From: Thamnidium elegans
Lineage: Eukaryota; Mucoromycota; Mucoromycetes; Mucorales; Mucoraceae
Direction of reading: 5' to 3'
DNA length: 64,000 nucleotides
NCBI GenBank assembly: GCA_025201345.1
Contig: JAIXMG010000009.1
Location: 558,001 to 622,000, forward strand
The notes under the pieces were generated by a model, which had not been told where the DNA came from, searched no databases, and saw only the letters and a list, made by a program, of their open reading frames with translations. The position numbers and the translations under genes were made by a program. Shown piece after piece: positions 1-64,000 of this stretch (position 1 is the first letter of the stretch; every line of letters begins with the position of its first letter).

Positions 1-639
1 CCAGCAGCATTTAATTTTTTAATAGTATAAGGCTATAATGTACAAAGTAAGTTAACGAAAAAAAAAAAAAAGAGGGGGAATGCATAGATAGAGAATGAAA
101 CTTACAACTAAAGGAGTGTGAACCAGTTCCTTGTAATACCAAACCTTAAATCCGCGTTGAATAAATGCAAATGCAGTTAAACGAGCAAAGTCATCAGAAT
201 GATAACGATGATCGTGGCCAATAACGATACCTCTCTCCTTTGCATTTTCAACATTATTTTCAATATAAATAGCAAGACCCTGAGAAGCTTGAAGGACAGT
301 TAAATCATTCATTCTTGAGAAACCAGCTTCCATTCTTGCACGAAGACCTTTTTTTTTGTGTTATTAAAAAAATGATATGATATTTTTTTTTATTATTATA
401 AATTACCTGCTGTTCCAAATTCGATACGGTTTGAAAGTCGCTTATGAAGTTCTTGTGTATTATTTTCTTTTTGAAGTAACAAGATCTCATTGCGGGTTTC
501 TTCATTCTAAAGGGACAGGAATAAGTATAAACATATAGATATATATACTATGTCACTTGTATTTTTTTTTTTTTTTTTTTTTACTTACTTGGTCAAGAGA
601 AAGCCATTCTTGTACAAGTGCGTCAAGTGTGTTTGCCAT
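1..639 (-). CDS. phosphoglucomutase/phosphopentomutase, 5' part only
   Basis: Alpha-D-phosphohexomutase family, closest in pattern to the human PGM2 / yeast Pgm3 (phosphopentomutase) class, a cytosolic enzyme that moves phosphate between C1 and C6/C5 of sugars. Spliced model: complement(1..32, 106..347, 407..506, 589..639), continuing beyond the left edge. The protein starts MANTLDALVQEWLSLDQ; the family block RIEFGTAGLRARM is split by intron 2, followed by GFSRMNDLTVLQASQGLA, GIVIGHDHRYHSDDFARL and VPYTIKKLNAAG. The catalytic serine loop (TASHNP in relatives) lies just past the edge, so activity cannot be judged. Start chosen because it is the only ATG feeding the conserved N-terminus; donors are GTAAGT or GTAATT. 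Family call is firm; the hexose versus pentose preference is inference. Confidence 0.9.
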
Positions 640-1326
640 TATATTTCGTTTTTTTAATAGAAAAAGGGAAAGGGAATACAGTAAAGAACTAAAACAATGC
701 AAATAAAAGAAAAAATTTCGCACACTTTTTTTTTCTATTTTCCCGTCGGTGTTTTGAAAAAAACGGAAAAAGTCACACACAAAAGAACATGGAGCACGGC
801 AGGTACCTGTATCTACAGCTGCAGTAATAAACTTGTTTATTTGGATCAATGGACCTACTAATCCGGGAATAGGCCTGTCTTTTGATTTTAACGATTGTTT
901 CGGTGCAACAGAGAAAGCTCTTCGAAAAGTAAGCAACTTTAGAAACATTGTAAACTGTATAGAAAGCGACTCGCAAGTATAGACTACTAAAGAACCTCTT
1001 GATTTAAAACAAATCCATGTACTAACTTGTTCATCGTGGTACTTTTTTGACGTACTCTAGTTCACACTTTAACTAAATGAATTGATTACTATGCGTTACA
1101 ATATAACTGTCGTCAATTTAGATAACTCTGTCTTTTGAACTAGTTAATACAAACAAGCAGAACAATATCTATGCATTATTTACTTTACTTAATTATGTGT
1201 ACTTGGAGAAAAATACTAGAGTAAGCACCAAGAAACAATTATTACTGGATATATAATTTATCCAGCATCGTTTAATTCTCCCCCCTCTATTCTATATATA
1301 TTTTTTTTTTTCATTCTTTTTAGCAA
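640..1326. other. divergent intergenic region between mutase and RCE1
   Basis: Holds the two opposed promoters. Apart from the possible small ORF at 736..948 I see only AT-rich DNA, with C- and T-rich tracts just before the RCE1 start. Confidence 0.5.
736..948 (-). CDS. possible small mitochondrial-type ORF upstream of the mutase
   Basis: An ATG at 948 opens a reading frame beginning MFLKLLTFRRAFSVAPKQSL, an Arg/Ser-rich amphipathic start like a mitochondrial presequence, followed by DRPIPGLVGPLIQINKFITA. After the codon for Asp-Thr there is a GTACCT that could be a donor (near 806). Several acceptors downstream keep an open frame, one giving a hydrophobic tail, but the end would then lie only about a dozen bases before the mutase start. 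I do not recognise the protein. It may be a tiny gene, an upstream ORF in the mutase leader, or chance. The end given is approximate. Confidence 0.3.
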
Positions 1327-2293
1327 ATGGCGATTGGAAAGGGATTGGCTAGTATAACTTGTGTTGGGTTTACCTGTTTGTATATATCAGGGTTTTACCT
1401 TTCAAAACAAACAGGTTTCCGTAATGACCCAAAGGTTATTAAAAGTCGTATGAAGGCAGTGATGGTAGCTTCATTTGTTTCGAGTTTAATCGTTTGGAAT
1501 TTAATAAGAGATGTACCGATCGCAACAGCATTGGGTTTAGAACGACCTAGTTTAGTTGTTGATATCATTAAACCGATTTTGCTCACCATGTCATTGTTTT
1601 TGGGACCGCTTTCGGTTATGTTTTTTGAACAAGAGTTGCCTTTTCAAAAGCACTTTAATATGGAAAAAGATGTATATAGTATATTTACTACTCTGTTAGG
1701 ACAACGTAATTATTTGGTGGGTCCTTTGACAGAGGAATTTGTGTTTCGAGCATGTATGATTGCAGTGTTACATCAAGCGAATTATTCGACAACGTATTTG
1801 ATTTTTGTTTCACCATTGTATTTTGGACTTGGTAAGTTTTTTTTTTTTTTGTATGTGTATTTTATGTAGTTGTTTTATATATGAATATAATAAATAGCGC
1901 ATTTACATCATGCTTGGGATAGTTATAATAAGATGGGTAGAACATCAACTGCTTTAAAGAATGCATTGTTTTCATCGTTATTTCAATTTGTATACACAAC
2001 ACTATTTGGATGGTATGCAAGTTATTTATTTCTAAGGCTGGGAAATATATTGGCACCTGTCTTGTGTCACTCATTCTGTAACATTATGGGTCTTCCAGAT
2101 TTTTCGGGTATTCAACATCAAAAGAAGCTTCATAAACTAGGTATAATTAAAGTTTTATTTTCCTGTGCGAAAATTAAGCTAATCGTTACTCTTTATAGTA
2201 ATTTATGTATGTTTCCCAATTGGTATTTGGTTATTTATTTACAACTTCCAAAATTTAACTAATAATAACGGAGAATCGATGTACTGGAAATAA
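1327..2293 (+). CDS. RCE1: CAAX prenyl protease 2 (Rce1)
   Basis: ER-membrane protease that removes the -AAX tripeptide from farnesylated or geranylgeranylated proteins such as Ras and mating pheromones. Spliced model: 1327..1831, 1898..2140, 2199..2293, giving 280 aa. Seen in the protein: an N-terminal hydrophobic segment (LASITCVGFTCLYISGFYL), the CPBP/Rce1 motif GPLTEEFVFRACM (catalytic Glu-Glu and Arg near residue 135-140), the His box GLAHLHHAWD restored exactly across intron 1, and the third motif PVLCHSFCNIMGLPDF near the end. All splice phases close and the length fits the family. Its stop is six bases from the stop of the convergent orphan gene. Identity is secure. Confidence 0.93.
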
Positions 2294-2299
2294 GTTTCC

Positions 2300-3308
2300 T
2301 TATTTCTTCTTGTCATGACCTAGAGCATTATCAACCAATCTTTTTGTACTATCCAATACTAAATAAAACGCATCGCCTTTTTGAGCACTGGTCCAAAATT
2401 TACTGAAAAACGTTTGTTGATTACCGTCTTTCCACGAATCTATATATCTTTGTGTAAGGTGATGTAATGGACTAAACGTCTTTTTTATTGCTCCCGTTAC
2501 TAAATAAATAATAGAAAGAATGTGTAAATCAGTCTATACAAATAATAATAAAAAATTAAAAAAAAAAACACTAACCGTGTTCCCCCGAACGACTTAGTTC
2601 TTCACCAAGTTCCATTGAAGAATAATCAGAGAAACTTTTTCTTTGTATATCACCAACTAAAATTGTAAGTTAATTACATGTTGACACTGTAAAAAAAAAA
2701 AAGGTATATGTATATTTACCATTTAACAAGTGTTCTTTACATCTAGCAGGAGTAAGTGCAATAGACAACCAAGTACCATAAAACGGATTTATTGAAAAGG
2801 TGATAGGCAACTTTCCATTATTTTCTTTTAATAGTCTTTCTCTTGTCAATTCTCTACTTGATCTTAAAAAGCAAACCATGCTACAGTTTGCAGAATTATC
2901 AAATAAGTCTTCCAGTTCTTTTTGAACGTTTTCTTTTCCGATTCTTTCTGACGATAACTTTGTGGTGGCTACAAGGAAACACCTTTCCTTCCATGGCGTT
3001 GCACTATCTTTTGGTGATGACCTACGAAATGAAAGTACAGACATGTTGACTATTTTGTTTTCTTTTTCTTGTGTAGTTGTATCTTGTTGTGATGATAAAT
3101 GCTCTGCTTCTGCTTCTATTGTATTAGTAGTGGTCTCTGTAGGTGGTTCTTCTGACCACCATGGTGAAGTTAAAGTAGAGCTGTCTTGTTCTGGCGGAGG
3201 TGGTGGTGGAGTTGGTAAAGCATGTGGAGGTAATAATCCTGGTGTTTCTTTTTCATATTGTTCTTCTTGACCATTATTTGTATTTTTATTATTGGTATCT
3301 TCAGGCAT
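2300..3308 (-). CDS. orphan protein with proline-rich N-terminus
   Basis: Spliced model: complement(2300..2499, 2576..2656, 2720..3308), 289 aa. I do not recognise the family. The first ~90 residues are low complexity and acidic with a Pro run (LPTPPPPPPEQDSS) and many Thr/Glu. From about residue 95 it looks folded: TPWKERCFLVATTKLSSERI, a Cys-containing stretch CSMVCFLRSSRELTRERLL, INPFYGTWLSIALTPARCKE, then a C-terminus ending HDKKK. Intron phases agree across both introns. No signal peptide or membrane segment is seen. The lysine-rich tail (KKK at the end) could be a retrieval or localisation signal, but that is speculation. It is tail-to-tail with RCE1. Confidence 0.75.
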
Positions 3309-4010
3309 TTTTTCTTAATTATAGAAATATGAAGAAAAAAGAAGAGAGAGAAGAGAAAAAAAAACGACTTTTTGTTGGTTCGCTGCATTTCAAAATAAAT
3401 CAAGTCGCTTAGTCACGTGTATAATGACGAAATATCTGTGGATGTAAAATACACGCTAGGCCTGTAAAGTAAGTAATCAAACACACCATCAATAAGACAT
3501 ATTTGAATAGGGGAGTTTTTTTTTCGTTGGCTTTGTCTGTACACACAAGGGTCTTTTTTTTTTTTTTTAAACAGTAAATAGGAATATTTTATTAGCATAA
3601 ATATTACTTTTTTTTTTACTCAGTTTCAAATTATTTTTTGTAAGCAGATCGATAAAAAAAAAATGACACTTGTAACAATCTCTCGGAGAAAGAGTTTTTT
3701 TTTTTAAAAAAAAAAAAAGTAACACAAGAAGTTTTTTTGCGAGTAGAATGCTGTTGTGATTGGTAATAGACACGTGAACCAGGGGAATTGATGTATTCGA
3801 GATAGAAATGTGGTAGGAATGACCGACTTAAAAAAAAACGCAGGTGTAAATTTAGAGCGGGTTGTCATCAGTCAATGCGTTTTGATTTATCAAAAACGTT
3901 GCTAAGTAATTTTGTGTATCTATAGCAACTCACGAATTGTTTATTTATTACGCAGTCAAAAACCAAAAAAAAAGGGGGGGGGGAATAAAATAATTATTTT
4001 TACAAGACTA
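3309..4010. other. intergenic, promoter of the orphan gene
   Basis: About 700 bp with poly-T and poly-A blocks and an A-run abutting a G-run near 3965-3984. No convincing coding signal on either strand. Confidence 0.5.
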
Positions 4011-5663
4011 TCAATCGCAAAAGCCATTTATTGGCAAGCAAGAGATATATCTGCAGTACGGACATACTTGATCTAATTTACTGATAGAGAATTGATGGAT
4101 CAATAGACCCAAAAACAATCCGAACAAACATATACTTGAGATTCGTAACAAGTAGAATAAAATAAACTTGCGTCTGCTATTAGTATAGGGCCACCAACTG
4201 ACAGGTAATAAAAATAAGGATAATAAAACACCTGCGATCAATCCACCCATATGAGAAAATGTATCCACGCTATTTTTTTTTAAAAAGCAAAAACAAATTA
4301 GCATTATTATCTCTGTTATGTTTCTTTATCACTCACCCAGGTAAAATACCGATAAAGAAGGTAAGACCAGTACATACAAGTAGTTTAAATAGACTGGTGA
4401 TAGGTCTTTCTAGTTTCTTCCAATTTATTAAAATATCAACGTATAAAAATCCAATTAATCCAAATAATGAACTGCTGCAACCTAAAAAAGCTACTAAACT
4501 TGCTGAGTAAAAAATAAATTGTATTATAATCAAATAAAAACTTACGCGTGGTTGGTGGAGAAAAATTAGCACCTAAAGCATGACCAAAGATACCAGAACC
4601 AATATAGAGTACTATATATAATAATGTTAGGGGGGGGGGGGAATATATGCATAGAAGCTTGGCAAAAAAAAAAAAAAAAAGAAAAAAAAAACTTACATGT
4701 AAAGCGTAAAGAATTGATGGTTCTTTCAACTCTAGAACCTAGTATGACCAAGAAAGCCATATTTATGCAGAGATGAATTAAACCCGTGTGAATAAATAAG
4801 GGAGAAAGTAATCGGTAAGTTTGATCCGGAATTCTGTGCTGATGAAAGGCAGTCATACCGCATATAGCAGACAATGAACAAGTAGAGTTTAATAATCGGG
4901 GATCTGTCAATTCGATAGCGGGATCAAGTAACATGAGTTGGTTACTACTATCATCAGGTAAATCACCATTTCTATTAGAAGCAAAAGGCGTAAGATTATT
5001 TTGTGATATTGTATGTAAACAAACATATTTTTGATCTGAGGGCATTGAATCTACTTTTCTCATACAAGGAGGAAATCTAGCACCTGATTGTATCATAATC
5101 TCCATTGAAGGTCCCAACATATAGTTAAAAGGTTCTAATTCAAAGAACTCTCCTGAACTTTGTTTACTTAGTAATAATTCTCCAGAAAAGATAATAACGG
5201 TAAATCCAACCATAAGGTATGTAAATAAAGCCCAATGTTCACCTTTAGTAAATGGTCCTATATTATTAAATCTAAAAAACCAGCTTGTAAAACGCTTTTT
5301 AATTGAATTGTTGTCGTCGTTTCTTTGTTGTTCTCCTAATTCTTGTTCTTTCAATTCTTCTGGATCACTGTGGGTGGACATGGATTTGGTGATTTGAATA
5401 GTAGAGTCGGTGGTAATAGAATGCTTTTTCTTTTCATCATATTGTAACATAAACGCAGATGAAGCGTACTCGTCCTGCAAGTTGTAAGGTCTCTTTCCAA
5501 ACTGGACGTGACTAAGTTTTCTACCATGGCGACTAGGCGAGTTTAAAGACGGAGGTGTATTGGATAGTGTGGCAACTGCTGTTGTTGTAGTTGCCGTTGT
5601 AGTTGTAGTTGGTGTTGTAGTTGGTGTTGTTGTTGTACTATCTATTGGACGAACAGGAAACAT
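4011..5663 (-). CDS. rhomboid-family intramembrane serine protease
   Basis: Polytopic membrane protease that cuts transmembrane substrates. Spliced model: complement(4011..4269, 4337..4502, 4546..4611, 4697..5663), 485 aa. The cytosolic N-terminus (~200 aa) opens with a Thr/Pro-rich run, then the first membrane span (HWALFTYLMVGFTVIIFSGE). The rhomboid core follows: QTYRLLSPLFIHTGLIHLCI (L1/TM2 region), GSGIFGHALGANF, the serine loop FLGCSSSLFGLIG and the His helix TFSHMGGLIAG. Catalytic Ser and His are both present; the usual GASG is GCSS here. Between TM1 and TM2 lies a Cys-containing extracytoplasmic loop. Family call is firm. Length and long N-terminus suggest the secretory-pathway/plasma-membrane type rather than the mitochondrial PARL/Pcp1 type, which is inference. 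Confidence 0.9.
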
Positions 5664-6065
5664 CTATTTTCTTATAAATACTACACTTTTTTTTTTCTTA
5701 TTTTCTGTTTTATATTAGAAAAAGAAAGAAAAAAAAAAAGGAAAAGGAATAAAAGCATATATACATTTTTTTTTTTTTTAATAAAGGGAAAAAAAAATAC
5801 GCCCTGAACTATGAATACATTTTATTAATTCAAATTTTAGAGCCAATAATTTGAATTTAAATAAATGCTATGTACACATATAAAAAGAAATGAGAAGTCT
5901 TACAAGTAAATAAACGGTAAAAAAAATTAATTTCATGTAAATCATAGTTTTTTTTATATAAAGAAAAAGATGAACAAGGGAGGAAAAAGAAATATTAACG
6001 TTAAAAAGAAAGAATAAAAAAAAAGGGGGATAAAGTTAGGAGTGAGTTTTTTTTCCTTTTTTTTT
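5664..6065. other. intergenic between rhomboid and carotenoid oxygenase genes
   Basis: Poly-T/poly-A-rich spacer holding the rhomboid promoter and the 3' UTR of the next gene. Nothing else seen. Confidence 0.5.
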
Positions 6066-8254
6066 TTACAAAGTAGTTCTCAGCTTATAAGTTCCATGAG
6101 CAAAACTAAGAGGAATTAATTTGTTTAATTCGACTCTGGCCATAACTTGAAGGGTTTGTGCATCCAATACTAATACAAAAGAAGTAGATCGTGCAGAGTC
6201 TAAAACTATACTTATCAATACACCTGCATCCTCTTCGGTCATTTTATCTTCTCCTGCTTTAATTGGTTTAGGTACAAATTGTGCCTCACTTGGGTAACAA
6301 TACTCTTCGTGCCAGGAAGCCATGACTGTATTGGTATTTACATCCTAATTATTACTATTAGTATCAATCTGTATATATATATTTAAATAGTCCTTACAAT
6401 CTTAATGATACTATCCCAAAGTCTACCTTCTTGAATAGAACTCTCTGCACTAAATCCAAGCCCATAAACATATGAATAGTTTTGCATCTTAAAATTGGGA
6501 TTGATTTGGGGTAACTCCAAAGTGGTATCAGCTAATTTCTTAAATTCAACTACAGGCATCCAAGCATGCCATCCACTCGATCCAGTTGCATTCTCTGGTT
6601 GATTCGAACTACCTGTAACGTAATTCCAAACAGAACCAATACGAGATGTAACACTGACAGCAGAAGGAACAAATGAATTATTGGCAACATAGGTTTGATG
6701 CGCCTCGTGTTGAGGGTTATTCAATACATAACGTCTTAATTCTGCAAATTCTAATTTACCCATCAATTCAGGGTGACGAAGATTTTCTGTTGATAATTGT
6801 TGTGTAATTTTATCGTCATTGTAACAAGCCATGTCTAATACAATACTTCCGTGTACATCCTCATAAGCATTGACATGGTTTAAAGAAAAGGATGCGTTGG
6901 ATCTGTAACAAGCAATAACATCATTATCCTTACGTGAGATAACATAAAACAGTGTAGGTTCAGAAGGATAAAAGTTGAAAGAGTCTAAAATGCTTTCACT
7001 CCAAGCGAATTTAACTGCAGCAGAATTAGCAAGCATAGGATGAATGACCATAATAATATAGTTTGTAGTCAAAGCAAAGTTATTGACCCATCCAGTTGGT
7101 GCATTCCAAATAGTGGCGATTGTATGTCCTTTGGGTTCTTGTTCAGAAATAGAAAAGAAATGATATCTTGTGGATTTATACCCAATTTCCATGGTAAAGT
7201 TAATGTATTCACCAGTAGTTGCATCATACTGGCCATTAGGACAAGAACTATAACCTTGAAATTCAGGATTAATTTCATCCCATGTTTGAATACGAGAAGG
7301 AGTTAAATCAAAAGGATCTAACTCTTGCACCTAATATAATATAGTTAGTTTAGTATAGACATAATTTCACCCCTTTCGTTCTATATGATTACGTACATGG
7401 TTTGCAAAATCTTGACAAAATAAACGACCTTCAATACCTGGCATGTTGCCAGTAATACGTTGTCCGCAGGGTACACGATCAGGCTTAGGCTTTTTACCAT
7501 TATTTAAAAATTTAATCAGCATTGTTTGGTTAGAGTTCGTTTTAAATAAGCCAGCAGGAAAACTAGGTGCATAGCCATGGTGATCGCGGATCTTTTCAAT
7601 CAATCGCTTGTTGGTTAAATGATGACGATAAGTAATAGTATTTCTTTCACCGTTAATATCAAAGCGATTAACAAGAGGAAGTCTACACACAAATAAAAAA
7701 AGGGGGGGGGATCAACTCATGTCATTTTTTTTTATATATGTATATATGTTGCTATAATTTACGCATCAAACCAATGTCCTAAAGTAAACGTAGAAGTAGC
7801 ACTTTGAAGTATATTATCTATTTCAATCTTTCTAGAGTATCGAACGTCAAAAATACCAGGACCAACAGTATAATGTTCTCCGATTAGCCACTCTGGTAAC
7901 TGACCATTAACAACTAAATCAACTACTTCTCTTGAATCGGAAACGTTGTAAAAGCCCTTTTTATAAAATAAAATAAAAATTAGTTTAATATTTTTTTTAA
8001 GCAAAACAAAAAGTTATTACCTTTGTATGGGAAGTATTTGAATCTGTTTCAATAATAACAGATGGAGCACGACTGGTATTAGGTCTACCTTGGTTGTCAA
8101 GGAAAGTTCTATCGTCAACAAAAGTGCTATCTTGTTCAGAATCGTCCTGAACAAAAATAGTGGGCGGTTGAAGAGGATGATCAGCGGAAGAACTAGTGCT
8201 AGTTGAACTAGACTCTTGCAACTCTTCTTGTTTGTAGAGAGTGGGTGATTCCAT
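6066..8254 (-). CDS. carotenoid cleavage oxygenase family protein (possibly inactive)
   Basis: Belongs to the RPE65/BCO/CCD family. In Mucorales members (CarS/Tsp3, AcaA/Tsp4) cleave beta-carotene toward trisporoid mating signals. Spliced model: complement(6066..6344, 6398..7330, 7397..7682, 7763..7956, 8021..8254), 641 aa; first ~75 residues are Ser/Asp-rich and disordered. Family blocks seen: GHWFDALPLVNRFDI, NAYEDVHGSIVLDMACYNDD, LELPQINPNFKMQNYSYVYG and WHEEYCYPSEAQFVPKP. By eye alignment to RPE65, the His ligands at H313 (here His390) and H527 (His632) are kept, as are the Glu residues in LELPQIN and YPSEAQF. The position of H180 reads Cys268 (SSCPNG) and that of H241 reads Asn321 (WVNNFA). 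Two of four iron ligands therefore appear lost, so a regulatory or non-catalytic role is possible. Which paralogue it is cannot be told. Confidence 0.87.
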
Positions 8255-9148
8255 TTTCTTTGTTGAGTTTCAAAAATATATGTGTATCAAAAAGAAGAAG
8301 AAACAAACAACCAAATTTGGAGGAGAATTGTTTTTTTTTAAAAAAAAAAAAAAGAAGTATATATTAAACGCGCCACTGCACTACAAAAAGAAAAGAAAAG
8401 AAAAAATGTGTATTCATTTAAAAATAAAAATATGCAGGTGATAAAAAAAGGTAATTATACCTTTAGCATTATTAAATAAAAAAAGGACATATTATTGTAA
8501 ATAGTCTTTGCCCTTGTAACGACACTGCATAAAAAGCGGTAATTAAAAGCATAATCATTATGTTTGTATTCTTTTCTTTCAATGATAAATTAAACTTCAA
8601 GTTTTAGAGTGATATAATACAAGTAGCTGTCGAGTAAGTTACACATAAAATATAGATCTTTTATTAATTAAATAAAGGGGTCTTGTCTAATTTAAAAATT
8701 AAGTGGTACGATATGGTTATTTTCCTTTAACATTGTATTTCCTTAAATAAATAATATAAAAACAATGTGTTACTCTTTCTCTCTCTTGTAAGAAAAGAGG
8801 TAATGTCATCTCGGTTGTTGGCGTGAGAAATAAGGGTTCCGAGAAAGGCCAGTGCACGTTTTGTACCTTATTTTATTTTTACCAGCTAGAGCTTATGCAT
8901 GTTATGTACCAAGGAGTTATTAATCCCATATAAAGTACAATAAACTTGCTGTCAAGATTACAGCAAGAAAAATAAATAAATAAACAAAACCGTGAAATAG
9001 CGTAAGGTTTGACAACATTTTTTTTTTTAATTTTTTTGCCTGTGTATAAAAAAATAAAAAATAAAAAGTACCCTTTTTTAATTTCTTTTTTCCTCCCTTT
9101 TTTTTTTTTTTTTTATCTCTTATACCAACAAACTTTTTTTACATTTAA
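8255..9148. other. divergent intergenic region
   Basis: About 0.9 kb between the carotenoid-oxygenase-family gene (-) and the repeat protein gene (+). It must contain both promoters. I see homopolymer runs and AT-rich DNA but no coding signal and no motif I can name with confidence. Confidence 0.45.
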
Positions 9149-11759
9149 ATGCCATACTCAGAAAACGCTTCAGTTTCATCTCTTGGGGTTATTGATTACA
9201 ATGACTTAGACATGACATTAACACGAAACACTTCACCTAGTAAACAAAACATGGACAATTTCAAGTTTAGTTTAAAAAGCATTGACGAAAGTGAATTGGA
9301 CGATTTCAGACGTTCTCTTGTTACTCCAATGTCTGTAAACAATGTACAAGACCCAATGTATGCAGAGTTTGAGAAGTCCAGAGACTTTCATAAAAAATAT
9401 ATCTTGCCCAATACCTCAAAAAGATCAACCACATTATCTCCAACTCTTTCTTATGCTGGCTCTGTAGCTGATAGTCTTGCCGTATTTAATCGTTTTATTG
9501 ATGGTAATAGTCATGTTTTTTCTTTTCTCTCACTGTGTAAATATACTGAAACAAAAAATCCCTTTTTTTTAAATTTTTTTCTCAGATCATTCCAGTGATG
9601 ACTTCGTACGGGGTGATTTTAATGATTTTATGAGCCCTTATAATATGGACGATTTAATCTCTCTCCCTCAAACACCCTCTCCCCAAATTGGTCGTGTAAC
9701 TGTTGCTAGGTAATTGCGTCACGTGCTTTTTACTTTACCTTGAAGCTTAACTATTTTTTTTTCTATTTCTCTTTTTAGATGCGACTCTCTGGCGTCAATC
9801 GGAAACAAGGATACAAAAAATACAACAGCTAATAACAATACGTATTTAAAGCCACGTAAAGTATCTATTGATGCGTGCGTACAAACACCATCTTGTTTTG
9901 ATGACACAAAACCTGTATCCCCAAACCGTTCTAGCAGTAAAGAACGTTATGGTAACCTCAAAAATCCCAAACAGGAACCAATCAAAACATTGCAACCAAA
10001 ACAAACCGATAAAAGAAGATGGAGCAGTTATGTGCCAGAAAAGCCAATAATAACAAGTAAACTTGCACAACTTAGTAATCGCAATCGATTATCGACTGTA
10101 AATAAAACATATACTACTACTGCCGAGATGAACAAGAAAGACAGTAATGTAACTCAGATGAACCGTGCACCCTTATTGTCTGATGTTAAATCAAAACCGG
10201 AAACTAAAAGAAACTTAACAACTGGTGTATATAGTGACGATCGTAATTCTTTAAGAAAGAATTCTAAAGAAGAGTTGACACCTGTTCAAATAACAACAGC
10301 TCGTCATGAACATAATACTACAACGGATACTTCTCATCATAGTGACCAAACTGATTCCAACGTTTACTTGGAGAGAAGATTGTCGTTGATGACCAATTCT
10401 GATGAACAACGAACATCTGTTGTCAAAGAACAACCACAAAGACGTGAGATACCAATTAGTCGATACAGCTACAGACAACTTTCTACTCGCACTAAAGCAG
10501 ATGATACAACCAAACCAGCGAAATATATCGCCCAAATCCCAACAAAGACAGATCAACGCGGCGGTATGTTTATCTCTCGTAGTAAACTTATAGATACAAA
10601 GCCTGTCAAGGAGACAGCCTCCAAATATACCAAGTCTGAGCAACCCCAGCGAAGCATTTATAGTTCTCGTAGCAGAGTAGTAATACCAACAGAACCTAAG
10701 CCCGTCAAAGATGTCTTGAAACCAATCAAATCTGAACAACCCCAACGAAGTATCTTTAGTTCACGTAGCAGAGCAGCAGCAGCAGCAGAACCCAAGGATA
10801 TCAAAGATGCCTCAGCAACAGAGCGACCTGAAAGAAGCATATTCAATTCTCGACGACACTTAATACATAGAGCTGACAACGTTAATGACTTGGTTTCCTC
10901 TCAAGTACATGACATCAACCTAAATAAAGGACACGTTGATCAACATAAGCATGGTTCCAGTGATACACCAAGACGAGTCTCTTACAGAGATCATAACCTT
11001 TCTTATGGAGAACCTACAACAACAACAGATGAATCATCTCGTAGTGCAAGTAAGCGTTTATCTTCTTCAGCATTACTTACTTCATCCGTACCCGCCGCAT
11101 CATCCATACCCGCTCCATCTACTCCGCGTGCTGCTCCCACTATCTCAACCCAATTACGACGTGCAAGGTCGCTTACAGTTCCCTCTAGCAGATATGGGTA
11201 CAGAGAATCAGATGCGAACGGCTCATCTATGCCGGTGCCTATATTCAGACATCGCAAGCAAACTAGTAAGTATGCTTCAGTACCCGAGGATAAAGTTGCA
11301 CCACCACCACCACCAGCACCAGCACCAGTAACAGCATCAAAGGAAGTTCGATTATCTTTCTCAAACCGAAGAAGCTCAAATAATGATATTCAACCTGTGG
11401 CATCGGATAGTACCAGTGGATACTCCAACACCACTACATCTTCTTCACGTTCTGATGATATCGATTCGACACCATCCACACCGCCAGGATACTGTATCGA
11501 TACTCGCTTTGAACGCAGAAAATCAATTCCATTAAAAGAAGATCGTGGAAAGGGTAGTAGTGGTGGATATTTGAACAAAACTAGGGATATGTATGATCCA
11601 TCAAGCTATCGAAGACAACGTGTTGTGTCCGAAGATAATAATCAATATAAAGATCAGCAGAGAAAATGTGTTACTGAATCTGCTCGTGAAGTGTTGGCTC
11701 ATGTTCAAGAACGAAGGGCTAAGAATGCCATTATATTGAACAACATTCAGTACAAGTAA
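9149..11759 (+). CDS. large disordered protein with SR-type repeats
   Basis: Spliced model: 9149..9503, 9586..9709, 9779..11759, 819 aa; all phases close. I do not recognise a domain. The protein is basic, Ser/Thr/Arg/Lys/Gln-rich and largely disordered. The N-terminus has DNFKFSLKSIDESELDDFRR and SLPQTPSPQIG. The middle (DNA 10430-10865) carries about five imperfect copies of a motif like EQPQRSIFSSRSR, separated by Pro/Lys linkers (PKPVKDVLKPIKS). Further on are Ala/Pro/Ser runs, a PPPPPPAPAP tract, and a C-terminus that may form a helix (ESAREVLAHVQERRAKNAI). Basic Ser-rich repeats suit a cytoskeletal, RNA-binding or phospho-regulated scaffold role, but no function can be assigned. Confidence 0.8.
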
Positions 11760-12000
11760 AACTGTCTCTAAGGAAAAAAGAGGGTGGGGGAGTTTTTTTC
11801 TTTTTGTATGTGAATGAAATTTTTTTTTTCATTTATTAAAAGAACAAAAAAAATACCTCCCTCCCACTCCTCCATCTTAATAAAAAAAATATATATTATG
11901 GCTACTATAACTTTTATTTACTTTATAAACATTGCTAGTAAATGTCGGATTTTTCTTTTTGTTTCTTGAATCGTCTTAAGTTTATTGTTATCAAAGGTTA
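11760..12000. other. 3' flank of the repeat protein gene
   Basis: UTR-like AT-rich sequence with poly-T and poly-A runs, shared tail-to-tail with the micro-gene ending at 12001. Confidence 0.4.
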
Positions 12001-12286
12001 CTAAATGTAGACAAGTCCTTCTCCTTGAACTTGAGAGTAGCCTTTGGGAGGAAATTTTTGCTTGAGAAGGCTCTTATGACGGGCATAAATCCAATGCCGT
12101 AGATAATGCCTTTCTTTTAGAAAAGCTTATATTCTATCATATTTCTGTAGTAGTAGAAACTGCTCTTGAGAAAAAAAAAGGGGGAGGGGAAACCCTTACA
12201 TTTCGTAAGTTTTACAAGAAATATATACTTTTTTTAAGTGTACTCTTTGATAACCATCTGAAAGCTTTAATAGAAACCGTTGACAT
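12001..12286 (-). CDS. putative 56-aa two-exon micro-gene, mitochondrial-like
   Basis: Spliced model: complement(12001..12113, 12229..12286) with a 115-nt GTATAT...AAAAG intron; phase 1 closes exactly. Exon 1 encodes MSTVSIKAFRWLSKSTLKK, which resembles a mitochondrial targeting sequence: no acidic residues, amphipathic, Arg/Lys and Ser. Exon 2 gives RHYLRHWIYARHKSLLKQKF then PPKGYSQVQGEGLVYI and a stop. Composition is very basic (Lys/Arg/His), as in small mitochondrial ribosomal proteins or respiratory-chain accessory subunits. I do not recognise it. Both exons are too short for standard ORF cutoffs, so it would be easy to miss. The coding-like composition over two exons in compatible phase is the support. 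Confidence 0.5.
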
Positions 12287-14748
12287 TTTATCAGAAAAAT
12301 TTAATCAAGAAAAAGAGTTTTCTCCCCTTCTTTTTTTTTTTTTTTTGTATATGACCACAACAACTTTTGCTTAATTCTGTTTTTTTTCTAGTACTAATGG
12401 GCGATCAGTCAAATTTCCCGTATGTCAAATCAATTTTTTTTTAAAAGTCATCAGAAACTCAGCCAAACAATGGAATCATAAAAAAAGAGAGAATTTTATT
12501 AAAAAAGAACACGGCGAAACAAAATCGATCTGTAATAGAAAAAACAAATATGTTAAGTAGGAGGGAAAGGGGGTGGTGTTTATAAAAAGGTAGGATAATA
12601 TTGCTTCAATGGGAAATACTTTCTGTATGCAATAATACTATGAGAGAAGAGACGTAAATTATGGCCACACTTCACGATGTAGGTTTCCCCTATTCTATTA
12701 TCGCCTTATTGGCAGAATGTAGAAAAAAAAATATGAGAGAGATGTAAACGGAATCAAACGAAATATTCTGTAGATTGACTCCGAACGATACAAAAAAAAA
12801 AGGGACCCCATAGATAGACCAGTATTCAGTATCAATAAAGTTATAGCGACTTTTTTTTTTTTTTTAAGAATTCTACAATTCTCTCTTTCTAAATAAATGC
12901 CAAATTTAACCTATTAACAAAGTTTACTTCATTTAAAATATTCGGAAGTAACCTTTTTTTTCTTTTAGTCGCGATATATTTTAGCCTCAAGTGTAAATTT
13001 TTTTTTAAAGATAAACTGATCAAAGACTACAAAAAAAATAACTCGAATATTCCATGTTGAATTAACAGTCTGATATCTAGTGTCTAGAACTGTGCGTAAA
13101 TATTATCGTAGATCAGCAAGGTTTAACATAAGTGATACCAAGGTATATTTTGACAGCAGAGTTTAATATCACAGTTTCCTTCTTTAGTGACTCGAGCTTC
13201 AAAGACCTGACAATGTAAATCTATTTTTATTTAAGAACTAAAATAGGTTTTTTTTTTTTTTTTTTTTCTGTAGTCGATATTGGTCATCAAGTAAAAAAAA
13301 AAAAAAAAAAAAGATAGTTCGGCAAATAAAATGTTATAATTGACTTTTGAATTCAATAACCTTTTAAAAAATTTTGTTTACAAGGGCATATTATATCTTG
13401 AAAGTTAATTTTTAAACTTTTCTTTTGATTTTGTAATTTGTTCCTATGGCAGTACTATTTTATGCAATTTATATTACCGTGTTCCAAATAAAAACATTTG
13501 GCGTTTTCTGTAAAACACATCTGTTTATAACCTCCTATTTTATTTTCTAACAAGTATGCGAAGTACTTTTTTTTTTCTTTTGGGACAACGGAAAAACTAA
13601 AGAATTTTCTACTTTATGTCTGAACTCAGTTTAATATTACAGCCCAGTTTTTTTTTTTTTTTTCGCCCTGAATTAAAGCCGATAGTAACTTTTGATCACG
13701 TTTAATTGAAGTTTTCTCTCTTTCTTTCACTTATAGAAAAATAATGGTCATATAGAATACCGATAAATGAAATAATAATATAACGACTAGATGATGCTTG
13801 TTATTTTCCGCCATAGATAAAACATCTTTTTTTTTTTCCGGAATTATAATAATGAATAAAAAAAAAAAGAGGATCTTTAAATCAAAAAAAAAAAAAAATA
13901 GGCCCATACAAAATGTTTATTTATTTCTAAACAATTATTGGCCTAATTTCAAAAAATTATTGATTTCTTTACCCAGAGGACGTGCACAAGGGCGCCCGAG
14001 CCATAATAGACTTTACGGACAAGAAAAAATGTTAAAGAAGCGTTTACGAGAAAAAAAAAAAAAAAAAAAAACGGGTCCTCGTAGCAAGGGGAGAAATTTT
14101 AAACTCAAAGTAAAAAAAAAAAAAAAATCCACGGTTCAAAGAAAATACAATGATACCAGATTTTGTTTCATTTTAAACTATGAGGAATAATGATTTCGAT
14201 GATGTATATATACACGGTAAGAGACCCGGTAAGAGATCCGGCCTTAAAAAAAAGAGAATAAAAAAAAAACGCCATAGAAAAATGATTTTCCATGAGTCAA
14301 GAATGTATAGAAAAGAATAAAAAAGATTGCCCTGGACTTTTTTTTTTTTTTTTTTTTTTTTTTAAGGTCAATGTTATAGGCACCTGAAAAAAAAAGATAG
14401 CCCTCAGAAAAAGCCAGAATTTATAAGGAAAAGAACTCTAGTGGACAGGTTTGAACCTGATCAAAATTCAATATAAAACTGAGCAAATCATATCAAGTCA
14501 TAAAAAGATCAGGGGAGGGGGAAGGGAACTGATATACTCAAATTAACGGCATTTAAAAATATAAATAAGAAAGTTATGTGATTTTTTTTTTAAAAAAAAA
14601 GTATATAAGATAGACAGTAAATTGGGTTTCTTATATATTTCTTTTTTTATAACATACCTTTACTGCTGGATCAGTTTTTTTTTATTCATTTTTTTGTAAT
14701 CGCTGAGCGACCAATATTCAATCAAACAACATCCAAAAGATAAAAATA
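12287..14748. other. gene-poor region upstream of the GH17 gene
   Basis: About 2.4 kb rich in poly-A and poly-T blocks (for example near 13250-13310, 14040-14070 and 14339-14363). A Lys/Arg-rich open frame at 13798-14190 is made mostly of A-runs and is not convincing. A short tandem duplication (CGGTAAGAGAcCCGGTAAGAGA-type) lies near 14215-14240. The last 150 bp is the GH17 promoter. Confidence 0.45.
14601..14610 (+). promoter_or_regulatory. candidate TATA box of the GH17 gene
   Basis: GTATATAAGA about 140 bp before the GH17 start codon, followed by a pyrimidine-rich leader. Confidence 0.4.
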
Positions 14749-15606
14749 ATGCGTTTCACTTCTATTCTCACTATCGCGCTTACCTTTGCTGGTGTTATTC
14801 AATCACTTCCTATCGAAACTCGTGGTATTGGCGCACTTCACGGTGTTGTATATACAGCTCGTAAATCGGACGGTCAATGTCAAAGTGCTCAAGAAATCGA
14901 TGCTTCTGTGAAGACGATGAAAAGCAAAGGCATTAACAACATTCGTACTTATTCTCAAGAATGTAACCAACTTCCTGCTATTTTGGATGCTATTAACTCT
15001 AACGGTGGTGGTATGACAGTGCTGGCCGCTGTTTGGATCGACGGTACTGGTAACGATGATCAAGAAATTGCTACACTCAAGTCAGTCTTGAATAGTAAAG
15101 ATACAAGTGCTATCAATGGTATTTTGGTTGGAAACGAAGTTATTTTTAAGGGTCAAATGTCTTCTTCGGAGTTGGCCAAGAAAATCAAGGCTGTCAAGTC
15201 TTTTTCCAAGGGAATCAAGGTCGGTACTGCTGAAATGGATACAACTTATCCTCCCGATTTAATGGCTGCTTCCGATATTGCTGCTGTCAATATTCACCCT
15301 TACTTTTCTCAAGTTGATGTCAAAAATGCTTTATCCAACTTAAATGATAGATTTAATAACTTCAAGAAATTGGCTCATGGCGTTTCTGAAGTATTTATTT
15401 CTGAAACTGGCTGGCCTAGTGAGGGTGCTCCTTTTGGTGATGCTATCCCAAGTGTCAAAAACACACAGATTTTCGCCGCTGCTCTCGCTACTTCTCATCT
15501 CCCTTATTACTTCTTTGAATGGCAAGATTCTAGCTGGAAGGAAGCCGGTATTGAATCTCATTTCGGTCTCCTTAATACTTTTGGAAGATCCAAGTTTGCT
15601 CTTTAA
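14749..15606 (+). CDS. GH17 family beta-1,3-glucanase/glucanosyltransferase (Bgl2/Scw type)
   Basis: Secreted wall-remodelling enzyme acting on beta-1,3-glucan. Intronless, 285 aa. Residues 1-19 are a clear signal peptide (MRFTSILTIALTFAGVIQS) followed by LPIETRG. The TIM-barrel GH17 motifs are present: GINNIRTYSQECNQL, the acid/base Glu in GILVGNEVIFKG (about residue 130) and the nucleophile Glu in EVFISETGWPSEG (about residue 219), then YYFFEWQDSSWKE near the end. Length matches the compact Bgl2-like class with no Ser/Thr-rich stalk or GPI tail, so it is probably soluble or non-covalently wall bound. Codon use is less AT-biased at third positions than in neighbouring genes (many GCT, GTC, AAG), consistent with high expression. 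Confidence 0.95.
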   Translation: MRFTSILTIALTFAGVIQSLPIETRGIGALHGVVYTARKSDGQCQSAQEIDASVKTMKSKGINNIRTYSQECNQLPAILDAINSNGGGMTVLAAVWIDGTGNDDQEIATLKSVLNSKDTSAINGILVGNEVIFKGQMSSSELAKKIKAVKSFSKGIKVGTAEMDTTYPPDLMAASDIAAVNIHPYFSQVDVKNALSNLNDRFNNFKKLAHGVSEVFISETGWPSEGAPFGDAIPSVKNTQIFAAALATSHLPYYFFEWQDSSWKEAGIESHFGLLNTFGRSKFAL

Positions 15607-16599
15607 ATTTGTATCTCTCTTGATATTTTAGAATCTTATACCAAATAATATATTTCTTTAATTTACTGCTTAATAAAATTTATTAATTGACATTCAAAAA
15701 AAAAAAAAAAAAACTTTCTTTTCTTTCCACTAATTACTATCTCTTTTTAATTTAATACTTTTTTTTTTTTTTTTTTTTTTGTATACTTACTGGTTTGACA
15801 CTTTTAAAGTTAACAAATTAAAGGAGCAAAAACAAATGGCTAAGTGTAACAAATAAAATTACGTCCTTTTACTGTTAAATACTATACATGGTCATAAGCT
15901 TTTTTTTTTTTGTGGTCGACTGAGATTAAATCACTTGTTCAGATCGAGGTCTGTATACCTGGAGATTTCTTACTACAAAAAAGGCTAATTAGTTTTCAAA
16001 GTCAAGTATTTTAAGTATAGACTTTATAGCGTAAACATCAACTAGTCTTTTAATACTAGGAACTTGATAAATTCGGTTTATGGTATTTTTTGAAGCATGG
16101 CAGGTATTTTACTTTTGGCAAAAAAAAAACACCTTTCTTTTATCAAGACAAAGGGTTCTATAGCATTATTGATTATATTAGCATTTATTTGGCGATTAAA
16201 ACCAAAAGTCATATTTTTCTGTTGGTAGAAATGAAAATCCTATTTCGAAATATTACTAATCCGTTTTTTACGGAAACCAATTGTGTTCAACGTTTACTTT
16301 TGATGTCTTGAATTTATTAGCATAACGAACTAATAGTATTCCTTCTTTCTCCCTTTTTTTCTGCGGGCCTTTGTTTCTTCTTTCTTCTCTTAAGATTGCC
16401 TCCCTACAAAACGATTGTCATAAAATCGGAGAGGGGTATCATATAGAACGAACATATTCGGTGAATGTTCCTAAACCAGCAGTTTTTTTTTTTATTGTTG
16501 TAAAAGTAGTTTTTATTAAAAATAAAATTATTAGTGACACATCAATGAACGGTGGTGGGGTACAAAAAAAAAAGGGGAACTAAACTAATCTGTTGTTGA
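15607..16599. other. 3' flank of GH17 and gene-free sequence
   Basis: Starts with AATAAAA-type 3' end signals near 15672 and long A and T runs. Two short open frames (16090-16311, 16371-16583) have no recognisable features; the second includes a coding-like stretch KIGEGYHIERTYSVNVPKPA but nothing around it supports a gene. Confidence 0.4.
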
Positions 16600-17900
16600 A
16601 TGGAGTAATCGCTCGATGTGAGTGGTTATCAATAGGAATGATGTTTCGGTTTGAAAAGAAGGTTAAGTGGACAAGTTACGGTCTCTATGGTGCCGATAAA
16701 TATTCCGCAGCTGGTATAAAGTAATCAGCAGTTTAGCTAAAGCATTTTTATTACACTGCAGGTATAATAATACCCAGACGGAAACATTTCGTATTGTCTT
16801 TAAGAACGAGAGCGCAAGTCAAACAATCTACGAACGTAACAGAACACGCATTCGTACTTTTGAATAATTGCAACTGAAGTTTTCGATGTGTACTTGTATT
16901 TCTTGGGGGAAGTAATCTGAAAACAGACGATGTAGACCTTCAACGAACTGGTCATCATTGACAGTGGTTCGAATTATCTTCAGAATACACTCTACATAGG
17001 AGTATACCAGGCTGTAGGTACAATTTTTTCTGTAATTCTAGTATTAGACTTTTATATTGGTATATATTGGTATATATTGGTATATATTAATTATATGAAT
17101 ACTTATATAGAGCCAAATTCGCGCCGAAGGTCTTCTTTTAAATTGAGAGGGATTAAAAAGTCCCTGATCTTCGCGAAAAACTCGTCTTTTGTAATTTTAG
17201 AGTACTTTACTTTTCTATAATTTTAAATATGCAGGCTTGTTTTTAGAATCCTGTATAAAGTGTACTATTCAGTAGTCGAATATTTTCTTACTTAATGGTA
17301 ATCCATACCGTGTCCATCAGAAGCGGTAAATATATTTATTTGACCAGGGTCAACACCCCATAAATGAAAGCGTTCGTTTATTTCTTCAGATGTAAAATCT
17401 TTCTACGAGATACACTTCTTGGATTTTTGGTCTAGCTAAAACGAAATCTACGGCATAACCATCTGTTCTTACCATATTTGTGAACATTTCTTTTCCATTT
17501 CTGAAAAATAAATAATAAAAAGTTAATATAAAAGTTTGTAAAGCTATAGTATTGTAATTTTACTTACTAATTAAAGTCGAATCTTAAGATGTTTTCAAAG
17601 TTTACATTGTCTGTTGGAAAGCGTTATATTATTTGTTTTTTAATATAAAAAACAAGGTTTATATGAGTCTTTGGCTGATAAATTTATAGTTGATGGCATT
17701 ACTCTCAAGTTGTACATCAAAAACAGGAGGCAGTTAAATATTTTTAGTTTTTTTTATTCATGTTCTTTTTAGTTACAATAAAAACGGAAGAAGGGTTAGA
17801 TTCATTAAAAAAATACTTAATATTCAACAGAATGAACGGCTCTGACGGTAAGTTTTATTTGCACCTGAAGCAGTATTAAATTCAAGCAAGTATAGATATG
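16600..17900 (-). pseudogene. decayed Fanzor/TnpB-like transposon nuclease
   Basis: The minus strand carries broken, frameshifted fragments that read as one protein. In order: LPPVFDVQLESNAINYKF, PTDNVNFENILRFDFN, then after an intron-like GTAAGT...TTTTCAG, NGKEMFTNMVRTDGYAVDFV, KDFTSEEINERFHLWGVDPG followed by QINIFTASDG, then VRKYSTTE and KITKDEFFAKIRDFLIPLNL. GVDPG at 17343-17357 matches the RuvC-I aspartate motif of TnpB/Fanzor nucleases, and the VRKYST block is where such fungal proteins have a similar motif. A weak RuvC-III-like HHRDRN occurs farther along the same strand (near 16690). Several stops and at least one frameshift make it inactive. No ends of the element were identified; bounds are approximate. 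Family assignment is by motif memory, not a search. Confidence 0.5.
17052..17090. repeat. short tandem repeat, unit TATATATTGG
   Basis: Nearly four copies of a 10-bp unit (TATATATTGG) inside the decayed Fanzor-like element. Confidence 0.85.
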
Positions 17901-18349
17901 CTTTTAGTTTAGAAATCCATAAATAGTTACCACTTCAAGTAATTTAACATTTTACCAGTAGTGAAGAACCATCAATAAAAACCACTCTAACTCATCTCTA
18001 TACCGGATTTTGTCTTATCAAAAAAAAAAATCTGTAGTAACCACTTTTTTTTTTTTTTAGTTGAAACTCAAGTGTATATCATGGGAAAAATGCCATTGAG
18101 CTAGATTTTTCGATTGCTTATGCTTGCTAACTCATTCCATTCCGTAACTACAATTGTCATGCATAAAATATAGCAAACCAAAGTTTCCATAACAGACGTG
18201 TTTATTTTATTTACCTTGGAGATAAATTTCAATCACGGCGCTTGGTTACATCCCACCTAAAAAAATATATTTATATATATTAGGTAATCAAGGAAAATGC
18301 GTACCTTTTTTTCGTCAAAAAAAAAAAACTATCATGATCAACTCAAGCC

Positions 18350-18382
<33 letters not shown>

Positions 18383-18407
18383 GTATTATTGAGACGGTGA
18401 GGAGTAT
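17901..18407. other. gene-free sequence 3' of SPC25
   Basis: AT-rich with long T and A runs (18349-18380). No coding or RNA signal seen. Confidence 0.4.
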
Positions 18408-19385
18408 TTAGTTCTCCTTGGGGTGTGTATATGATATAGAGGAAAGTTTATTGATTTCAACAAATGATCTTCTCATACGCTTTACAAAAGAATAAATATC
18501 TCGATCTAAATTTACTTCTGCTAGTAATGAATCCATTTCTGGTATTTCTGGTTGACATTCCGTAACTAATATAAATGATTAGATGTGCACAATAAAAGGC
18601 AATTATTTTAGTTACCTTGAAAGATACTAGATTCAGATAAATATAATACAAAATAAAATACTTTTTCGGTATCTACTTGACTAATGCTTTTAAACGAGAA
18701 TTTGACATGATTTTCTAGTAAATAATATAGAATCAGCCATACAAACTAAATACATGTGTACATATATATATATATATATTGACAAAAACCTTTCTCAGTA
18801 GACATGTCTAATTGAGTATATTTGACGCATGCCATTAATTCGGCCTTGTCTCTTCTGTCATTTTCTAAAGTGGATGCTTTCTTCGATATGTTTTCAGCTT
18901 TTTTCTCTTCAAGTAACTCTAATTTTTGATCCACCAGTGCCTGTAATTTTTCACTTTCTTTTGATACTGTTTCCGATTCTACTTTATAGTTGGATAATTC
19001 GAGTGATATACTCAATTCTTTTGATTTGGACAATTCTATTTATATATATATTAGAGTTATGTTCAGAAAGGGGGGATAAGTTGTCTATTGTTATACTTTT
19101 TTCATATTCTTTAATTGTATTTGATTGAAGTTCAATTTTTTTTAGCAAGACATCCTTAATTTCTATATATATATAAAGAATAGTTAAAGGGACAAAGTTC
19201 TTTGTACATGTATTATATAAGTTACCTGACAACTGTGTAATTTGCTTGTCAAAGGCTTCTTCAGTTTCTTCAAAACCATGTCGTTCTTTTACTAAGTTCT
19301 CCTTAAACGATTTTTCTAATAATCTAAATGTGTTTAATGTTTCATCTATATCTGAACAAAGACGCGATGTATTTATTTCTTCCAT
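18408..19385 (-). CDS. SPC25: kinetochore protein Spc25 (Ndc80 complex)
   Basis: Subunit of the Ndc80 complex that links kinetochores to spindle microtubules. Spliced model: complement(18408..18565, 18616..18714, 18790..19035, 19097..19162, 19226..19385), 242 aa. Residues ~15-150 are a heptad-rich coiled coil (FRLLEKSFKENLVKERHGFE, KKIELQSNTIKEYEKS, KLQALVDQKLELLEEKKAEN). The C-terminal globular RWD-like domain is recognisable: NHVKFSFKSISQVDTEKVFY, FVLYLSESSIFQVTECQPEI, then DRDIYSFVKRMRRSFVEINK. Size and architecture fit Spc25. Intron 3 uses an unusual GTTTTT donor, but the phase requires it. It is divergent from the eL18 gene. Confidence 0.85.
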
Positions 19386-19670
19386 TATGAAAAATATATA
19401 TGTGTGTATATATAAAAAGAGAAGAGAGAGAGAGAGGAATACAAAAAAAAAATATGGTGTACGTGTGTGACTGGTAGTACCTTATTTGGTATACTGAAAC
19501 TTTTGCCGGGCCTAAAACTAATGAAAAAAAAAAGTGTACGGTTGGGTGGAAAAGGATTTCCAAGCTGAGAGAGAGAATAGGCGGAGAGGGGCGAGGGATT
19601 TTGTATAGACACTCAGCTTGGGGTAAATGATAGATCCTTCTTTACTTCAGCTGTCAAAACATCTGTTACA
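19386..19670. promoter_or_regulatory. shared divergent promoter, SPC25 and eL18
   Basis: Only 285 bp separates the two opposed start codons. It contains AG-rich repeats (GAGAGAGA) and a pyrimidine/purine switch, and should drive both genes. Confidence 0.5.
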
Positions 19671-20544
19671 ATGGTAAAATATAAATCATGAATTTTGTTT
19701 ACATAGATTGGATTACATGTGCAACGAAAATGGATGGATGGATTACATTTAGATTTTTTTTTTATTCTTGTTGCATATGAGATTCCAACTTTTTTTTTTT
19801 TTTTTTTTTTTTGCAATGACTGACTCTCTCATTTTTTTTTTTCAAATAACAAAAAAAAACAAAAAAAACATTATAGGGTATTGACTTAAAGAACCATCAC
19901 GTCAAGAACAGCAACCGTACTGCTCCCAAGTCTGACAATGTCTACTTGGCCTTGCTCGTCAAGGTAAAGAAAATTATACCGAAACTTTCAATTTTGAAAT
20001 TAACATTTTAAAAAAAACTCTTTAGTTGTACCGTTTCCTCGCTCGTCGTACTGAGGCCAACTTCAACAAGGTTGTCTTGAAGCGTCTCTTTATGTCTCGT
20101 GTTAACCGTCCCCCCGTCACCGTTTCTCGTATTGTCAAGAACGCTAAGGGTAACAACACTGTTGTTGTTGTTGGTACCGTCACTGACGATTCTCGTCTTT
20201 TGGACCTCCCCAAGCTCTCTGTTGCTGCTCTTCACTTCACCAAGACCGCCAAGGCTCGTATCTTGAAGGCTGGTGGTGAATGTTTGACTTTGGATCAATT
20301 GGCTCTCCGTGCTCCTACTGGTGCTAACACCATCCTCGTCCGTGGTGCCAAGGTAAATTTATATATTTTTGTTTTGTAAGTAGTATGGTTTACTAAAGTA
20401 GTGTTTTTATTATAGAACTCTCGTGAGTCCGTTAAGCATTTCGGTATGGGTCCCCATAAGAACAAGAAGCCTTTTGTTAGATCTAAGGGTCGCAAGTTCG
20501 AAAAGGCTCGTGGTAAGCGTGCTTCTCGTGGTTTCAAGGTCTAA
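19671..20544 (+). CDS. RPL18: 60S ribosomal protein eL18
   Basis: Large-subunit ribosomal protein. Spliced model: 19671..19673, 19877..19963, 20026..20352, 20416..20544, 181 aa. The first coding exon is the ATG alone (ATG followed by GTAAAA); the next exon begins [20 protein letters not shown], the conserved eL18 start. Then [60 protein letters not shown] and the C-terminus [20 protein letters not shown] ending SRGFKV. Strongly biased codon use (CGT, AAG, GTC, GCT) marks high expression. The 202-nt first intron is longer than others here, typical of ribosomal protein genes. Confidence 0.96.
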
Positions 20545-20753
20545 ACAACCTTACGACAAAATTATTAATAAAATAGCATTTGTTGATCTCACAAAACATT
20601 TAAACTGTATACATATATTTTTGGTCTTTTTTTCTTTTTTTAAAATGGGGGGTTGGGGTTATTTATTTATTTATATATTAAAAAAAAAATAATTGTAAAA
20701 TGATACTTTATATTATAATGGGCTTTTATTTTATACATGAATTAGTTTATTGT

Positions 20754-21107
20754 TTACTTTCTAGACTTTTTGGCTTTAGGAACTTCTTCCTCATCTATTT
20801 TAAATAAACAAGTTATTAAAATTTGCATTTTTTTTTTACATAATTTAATTTTTTTACCATCAGAATCATCGTCACTACCGAGCTCGATATCTTCTTCGTC
20901 AAGATCATCATCTTCGTCAGGACCTTGGAAGTAGTCAATGGCATTGGGGAAGATATCTTCACTGATCATGTCACCAACGCGAACATCATCATCACCAAAC
21001 CATTCAAGGAAAGAGACTGCGAAATCATCTTCATCTTGATCGGCCTTACGCTTATTGTTGGGAGCCTAAATTATATTCCATGATTAATGCAAAAAACTTT
21101 AAACTAT

Positions 21108-21144
<37 letters not shown>

Positions 21145-21742
21145 TTGTTATCATGATATTCAATAGTAGTCTTGGAGATAACTTCACCGTCACTCTCAGG
21201 ATCAACAGAGAATTCCTATTGTAAATCCCATAAGCTACACTATTTCTTTATTTTTTAAATGTAATAACCTTACCTTGACTAAAGTTTCGTTCTTAAAGAC
21301 ATTATTCTTCTTGAAAGTCTACAAAAAAGAAAAAAAGAAAAAAAACTGTAAGAATATGCTTACGCTTTTTTTTTGTAATTAAAAATAACTTACAGCAGTG
21401 ACCTTACGGTAGCTAGGTCTTTTATCATCATACTCAACGTGTAAATCAGTCAAGTGTTCCAAGGCTTCAATATCGTTTTCAGTGGGTTCAATACTGAATA
21501 AAGGAGAGTTACCAAGCTAGAAAAAAAAATGTTAGATCTTTTAGGTTCGATCTAACTCGTAACAAGAAGATTTAACTTACAGCTTGACTCCAGAAGTTGG
21601 GGATCTTCTTTACCATTTCACGACGCTTATACCAAATGGGAGCCATAAGCTTACGTTGATAAGCACTGACTTCTTCAGCAACCTTCATGGTCTCTTCATC
21701 AAGAACCATAAATTGATCGTTAATAATATCTTCAACTGACAT
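20754..21742 (-). CDS. SET: SET/NAP-family histone chaperone
   Basis: Nucleosome assembly protein family, SET/TAF-I/Vps75 branch; binds H3-H4 in the nucleus. Spliced model: complement(20754..20794, 20858..21065, 21144..21215, 21274..21318, 21394..21516, 21581..21742), 216 aa, six exons, all but the last junction in phase 0. Seen: a dimerisation helix (MVLDEETMKVAEEVSAYQRK), the earmuff domain (KIPNFWSQALGNSPLFSIEP, VEYDDKRPSYRKVTAKTFKK, SFLEWFGDDDVRVGDMISED, IFPNAIDYFQGPDEDDD), an acidic tail rich in Asp/Glu and a final basic KAKKSRK that may be a nuclear signal. Length and short acidic tail fit SET better than Nap1 (usually >350 aa). Confidence 0.92.
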
Positions 21743-21945
21743 TTTTTTTGTTATTATATATAAAAAAAGTTTTGTTAAAACACGTCAAAAAAGAAAACCT
21801 GTATTCGGGGGTATTTTATATATAACGGAAAAAAAAAAAAAAAAAAAAAAAAAAGTGACTTTTATTCTCCTTTTGGGTACTTGTTTGTGAACCTTTAAAT
21901 TTTTTAGCTTTTTTTTTTTGTTTAAGCGCGTTTTTTTTTTTTAGT

Positions 21946-23977
21946 TTACCTAATCTGCATACGGGTGGCTTCAACAAAAGAAATGGCTATTCTTAGTTCC
22001 TTTTCTGTTCTTGCTAAATCGATTGCTTTTTCATAATATTTTAATGCTTCAGTGTATTTATCTTGGTCTAAATACATTTGTGCTAAAGAAGCTACGGCAG
22101 CATCACAAGCAGGATCAGCTATTATATTTACAATAAAATTTTAATATATATATATTTGTACATATGCGTGCTACTATAATACCTTCAAGTGCGCTCTTGC
22201 ATAAATTAATAGCTTCTTCTATTTGATAACTTTGATACTTGACCATCGCTTTATTGATATAAGGTAACGGGTGGTTTGGATTTAGTGACATGGCTTTATT
22301 AAACATATCAGTAGCTCGAATCGAATCTCCTTTATCTGCCAATACTTCTCCATAGTAATTATAAGCGTCTGATGACTGAGGAAAAATTTTAATAGTTTGT
22401 TCAAATGTTTGTATAGCATTTGATACCATCCCGAGTTTATATTGTGTTACTGCTAATTGGATATACGCATAAACAAAACTAGGGTTTAACATTAGACTCT
22501 TTTCGTAGTCAAGTATAGCTTGTTTATAATCCCCACTAATATAGTAAACTAAAAGCAGTTTAGTTTAATTTTTTTTTCTATAAAATAAAATTAAATTAAC
22601 CTTGGCCTCTATGGTAGTAAATATCAGGGTCCATAGGACTCAACTCAATAGCATTTTCAAATACTTGTAAAGCATCTTCTGTATCACCCAATTCCATTAG
22701 GATACTAGCTCGTTTTATATAACTTTGAATATAAGTAGGATCCGATTGAATTGATTGATGTAAACATGTCAGCGCAGTATTAGCATCGCCTTTTAAAAAT
22801 GCCAAGGTGCCCTTCAAGTTTAAAGCAAGTGCTACGTATTTTTCCGAACATCCTAGTACAATAGCTTTTTGACAGTCTTGGAATGCTTCTTCGTACTTTT
22901 TTTCGGCTAGCGCTCTTCTTGCTTTAGCATAGTGTGCGTCTCCGTTTACTGTATCTGTACTTGACGGTATATCCATATTACTATCTTTTTTTTTTAAAAA
23001 AAAAAAAATTAATTTCCTACAAGTTATTATTATTATTATATTTTACCAGGACGGAAACAATCAAAGTAAGCAGAAACAAATGTAGCAGAAGGAAATCTCG
23101 GTTGTTTTATCTATTATAGACCATGTAAGTATAGATTATGTGTATATTCAACAAAACATCCTTACCTTTATTAATTGTTTTGCCTTTTCCTCCGATACTT
23201 GCTTTAAAATTCTTTCTCTTTCTAAGGCGGCATTTACGTTTCTAAAACCTTCCAAAATACAAACACACGTATAGTCTATTTTTATATATCCTTATTAAAC
23301 TTCTTTTTTGATGTTTACAAAGTGTATATACTTTACCAAAGAGAGCTTCAGATAAATCCCTCTTTTTTTCTAAAGCTTGTGCTCGACAATACAATGCCTT
23401 TGTAAAAGTAGGATTTAATAATAGAGCAGTGTTACAATCTTCTAATACTTTATCGTAGAGTTCCATATTTGCATAACAGGCAGCTCGACTAGCATAAAAT
23501 GAAGCGTTGGATTGAAATCGAATTGCTTGTGTGTATAATCGAATTGCTTCTGCATAATTCTTATTATTGAATGCTAAATTTCCTTTGGTTTTAAATACAT
23601 TGGCAGCAGATAAACGTTGCTTTTTATGTATATGTAGCAGGTTAAATAATTATTTTTTCTATTCCATACAAGTTTTTACCTCTGGTGCCATGACAGAAAT
23701 AATAGCGTCTGTCATTGACTCATATGCAGATAATGGTACTTCATCATGTGCTATTGATATATATATATATATATATTTGAGTGATAGGAATTATGATTAG
23801 CGAAACAAAACAAAAAAAAAACTTACTAGGTGGTGAAGGTGGAGTTGGTGGATGATAGAATTGATTACAGATCAAGAATGCAGCACCAGTACCTGCCAGT
23901 GTAATACCTAAAACAATAGCTACGTATAATTTCCAGTCTCTATTACCAATATAATTTCGGACGTATATTCTAGACAT
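21946..23977 (-). CDS. TOM70: mitochondrial import receptor Tom70
   Basis: Outer-membrane receptor of the TOM complex that docks Hsp70/Hsp90-bound carrier precursors. Spliced model: complement(21946..22118, 22183..22548, 22601..22984, 23047..23110, 23166..23248, 23337..23619, 23680..23750, 23827..23977), 524 aa. N-terminal membrane anchor at residues ~17-37 (LYVAIVLGITLAGTGAAFLI), a Pro-rich linker (HPPTPPSPP), then TPR repeats: SAANVFKTKGNLAFNNKNYA, AIRFQSNASFYASRAACYAN, the middle FPSATFVSAYFDCFRP, and repeated TPRs to the end (SDAYNYYGEVLADKGDSI, NPNHPLPYINKAMVKYQSYQ). Shorter than yeast Tom70 (617 aa) but full TPR order. Upstream 191 bp is shared with VPS55. Confidence 0.93.
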
Positions 23978-24168
23978 TTTGGGATATATGAGAAAGATGG
24001 AAAAATATGTATGAAGGTGGGGGGGGGGATTTCATTGTTTAAATAACACAATACACAGACAATTGGCGTTGTTTTAAATAATTGTCTGGTGATACTTATC
24101 CAAAAAAATAAATACTTTTTTTTTTTTCTTTTTCTTTTACATACACGCACCAAGAGAATTACAACATT
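23978..24168. promoter_or_regulatory. shared divergent promoter, TOM70 and VPS55
   Basis: 191 bp between opposed start codons, with a G-run near 24020-24029 and a T-run near 24118-24128. Confidence 0.5.
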
Positions 24169-24277
24169 ATGGCAGGTTTAAGAAGTAAGCAATACAATGT
24201 TTACGATTTATTCACGTTTATTATTTAACTTTTTTTTGTTTAGCGTAAGAATACATATTTATATATATTCCCATTAC

Positions 24278-24308
<31 letters not shown>

Positions 24309-24542
24309 ATGACAATATTTTAGCATTATTGCATTGGCTTTTGTTTTAGCTATTGGTTTCTTGTTAGTTATTTTATCGTGCGCTCTTTTCTCGTAAGTTT
24401 CTTTTTCTTTTTCTTTTTTTTACTATGAACCTCTCCACTAGACTCTCTTTTTTTCTTCTTTTTAATAATGTAATAGTAACTGGTGGCCGTTATTAGTCGG
24501 TAAGTCTGTTTTGTACTATTAAACTCATCAATTACTTTTTCT

Positions 24543-24579
<37 letters not shown>

Positions 24580-25136
24580 GATTACACAGTCGCAACTTAT
24601 ATATTAGCTCCATTACCTAACGCTTTATGTGGAAGGTGTGCTGGAGAAGATGACCTCATGTCTGACTATAACGGGTACGAAAACTATTATCAAACAACGA
24701 CAACAGTATATATACGCTGATACTTTTTTTTTATATTGTAGTGGCGCACTTGATGCGGGTCATTTTATTACTGGCATGTTTATTGTAACTGGATTTTGTA
24801 AGTTTTCTTTTTGTAGTGTATATATAAAAGATTTTTTTAATGTTTTTTTTTTTTTTTTTATATAAAAGGTTTACCATTTGTTCTTGCTCATGCTGAAGTA
24901 GTAAGTATTTAGGGGGGGGGGATGAATTATAAAAAAGTTGGATTGTACTGATATACGAAATAGATTACTGTCCCGGCCATGATTATGAGTATTGCAGGTG
25001 GTGTTTTGGTATATGGAACAAGTAAGAATTTATATATTTCTGTTTGTTTTTTATTGCTAAATATGGTTCTTTTTTTTCTTTTGTAATAGTTATTGCATAT
25101 ACACATTTTTTCGCTCATCAAGGTGACGAATTTTGA
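24169..25136 (+). CDS. VPS55: Vps55 / LEPROT family endosomal membrane protein
   Basis: Four-span endosomal protein; in yeast Vps55 works with Vps68 in late-endosome to vacuole traffic. Spliced model: 24169..24184, 24244, 24324..24392, 24477..24499, 24590..24674, 24742..24797, 24869..24900, 24964..25021, 25090..25136: 387 nt, 128 aa. Protein pattern: MAGLRTIIALAFVLAIGFLL, VILSCALFSNWWPLLV, LAPLPNALCGRCAGEDDLMS, ALDAGHFITGMFIVTGFCLP and ending FFAHQGDEF, matching yeast Vps55 (GFLALGFLLVILSCALF, LAPIPN, DLAHFLTGM). Exon 2 is a single base (C24244) between TTTAG and GTAAGA; without it the frame breaks and a stop follows quickly. Nine exons for 128 residues is unusually fragmented. Confidence 0.92.
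24244..24244 (+). other. VPS55: one-nucleotide microexon of VPS55
   Basis: C24244 is preceded by a poly-T tract and TTTAG (24239-24243) and followed by GTAAGA (24245-24250). Exon 1 ends AGA A and exon 3 begins C ATT ATT; inserting C gives ACC (Thr) and the frame of the conserved protein. The flanking introns would be 59 and 79 nt. Confidence 0.7.
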
Positions 25137-26937
25137 TATCCCAAAATAATTTAATAATGATAATAAAAAAAAAGAAGGAATGATAAAGCTATATAAAGTA
25201 TATTTTTTTTTATATGTAAGATATGTGTGCAAGTGGTTTTTTTGTTTTTTTTTTGATGGTAGTATCGCATTCTCACGCGAAAACCTAACTGGTGAAGGGA
25301 TTATTTTTCTTTTGACTGTGTCGCTCTTTAAATGGTCTTGAATACCAAATGCATTAATAAAAGAATGGAAAGTTTTGACTCATACAAAATATTGACTATA
25401 CTCAAGCCTTATAATGTATGTATTACAGCAGCGGCTCTAATTAAGAATATTCGATTTAAGAGTAGGCAAATGAGATTGGAAAAGGATCGACGTCATGGAC
25501 GTTATTGATAGTCTTAAAAGCGAATATTTTTATTAATAAAGCGGTTAAATTGGATAAAGACGAATTTTACTTTTTCTAACTCATTAATTTATACTTGTCA
25601 GCCTCTATCCATATACTCGAATTTTGGATAAAGCCTTCAGTAACCTTTTCAGAGCAGCTCCAGTCATCTCTACAACAACAACGGCAACAAAAAAGGCCAC
25701 GTAAAAGACAACGTGGAAGACAATGACTGAGGGTATAATTTACTTTATAGTTATCTCGTAACATCTCTTTCGAGCGATACGATAGTATTCGGAATTTTGC
25801 GAAAATGCACTCTTCTTTAATCGATCCCACATTAATTCTGTAAAAAGTGTTTGTTGCAGGAATTAAATAAGTTTTATAATGATAAGCTTAAGTCGATTCT
25901 TTCTAGAAAATAATCATATAAATGAATTTTTAAAGTCTGTACCATTCATCGCTTCTGCCGACATCAGGAAGCCTCGTATCCCTTACTGTCTAAATCGCAG
26001 GTTTTGATATTCATACATATATCCTCAGACTAACTGACCTCAGTATCTATGTTACTGATGATTACTATGCTTTCCGTTTCCCTAGTAATTTCTTGTCGAG
26101 ATCAGGAAAGTTTATTTCACCACAGATTATTTTTTTCGTTTTCTCCCTTTGTTATTAGTTAATCCTTTTTGTTTACCTCGTTACTTGGCACCAAAAAAAA
26201 AAAAAAAAAAAAAAAACTTGTGCAGCAATTTTTAGTTTTCCTTGTATCTATTGGCTCTCATTTCATTACTGGATATTTAATTTTCCTCAACCTTAATTGA
26301 GACCTTTGTATATTTTTTCATAGTGATATAAGACTTGGAATAAAATATATCATTGGGTATGACGGTTATATCCTTGTGTGTAGATTGAATTGGAGGACGA
26401 TAAAGTAGGTCTGGATGAACTGCTTATACAAACTACGTATACTGTTGTTAATGACATCTTCCTTTGAGAATGAAACCATCATTTGTTCCCATATCATAGT
26501 ATCAATTACTATGGAATAAATACTACATAGGTATTACTATCGTAAGATAGATATGTCTATATTGGCATTATAGTAAATATACTATACTTACATGTAATAT
26601 TAAGAAGAAGAAGAAAAAAAAAAAAGAGATGAATAGAAAGAAAGATCATCTTATTTCAATTTAATCAGCGTTGAAGGCTGGGGAATAAAAGCCCTGAACC
26701 GCTTTCTTAAAACTAGATACCGCTCATCACTATAGCTATCCTTTTAACATAAGAGTACGTAAAAAAAAAAAAAAAAGTTGAGCCAAATGACTTTAACAAT
26801 ATTTGTTATGACTCAGGGGGGGTGGGGAGGTTTGATAAAAGTGTTTCCTTTTTACTTTTTCAAGCCGGTATAAAGTCTAGCGGTGTCTCGCGAAAAAAAA
26901 AATAAAAAAATTTACAGTTTAGAAGAGAGGATGAAAG

Positions 26938-26974
<37 letters not shown>

Positions 26975-27035
26975 TCCTTATCTTGAATTAATGATATCAG
27001 AGTAAATGAACAAGCTAGAGTTCATCATTATTTCA

Positions 27036-27093
27036 TCAGTCAATTGTTGTACAACACCATTTGATATCTGGTTGTACAACATCGCTTGACTGA
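27036..27093. repeat. double palindrome GTTGTACAAC within an inverted repeat
   Basis: GTTGTACAAC, itself a perfect palindrome, occurs at 27046-27055 and 27071-27080, and the pair is flanked by TCAGTCAA (27036-27043) and its complement TTGACTGA (27086-27093). It lies about 650 bp before the chitin synthase start. Confidence 0.8.
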
Positions 27094-27538
27094 GATTATT
27101 ATGGTAATAAGTATAATATTAGAAGAAAAAGAAAGTGATGAACAATTTGTTTTCGTTTTGTAAGTGGTTTGTTTTACACTCTCCTTTTATCTATTCGAAA
27201 CATTTTGTAATCAAGATAAACACAATACTTTAGTTACTGTAAAGAGATGACATAATTAAAAATATAAATACCAGCTATGTAAACGTTATTATTTATAATT
27301 AAAATAAGTTCAATTGTGAATTTTTGCGCACAGATCAAAATAGCCCTTTCACTGAGTTTTTTTCATTTCGATGCATATCGTATTAAATTATGACCTTCCG
27401 TTGTTATAAATAGAAAACTTAGACTTTTTTTTCTTTCTTTTTGCCAAGTCAGAATCACCGACTAAAGTCGAATTGAGGAACCGCTTTTGTATTTTTTATT
27501 TTTATTTATTTTTTTCGTTTTCTCTTTTCTTCTTAATA

Positions 27539-27575
<37 letters not shown>

Positions 27576-27618
27576 ATTATTTTTAACAAGAGAAAAAAAA
27601 TAGACATAGTTATCTTTC

Positions 27619-27624
<6 letters not shown>

Positions 27625-27649
<25 letters not shown>
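27625..27649. repeat. TC dinucleotide microsatellite
   Basis: About 12 TC units in the pyrimidine-rich leader of the chitin synthase gene. Confidence 0.85.
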
Positions 27650-27655
<6 letters not shown>

Positions 27656-27732
27656 TACTTTCTAAAAGAAAAAGTTATATACACTTGTACCATAAATTAT
27701 TATACATAGAGAAAAGAAAAAAGAAATAGGAT

Positions 27733-30700
27733 ATGAATCCCAATGAAAAAGTAAAATCATACCAACCTAGCTTGAGTAGAGGATTTTCTTCTGCATCTTT
27801 AACAGAAGAAGGAACAATGTCGTCTGATGCAGAAGCATTTATTACACAGCCTGTCAAGAGAGGAAAATCACTTGTACGACCTGAACGTGAAAGAATAGAT
27901 CCTAATCATAGACAATACCATTATCATCAAGCTGCTAGCCAAGCCCCTAACGATTCAGTTCAACCCAGTAGAACAGGCAACTTACCTCGTACACTCAGTA
28001 AAAAAGGTACTACAAATATACGTCGTGGTAAAAGTGTATTAGGTCGTGAAGAAAAAGGTACGACTGAAGAAGAATTCGAATATCAACAACAAGGCGATAA
28101 AAAAACTTGGTCTTCTAAAATTCCTGGCCCTTGGATGACATATTGTTATTTAATAACATGTTGCGTACCGCCTCAGTTATTAAGTTGTGCAGGTACTACC
28201 AAAATTCTGTAAAAAAAAAAAAAAAAATCTAACTTGATGCAAAAAAAAAAAAAAAAAAAAATGTTAGGTATACCTAGAGGTCAAGCTCAAAGTGCCTGGA
28301 GAGAAAAGATTGGTTTAGTTGGTGTTATTTTGGTCATCATGGGTTTTGTCGGTTTTTTAACTTTTGGCTTTACAGAAGCAACATGTCCTATTCAAGCCGT
28401 GGCTGTACATGGAAACGAAGTTAGTCCTGGTTACTTGGTTATTAAAGGATGGGCTTATATGCTTGCAGATTGGCAAGGGCATCCTAGTTCAAACGGATCA
28501 ATTAATGTCCTCTATCCCCCCATTGACGGTGCTGGTATGGATGCTTCTTTACTCTTTCCTACTTATACTTCTGCATGCGATAATGTCTTTCTTCCGTTAC
28601 AAGGTCAACAACCTAATTATTTCCCTTGCCAGTTATTTAACCCAAACATTACTGTGGCCCCTGATCCATCTCAATACACAAATAAAACCAATTGTCATAC
28701 TAGTAGTGCTGCCCTAGAAATGTTTGAATCCTTTCGAATGAATGGTGTCCCTAAAACGGATGGTGGATATAATAAAGCTGCCAGAGTATATTATGATTAT
28801 GAGGATGTTAACGCGACGAGTCACCTTATGCTTTACAACAAGTAAGTTTGATAAGATAAAAAAAGGGGGGGGGGGTGTGGGTTTATTATACACAAGAAGA
28901 AGAGAAAAAAAAAAATTGAACTAACTAAAATATTATTAGTAATGTTTTAAATCTTGGATTGTTACAATCTTTACCTAAAGAGTATTTCCAAGTATCACCA
29001 GGTGGTTTAGTTGATAAGATTATAAAGGATCCAACTGCGTTTGGTGGAAAAGATTTGACCTACGTAATCAAATCGAAAACGGGTACAGATATATCTTGGG
29101 AAGAAGAAGCAGAATGTTTAGCGCAAACGATCCGAGTTGGACAGATCGATACGATTTCAGTTGGTTGTATGTTTTCAGAAATTGTATTATATGTTTCTTT
29201 AATTGTTATTTTGGGCGTGATTGTTTCAAAATTTGTATTGGCTGTTATATTTGGCTGGTTTTTATCTTGGAAATTGGGTAACTTTAAAGAAGAAAATTCT
29301 TATGCTGCAAGAATGAAACGTGAAGAACAAATTGAAAACTGGGCTCAAAATATTAACGATAATGGTCCTGCTGCTGCAACCCCTCAACCTCCTGTTCAGG
29401 ATAAACCTGTAAAGCGTCGTACTTATTTACCAAAGACTTCAAGATTTACTCCATTAGAATATGGTTCAACTCGTTTTGATTTTGATAAATCTCCCATGCC
29501 TGCTTGGAAAACGTAAGTGATATAAATATATAAATATATATTGAATAGAACTAATATATATATATATATATATATTTCTGTAATTAGTAACGGAAGTAGA
29601 CCCAACTCATTCTTGTCATCATCTACCCCTTCTTTTTTAAATACACCTATCAATCGTGGCTCGACCGCATCAATTCCAAATAATTTTCTTACGCCAGCTG
29701 TATCCTCATTTTCTTGGGACGGTCGTAGTACTGATTCCAGTAGTGTTTCTTATAATGGTAACGGACCTAATGGTATGGGACCTCCTTGCCCTTACGCTAT
29801 ATCACCTTACGCTGTACCTCAACCTGCACTTGATTATATGCCATTCAATTATCCACTAGCCCATACCATTTGTTTGGTTACCTGTTATTCAGAAGGCGAA
29901 GAAGGTATCCGGATCACATTAGATTCAATTTGTGTTAGTGATTACCCCAAGAGTCATACACTTTTACTTGTTATTTGTGACGGATTAATTACAGGCAGTG
30001 GAGAAAGTAGATCAACACCTGATGTATGTGTCGGTATGATGCGTGACCTTATTGTGCCCGCTGATCAAGTACAGGCACAACCCTATGTTGCTATCGCTGA
30101 CGGCTCCAAAAGAAATAATTGCGCAAAAGTATATGCTGGATTTTATAAATTTAATGATGACACAGTACCCGTGGAGCAACAATCTCGCGTACCCATGATT
30201 ACGATTGTTAAATGTGGTGGTCCAGAAGAAAAAGGAGCTGCTAAACCTGGTAATCGTGGTAAAAGAGATTCACAAATCATCTTAATGCAATTCTTGCAAA
30301 AAGTTATGTTTGATGAACGTATGACAATGATGGAATACGAATTCTTTAACGCTATTTGGAGAATTACTGGTGTCCCGGCTGATAACTTTGAAATTTGTCT
30401 TATGGTAGATGCAGATACTAAATTATATCCTGATGCTCTCTCAAGATTGATTTCCGCTGCCGTAAAGGATCCCGAAATTTCTGGTCTTTGCGGTGAAACT
30501 AAAATTGCAAACAAAACAGACAGTTGGGTCAGTATGATTCAAGTATTTGAATACTATATCTCTCATCATCAATCTAAAGCATTTGAATCTATCTTTGGTG
30601 GTGTTACTTGTTTACCCGGTTGTTTCTGTATGTACCGTATTAAGGCTCCCAAGGGACCAAATGGTTACTGGGTTCCTATTTTAGCTAATCCCGATATTGT

Positions 30701-31886
30701 CGAACATTATTCGGAAAATGTGGTCGATACATTACACAGAAAGAATTTATTGCTACTTGGCGAAGATCGTTATTTGACCACATTAATGCTACGCACCTTT
30801 CCTCATCGTAAAATGATGTTTGTTCCTCAAGCTGTCTGTAAAACTGTAGTACCTGATACCTTCAAAGTTTTATTATCTCAACGTCGTCGTTGGATTAACT
30901 CTACCATCCATAACTTGTTCGAACTTATTTTGGTAAACGATCTTTGCGGTACCTTTTGTTTCTCTATGCAGTTTGTTGTATTTATGGAACTGGTTGGTAC
31001 ATTGGCTTTGCCTGCCGCTATTTCATTTACCATTTATTTGATTATTATTGCTATTATGGGTAAGCCTGCTGTATTGCCACTTATCTTGCTTGCTTTGATT
31101 CTTGGTTTACCTGCTGTTTTGATTGTTATGACCAGTAGAAAGGTGGTTTATATTGGCTGGATGTTGATTTATTTGATTAGTTTACCTATTTGGAATTTTG
31201 TGCTGCCTACATACGCTTACTGGCATTTCGACGATTTCTCTTGGGGTGATACACGTAAAGTAGAAGGCGCGACCAAGGATGCAGGACATGGTGACGGCAG
31301 TGGTGAATTTGATAGTAGTGTAATCACAATGAAAAAATGGAGCGAATATGAAATCGAACGTCGTACAACATTAGCACAAACAAATAACTTACCAACTCCA
31401 AGATTTGCAGAGCGCAATCTCGGTGTAGAAGTATTTAGAAATGATGCGCCGCCTATTAATAAACGGTATAGTGAACTATCAAATGAAAGCGGCAAAGTTC
31501 CATTAACTCAGATGGATTACGCGGTAGCTAATCACTCCACTCATAGTTATCGAGTAAGAGGCGAATCTTCTTCTCCGTTAGGTATTGTACCTGTTACCAA
31601 TATGTCAAAGGGTCATAATGGTTTCGAAATAGATGAAATATTAAAGGCAAATGAGGAACCTGAACAAGATACTTCGGTCGAAAATCATGAATTAGGATGG
31701 ATTCAACAAAGTACACACGATAATAACTGGGCTGATCCAGCTCCACATCATAGTCATGCTAAACACGATGATGATGAGAATATTAAACATGAACCTGATA
31801 CTATCAAGAAAGACGATACTGATAATAGGAACAATAAGAAGAAAAATGATGATGATGATGATGATAAATCTATCACTTCATTATAA
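27733..31886 (+). CDS. CHS: class IV chitin synthase
   Basis: Membrane glycosyltransferase (GT2) that polymerises UDP-GlcNAc into wall chitin; Chs3-like. Spliced model: 27733..28192, 28268..28841, 28940..29512, 29588..31886, 1301 aa. A ~130-aa basic disordered head precedes the first membrane spans ([20 protein letters not shown]), then an extracytoplasmic segment, a second span ([20 protein letters not shown]), and the catalytic part: [63 protein letters not shown] and the signature QRRRW in [13 protein letters not shown] (about residue 967). C-terminal spans follow, then an acidic, Asp/His/Lys-rich tail. Intron phases all close. Class IV is inferred from the N-terminal layout (no myosin head) and length. 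Confidence 0.93.
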
Positions 31887-32216
31887 AAATAAAGCGATTG
31901 TAATATATATATATATAAAATAAAAAATAAAAAAAGTCACATACTAAAATAAATAAATAAAAGGGTATGTACACTATTGATTCTTCTCCCTTTTTTTTTT
32001 TTTTTTTTCTTTGGTTTTTCATTCAGTTTATTTACATTAACCAAACCATTTATACGATTGGCAACATTCAAGGGAAAAATTAGTCAAACAAGAAATTTCT
32101 CTATAAAACCAATCAAAACAATATCCGTTGAATAGTAAGTTATGCAAGAAAATAAAGGGTCTTCATGTTAACCCCCTTCTTTTTTTTTTTTTTAAAGCCT
32201 ACGCGTGCCTACAGAG
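31887..32216. other. intergenic, CHS 3' end to YEATS gene
   Basis: 3' UTR-like TA-rich sequence and a poly-T block just before the next gene; possibly includes a leader intron of the YEATS gene. Confidence 0.4.
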
Positions 32217-33377
32217 ATGGTTAAAAAAAGGGTTAAAATAACTTGCACGCATACCCTCAAAAATAAGAAATTAATGTCTATTCCAATATGGAGACGTTGG
32301 ATGATTCAAATCAATCCAGTAGAACGTGCCGCTAGTGCATCACTTGCACACTATATTGATCATGTCGAGTACATTTTACATGAATCGTTTGAAACACCGC
32401 GTATAGGTTGGTAAGAAAGAACAGAGGAAAATATATAAGCAAAAAAACATCAAAAAAATTCTTATTAGTGGTTACACAACTATGGTAGAGATATTTGATG
32501 AACCTTATATACTAAAACAAGAAGGCTGGGGAGAATTTGATTTGGGCATCGTATTTCATTTCAAATCAAAAGACATTCCATCACAAACAATCATGTTTGA
32601 TTTAAACTTTTCAAAACCAAAGTATTTCCAAATCGGAATACTGGTAATAAAAAAAGGAGGGGGGGATTCAAGGCCGAAAATGATGTATATACACACTAAA
32701 CTTTTATTTTAAAATAGGAAGTACAAGAAGATAATAGGAAAAGATCTATATCATCTTCATCCTCTTCGTCCTCTACTATCACTTCAATGGCAGGTACTCC
32801 ACCAGATAATGATGTTTTTTCTTTATTTGGTTTTTTAGCAAACCAGAAAGAATATGTTTATAATGGCAGATCAGCAAAGCAACAAATAAATTCTTGTTAT
32901 ATATTTAACCGAAATAAACAGAGTAGATCCACATCACAAAACATTTCTTCTGGGAATAATAACGTAGTGCCCGAGGTAAGAATAAAAGGGGGTTTCATGT
33001 AACAAATTACATCTAACTTGTACTTTTATAGAAAATCAATATATCGATACTTGCAAAACGTTTGGAATCATTAAACGATGAAAATTTGAGAAATGTATAC
33101 AATATAATGTTACAATACGATAGAAGAAATATGTCTATTGTAGAGACGAAAGGTAAAATGAAATAAAATAACGCGGGGGGGGGGTAATATATCAAAAAAG
33201 GGACAGGGAAAAAAAGAAAAAAAAATATTTTATCAAAGGAAAATTAATCTTATTTTTTATATACCAGATCAAGTTATACTCGACTTACATTCTCTTGGTA
33301 TTCCACTCTTAAAGAAACTATGGGAACTCACAACTGATTTAGAAGCAAAAAATGGGTTGCTTATAAACATGTCGTAA
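32217..33377 (+). CDS. YEATS-domain protein, Taf14/Yaf9-like
   Basis: YEATS domains read acylated histone lysines and sit in TFIID, SWI/SNF, NuA4 or SWR1 complexes. Spliced model: 32217..32410, 32469..32643, 32718..32975, 33032..33152, 33268..33377, 285 aa. Domain at residues ~1-125: the start MVKKRVKITCTHTLKN, IWRRWMIQINPVERAASASL, VEYILHESFETPRIG, then YILKQEGWGEFDLGIVFHF, the conserved GWGEF loop. After a Ser-rich linker, a C-terminal helical region (KINISILAKRLESLNDENLR, VYNIMLQYDRRNMS) resembles the ET-like module of Taf14. This favours Taf14 over Yaf9, but not decisively. The stop codon overlaps a GTAAGC, so a further exon cannot be excluded. Confidence 0.82.
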
Positions 33378-34120
33378 GCAAAAAATAATGTTCAAATCAT
33401 ATGAACACTGTACATATTGATATATAAACTATTGTACCGATCATGTACAACAACAACAAAAAAAAAGAGCTTTTTTTTTTCTTCTTCTTTTTTCAAAATA
33501 CCTATACACACACTCACTCACTTATTCACTTATTCATTAACACATATTGTTTGCTTCAATTGAAAATTTATTTGAGTATTAACTATGTAACAAATATAGT
33601 CTCATATAATAATAATAAATCATGTAACTTTAATAACCCCAATCTATCTAACCTCACCTTTAAACTAATAGGAACCATGAAAAAATCATAATTTTAATGT
33701 TGATGCAATGCATTATTCAAAAAGGTTGAATAATTTATATTTTATGCAAAGAAAAAAAGAATATTTTTTCTTTTTAATAGGAGGAATAAAAAAAAAATCT
33801 GTCATATATAATAATCCCCTAAATAAACAACAAAGATCCTGCCTTATTTGCGTAATAAATCAACCGACACTTATATATTTTACATTATTTATTATCTCCT
33901 TCTTCCTGTACTTTCTTTTTTCTTTTTTTCTTTTTAAGATAAAATAAAAAAAATAAAAAAAAAAAAATAAAAAAAAAAAAAAAGACGTTACACTCTTAGC
34001 AATATACCTCTTTTTCTTTTCTTTTCTTTTTTAAATATACTTTTACTGTAACATTTATTTTATTATTACTGTTTTTAAAAGAAAATAATCTAGTACATAC
34101 ATTTCTATTTGGCATACAAA
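33378..34120. other. H+-ATPase upstream region
   Basis: About 740 bp with A-runs and CT-rich leader tracts before the ATPase start. No coding signal seen. Confidence 0.45.
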
Positions 34121-37011
34121 ATGACTGATCATCATCCAGATGAAAAAAAAGAAGCTGTCGAGTACGAAGAGCATAAACACGTAGAGCATGAAGATGAAAT
34201 TTCGCCCGAATTAGAGCTTATGTTACACACTGACCCTGGTCACGGTTTAACTTCTACTGAAGTAGAGCAACGTCGTGAAAGATATGGTTTCAATGAACTG
34301 CCTGAAAAGAAGACAAATCCATTTTTAAAATTTTTTACTTATTTTACGGGTCCTATTTCTTACTTGATTGAAATTTCGTGTGTGATCGCTGCGGTGGTAG
34401 GTGACTGGATTGATTTCGGTATTATCTTGGCCCTTCTGATCATTAACGCCGTTATTGGTTATATTGAGGAAGCAAAAGCAGAGTCTGCATTAGATGCCTT
34501 AAGACAGACATTGGCCCTCAAGACTCGTTGTTGGCGTGATAATGAATTAAAAGAAGTGGATGTAAAAGATCTTGTGCCTGGTGATGTTATTGTACTTCGT
34601 ATTGGTGATATCGTTCCTGCTGATGCTCGTCTTTTGGGATTAGGAGTCAATGGTGAAGAATCTGAAGCCGAACTGATGATTGATCAGTCAGGTTTAACGG
34701 GTGAATCCCTTTTGGTTGCCAAGAAAAAGGGAAGTACCGTTTATTCTTCTAGTATTATTAAACAGGGTCAACAATTGGCTATTGTCACTAAAACAGCTAC
34801 TGATACTTTTATTGGTCGTGCTGCTAACTTAATTGCCATTACTGCCGAAGAAGGTCACTTCCAAAAAATCATTGGCAAGATTGGTAACGTCTTGATTACT
34901 TCTACTGTGGTCTTGGTGCTTATCGTATTTATTTATCAAATGGTTAATTTCCGTGGTACCCCCAAGGGTAATTGGAAAATTGTATTAGAAAACTGTCTGG
35001 TCCTGACCGTTGCTGCTATTCCAGTTGGTCTTCCAACCGTTATGTCTGTCACGATGGCTGTAGGTGCTAAACAATTGGCTGCAAAACAAGTGATCGTAAA
35101 ACGCCTTACGGCTGTTGAAGAATTAGCTTCGGTTTCGGTTTTATGTTCTGACAAGACTGGTACTTTAACATTGAATGAATTGACTTTTGATAAACCATGG
35201 CTCACCAATGGTTATGATGAAGACGATATTTTACTCTATTCATTTTTGGCTGCTGAACCAGGTGCTAATGATCCTATCGAATCTGCTGTACGTCGTGCCG
35301 CTGAAACTCAATTGGATATTCTTAAGGATCGTCAAAATGCCCGTGAAATTCCTGGATACAAGGTTACAAAATTCTCACCCTTTAACCCTACCACTAAAAT
35401 GACTCAAGCTACTATCATGGACCTTACCACTAACCAACCTTTCAGTGTTGCAAAAGGTGCTCCTCAAGTGATTACTCAATTAGTTGGTGGTGATGATGAT
35501 GCCGTTCGTGCTGTAAACTCTCTTGCTCGTCGTGGTCTTCGTGCGCTTGGTGTAGCCAAGACTGTACCTGGAAGTACTGATAAATTTGAATTAGTTGGTA
35601 TGATCTCCCTTTTGGACCCTCCTCGTCCTGATTCTCATACTACTATTGCTGAATGTAATGCTCTTGGTGTTGATGTTAAAATGATTACTGGTGATCAAAT
35701 GATTATTGCTAAAGAAGTAGCTGCTCGTCTTGGTCTGGGTCGTGTTATCTTGGACGCAAACCATTTGGTTGATCCCAACAAGTCTGAAGAAGAAGTTACT
35801 GAACATTGTGTACGTGCTGATGGTTTTGCTCAAGTTATTCCTGAACACAAGTATCGTGTGGTTGAATTGCTTCAAAACAAAGGACTTTTGGTTGGTATGA
35901 CAGGTGATGGTGTAAATGATGCTCCTGCGCTTAAGAAGGCTGATGTTGGTATTGCCGTTGAAGGTTGTACTGATGCTGCTCGCTCTGCTGCCGATATTGT
36001 CTTGTTAGCTCCTGGTCTTTCTACTATTACCGATGGTATTATCACTTCTCGCGCTATTTTCCAACGTCTTCGATCTTACGCCTTATATCGTATCACATCC
36101 ACTATTCATTTCTTACTCTTTATGTTTATTATTACATTAGTCGAAGATTGGACAATGCCAGCAGTACTTTTAATTATGATTTGTGTCTTGGTATGTTTCA
36201 TATTTTAATTTTTTTTTTTTTACACTTATAATCGAGATATTAACCTTTAGTCGACTTTAGAATGATGCCGCTACGTTGGTTATATCTATCGATAATACTG
36301 AAATTTCCGAAAAGCCTGACAAGTGGCGTATTGGTCAATTGCTTACACTTTCGTTTGTATTAGCCTCACTTTTAGCTGCTTTATCTTTTGCACATTTCTA
36401 TGTCGCCCGGGATGTATTCCACGTTACCGATAATGAATTACATTCGATCATGTACTTACATATCTCATCAGGTAAAAAAAAAAAAAAGTTTCCGTTAAAA
36501 TATGGTTTTTCGATCTAACATTAAATTTAGCTCCTCATTTTGTCATCTTTTCTACTCGTGTGCCTGGTTATTGGTATACAAATATGCCTAATTGGTTATT
36601 TACAGTATGTATCATTGGCACGCAGATCGTTGCACTTTTCTTTTCCGTTTATGGTATCTTTGGTGAGGAGGAAGGCGTAGCCCCCTGTGGTTACCCTTGG
36701 GGTTTAGCTGTATTAGGTGTTTCCCTTGTTTATTTCATGTTCCTCGATGTTGTTAAAGTACAGATTTTCAGGTGTTGGAGTTTTGAAATGACAGCCAAAG
36801 TAGTTCCAACAAGAGCTCGTAAAAACAAATTGGCCAGTCGTAAAGAAATCATGGCTCGACATATTGAAACGCAAGCTGCATGGAAGAAATTGTCTATGTA
36901 AGAATATAAGACATATATGTATACTTTGTACTAATTTTCTTTTTCTTTAGTCCTGTTGAAGCTAATGCTATAGCAGCTGCTTTTACAAACTATGCTCAAA
37001 AAGCCAATTAA
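34121..37011 (+). CDS. PMA1: plasma-membrane H+-ATPase (P-type, Pma1)
   Basis: Proton-pumping P3A-type ATPase that energises the plasma membrane. Spliced model: 34121..36190, 36261..36471, 36531..36897, 36951..37011, 902 aa. The start chosen is the ATG at 34121, giving MTDHHPDEKKEAVEYEEHKH, an acidic head. Motifs: LMIDQSGLTGESL (actuator TGES), AIPVGLPTVMSVTMA (M4), the phosphorylated Asp in SDKTGTL at about residue 344, KGAPQVI, DPPRPDS, MITGDQ and MTGDGVNDAPALKKADVGIA. The C-terminal half is split over three introns; exon 4 encodes the last residues EANAIAAAFTNYAQKAN, part of the regulatory tail. Codon use is strongly biased, consistent with an abundant protein. Confidence 0.96.
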
Positions 37012-38896
37012 TTCCTTTTTCTTTCCCCTTATTAAATTGATATAACGTTTTAGTAATTTTTTAAATGATAGCATTTTTATTTTTTTTCTCCCCCTTTTTT
37101 CTATCCCCTTATAACACATTTATATATTATCGTTATTATTATCATTACAATATTTTCATACAAATAAAAAAAAATCATATAAATTATATGCAGTTCAGTT
37201 TTGTTTTAAGTTATATTATTCGATATATGTATCAGTATGTACCTCCTTTATGCATATTTGCAATAAACTTGTTTTGTTGTTATTGATGGGCGAAATACAT
37301 ATAAGCGGTCTGGTCATAGGACTCACATGTAAGGTAGGTTGCGGTTTACAAATTTACTTTATTCACATGTCAAAAATGCATTGACCATACTTTTAGGCGC
37401 CTAATAGTTTCTGTTACACCGTTCTCCGAAAATATCGCCCCATCATTAAAATAAGTGGATAGAAAAAAATGTAACTCTTATTTTATCTTTTACGGCGACA
37501 TAAATATATATATTTATTTACATGTTACAATGACAGCAATATAGAACACAGAAGAAATAGAATAAAAAAGGTACAATTTCATACTTGTAAAAAAAAAAAG
37601 GGGGTCCAAAAAAAAAAAATTTGCTGATATTATCTCCGCCCTTTACCCAAAAGTTTTTATTTTTTTGTGATGTTTATGATTTACAATTTTTAATAAAATA
37701 TTTTAGGATATAGCACTGCATGAAAAGACGACAAAAATAATTATTTTGTGTTCATTTTTAAGTTACTAAATTAAAGGCCATACTTTATATACAGAAAGAA
37801 TAGAATAGAAATAATGAATAAAAAAAGGTAAAATCTCGGAGGGAAACATCAAATAATTTCTTCTCAGTATTCCACAAATATCGAATGTATCATGTTTATA
37901 ATGTTATTAATACGTAGTGTAACGAAAATAGGATGCCTAAAACCCGATGAATTGTTTATCAAATACTTGTTGACAGCGCGCTTGTATGACCTTAATTGTT
38001 ACACTGAAGAAAAATAATGGGACTAAATGTATAGATTTGGTTCAATAATTTTTAGAAAAAAAAGAAAAAAAAGATAACGTTATAATAAAAAAGCACATAT
38101 ATCGATTTGTCATTTAAATTGTGTACTATTAATAAAATTATTATATTACCTAATCTTTAGCTTATTGTTGCCATGACAATGCTGAAGGGGAGTAATTTCT
38201 TTTTTGTAATATAATCATATGTAAGAACAATAAGTAGATTAAATAGTGACATGCTGTTGCACATTTTTTATAATCATGCCTGTATATTTGATTTATCGGA
38301 GGGTTACTATATTTATATATAATAAAGATCAAAATACATCTGAATATGTATAATGTATATATACACCGTCAAAAAGTGCTTATTTCACGTGACTCACTGT
38401 GTCCGTGCTTTCGCTCTTATACTTTCATGTGAAAATCATCGTAGCTATTGCTCGTTTTGGGCACCCCGATATGGTTGAAATTCACGATTCTATTATAATT
38501 AAGGCCAATGTATTTTATTTTATTTTGCCATAACTGAAAGAAAAAGGTAAAAGAAAAAGAAAAAAGAAAAAAAAAAAAGGAAGGGCGATAAAAAAAAAAA
38601 AAAAAAAAAAAGTTTTAAAAAAAAAAGGTTATGATTATCAGGGTTCAAAAGTAAATCAAATATTATCACATGTGTAGCCTGTCTACATAATATATCTTTT
38701 ATACTCGTGTTCTATTTTTAAGCCAATCGTTTCATCATCATATTCTTTTTTTTTTTTTTTTTTTAACCGATATATAAATAGGAAACGCTTTAATATTTTA
38801 AAAAAAGGTTTTTTCTTTTACTTTTATTATTTTTTTTTCATCATAAAAATAAACTTATAATTTTTAATTTACCATTTTTTAAAAAAAATAAAAAAA
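37012..38896. other. gene-free region between H+-ATPase and perilipin genes
   Basis: About 1.9 kb, AT-rich, with A-runs followed by G-runs near 37590-37605 and a poly-A block near 38590. No coding, tRNA or repeat structure that I could support. Confidence 0.4.
38771..38780 (+). promoter_or_regulatory. candidate TATA box of the perilipin-like gene
   Basis: TATATAAATA about 117 bp upstream of the start codon, after a poly-T tract. Confidence 0.45.
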
Positions 38897-40379
38897 ATGG
38901 CAAGACACCACCATCATCAACACCAACATCAACATGGTATAGTCCATATTCTGTATCTTGGTTTATTTCTATTACTTACTAATCTTTTCATTATTTTAAA
39001 TTAATTAAAAAAAAACAGGTCACGAAAACCATACTGAAGAACAACAAGAACAACAACAAGAACAACAACAAGAACAACAACAAGAACAACAACAAGAACA
39101 AGTTGTTGAACAATTAATTGAACAAAAGATTGAACAACGTAATGAACAACATCAACACACTGAATACGTCGAACGAGTTATTGTAGAAGAAGAAGTTTTA
39201 TCCGACTCTACCACTGTTGAAACTGTAAGTGAACAAGATAAATCAGGAAATAAATTTGTTTCACGTGTTACATCAATTCCTATTGTTCAAGATGGTGTTT
39301 CAACCGTCCAAGCAATTGCTAGCAAGACAAGTCTCGGTAGATTTGCTCTTTCAACTGCCAACTCTACTTATTTTACTGTTAGTAAATATACTAGCAGTCA
39401 ACCTAAATACGTTCAATCTTATTATGAAAGCTATATTCAACCTCATGTCGAAAAGGCTGATGCTCTTGGATGTCGTTCTTTAGATTTAATTCAAAACAAA
39501 TTCCCTGTTGTAAAACAATCTACTTCTGAAATCGTTAGAGCTGTCACCACTCCTTCTTATCAAATTGTAGATGGCGTTAAGGTTAAGATTGATAGTTCTA
39601 TTACACAACCCGCTAACCAAGTTGCTAAAGAAGCCAACAAGAGATTTAGTAACGTTGTTGATAACGTTGAAGCCGTTATCCATCGTTATCTTCCTGCTGA
39701 AACTAAGCCTTCTGAAGCTCGTGAAATTAACCAAGCCGTTCGTGCTTACTATGTATTAAATGATGCATCTCTTCGTTTAAGCCAACGTGTTACTGAACAA
39801 CTCAAGACATCAGCAGCTCAAATTCCTCGTACTCGTGGTGATATCGCTCGTATTACTGAAACATCTGCTCTTGTTCAAAAGACTACAGCTAATATTCAAG
39901 TTCTCCAAGAAACTCTTATTCAATCTATTTCATTATACGCTCAACAAGCACACCAACGTCTTCCTCCTGCAGTTACTGAGCGTCTTCAAGTACTTCATGC
40001 TACTACCAACGATAGATTGCAAGGTTTAACTCAACAAGTCTCTACTCAACTTTTACAAGTTATTGACTATGTTAAGGTTCAATCTACTGAAACACCTGAA
40101 TGGCTCAAAAACCGTGTTTCTTCTCTTGTAGAAATTGCTAATAAGCAAGTCGAATTAGTTCGTACTCAATATGCACGTGAAGATATTACCTCCTTGGATA
40201 AGGCAAAGAACGTTGCTCAAGCTCTCCAATCCCAAGTATTACCTATTCTTCAATTAGTTCAATCTCAGTTGAATCATTACTCTGAAGTCGCTCGCCAAAA
40301 GGCTTCTTCTTCTGACTTGAAGCTTCCTTTAGAATATCTTGGTTTAGCTCATGCTCCCAAGTTGGCTTCCGCTCAATAA
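38897..40379 (+). CDS. perilipin-like lipid droplet protein
   Basis: Spliced model: 38897..38936, 39019..40379, 466 aa. The first exon encodes a His/Gln-rich head (ARHHHHQHQHQH). Exon 2 starts with an EQQQ repeat array and a degenerate EQ-repeat, then a region resembling the PAT/perilipin family: NKFVSRVTSIPIVQDGVST, SLGRFALSTANSTYFTVSKY, KADALGCRSLDLIQNKFPVV and SYQIVDGVKVKIDSSITQ, followed by long amphipathic 11-mer-type helices to the end. Fungal relatives (Mpl1/Cap20 type) coat lipid droplets and limit lipolysis. The TATA box, intron-poor structure and biased codons suggest strong expression. The family assignment rests on remembered pattern (DxxGC...LD...FP), so slightly less firm. Confidence 0.78.
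39037..39102 (+). repeat. 12-bp coding minisatellite GAACAACAACAA
   Basis: About five units encoding EQQQ at the start of exon 2 of the perilipin-like gene. Confidence 0.9.
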
Positions 40380-40976
40380 ATCATTTAACTAAAAAAAAAA
40401 AAAAAAAAAAGAAGATAAGAACTTATATCTTATTTTTCTTTTCTTTTTTTGTTCTAATTCATCTCCCTTTTGACAACACTTTTTTTTTCTTTTCTTTTTT
40501 TTTTTTTTTTTTTAATTCTATATTTATATAAAACTCATCTATATCCTTATTATTTATTATCATAATCCCTATCCTATTTTAACTTGGTAACTCTTTTGAA
40601 TATTCAATAAACTCATTATTAATCATAACTGAAAAAAAAAGCCTCGTTTTCCTACTCTTTCTATTTATTTTTTTTAATTCTATAATTGATATATATGTAT
40701 ACATATATCAAAATAAGAAAACCTTATAATGGCCAAATACAAAAAACTAAAAAAAAAAAAAAGTAACCAAATCACTCGCCTGTGCAACCTCCTTTACTTA
40801 TTAGTCGACTTAAAAGGAAAGCCTGAAACAGCATAAAAGAAATAAAAAAATACAAATGATTGCGATTACTTTAATCGAAACATGTTTAGTTTAATGTATA
40901 TTATATATGTATATATAATAAATACTCTAAAGCTTCACTTAGCTTCTTAAACGATGGGTATGTATTATAATAAAAT

Positions 40977-41015
<39 letters not shown>

Positions 41016-41787
41016 TAAAATTCGTGATCAGAATCTAACAAATTTTGGTTAAAGAGAAAAGAAGGCCACTAGGTGAGAGTGTTAAAAGGCTGAAAGCATA
41101 TCCTCCTTCTATTGGTTCTACATCGGATAGTCCTCCAGATAATCCTCCAGTTGATTATCCAAGAGGAGGATACTTTTAACAGAAAAGGCAAACTTTCTCC
41201 TCTTTTGAATAGCCATATAAAAATTATAAGTTAAAGATTAGTTATATAACACGATAAGTTCACAAATGAATTTGTATTCAATAGAACTTACTTAGGGAAA
41301 TAGCAGAAAATTACAGTATCGCTCAACCTGATACTATAAATTTTGGTCTTTTAATTGTAATACAATATCTAGAAAATGAGCAGCTCAATTTACAGAATAA
41401 TTATAACTACATTTAGGGACGTACAAATATCTAATATTGGACCATTATATCGATAAGTATTAAATCAACTTTTTCAAGACATATTTAATCAACTTCCTAA
41501 TAATACAAGACTGGTTATAAATGCAGCAATTAATCATCAAACAGATGTTTAAATGTTCGTTTATTTTACTAATTTTCTTACCGATAGCCCGTAATAAGGT
41601 AAAAATTAGGACCAATCATATTTAAGTTTAATGCTGACATCATTTTTTCTTATTCGGTGGCGAAATAAGGAGGTTCTGAATTTCTGGGGGAATTGTTCGG
41701 GGGCCTATCAGTTTTTTTTGAAGAAAAGGCACTCAAAATTTATATTATTCTTTTTTAACTTTACCCTTAATTTAGAAAAATAAAGCA
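40380..41787. other. region between perilipin and ATP3 genes with coding relics
   Basis: The first 400 bp is UTR-like. From 41030 to 41560 the + strand holds short coding-like fragments in different frames: one ending GSTSDSPPDNPPVDYPRGGYF at 41179, another with SIAQPDTINFGLLIVIQYLE, another with NQLFQDIFNQLPNNTRLVIN. They may be remains of a gene or element; no family recognised. The last 200 bp is the ATP3 promoter. Confidence 0.35.
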
Positions 41788-43071
41788 ATGTTGTTCACTG
41801 TTTCTCGCATTGCCCGTCCTTCCGCTGCTCCCGTCAGGTAACGAGAAGAAAAGAAAAAAGAAAAAAAAGGAAAGGGGGTCACCATTAAATTACTAACCTT
41901 CTTTCATTTATTAGCAAGGCTATTCAAGCCCGTAACATGGCTACCTTGAAAGAAAGTAAATATATATATCAATCACCATAGCAATGAATTAGACGTTGAC
42001 ATTTTTTTTTCTTTTTTAAAAATAATAGTTCAACAACGTTTGAAGTCTGTTCAAAACATTGAAAAGATTACCAAGTCCATGAAGATGATTGCCTCCACCA
42101 AGGTCGCTAAGGCTCAACGTGGTATGGAAGCTGCTCGTGTTTTCGGTACCGCCTCTAGCAGTAAAGTATACGTGACGAATTTTAATATAAAATAGATACG
42201 AAAAGAGAAATAGGGGGGGGGGGGTCGAAGAAATAGATACATAGAGAAAAAACAGAACGAGTTTTTGCTTTGTTTTTAAAAAAAAAAAAAAAAAACCTGG
42301 GGATCTCGAATAAAAGAAACTAACCTTTTTATTTTTTAAAATAATAGCTCTTTTCACCAGTGCCGAAACCAAGGCTAAGGATGATGACAAGATTCTTTTC
42401 GTTGCTTCTTCTTCTGATCGTGGTCTCTGTGGTGGTATTCACTCCAGTGTCAGTAAGGCTACCCGTAGAGCTGTTGCTGAAAAGCCCACTGCCGAAGTTG
42501 TCATTCTCGGTGACAAGCCCAAGGCTCAATTAGGTCGTGTTATCCGTAACCAAATTGCTCTTACTTTCAACCAAATCGGTAAGGATATGCCTTCTTTCGA
42601 AGAAGCTTCTTCTGTTGTCGATGTTATCAAGGGCCAAGGTATTGAGTTCGATACTGCTAACATCATCTACAACAAGTTCATCTCTGTCGTCTCTTATGAA
42701 GCTTCCATCATTCCTGCTTTCTCTGAAGCTACCTTCAAGGCCTCTCCTAACTTCGCTGTTTACGAAATCGAGGATGATGTTCTTGCTAACCTTCAAGAAT
42801 TCACATTCGCTAACGGTCTCTACTGGGCTATGGTCGAAGGTCATGCCTCTGAGATGTGTGCCAAGCGTGCTGCTATGGAGAACGCTACCCAAAACGCTGG
42901 TGAGATGATCAGCAAGTTGACCATGACTTATAACCGTGGTCGTCAAGCCGTTATTACTAACGAATTGAGTAAGTATTTTATTTTTCTGTGTGTATAAATA
43001 TTTATACTGATTTTTGCGTTCTTTTTTTTTTTTTTTTAGTTGATATTATTACTGGTGCTTCTGCTCTTTAA
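41788..43071 (+). CDS. ATP3: mitochondrial ATP synthase gamma subunit
   Basis: Central rotor shaft of the F1 sector in the mitochondrial matrix. Spliced model: 41788..41837, 41915..41955, 42029..42160, 42348..42968, 43040..43071, 291 aa. The presequence (MLFTVSRIARPSAAPVSKAI) is followed by MATLKEIQQRLKSVQNIEKI, TKSMKMIASTKVAKAQRGME, SSDRGLCGGIHSSVSKA (the hallmark loop) and the C-terminal rotor helix EMCAKRAAMENATQNAGEMI, ending ELIDIITGASAL. The final exon carries only ten codons. Intron 3 contains a run of 12 G. Codon bias is high. Confidence 0.96.
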
Positions 43072-45038
43072 ACAACATGAAATAAATACATGTGTGTAGA
43101 TTGTTGCACGTTATTTTATACGCTTGATTAAAAACATATACATAAAAAAAAATTAAAGGTCATTATATATCAAAGTCCTTGCTGTTTGTAACAAAATAAA
43201 TATATTACTGGGCTTTCCACTGATTTAATGTTTAAAAATTATTGGGAGTAAAGTAAGATGAAAAATAGGGATAAGTGTTCGTTTGTTATCGTCTTTGTAA
43301 AAAGAAAGTGTATCCTAAAGAAATCTGCGTCTCGGGTGTCCGTAGAGTTAACTAGGAGGAATTATATTTCCTCTTTTTCGAACATCATCACTGTCTGCAT
43401 TTCTTTTAAATACTTCTGGATGTTTTTTAAAAAAGTTGAGAATTACTGCCACGTCTCTGTTCCATATTACATAACGAGTATCACCCTCGCTGGTTCATAC
43501 CATTTGCTTTAAATGTTTTTGATTTGGACATCTAATGATATTAATGTTAGTTTCTATGATATATATAAAAAGAAGCATTTAGTCTTTGAACTAGTAAATT
43601 TTGACCAACCAAAAGAACATCATTAATCGGCCTGGCTAGTAGTGAATGAAATATCAACATTCGAAATACTAGCTCTTGCTAGACTAAAGATATTTTCTCG
43701 GTTAATGACTTGGGACTGTAGTTCTTCGTGGCCCTATTAGCTAGGTCTACTGTCAAAATGATGCACAGTAGACCCAAGGCACTAGCTTTAATTAATTTAG
43801 TGACCAGAAGAAAAAAAAATGTTAACAAGAGTGAATATACAGAAATGATATATTGTACTGCTCCAAGTTAGAACCCGCAAAAAAAAAAGGAAGGATTACG
43901 TCAAAGGAGGATCACAGTTGTCATTGATAATTTGGTAACTTACTTCTTTCGAGACTCTTCACCTCACAGCTACTACTTTAACCTAGTCCTAAAGTCACTT
44001 GTTTCAGTTCAGCTTGATAGATCAATGTCATAAGGAGACGGTGTAGCAAGTTAACGAAATACGTAAAAGAAATGCGTTCGACGGCTACCTTTTCGAAGGC
44101 AATAAGCCGTATATCGCCTTAAATGGAGCTCCATTGACATAGGCTTTGTATTTCTGGCTATTTGTTTCTATTAAGACAGATCACTTTACTTTCCTTACGA
44201 CAAACATGATAAAATGTTGCCAAAAAAAAAAAAAAAAAAAAAAAAAAACCTACACCGTGAATAATTTGTATATACTTGTTGTTCCAGCTTGATTCATGCT
44301 AGCTCCTTTTTATACGAATAAGAAATAAATATATCACATTTTTTTCCGAACGTGTAGATATAGCGTGTACCAAAATAAATAAATAAGTACAGCGGAAATG
44401 ATATATATTAAATCGTATGAGGTTAAGAACTAACCTCTTATTTCTTAGACCATTATTGTCGATTGTCTGCGGGATGTATAATATTTAGGAAATATTTTGT
44501 TTATGGCTTAAGCACTCTGCACTGTTGTGCTTGATGAAGAACATGTCACCTTCTTGAACTTCAAAGTGCATATATATATATATATATACATCGACGACAC
44601 AAAACACTTTTGCATGAGATCAACAATAATGAAACTGTGGCGAATAATAGTATCCTCAAGCGGCTTGGTTCATAATTCTCTCGATCTCAAAATAAAAAAT
44701 AAATCCCTTAAACTTTCGTCAAAAGAACTGCTTTTTCAAAAATAATAATAATGTTAATGCTGTCTCTGTTGCATTCTTTGAGATAACCGAGAAGTACTAT
44801 ATAGAATTAGCTTTTGAAGAATAACATTATTCTTCGAACAGTTTTCATTTCTGAAAAGATAATAGGGTATGTATTGATTTACAACATTTAAGGTGGTCGC
44901 TTTTGAATTGGATGAAGAAGTAGTACAAGCGGTATTTTTGAAGGTTTCCCAAAAATAAAACCGTCTGAGGCTGAATTAAAGCAAACTTTTCAACTTTTTT
45001 TTTTTTTTCTTCTTCTTCTTTTTTATCTGTAATAAAAT
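43072..45038. other. gene-free region between ATP3 and the F-box gene
   Basis: About 2 kb. The minus strand around 43560-43800 and 44100-44180 has stretches that read like decayed protein (ALGLLCIILTVDLANRATKN; KAYVNGAPFKAIYGLLPSKR) interrupted by stops. A hairpin lies at 43744-43774 and a weaker one at 44417-44435. Also a poly-A run near 44222-44247 and TA repeats at 44572-44587. Confidence 0.35.
43744..43774. repeat. 10-bp inverted repeat (hairpin)
   Basis: GGTCTACTGT (43744-43753) and its exact complement ACAGTAGACC (43765-43774) with an 11-nt loop. Confidence 0.85.
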
Positions 45039-46461
45039 ATGGGCGATTCAAATAACAACAGCAATCCAGAAAAAGTGCTCGAAGAGTTTCGAAACGCTTG
45101 GAAACAAGAAGTTAAAAAAAAGCATGTGCACGATAAACCAGAAAGTAGCACTCTTGCCCAAACGAAACAAGAAAATACACTGACAGAAGAGGAAGGACTT
45201 GATAAAGTTATTAATAAAACCGAAGCATTGACTATCAATACCCCTGTCACTGCTATGGACCACTATGTTATTGCTGTTGATAATGAACGTCAAGGAAAAT
45301 TAGGTCAAGGTATGAATATATATAATGATGATAACATTATTTCGTAAAGTTTGTCCTACTTACACGCACACCGCAGCACTCGATAGCTATCGTCGTGCTT
45401 TTAAACTGGATCCTGATATTGATTATGCGTACAAGAAGCATTATCAAGAAACAATTTTGCCAAGTATTCAGGATAATAAGGACAAACCAGTAAAGCAGGA
45501 TGGAGAATTTAAACATATTGTGCCTTTAGGAAAAGAGTATACTGCTCCTTCTGCTACAAGAAAAGATCCTTTAGCTGATTTGATTACGGAGTTTTTGAAT
45601 GATACTGATGTATCATATATACCTCAACTTGATTATAAGCCAGTAGCTATAGCTAAATTACCGAGTAAGTTTTTTTTTAAAAAAAAAAGAAGAAGAGAGA
45701 ACATAACAAGAGGAGGTGGAAATTAATTAAATTATTTTTCAGGTGAGATTATGCTTCAAATATTACGCCATTTGGTACTAAGTTCTGTTTCCACTATACC
45801 TTATTTTGCACTTACATGCAAGAAGTTCTTCTTGTTAAGTAGAGATCCATCTGTATGGCAATACGCTTGTATGCATGTATTTAAAACCCCAGGTATGACT
45901 TTGGGAGAATCTAGGGTACATCAATCAGAATATGTAGAAAGATATGACGGACATTGGATGCGAATGTTTATTGATCGACCACGTATTCGATATGATGGTG
46001 TTTACATCTCGACCTGTCATTATATACGACCAGGTATATCTGAAACGGCTTGGGAAAAACCCATTCACTTGGTAACATATTACAGATACCTTCGTTTCTT
46101 TCCTAACGGAACAATATTAAAACATATATCAACTGAAGAACCGAAACATGTGGTCAAATTACTGGTACCTGGATTTAACCGAAAACAATGTTTCCATGGT
46201 AACTTTGATGTTCACCATGACGACCAAATAATTATTGTTATGAAGGATAGTAATCTTAAAAAGGAAACATTTCATTTGGCCTTAAAAATCAAGACGACTC
46301 ATCGTGGAAGACACAACAAATTAAATTGGGTTGATTATGCCAGCATAAGCTGTTTGCCCGATAGAGACGATGACCATTTTGATTTAAAACTATTCAAATC
46401 CTTCTTCTTTAGTCCTGTAAAAAGCTATAAAGTAGATTACACGGATGATTTTCTCCTTTAG
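45039..46461 (+). CDS. F-box protein, FBXO9/Hrt3 type
   Basis: Substrate adaptor of an SCF ubiquitin ligase. Spliced model: 45039..45309, 45377..45664, 45743..46461, 425 aa. The N-terminal MIT/TPR-like helix pair (AMDHYVIAVDNERQGKLGQA, LDSYRRAFKLDPDIDYAYKK) is as in FBXO9. The F-box starts at about residue 185: AKLPSEIMLQILRHLVLSSV, YFALTCKKFFLLSRDPSVWQ. The C-terminal domain includes DGVYISTCHYIRPGISETAW, HLVTYYRYLRFFPNGTILKH and an Hrt3/FBXO9-like substrate region. Good match in order and length to yeast Hrt3 / S. pombe Pof7. First of five tightly packed genes on this strand. Confidence 0.9.
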
Positions 46462-46651
46462 ATTCTTTTTTTGTTCGAATAAGGGGGGGGGGGGGAGAGG
46501 AGAAAATCTCTAACAATCTTTTTTTTTTTTTTGCCTCTTTTCCCCCCTTAGTTAGATAGGATTGCAAGACCTAAAAAGAAGCTCTTGTTTCCCTTTTTTT
46601 TTTTTTTTTTTTTATCCTTTTTTTTTCTTATCGTTCTTTTTTTATATAACA

Positions 46652-47904
46652 ATGATTAAAAAAATTCTAAATATATCAGAAAATGAAAAGATTCAAAAAG
46701 TCTTGTCAAGTAAAATTTACAAACGAATGTTTATTAGTTTTCTTATTTTGGCAGGATTATTAACTGTTATTGGTAAAAGAAAAAAAAAAGTTGATTTCTC
46801 TATTCTAAAAATAAATATACAGTTCCTACTTGGCAAGTTTATACTGAAGAAGGAAGGTATTCTATATAAAGAATAATAGAATATAAGAGTAAAGATAATA
46901 ATATTATATTATATAATAGGTCTTCTACATTAATCAGTTACAGAGATCCCAACATTAGAGGAGAGTCGCTCTATATAGTGGCATCTGTCCTAAATGTAGA
47001 TTTTTCAGAAAAAACATATACTATCAATTTTATAATGCAGCCTAATGGCACACTGGCAAATGAGTTTGGTCAATTAAAGTAAAATGTAATATATAAGATT
47101 GTTACACAGGAGACTAACATTTTGTATTTAGTCAGCGTATTACAGTTCGATTTTCAGCAATTGAAAGCTATGATTTAGAAACAGGCGATGCAATTAACCC
47201 AATCCAAGTTATATTTAAATATGATGAAGGAAATGAAATAGATTATCCATTAGATTTTTATTCTGGTTACTTTGATTTATTTGCATACTATATGAATAAC
47301 ACAAGTCAATCTATTCCAATCACATTTCATTTAGATGCAAGTATCACTTCGTTTCATTTTATGCCTACTCTAGTGCATCATCAATCTCAGCAAAATGGTA
47401 CGGATCGTATTAGTCTTAAAATATTAACTGGTAGATCAACTACAACTCAAGGGTTTTCAATATTTATCTGTATTTTGATGTGGTTATTATCGCTTGTCAT
47501 GGGTTTATTTGGCTTTCAGGTTGTGTTTCGAAAAAGAAGAGCTGACGCACATGCTTGCATGATTGGTATTACTACTTTATTCGCTTTACCTGCTGTAAGA
47601 TCTGCTCAACCCGGTATACCCGAAGTAGGTTGTGTGTCTGACATTTTAGGTTTTTATTGGTAATTTATATAATAATTTTGCAAATCGAGTATAAATATGT
47701 TAATAGCTCATATTTTATACGTATAAATATAGGAACATGGCCATTATTGCTTGTTCCAGTATTGCTGTTATCATGTGCTGGGTAATTCGGTGGGAAAGTC
47801 AGGATATAGAATCTTTGAAACACCAATCCCATATATCTATTACGAATGATGCTTCTTGTACTAGTGTTTTGACTTGTGTAGAACCTAGTTTACGAGACGT
47901 ATAA
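46652..47904 (+). CDS. DUF4436-type multi-span membrane protein
   Basis: Spliced model: 46652..46772, 46823..46856, 46920..47078, 47132..47659, 47733..47904, 337 aa; exon 2 is only 34 nt and all phases close. One N-terminal span (RMFISFLILAGLLTVI), a long lumenal/extracellular beta-rich region (SYRDPNIRGESLYIVASVLN, RITVRFSAIESYDLETGD, DYPLDFYSGYFDLFAYYMNN), then three C-terminal spans (FSIFICILMWLLSLVMGLFG, MIGITTLFALPAVRSAQPG, MAIIACSSIAVIMCWVI). This layout and the PLDFYSGYF segment fit the DUF4436 family found in fungi and actinobacteria; its function is unknown. Lies 190 bp after the F-box gene. Confidence 0.78.
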
Positions 47905-48027
47905 AATAAAATAAAGCCAGACCCCCTCAAGCGGCGTCTTAATGTAATTTATGTTGGCACGTTCTAACTTTTTTTTTCTTTTTCTTTCACTTATACACCC
48001 TTGTTTCCCTTAATATTTACTATTATT

Positions 48028-48992
48028 ATGTCTGAAGTAGCAACACCTTCGCTTTTAGCGGACGCCTTTTCACAGCATATACAGGCAACAATACAATTAA
48101 CCAAAGTCGCTCTTGAACTAGAATGGACTATTTTCACTCGTTTTACAGTAGGCGTTATTACAGCCACAATGTTATCCATCATTTACCTTGTATTGACATT
48201 GAGAAATTCAAAGAGACCTTTGGTTGTTTGGGAAAAATTAAATAAACCTTTGATTAAATTATTTAGACCGAGAATATTCGCCTTTTTGTTAGGGAATATG
48301 AATCCATATTCAAAGTCTATAGGTATGTTGTTGTTACTGCTGTAGATATATATATATATATATATATAAATGTAGTTACTAAAATATGTTTGTTAGATAT
48401 GAGAATCTCTACCTTTTCTCGTGGATTTTGTACAGGTTTTATGCGTGTATGTTTGTAGTATTATATCTGGAATTATTTTGAACTGATTTTTTTTTTTTTT
48501 TTTTTTTTTGTAGGACCGTCATAGAAATAGAAATCCGTTTAAAAGGTAATTTGATACCAGCCAAAAAAAAAGGAAAAAGAAAGGAAAAAGAAAGGAAAAA
48601 AAAAAGGAAAAAAAAAAGAGATACTTATATGTTTCCTAGTATCCACGCTACAGCACTTGCTACATTTGCCGAATCAGTTGGAGAATTAGGATTGTTAAGT
48701 AGTTTAAAGGACAAGGAAGAAATCACGCTTTTGTCATTAGAATTAGAGGTAAATTTATTTTTTACATGTGTACAAATCTCTCTTTTAGTAACTCCTATTT
48801 CCTCAGTTTAAAAAAAAGGCCAGAGGTTTATTAACAGCTTCTACTGATTTTACATTACCTCAAGATACGGATAAAGATGAAGAAGAAGTGTCATCAAGAA
48901 AAGTAAATGTTCAAGTTGTAGTAAAAGATCGTACTTTGGACACTGTTGCTATTGCTCATCTCGTTTGGGTAGTTGAAAAAAAATCAGTCTGA
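48028..48992 (+). CDS. DUF4442 hotdog-fold (thioesterase-like) protein
   Basis: Spliced model: 48028..48322, 48397..48446, 48514..48545, 48640..48748, 48807..48992, 223 aa. N-terminal membrane segment (FTVGVITATMLSIIYLVL), then a PaaI/hotdog-like domain of the DUF4442 type: GNMNPYSKSIDMRISTFSRG, GFMRDRHRNRNPFKSIHATA, LATFAESVGELGLLSSL and FKKKARGLLTASTDF, ending KDRTLDTVAIAHLVWVVEKK. The order NPY - R - H.NSVHA-like - KA.G.L matches the family. Exon 3 is 32 nt; intron 3 carries a purine tract of A and G. Relatives are presumed acyl-CoA thioesterases; substrate unknown. A membrane-tethered version is plausible from the N-terminal helix. Confidence 0.82.
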
Positions 48993-49118
48993 GTTCATAA
49001 AAAAACTTGCATATCACAATAATAAAGACCCAAAACTGGTGGTCCCTGTTCTTTTTTTTTATATCTTTTTCCCTTTTTTTTTCTTTTCTTTCCCTTTTTT
49101 ATATTATATAAAAAAAAC

Positions 49119-50230
49119 ATGCCTGAAAATAATCTATTTCAATTTGCCCAAGTGATTGCAGAGCTACCGATGCAAAATACAAATTACAACAGTAGATATT
49201 TACATATACGAAAAGTAAAATAAAAAGAAAAAAAAAACTTTATATGTAGTATAGTTAACTGTCAAATATAATAATATAGAACGCTTGTGTTGTATGTAGT
49301 ATATGCTTTACCTGCTCGAAGGTAAGTCAAAAATAGTTAACTAAGTAAATATTGTACTATTCTTATGATTACTATCAGTATTACGGCGTAGATTGTGCTT
49401 GCCAAGAAGTTCAACCTAGAAGAGGTAAAAATCTACCTCCGGGTGGATTAGATTCAAGGGCAAAAAAACTCCATAGAGAAGATGTAGATGACTTTGAATT
49501 TTCCATCAAATGGATTAATGAGAATGCTCACAATATGTACAAAGATGATCATAATACAGTGATAGGTTTAAGAGAGTTGATAGAAGTATCACTTTGTAAG
49601 GCACATTCTAGCACATTATATCGAGCTAAAAAGAGACACGAACGTTTAAATTCGGAATCCATGTGTCAATCAGTTCTTGTATCAGGCGGTTTAGCAGCAA
49701 GAGTTAGGGACATGTCATTTAATCAGCCACAGGTACCCGATTTTACTCAGATTACTCATTCGACGTCAAGCAAAAGAAAGAGGGTAATTAAATCCCCTAA
49801 AATAGAAGCAAGACCGAGTGTATCTACACCTCTCTACGGATCGCGTAACAATCAATTTATGCAACAGATTCAACAACAAATTACAGATAATTTCCCTTCA
49901 CAGTTACCACCCCTTCAAGAACATACCTCTCGTAAACTAATTCCTCATATTCCCATGGTCATTGAAACCGTTTCTCTTAAATCTACTTCATCCATCTATT
50001 ATTTTCGTAATTTAGCCATCACTGACTTATTCACTTTTCGAGACCTGTTGGCTGAAATTGACATGACAGGTTCTCCTCCACAAGGGAAACGGATTGTTAT
50101 TTCAGATCAAGAAAAGTTTTACCCATTAGATCAGCCTATTCGAAGTGTCATTAAGAGACCAAACTCTACTCATTTGGAGTTATGTCTTGGTTTAACTGAT
50201 AAACCTTCTATAAATTGGGATACATACTAA
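49119..50230 (+). CDS. orphan protein with CxxCxxCxxC cluster
   Basis: Spliced model: 49119..49214, 49280..49321, 49379..50230, 329 aa. Exon 1 gives PENNLFQFAQVIAELPMQ; exon 2, only 42 nt and phase 0-0, encodes NACVVCSICFTCSK; exon 3 starts YYGVDCACQEVQPRRGKNLP. Together this forms a six-Cys cluster, which could bind zinc or an Fe-S cluster. Then come helical, basic segments (DDFEFSIKWINENAHNMYKD, GLRELIEVSLCKAHSSTLYR), a likely nuclear localisation stretch SSKRKRVIKSPK, a Gln-rich helix, and a C-terminal folded region (LFTFRDLLAEIDMTG, KRIVISDQEKFYPLDQPIRS). A DNA- or RNA-binding regulator is plausible from Cys cluster plus NLS, but I do not recognise the family. Confidence 0.75.
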
Positions 50231-50891
50231 TAAATAATAAAAATAGTTTATAATTTTGATACGTTTTTTTTTTTTTTTTTTTTTGGGTGAGTTTTATACT
50301 TACATGCGTTGAGTTTGTATAAACTTAAATTGCTGAAAGTTTTCTGGTTTCTGTGCTCCCAATAACATTGTAAGCTGTTTTATGACTGAATATGGACGAT
50401 ATTCGCCTATCGACAATACTCATGTACTGTATTTTAATTATCCTCGCTTTTTGACGACATTTATATATATATTATCAACCTCGGTAAGGCCTACAGAAAA
50501 TACCTGTATAAATAAATACATGTTTTTTTTTTGCATAAAAAAAAAGAATAGATATACGTATACTTTTATGAATGTAGTACTAGTGGAGTTACTCCCCCGG
50601 ATTTTTGACGATATATAAATTAATAAAATGTAAAATAGATATTTTTTTTTTTTTTTTTTGGTATGGCCTGTCATGGGAGAGAAAGACTAAATCTACGATG
50701 ATGACTAAGAGAGGCATAAACTGCAAGTTTAACCAATAGCAATCTATTAACCTAACCAATGGTAAAACCGAAAGTTACTTATAAATCTACCATTTGGGTT
50801 ACAGGCGGTACTATAAAAGGGGTTTCTACAGTTTTTTCTTTTTTTTTTTTTTTTTGTATTCTTTATTCTTTTTCCTTTTTCTTTTCTTTTC
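50231..50891. other. upstream region of the cytochrome b5-domain gene
   Basis: 3' UTR of the orphan gene, two poly-T blocks, then a promoter with two CCAAT boxes and a TATA box. No coding signal. Confidence 0.45.
50733..50820 (+). promoter_or_regulatory. CCAAT boxes and TATA box of the cytochrome b5-domain gene
   Basis: CCAAT at 50733-50737 and 50756-50760 and CTATAAAAGG at 50811-50820, with the start codon at 50892. CCAAT boxes in fungi bind the HAP complex, which often controls heme and respiratory genes; that link is inference. Confidence 0.5.
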
Positions 50892-51525
50892 ATGACTTCC
50901 GAAACACCTTCATTCTCTCTTATAGATCCTAATAGTGCGTAGTATTTAATTCTAGAACTATGAATAGTATACTGATGACTCGCTTTTTCTTTTAGATCAA
51001 GAACTCGACGTCCCTGAATTCCCTGCTCGTAATGGACCTCAACGACTTGTAGCAGCAGCGACAAAACAACCTCGTAATCGAGAAAAAGTACGATTAGAAC
51101 CTGGACATTCGCCGTTAGATTGGGCTAAACTTGTATCGTCCGGTAAAGATCTTCGAGTAAGTATTTGAGGATGAACTAGATCGACTTTTGTGTGTATTCA
51201 TTTTTTTTCTTGTGTAGGGAGTACCTTGTTTCGGTAGATATACACTAGAAGAAATCCGAAAACACAAGTCTCCTGAAGATGCTTGGACAGCTATTCAGGG
51301 AAAAGTATATAATATCACACCTTATCTTAAATTTCATCCTGGTGGTGTAAAAGATTTAATGCGTATTGCCGGAAGAGATGGAACTAAATTATTCAGTAAG
51401 TTGTAATCTAATATTAAAAAGATCATAGCATTTATTTATTTTCGTTAGTGATGACACATTCTTGGGTTAATATGGATTATCTTATGGATAAATGCTTGGT
51501 TGGGTTTTTAGCGCCCTCGAATTAG
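50892..51525 (+). CDS. cytochrome b5-domain protein
   Basis: Small heme-binding protein. Spliced model: 50892..50934, 50996..51156, 51218..51395, 51449..51525, 152 aa. The N-terminal ~75 residues are a linker (NGPQRLVAAATKQPRNREKV, EPGHSPLDWAKLVSSGKDLR) as in the Irc21 / cytochrome b5 reductase 4-type b5 domains. The b5 fold follows: CFGRYTLEEIRKHKSPEDAW, GKVYNITPYLKFHPGGVKDL with the first axial His in HPGG, and the second His in TKLFMMTHSWVNMDYLMDKC. No membrane anchor at the C-terminus, so it should be soluble. Likely an electron donor in sterol, lipid or DNA-damage-related redox as for Irc21; substrate unknown. Confidence 0.92.
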
Positions 51526-52024
51526 ATAATTTGTCGAAAAATAAAATGGATTTACACACACTGAAATGGTTGTAGGTGTAGATATATTTTAGGACCGAAT
51601 GGAAATGATATGCAACCAGTGCCCTTTTCGTGATTTATAGTAACTGCCTGTGATTCATTATTCCTTGATATAATATGCTTTTGAACGAGGAATTAAACAG
51701 AGTGTAGTACCTTGCTTTTTCGGCATACCCTCCCCAAAATGAAGACTACGTATTTCCATGAGGTTAATAAACATTTTTTTTTAGAAATGGGAGTGCTTTC
51801 CTAGTAGTATACAATCTCTCGTTTATCCGTAAATTGATAGCTTGATGACGCAAAAAAAAAGGGGGGGGGGGAGGCTGTTCATTGATATTGTGTTAAATTT
51901 CTTCCCATTTTCCCCAATGTTTTCTGCAAGTTTATTTCGCTCGAATAAGCTAGTTATCTATATTCAGAAAGAAAAACTGATACATTCCCATAATTAAAAA
52001 AAAAAATATACAGATTTATTATAA
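51526..52024. other. tail-to-tail intergenic region
   Basis: About 500 bp between the 3' ends of the b5 gene (+) and MTC1 (-), with an A-run joined to a G-run near 51850-51871. Nothing coding seen. Confidence 0.45.
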
Positions 52025-53240
52025 TTAAACTTCTTGTACTTTTTCTTCAGAGTGAGCACTCTGAGGACCACCCGACATACGGGTCCATACATAATCTTGA
52101 GCGATAGAAGTAACAGACATACGAATGATATCTACCATTTTATCCTCTACCCATTCATTCTCTTCATAAGGAATATCTAACCAATGCAAAGGTAAAGACT
52201 GAGAATAAGTTTTGAACTTGAGATTATGAGTAGGATCAACCATCATAATAATAAATGAAAGTTGGTGTGTTTCAGTGTCATCTTCATCGATAGGAGACAT
52301 GATCATTTTGACAGGTTGGATAGCCATAAAGACAGGACAATGGATGACTGGTACTGCGCCTGTTTGAGGGTTATATGATTCCTTCTTTTCAGTACTCTCA
52401 GGTTGAAAGTGCTGTTTAATAAGATAATCGATATTTGCTTTAGAAAGTTTTGTACCATCAACAAGAGATTCGCACATATTTAAATTACGAAGTGTCGGGT
52501 CTGCTGGTTTCTTATCGTCAGTATCTGGATTACGAACGATCACTTGTCCTGATTCAGTATGCTCCATAACTCTAGCAAATGCACGGTATACAAGTGCTTC
52601 TAATCCATTATATCCAACCATATCATAAGCTAACCAAACTTCTACAAGTTCGTGTTCTGAAATAGGAGGTGCTACTGTCTCAAGAAAAGTTGTTGTTAAA
52701 TTCTTAAGTCCAGTACCTTAAATAAAATTGAACGTTAAAAAAAAACAATATACATACACATATATATCTCTTACCTAATTTTTCAATATTTTCTTTATTC
52801 ACAAGACTTTGTAGTGTCTTTACACGACTTTCCAATAACTTGGAAGCAGAATCTGACGTAACAGATCGGTTGATTTGATCTGTAGTTGTCTTTACGGCTG
52901 CACTTGCCTGGCTCCAAAAACTATTTCCCCAAGACTTCCAGCCGTTATCATTCGCTTGTTCTGCAGAAGTAGCTTGTTCTGTCACAGGTTGTTGCTGTTG
53001 TTGTTTGGGTTTATCTGCTTCAGCAGAATTTTTAGCAAGTTCTGGTTGTTGAGACGTCTTTGAGTCATCAGTTGGGTAATTAGATATTTCATCAAGAAAA
53101 GACATGATGTCGTTTGGATCAGTAGGACCACTAGTCGCGTCTCCATCCGTATCTTGAGGTTGTGCGTCTGGTAAGTTTAAAGACTCCAAAAACTCTTCGG
53201 CTTCTGAAAGGCTTGTTTTGTTTTCTGGTTTATCAGCCAT
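52025..53240 (-). CDS. MTC1: Mtc1-like protein (maintenance of telomere capping 1)
   Basis: Spliced model: complement(52025..52716, 52775..53240), 385 aa. N-terminal half is disordered: SEAEEFLESLNLP, DPNDIMSFLDEISNYPTDD, a Gln run, then WKSWGNSFWSQASAAVKTTT and a helix (LLESRVKTLQSLVNKENIEK), the typical Mtc1/DUF5427 start. The C-terminal half is conserved: APPISEHELVEVWLAYDMVG, EALVYRAFARVMEHTESGQV, NPQTGAVPVIHCPVFMAIQP and SQSLPLHWLDIPYEENEWVE. Yeast Mtc1 is a cytosolic/COPI-vesicle-associated protein with a genetic link to telomere capping; the biochemical role is unknown. Family call good. Confidence 0.88.
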
Positions 53241-53369
53241 AATATATGTTTAGAGGGAAAAAAAGAGAGGGGAGAATGTTTTGTGACCCCACGATTTTGT
53301 TTTTATGTATAAGGAATATATATATATTTCTGGGATTCAAACAGTTTTTTTTTTTTATTTTTTTATTTT

Positions 53370-55664
53370 TTATGGTTTCGATTTTTGACCTGAAAACCAT
53401 TTGTTATAGTCTAATTGCATTAATAATACATCTAATCTTCCGTTCGCTTTTATTTCTGGTTGCTGTGAAGAAGCCAGAATGAAGAAGGATTCAGTATATT
53501 CAGTAAATTTCTATATACATATTTTTGGTTTAGATCAGTAACATGACATATATCATTGGACTCTTACCTCTTGAATCTGCTTTACGCTCTCTATCCAAGA
53601 AAAATCCGTATTCGATTTTGTCCACTGATTAACAATTTCGGCAGCAGTTTTCACTGTTGTTCTACGCCTTTTACTTCTTCTCCATTCACCGTCCTCTGAT
53701 ATCCTTTCCATCAACTCACAAAAGTCAGAACAAATCTTTAATATATCATGTACACTCTTTACGCAATCACTCGATGTTAATAGACATCCACGCATGGTAT
53801 TTTGAAGAAACTTTTCGTGAGCTACTTGAATCTCTTCAAAGTCTAGTTTCGCTTTTGGTTGAAATGATTTACGCTTTGTAGTAGTAGTAGTAGTAGTAGT
53901 GGCAGTAGTAGTAGTAGTAGTGGTGGTGCTGGTGCTGGTGCTGGTGCTGGTAGGTGGAGTAGTTATATCAATGAGGTGTTGGTAGTGTGAATCAATCACG
54001 TTGGTTTGAATATGGTTCCATAACGTATCAATCCAAAATAACATGAGTGATCTTAATCTCCATACTAGCCTCTCTTGATACCCATCATTATCTTCGAACT
54101 GACTTGCGTTTTGATGATGACGACGTATAACAGTTTCCTCTTGATGTGTATTATTACTATTACTTCCCGTGCGTAACGTTTTCCATAAACTATTTAACAG
54201 CATTTGCGTATTTTTTAAACTAATCAAAAATGACCACAAGTTGCTATAGTTCTTTAAATCGGATTCACCCAAAAACAAATCTATAGGCCATTGTAAGTCG
54301 TACGTAAGTATAACACGTAAGTCTACTAATAACAGATCAGAAAATGGGTATTGATTGGTTTCATCGTCTATTAATAACAAACTAAATCCATGTAATTGAT
54401 CCTCTGCGTCGGTACCGATAGACGCTTTTCCCAGCAAAGCATTTAACTCTTGGTATCTAAATATCATTGCTGTTTTACTAGGGGTTTTACTGTTGGCTAA
54501 AGATGGACTCTCAGATACAGATCTAGTGTTGTTGTTGTTGTTGTTGTTTCTATTTCTTGTTGTATTAGAAGAACTTAGCAACGATCTCTTTCTCCACAAC
54601 GCACATTCTTGAATAAAATTAGCCGCAAAATCACCGTAATTTAATAAAAATAAACGTCTAAATGAATTCAAGTATCTATGCAATCCGTGATCTCCTACAA
54701 GTACTTGCGAAAATAGCCAATCCGCTGTAGAACGTCGTACTTCATTGACGATTGTTTTTAGCTCTTGTGGGTATCGAATCCAAGGAGAGGATGTTTGATG
54801 GTTGGAGTTGGATGAATGCAGTGATATTAATAATTGTAAATGCTTCTTTCTCATCGCATCTGGTATCAAGATTTTATCCATTTCGTTGACTGTAGCAATT
54901 GCCTTTCCAACAAATAATATAGATTCCACTAATGAGTGCGATAAGTGTGAAGGTATTCTATCGTAGTCAATAATATATAGCCGGTTCCAACCCGTTCTGG
55001 CAGCTAAAGGATTACTGTCTATGATTGATGTATAAGGTATAATAAAAAATTCGTTATCAGGATCAGTCCATTGTCCGTCCACCATCCAAGCCGTCAGTTG
55101 TCTGTATAAAACGTTGTAGAGTTGAATCATCATTTTCTCAACTTGGTGTCGAAACTCCAATACACCCGTCTTTGCTTGATCCATTAATAAATCAAATAAT
55201 TTACAACCGTGATATTGTTCTGGGTTATCTTGCAGTAATTGAATGAATTTCAATAACGCGGGTAGTAAAGACTCCCAGCGACTCAGATCGGCTGTTAATA
55301 GCGAAAGAGGAACAACATTAGCGCCCAAGTCGTCTTCTTTGTTCAGGATACGTTTCTCCATATCTAGAATATCTTTTCGGTACTCGTTTAAGGTGGTCTC
55401 GATAGCTGTCACCAGAGTTAATATGTAGGCTCCGTGAGGCTTCTCTTTATCGCGCGATTTGTTCTCTTTGACAGTGGCTATGAATTGATTGATTTGCGAA
55501 TACGTCCAGCCTAATTGTCCTAATCTATTCAAACTTTCACGTTCTGCAGGATGTAGTAAAGGGAAATCGGGAGGGATGGCAAATGTTGTAGAGTTTCTTA
55601 CAGGTGAAGGTACAAAGACATCGCCAGAGTATCCAATCAATACAAATAGCAATTCGTGTAGCAT
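53370..55664 (-). CDS. GCP4: gamma-tubulin complex component 4 (GCP4/Spc97-98 family)
   Basis: Gamma-tubulin ring complex subunit that templates microtubule nucleation. Spliced model: complement(53370..53530, 53588..55664), 745 aa. Starts MLHELLFVLIGYSGDVFVPS as in GCP4. GRIP1: HPAERESLNRLGQLGWTYSQ, GAYILTLVTAIETTLNEYRK, LKFIQLLQDNPEQYHGCKLF, LTAWMVDGQWTDPDNEFFII. GRIP2: YFLNSFRRLFLLNYGDFAAN-like region (LHRYLNSFRRLFLLNYGD), DLQWPIDLFLGESDLKNYSN and VWRLRSLMLFWIDTLWNHIQ. The last exon supplies FFILASSQQPEIKANGRLDV and LLMQLDYNKWF, the usual family end. Reading through the donor at 53587 would add a few residues and a stop, so the second exon is easily missed. Low-complexity inserts (Asn run, Thr/Ser run) interrupt GRIP2. 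Confidence 0.92.
53879..53950 (-). repeat. trinucleotide repeat encoding Thr/Ser run in GCP4
   Basis: Mixed (GTA/GTG)n and GGTGCT repeats on the + strand, read as poly-Thr and Ser-Thr on the coding strand. Confidence 0.85.
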
Positions 55665-56221
55665 GTTTTTTTTTTTTTTTTTTGCTTTAAAAACAAAAAG
55701 AAAAAAAAAGGTTAAATTTTTTATTATTATTTTGTTTGTAAGGGGGACGTGTATTTTGAACTGCAGACATAATGCTACTTTTGGGATTGTTTAAGCTTAA
55801 AAAAAATAAACGGCGGTAAAAAAAAAAAGCTTCTGTGTGATGGAAATAAAAGGTGAAGGCGTGTGTTGATTAATATGAGACATATTATTTAGGGACAGTG
55901 TAATAAAACTTTATAAAGTTAGTTTCTAGTATTTTTGTCGTTTGAAATGATCTAAAAACGCGTCTAGGTCTAAAATAACTACGTTAATAAAAACAACTAT
56001 TGTCTTCAACAGAAGAGTTTGTATTGCTTAAAGGCCGTCAGGATAAAGCAGTAGCTCTTTCTATGTTGATAGAATTATTATTGATATATTCCTACAGTAA
56101 CTAGTTTTTTTTTTTTTTTTTTTTTTTTAAACTAATAGTTATGCAAAAAAATAAATAATCGCATTGAGGGTTAAGAATAGTGCATTTTAAGTTATAATAT
56201 CACCTGTGTCCTTTCTGTAAA

Positions 56222-56430
56222 ATGCCTCACCTCGTCAGGGTTGGACAATATCAAATATACCGTAAATAATGTATGACGAACGTATCCATGATCAAGATGA
56301 TGTAGAGACTGTCTATCACAAGATGCTTAAAGGAAGTTAGAAGAGAAACAAAAAAGGGCTGACTTGAGTAATACTCGCAGACTCATGGCAGAGAGCACTT
56401 CTATGCAAGACTTGCATAGTTAGATGCTTA
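56222..56430 (+). pseudogene. broken coding fragment, family unknown
   Basis: Three coding-like pieces follow one another in different frames: PHLVRVGQYQIYRK (56222 on), MYDERIHDQDDVETVYHKML (56269 on) and, after a +1 shift, LEEKQKRADLSNTRRLMAES followed by TSMQDLHS. The middle and last pieces join at a frame break around GGAAGTTAGAAG. Composition (charged, helical) is unlike the surrounding AT-rich spacer. I cannot name it. Confidence 0.35.
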
Positions 56431-57310
56431 AATTGAATACATACGATCGATTTATCATGTTGTTATAAAGATGTACTATTGTTGCTCTTAAATATATTAA
56501 GCGAAACAATACAGATTTTAAATGAAATCTAGGTACGATTTTTTTTTTTTTTTTTTTTTTTTTGAATCCAGAAGGTGTTACAAATTTCATTTTAAAAGAA
56601 TTTACAGAAAAAAAAGAAACCCTTTTGCTAGAAAGTATTTTGGCCTTGTATATTATAGAAGATAAGTCAAGAGACTGTAATGAGTCCCGTACGTGTATAA
56701 ATAAACTGTTCCCCCTCCAGGTTTTTTGGCCTCAAGTTTATTTGATTTGATTCGAAGAGAGAAAAAAAAAAAGTCTCTGATACCTATCAGTATCATCACT
56801 TCCTCCCTTTACTTTTCTAGTAGACATATATGACTACAACATAATTAAATCTGAAGTACTACAATTTTTTCTTTTAATATGTGTGTGTGTATCCGTTGTT
56901 AAGCCAACCCTTTTTTTTTTTTTTGGATCGGAGCTTTTTCAATATAATATACGAAACAGCAACACCAACCTCTATTAGGGGCTGTCAATATAAAAATTAA
57001 CCAACCTTATTATAAATATAAGACGTACCGTGAATAAAGAGATATAAACAAAGGCTTGTAAAAAGAGAGAGAGAGAGATGATTTCGTAATCTCATGACGG
57101 TTACTGTATCCAATAAACTAACAAAAAAAAGTTAAAATTATGTTTGAGAATATTATATATATATGCCTCATAATTTTTTTGAGAGAGAGAAAAAGGGGTA
57201 CAAAAATATGTCAAATGTGACTGTAATCAAATAGCTCGTATTTTAACAAATGAGGTAATTTTGCGGCAATTTTGCTTCAATGCACGTTTTTCCCCTCATT
57301 CTTTTCAGCC

Positions 57311-57320
57311 ACTATATAAG
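57311..57320 (+). promoter_or_regulatory. candidate TATA box of the bHLH gene
   Basis: ACTATATAAG about 140 bp before the start codon, followed by a CT-rich leader. Confidence 0.4.
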
Positions 57321-57456
57321 TAAGGATCTTCAAAAAAAAAAAAAAGAGTGAGAGATATAAATTTCCTTTCTTTTTTTTCTTTCTTTTTCCCTCTTCTCTC
57401 TTCTGCTTCTTTCTTTTGCGTACGCACACGCACACATACATACACACACATACAAA

Positions 57457-58089
57457 ATGACATATCCAAATACAACTACAGTTCAATCAGAAGAACCAAT
57501 TAAAATGACAATTTCAGAAAGAAGAGCAACATATCCATTGCAAGAGCGAATTAAAATATATAACCCTGATTCAATGGCACGAAAGTTAAATCAGTTGGAT
57601 AAACAACAAACAAAACTCGTTGTTCATGGCGTGAATATATTAAATAAAATAAGTATAGATAGCGATACAGCCATGAGTAGAATTAAACAAAGAAGAGAAA
57701 CTCATAACAGAGTAGAAAGAAGAAGAAGAGATAATTTGGTACGCTTTATTTTTTGTTTATTATATTTATACTAAATTTCTCTCTCTCTCTCTCTCTCAAA
57801 AAAAAAAAAGAATACACTGGTGAATGAACTTTCAGATCTAGTGCCAAGATCATGTATAGAAAAGAGCGGAGGTGAAAAATGTCATAGAGCTAAAGTCTTA
57901 AAATATGCAATCGAATACATAAAAACCATTCAAGGAGAAAATACAAGATTGCGAGGCCAATTAGGCATTGTTTCCCCTGGTGTCGTGGTTGAAACAAGGA
58001 ATAATACTTATTGTTCAGAATCTTCCTCCTCTTCATCAGAGGACTCCGACACCCCTGCCCTATCAAAGGAAGATAGCTATCCATTATAA
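57457..58089 (+). CDS. bHLH transcription factor
   Basis: Spliced model: 57457..57738, 57811..58089, 186 aa; the intron lies inside the basic/helix-1 junction, in phase 0, with an acceptor after a poly-A tract. The DNA-binding basic region is RRETHNRVERRRRDN (residues ~80-94) with the His-Glu-Arg residues expected for E-box (CANNTG, probably CACGTG) contact. Helix 1 is LNTLVNELSDLVPRS, loop CIEKSGGEKCHRA, helix 2 KVLKYAIEYIKTIQGENTRL, with a short possible zipper extension. The C-terminus is Ser/Glu rich (SESSSSSSEDSDTP). Similar in size to Ino4/Tye7/USF-type factors; target pathway not inferable. Confidence 0.9.
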
Positions 58090-58378
58090 TATATTTAAAA
58101 AGTGAAATAATAATAACAACAATAATAATAATAAATAAAGAAGAGATATCTTAGTGTAAAGTATCAATTCTTTTTTTTTTTAAAAAAAGTACTGTTTGCC
58201 AAAAGGGAAATGTATATTATGTCATGTCCCTCATACCATTGGCTCGTACGTCCGGATTAGCATTTCCGTCTGGCTCAGATCAATTATTATTATTTTGTGG
58301 TTTTACTTATTTTTAGCTTAGTAAACAGAGAGAAGCCGTCAGTTTCTTATGCCCGTAACAGTTTCACTAAATAACTTC

Positions 58379-58417
<39 letters not shown>

Positions 58418-59802
58418 AGGTGTATAGACCCTTTCGCTGAAAAATTAACAGTGGGTATTTCGCACCTATTGATTGGGCTCTTGCGGATGTTTTATGCGCG
58501 ACTATATAAAGCTAAACTAGATCCTGTGTCACTTTATTTAAAAATATGCCAAGAAAAAGAAAGGTTTACCACTGCTATTATTTATTTATTTTTGCATTAA
58601 TGAAAATGCCACTGTACATGATTTAATTGTAAATAGCACCAGATAAAACTGGGCTCTATTATTATTATTATTATTTTAAGAGAGAACAGAAAAGTAGCAC
58701 AAATAGCCAAACTTTGATATATTTCGTACAACTTTATCGACCATGTAAACCTTGGGCATTTAAGATATCCTATGTTTCTCTAGCCACCTTTTTCCGAGAT
58801 CACGGATAATATTTCCGGTTTGTTGTTTGTTGCTTGGAACCCTCTCCATTGTATTATTCATAAATCACACAGACACATTCTCCGCTACAAATAAATTTAT
58901 GATTTGTTGTTAAGCAGAAACTAATATTGTATTTCGGTTACCAATTCTTTCTATCCAAGGACTTGTGAAAGTGAAGCATCCTTCATGTGCTTTAATGATA
59001 TACCCACTACAGAAGGCTTTTTTCTCTCTCTCTATTTCAAGCCAGTAGGCCGCTACAACAAAAAATTCATCTAAATGCGTACTATCCGTGTAACAAACTT
59101 TATTTTATTTTTGAATGACTCATCAAAAAAAAAAAAAAAAAAAAATAGAATAACTGAAAAAGAAGTATAATCGTTAAACACTGTACCCGCGAAAAAAAAA
59201 AAGAAAAAAAAAATATTAAAAAATAGCATAACCCGAATACTCCTATGAATAACTGGGGGAAGATGCCGCCTAAGATAACCGTTGGCAACACAGATGAAGG
59301 CCCAGATAAGGAACATTGCACTAAAAAGAAGTGCCTAGAATTTATAGCTTTTTCTTCTTTCTGCTGTCTGGCCACTAGGCTACTTTGATCTTCGCCAAAT
59401 AAATTTTTTTTTAGTGCAGTATAAGTTCGTACGTAAAAAAAAAAAAAAAAGAAAAGTCGATTAGTTTACATCGAATAATATCAATATTCAGGAATAGCCA
59501 ATGGAATGGTGTACAATGCATGTTTCAATTAGCAGTGTGTATATTATGCTAAAAAAAAAAAAAAAAAATTGTTCTAGTTTATATATATTGTAAAAAAAGA
59601 CAAGAAGAGGGTGGAAATTTATTAAAAGAGTAGAGTAGTAGTATATTAATTATAGGATGAAATATAAAAAGATGAGCGTAGAGAAATGTTATAAGAAATT
59701 ATTAGCTTGTGTGTGTGCATGTGTGCGTGTGTGTGTGTGTGGTTTGCGGTTTTAAAAAAAATGGGGGGTATCTATATATTTATGCGCCTTTTTATGTTAT
59801 TT
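58090..59802. other. tail-to-tail region between bHLH and CAP-Gly genes
   Basis: About 1.7 kb. Open stretches at 58411-58600 (+, with LTVGISHLLIGLLRMFYARL) and 59225-59375 (-, hydrophobic, overlapping two frames) look partly coding but have no family, start context or splice support. GT microsatellite at 59707-59741; several A-runs of 15-30. Confidence 0.35.
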
Positions 59803-60797
59803 TTATTCGTGTACGGCTTCAAGATCTCGTTTAGCACAATATATACCACGATTAACATCAGTATGAAAGTATCTTTTACCGTTTCTTGTACCATCACAGT
59901 TACCAACTATTAAGAGTTAAAATAAAGTTAATACTGATCTAAAAAAAAAAAAACGTCATATTATTTACCTCCGTGATCGAGTTCAACACCAACATATTCT
60001 TCATTTTCAGGTTCAACATTGCCGATAAATCTTACGTAACCAAAAGTAGGTAAAGGTCTTAACTTGAGCTTTACTCTTGATCCAACCGTGATAGGTAAAG
60101 GTATATGTTTCGTTTCTTCATCATCTCTATCACTAAACAGATGACGCCAGCCAATTCTCTTGTTTTTATTATTGCTATTGTTATTAGGTAAAGGATGTCT
60201 CATAATATTTGCGGTTAAACCTTCTTCTGGTAATGATCGTACAGGCCTAGCTCTAGGATACTGCAATCGAGGGTTGGTTGGAGATCTAGAACGTGGCGGT
60301 GTGACAGGCAATTCGAATTTGATCTTTGTCGGACGAGGAGCAGACATGGTCTCTTGCTGTTGAGCTTGTTCCAATTGATCTTGTTCTCTTTTTGCCTGGG
60401 CCTCAATTCGAGCTTGTGTTTCCATTGATAGCAATAAGTCTAGGTTTCCGGTATCGATCATACTAAGTCGACTTGTCAAGTTGTTATCAGGTGTATCATA
60501 CAAGTTTTTCTTGTTGGGTTCGGTCTGACTTTTGCCAAAGATGGGTCTTTCTTTGCTAGGACTTATATCGAATTCATCATTACTGCTACTTTCGGAGCTA
60601 ATGGTATCGTAATCATCGCTTGCAGTACTACCAGTAACATTATTGACGCTTGGTACTAAAGGTGGTGGTTGTGTAGGCTGCTCGGATGCCAAAGAATAAG
60701 ATTTGTTTATATCATAATTTGATGAGGTTGTTTTTTCAGTACATCTTTCTTTATTAATTCCGAGTCTCTTTGATAATCTTTTAGCTTTTCTAAACAT
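59803..60797 (-). CDS. CAP-Gly domain protein
   Basis: Spliced model: complement(59803..59906, 59969..60797), 310 aa. The first ~230 residues are disordered, with Ser/Asp-rich DYDTISSESSSNDEFDISPS, a helix MIDTGNLDLLLSMETQARIE and Pro/Arg-rich TPPRSRSPTNPRLQYPRARP. The CAP-Gly domain fills the C-terminus: VGSRVKLKLRPLPTFGYVRF, GNVEPENEEYVGVELDHG, then from the second exon GNCDGTRNGKRYFHTDVNRG and IYCAKRDLEAVHE. CAP-Gly domains bind EEY/F tails of alpha-tubulin and EB1. Here the diagnostic GKNDG reads GNCDG. A plus-end tracking or tubulin-chaperone role is likely; with one terminal CAP-Gly and a disordered head it is neither a full CLIP-170 nor p150Glued. Confidence 0.87.
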
Positions 60798-61497
60798 GTA
60801 TAAAAAATAATTTGGGTTATAAATGTATAAAAAAAGAAAAAAGAAAGAAAAAAAAAAAAAAAAAAAAAGATTTTTTTTTGGGCTTTAATAAACAATTGGT
60901 GGCTGGGCATTTTTTTTTTTTTACTGTAAATATGTGAAACCCAAGTGCTTCTTTTATTTGATTCTGTGACTGAAATGGACGGGATGTTGATTTATATGAT
61001 GGTTACACCTAACTATTTTAAAGGTTCCAGGTAAAAAATCCATTCCTTCTCCCCCCGTCTTTTTTTTTTTTTTGGAAAAAACCCCCCAACTCTGATTGTG
61101 AGGAATTGATATAAACGGATCCTTTTTTTTTTCGCTCAAATTCTTCACAATTACAAGCATTGATATAATGCTTTGTACATGTGTTGGCTAATAACTTTAT
61201 GGAGAAGCTTTTTTAAAAGCACAGTTGTCAGCTCATTCTTCAAAGAAGAACACAATTTTTATGTTAGTGGTGTCCTATCCGATAGCTCGGGATATATAAC
61301 CCCACGCACGTCCCGAAAATGTGAATGAGAGGTTGAAGTAGTGGGAAACCAAGCATGATTTTCATGTATAAATAACCGGGTAATGTGCAATAAAAGGAAA
61401 TTAAATAATACAAGCTTTTTTTTTTTCGTTTTAATACTGGTTCCTGGGTAGTGCACCGTGAGTATATATATACTCTTTTTGTCTACTATCTGCTAGA
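60798..61497. other. intergenic upstream of CAP-Gly gene
   Basis: CAP-Gly promoter with poly-A/poly-T blocks; no coding feature. A TATA-like AGTATATATATACTC sits at 61460-61474 before the small candidate gene. Confidence 0.4.
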
Positions 61498-61725
61498 ATG
61501 ATTTTAAATACAGCTCTTTCTCTGCGGCGAATAATTCCTAAAGTTCAATGGAATAAAGGAAATAGAAACATGACGCACTCGTATTTTAAACTACGGCTAC
61601 TGCGGTAAAGCGGTGAAAAAAGGTTAGCGTATATGCCTCAACGACGCCACTTTTGATCAAAAAAAAAAAGTATACAAGTTCCATTTACTTCTATTCCAAA
61701 AAGAGTAAAAATAACGTGGAGATAA
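61498..61725 (+). CDS. candidate 53-aa two-exon small gene
   Basis: Possible spliced model: 61498..61604, 61671..61725, joined in phase 2 across a GTAAAG...AAAAAG intron of 66 nt. It encodes ILNTALSLRRIIPKVQWNKG, a mitochondrial-presequence-like start, then MTHSYFKLRLLR, and from exon 2 IQVPFTSIPKRVKITWR and a stop. A TATA-like element lies 25-40 bp upstream. The protein is very basic (Lys/Arg, almost no acid). No family recognised. The AG acceptor after an A-run is weak, although such acceptors are used elsewhere in this window (bHLH gene). Confidence 0.3.
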
Positions 61726-62275
61726 ATAAATAAACCTGTCAAAATACCCCGACTGCTTCCGTACAAAAAAAAAAAACTGTAAACTGTTTAAACTTTTAAA
61801 AAAAAAATGAGTCAAATTATTTGCTGACTGATGGATTCATAATAATATTACCAATCACTAGTATCTTAACCGAATACTATCCAATCATGAAAATAAAATT
61901 TTAAATGCTTTAACTATTCTCCCACATAAAAAAAAAAAAAAAAAGGAAGGTAATACAAACCAATATCGTACAAGTACCAATAAAGCCAGTAATAAGAACA
62001 TTGACCCAAACAGTGTTGGCAGGAGACTTGGTCTAGGGGATTTAAAGTATACCAAACTGTGTATCTCCCTTCAATAACAAGCCCTTTCTCTCTGAAAATA
62101 GGATACCTAAAAAAAAGCCTTTGAATTTTTACTATTTAAACGAAGTATGCGCAATTTAAGTGTTGAATAAATTTATTGTACATAAAGGCACAGTGAGCAA
62201 CTGATGAGCTTTTTTTTCATATTTAAAGGAGCGCGTCTCCCTTTTCATTAATGCGTCTCTCTTTCACCTATTACA
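61726..62275. other. intergenic upstream of wax-synthase-like gene
   Basis: Minus-strand sequence around 61955-62035 reads SPANTVWVNVLITGFIGTCT, a hydrophobic coding-like run after a CCCCTAG acceptor-like site, without any clear partner exon. Otherwise poly-A blocks and the promoter of the next gene. Confidence 0.35.
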
Positions 62276-62943
62276 ATGTATTACGTTGATCATACAAAAC
62301 CACCATTTATAGACATATCTTTACCACCAGCTATTACTTTACCTGTTACACTACTCGTTTCACTCTATGCTGGTGTACTAGGATTGGACTTTTATTTGCT
62401 TCGCCACGAACGTTTGTTCCGTAAGGTCATCTCTCCAACTCAATTGCGAATTGCAATGGCGATTGTGCATGCAGTTATTCCGTTGGTGTTTGTATGTAAC
62501 CGACCGCCTTTTAATGTTTTCTTTGCCGGTGCACCATGGCTTTTAGCTACTTACACAGCTGCGATACCAACAGAGAACCTTACGATGGAAAAATGGGTAC
62601 GTACTTTAATGCAAGTAACGATAGTACAAAGACCAGAGGGTGTGGATGATCGAAAAATACGGTATAAAGGTATCGCAAAGATATCTTTGGCTATCTTTAA
62701 ACTAGTGTTTATGCATCTCTTTGTCGATTCTCTTTTACCTAGACATATTGAATATGTATTGGAGTATAGTTGGATACATCCTGTGGGCATTTTTTATACA
62801 TTTTTATTTGGACTTAAGGCCTACTGTTTATTAGGGGTAATCGATTTATTGATGGGGGTTGAACAGACTTTGTTTGCATGGAATATGATTGATCTTTTTA
62901 GCTCTCCTATTATCGCATCAAGTCCACGAGATTTCTGGAGGTA

Positions 62944-62987
<44 letters not shown>

Positions 62988-63579
62988 GCGTTTATATAAT
63001 GGACAACTTTATACTAATATATATATATATATCTGTTCTGTATATTTTAGTCGAAGATGGAATAAAGTAGTTCGTAACCTTTTACATAGCCAAATATTTA
63101 AATCTACAAAGGAGCCTGGCCCTGAAAATAAACCAGCACAAAAGATGAAGGAAACGTCTAATAATAGAAGAGTAACTCGAAGTCTTGCAGCGGCCAGCAA
63201 AGCAGTAGCAGAGACTAAAAATGTCATTCATGATGTAACTGTTACACATGTACACCCTAAAAGATCGTCTTCATTTTGGACCACTGCGTCAGGTCGAGGA
63301 CTTTTAGCATTTATAGTTAGCGGTACATTCCACGAAGTGATTATTATGAGTGTATGTAGAAAAATTACGTTGGAAAACTTTGTATTCTTTATGCTTCAAG
63401 GGTTAGCTGTTATGATGGAGGTAAAGTTACGTCAAGGTGCTTGGAAACAAGAGCCTATAGGCATGACCAGAGTATGGTGTATAGGTGCGCAATTGTTATT
63501 TATGTCTATTACTGGAAGATTGTTTATAGCTCCATTTCTTAGATGTCAATCATTTTTAGAAAGTGCAAGATTTTTTTAA
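62276..63579 (+). CDS. wax synthase-like MBOAT acyltransferase
   Basis: ER membrane acyltransferase of the wax-synthase domain type, thought to acylate fatty alcohols, sterols or other lipid alcohols. Spliced model: 62276..62940, 63051..63579, 397 aa. Multiple spans: AITLPVTLLVSLYAGVLGLD, IAMAIVHAVIPLVFVCNR, IHPVGIFYTFLFGLKAYCLL. The family block NMIDLFSSPIIASSPRDFWS followed by RRWNKVVRNLLHSQIF is the wax-synthase signature, split by the intron. The active-site His is in FIVSGTFHEVII. Between these lies an unusual basic insertion of about 60 residues (PAQKMKETSNNRRVTRSLAA ... HPKRSSSFW). Final spans near the C-terminus. Substrate not inferable. Confidence 0.88.
62943..62987 (+). repeat. AAT/ATA trinucleotide microsatellite at an intron donor
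   Basis: About 15 ATA units starting immediately after the GTA of the donor in the wax-synthase-like gene. Confidence 0.9.
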
Positions 63580-63616
63580 AAAAAATAAAATTTATTATTA
63601 TTATATAGAAAAATAT

Positions 63617-64000
63617 TTAATCCAAACGAGCATGGAAAGCATAAACTGTCTTTTGAGTATATACATCTTCCTTTTGAAGTAAAACAGAGCTACGCCAGTC
63701 AGGCTTGTTAGGTGCATCGGGGTTACGAGAAGCTTCAAGACAGAAACCAGATCCACTACCCAACTTCACTTCACCTTGTGCTTTCTTAGCAACTAACGAG
63801 TCAGATATCCAACCGCCAGTATAGAATTGGAAGGCAGGTTCAGTGGTAGAGAAATCTAATTCAATACCGGTCTCGGGAGCGTAGACAGTAGCAGCGTGAC
63901 GAAGAGGAAGGCTAGCAGTGTCTGTCTTGTATTCGTTATGGAGTACGTAAGGATGATCGTACCCACGGGTATTTTGAAGATATTCAAGACGAGCGCCGAT
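63617..64000 (-). CDS. aldose 1-epimerase (galactose mutarotase), 3' part only
   Basis: Interconverts alpha and beta anomers of galactose/glucose. The window holds the last 127 codons, uninterrupted, running off the right edge: IGARLEYLQNTRGYDHPYVL, LPLRHAATVYAPETGIELDF, STTEPAFQFYTGGWISDSLV, SGFCLEASRNPDAPNKPDWR and the end KTVYAFHARLD. The Glu in FCLEASRNPDAPN is the expected catalytic base (E in G.c.E.q..PDa.N), and TTEPAFQFYTG is a family block. No intron in this part. It is tail-to-tail with the wax-synthase-like gene (37 bp between stops). Confidence 0.92.
   Translation of the reverse strand: MGARLEYLQNTRGYDHPYVLHNEYKTDTASLPLRHAATVYAPETGIELDFSTTEPAFQFYTGGWISDSLVAKKAQGEVKLGSGSGFCLEASRNPDAPNKPDWRSSVLLQKEDVYTQKTVYAFHARLD

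Follow-up and report, generated by a model that had tools for sequence, protein, structure and literature searches.

Results

The VPS55 locus of Thamnidium elegans

The analysed window is a stretch of 64,000 nucleotides of T. elegans DNA, part of contig C64 in an assembly of 34.1 Mb and 64 contigs. According to our gene model, the gene for the membrane-sorting protein VPS55 occupies positions 24169-25136 on its plus strand and comprises nine exons of 16, 1, 69, 23, 85, 56, 32, 58 and 47 nt. These sum to 387 nt, i.e., 128 codons and a stop, which matches the 129 codons counted in the initial annotation. The predicted product (128 aa) is intact, similar to homologues across 128 residues, and matches the whole Vps55 domain of Pfam (PF04133, 155.3 bits, profile positions 1-119 of 120). 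A genome search revealed no second VPS55 copy in the assembly, and no solved structures matching the product were found. The minus-strand reading frame at 23801-23978 of the window appears, by eye, to begin about 190 bp upstream of VPS55. The features of the locus are as follows:

24169..24184, plus strand: exon 1, ATGGCAGGTTTAAGAA, with a phase-1 end; encodes M-A-G-L-R and contributes one base to codon 6
24185..24243, plus strand: intron 1, 59 nt, GTAAGC...TTTAG, with TTAAC as a branch-like motif 14 nt from the end and eight T after it
24244..24244, plus strand: candidate single-nucleotide exon C, the middle base of the Thr codon 6 (A-C-C)
24245..24323, plus strand: intron 2, 79 nt, GTAAGA...TTTTAG (TTTTAG at 24318-24323), with a long T tract
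24324..24392, plus strand: exon 3, starting in phase 2 with C ATT ATT GCA; the conserved Vps55 domain begins here
24350..24392, plus strand: shorter exon 3 from a rival acceptor (TTTTAG/CTATTGG), in frame, product without IIALAFVLA; start as in the T. elegans protein model P0014
24477..24499, plus strand: exon 4 of the gene model
24590..24674, plus strand: exon 5 of the gene model
24742..24797, plus strand: exon 6 of the gene model
24869..24900, plus strand: exon 7 of the gene model
24964..25021, plus strand: exon 8 of the gene model
25090..25136, plus strand: exon 9 of the gene model, with the stop codon TGA

A phase conflict and the splice signals around C24244

Exon 1, whose MAGL-K/R N-terminus is common to most homologues, ends in phase 1 (24184), and the next conserved exon starts in phase 2 (24324), so that a single added base reconciles the two. 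The sequence agrees with the initial annotation in that exon 1 ends with an A before GTAAGC and the conserved coding resumes as C ATT ATT after TTTTAG. The annotation had also held that joining these exons directly shifts the frame and soon reaches a stop; indeed, the join of 24184 to 24324 gives MAGLRTLLHWLLF and a stop at codon 14. The base proposed to repair the frame, C24244, stands between TTTTTTTTGTTTAG and GTAAGA (TTTAG/C/GTAAGA), so that the AG before it and the GT after it both belong to usable splice signals, and its inclusion does yield ACC and the complete Vps55 protein, as had been claimed.

The stretch between exons 1 and 3 measures 139 nt when undivided, versus 63-90 nt for the six other introns of the gene, and its division at C24244 leaves introns of 59 and 79 nt, which are near that range. 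The donors GTAAGC and GTAAGA and the TTTAG acceptors resemble in style those of the six other VPS55 introns, which formed the whole comparison set for splice signals. A simple scan found no good branch-like motif near the end of intron 2, and the same is true of the last intron of the gene. The arrangement is not a recursive splice site, in which AG abuts GT and zero bases are kept, since C24244 intervenes. We dropped a de novo splice-site profile derived from introns between long open reading frames: it rested on 68 introns, many of them doubtful, and a stricter selection kept 6.

Enumeration of gene models and the residue at codon 6

We enumerated the models that start at any ATG within 23979-24392, use GT-AG or GC-AG introns (at most two, each of at least 30 nt) and reach exon 3 in frame, obtaining 180 models with 179 distinct proteins. 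They were scored with a Vps55 profile of 107 full-length homologues (P0038 or higher), some of them unnamed and none bearing the name of a member of the Mucoromycota. The model with the one-base exon ranked first with 194.3 bits, followed by a GC-AG model with an extra residue (186.8 bits), by several models that have two introns, one of them further upstream (185-186.7 bits), and, much lower, by the model joining the exon 1 donor to the acceptor at 24350 (166.7 bits). The GC-AG model trails by a modest 7.5 bits, a gap that comes from one position, together with the poor GCAATA donor of that model. Among the 180, the one-base-exon model is the sole one to give the family N-terminus MAGLR-T-IIALAF, and no enumerated arrangement yields the conserved protein start except a C set off by two complete GT-AG introns, each of ordinary length. 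The one-base exon proposed in the initial annotation is thus supported as a reading of this locus. An in-frame escape through the acceptor at 24350 had been missed there.

Exactly one residue lies between K/R and II/VI in 172 of the 213 homologues fetched, and this residue is Thr in 161 of them, the others having Ser (nine) or Arg (two); two residues occupy this place in 2 of the 213 models (P0031, P0210). As far as codons can be read from these proteins, the models with Ser or Arg may reflect plain introns, Ser being encoded as AG/C.

Chance occurrence of the motif

YAG-N-GTRAG, sought no closer than 45 nt to either end, was absent from all of 20,000 dinucleotide shuffles made of the 139-nt stretch; the looser YAG-N-GTRNG occurred in 0.015% and any AG-N-GT in 2.5% of them. 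When the rates are derived from the AT-rich window instead, they are higher: per 49 admissible positions, 0.0023 for YAGNGTRAG, 0.005 for YAGNGTRNG and 0.13 for any AG-N-GT. Genome-wide, TTTAGNGTAAG was found 103 times in 34.1 Mb (both strands), which by our own arithmetic corresponds to approximately 7e-5 for the 49 positions. There was no genome-wide enrichment of TTTAGNGTAAG (103 versus 102 in the reversed control) and no enrichment of the motif inside the window (1 observed versus 0.64 expected, and 13 versus 12.3 expected). Since the motif is no commoner than in the controls, it proves nothing by itself, and it gives no hint of a wide use of one-base exons in this genome; the argument is that the motif stands exactly where the frame needs one base. 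A chance origin of the arrangement around C24244 is unlikely.

A second T. elegans assembly and the alternative explanations

The public T. elegans protein INT48_004883 (P0014) is identical to the protein from the window at all its 113 residues, and lacks two stretches, IIALAFVLA (24324-24349) and VATYIL (exon 5). To judge from the sequence, both omissions apparently arise by the choice of downstream acceptors, and this public model is probably wrong. Its contig is 140 kb long and the window lies on a contig of more than 622 kb, hence they represent two different assemblies. Presumably, P0014 derives from the T. elegans genome of 31 Mb in 3243 contigs, sequenced with Illumina and PacBio, that is described in PMC7928374; the locus tag is linked to that paper by inference, as INT48 does not occur in its text. 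The start of P0014, MAGLRT-IGFLL, is the product of joining 24184 to 24350, and exon 1 must therefore end in phase 1 in that assembly as well.

The same join is the least improbable of the alternatives, though we find it very unlikely: exon 1 would be spliced to the acceptor at 24350, giving an in-frame 119-aa protein (MAGLRT-IGFLL) whose first conserved hydrophobic segment is shortened by nine residues. The sites are GT-AG and the start equals that of P0014; however, P0014 also drops a second conserved stretch, suggesting a makeshift of the annotation program. The score of this model falls well short of that of the one-base-exon model, the segment removed contains [IV][IV]xL[AS]F, which is present in 198 of the 213 models fetched (178 + 20), and TTTAG/C/GTAAGA is left unexplained. 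Possibly, this product may exist as a minor isoform. In transcripts, it is expected to show the junction AGAACTATTGG, versus AGAACCATTATT for the one-base exon; AGAACATTATT and AGAAGTAACATTATT are further candidate junction sequences.

Somewhat less probable still is the restoration of the frame by a weak GC-AG intron (AGAAGTAA/GCAATA...TTTTAG, giving MAGLRSN-IIAL), or by another upstream exon or shifted site. The GC-AG model scores second best, several models with an upstream intron come close to it, and the two residues of P0031 and P0210 at the place of codon 6 fit it. Against this, GCAATA is a poor GC donor lying 4 nt from a near-perfect GTAAGC, and the extra residues of P0031 and P0210 may be annotation makeshifts. 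The upstream-intron models depend on weak donors such as GTATGA and GTGGGG, and MAGLR is lost in many of the models listed.

We consider it very improbable that a base is missing from the assembly at AGAAGTAAGC, i.e., that GTAAG is truly preceded by AGAAG or AGAAC and opens a single ordinary intron, in phase 2 and about 139 nt long (Ser or Thr). The Ser and Thr found at codon 6 among the homologues would result from AG/C or AC/C, and the model of Lichtheimia (P0035) reads as AC/GT. However, the start of P0014, from the different assembly, needs an exon 1 ending in phase 1, the Mucor plumbeus model P0002 reads as AGA AGT AAG with the same A/GTAAG junction, and an assembly indel does not explain why a candidate for a C exon lies just where one is needed. 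The one-base phase problem alone would also be compatible with ribosomal frameshifting, RNA editing or the decay of the gene. We regard these as extremely improbable: a splice solution is available and, with the C, this single-copy VPS55 is intact and similar to its homologues throughout.

VPS55 models of other Mucoromycota

Our searches found no VPS55 DNA of other Mucoromycota: the scan of the viral_contigs set gave 33 pattern matches and no relative, and the sole VPS55 found in the genome_contigs set belonged to a contaminant of ascomycete type and is not interrupted by an intron at the place of codon 6. This sequence (L005:2830-3560, NYXK01000211.1) is filed as a deltaproteobacterial MAG, and its ascomycete-type VPS55 with introns marks it as contamination. 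The relatives were therefore read by inferring codons from annotated protein models, not from their DNA.

Several of these models hint at the phase conflict seen in T. elegans. That of Cunninghamella echinulata (P0027) continues directly after MAGLR with a frame-shifted exon 3, as the join of exons 1 and 3 would. P0028 (MAGLR-M-ATY) and P0203 of Mortierella (MAADLK-M-ATY) read as if a phase-1 exon 1 skipped to exon 5, and P0031 of Benniella has one added residue, as if the donor were displaced by 4 nt. Among the Mucoromycota-type models without exon 1 that extend upstream of II/VI, Ser precedes II/VI in 10 of 15 (the 10 include the partial model P0015, which begins with that Ser, and five rows from other fungi or unnamed sources were excluded), which fits read-through from YAG/C. 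In M. plumbeus (P0002), MAGLR is followed by S-K, as AGA AGT AAG would give, and in Calcarisporiella (P0121) Ala precedes II. These two fit a one-base exon, but we dropped them as proof of a conserved AG/C/GT: they are not decisive, because the retention of a single phase-1 intron (A/CC) followed by an unbroken GCC fits equally.

In favour of the proposed exon, the models of Helicostylum (P0007), M. mucedo (P0019) and a Rhizopus-like source (P0012) begin with MAGLRTII. The Lichtheimia model reads as a single phase-2 intron (AC/GTAYGT) of 87 nt and the start of Rhizophagus P0207 likewise as AC/GTAY, which argues that the one-base exon is not present in all relatives. An aberrant or missing N-terminus was found, in one search, in 23 of 39 Mucoromycota-type models versus 2 of 49 named Dikarya models (p = 7.6e-9), an excess that is not specific, as a 16-nt first exon is hard to annotate on its own. 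For this count, 32 unnamed models were excluded, P0031 was scored as intact, and the Dikarya model P0094 merely has Pro for Ala. The one-base exon may help to explain the 23 cases.

The naming and placement of some models also drew our attention. Two Phycomyces blakesleeanus models differ at codon 6 (Ser in P0024, Thr in P0050), and the junction may be uncertain there too. P0028, labelled Rhizopus arrhizus G6F42, and P0001, labelled Rhizopus stolonifer, are Mucor-like by eye, which suggests mislabelled or mixed assemblies. The Rhizopus microsporus VPS55 protein (P0013) carries the name "Putative Histone H3 (Lys9) methyltransferase SUV39H1/Clr4".

Discussion

We propose, from the genomic sequence and its homologues, that C24244 is very probably a constitutive one-nucleotide exon of VPS55. 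The two flanking introns, 59 and 79 nt long, would each be recognised whole by intron definition, and nothing more special would be needed. The acceptor AG overlaps the region that pairs with U1 (AGC/GTAAGA); on general knowledge of splicing, this would keep both introns from being handled there simultaneously, and they would have to be removed in succession. If intron 1 were removed first, exon 1 would become ATGGCAGGTTTAAGAAC and the GTAAGA donor would then be used; the reverse order would also work. Skipping of the C leads to a truncated frame, thus the gene works only if the base is often included, and constitutive inclusion would be the simplest view. The Drosophila recursive-splice (ratchet) sites, as presented in the available portions of PMC8605326, resemble the arrangement at C24244 in their abutting acceptor and donor and in stepwise removal; they differ in that zero bases are kept and the introns are long, whereas T. 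elegans VPS55 keeps one base between short introns.

In the open-licence literature, as far as its text was accessible, we found no report of a one-base exon in Mucorales or other Mucoromycota; the available part of PMC4462047 does not report such exons in Mucorales and just names a TopHat option. As far as we found, the candidate in T. elegans VPS55 would thus be the first one-base exon in Mucoromycota, of a kind already published elsewhere. One-base exons probe the lower limit of exon definition by the spliceosome, and published nuclear cases were found in three genes only, one of them the plant VPS55. The initial annotation had named the plant APC11 as precedent; this case is real (PMC4674806), yet the list was incomplete, as streptophyte VPS55 (PMC8831610, PMC9915684) and Fusarium CYP621A (PMC12940212) belong to it as well. 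The Arabidopsis APC11 exon, a single A, is needed for the frame like C24244, but gene and base differ, judging by the accessible text; in T. elegans, the APC11 domain is one uninterrupted open frame (G000:C40:34430-34621, L036). For mitochondria, single-nucleotide exons are described in the available parts of PMC5436844 and PMC12308204.

The CYP621A exon is supported by 18 RNA reads, and the authors, in the available text of PMC12940212, claim it as the first in a fungal gene and count it as the second example overall, plant VPS55 not being included. Insofar as that text describes it, CYP621A is like T. elegans VPS55 a fungal nuclear gene with a phase-1 exon end facing a phase-2 exon and with AG/N/GT, and the undivided stretch in F. 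graminearum measures the same 139 nt. Unlike VPS55, it is an ascomycete P450 gene, and the base is a G, the middle base of a Gly codon.

The closest counterpart is found in plants. In the accessible parts of PMC8831610, PMC9915684 and PMC11096116, a 1-nt microexon (cluster 2) in VPS55 of land plants and Zygnema is supported by RNA-seq and RT-PCR, and in Arabidopsis, overlooking it costs the first 13 residues (PMC8831610). On the basis of these portions, streptophytes and T. elegans share the gene and a one-nucleotide exon near the N-terminus (in T. elegans the candidate at codon 6); the streptophyte exon is missed by annotation, with the N-terminus being lost, and is followed, as in T. elegans, by a GTRAG donor (GTRAGT versus GTAAGA, 5/6 positions in agreement). 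Unlike the T. elegans case, plants also have VPS55 copies or transcripts without the one-base exon. The likeness concerns the gene and the N-terminal vicinity; the exact codon and phase of the streptophyte exon were not found in the accessible text, nor were codon positions in that of the LEPROT gene-structure papers.

It is striking that, of the few known one-base exons, one in plants and one in fungi should both fall close to the N-terminus of a single small gene, and the VPS55 exon may be either very old or twice invented. Within the fungi, it would be an older feature of Mucoromycota, not private to T. elegans, that annotation programs rarely express. We may tentatively speculate, while considering it rather doubtful, that the exons of Mucoromycota and streptophytes are the same and that two introns, separated by one nucleotide, split codon 6 before the divergence of plants and fungi, which took place more than a billion years ago. 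To our knowledge, such an exon would be older than any other microexon. Under this equally speculative scenario, lineages would later have lost one or both introns, with Lichtheimia keeping the phase-2 intron and one ascomycete-type gene keeping none there. The VPS55 case from an early-diverging phylum makes it testable whether a one-base exon has persisted since the split between plants and fungi or has originated repeatedly at the same spot.
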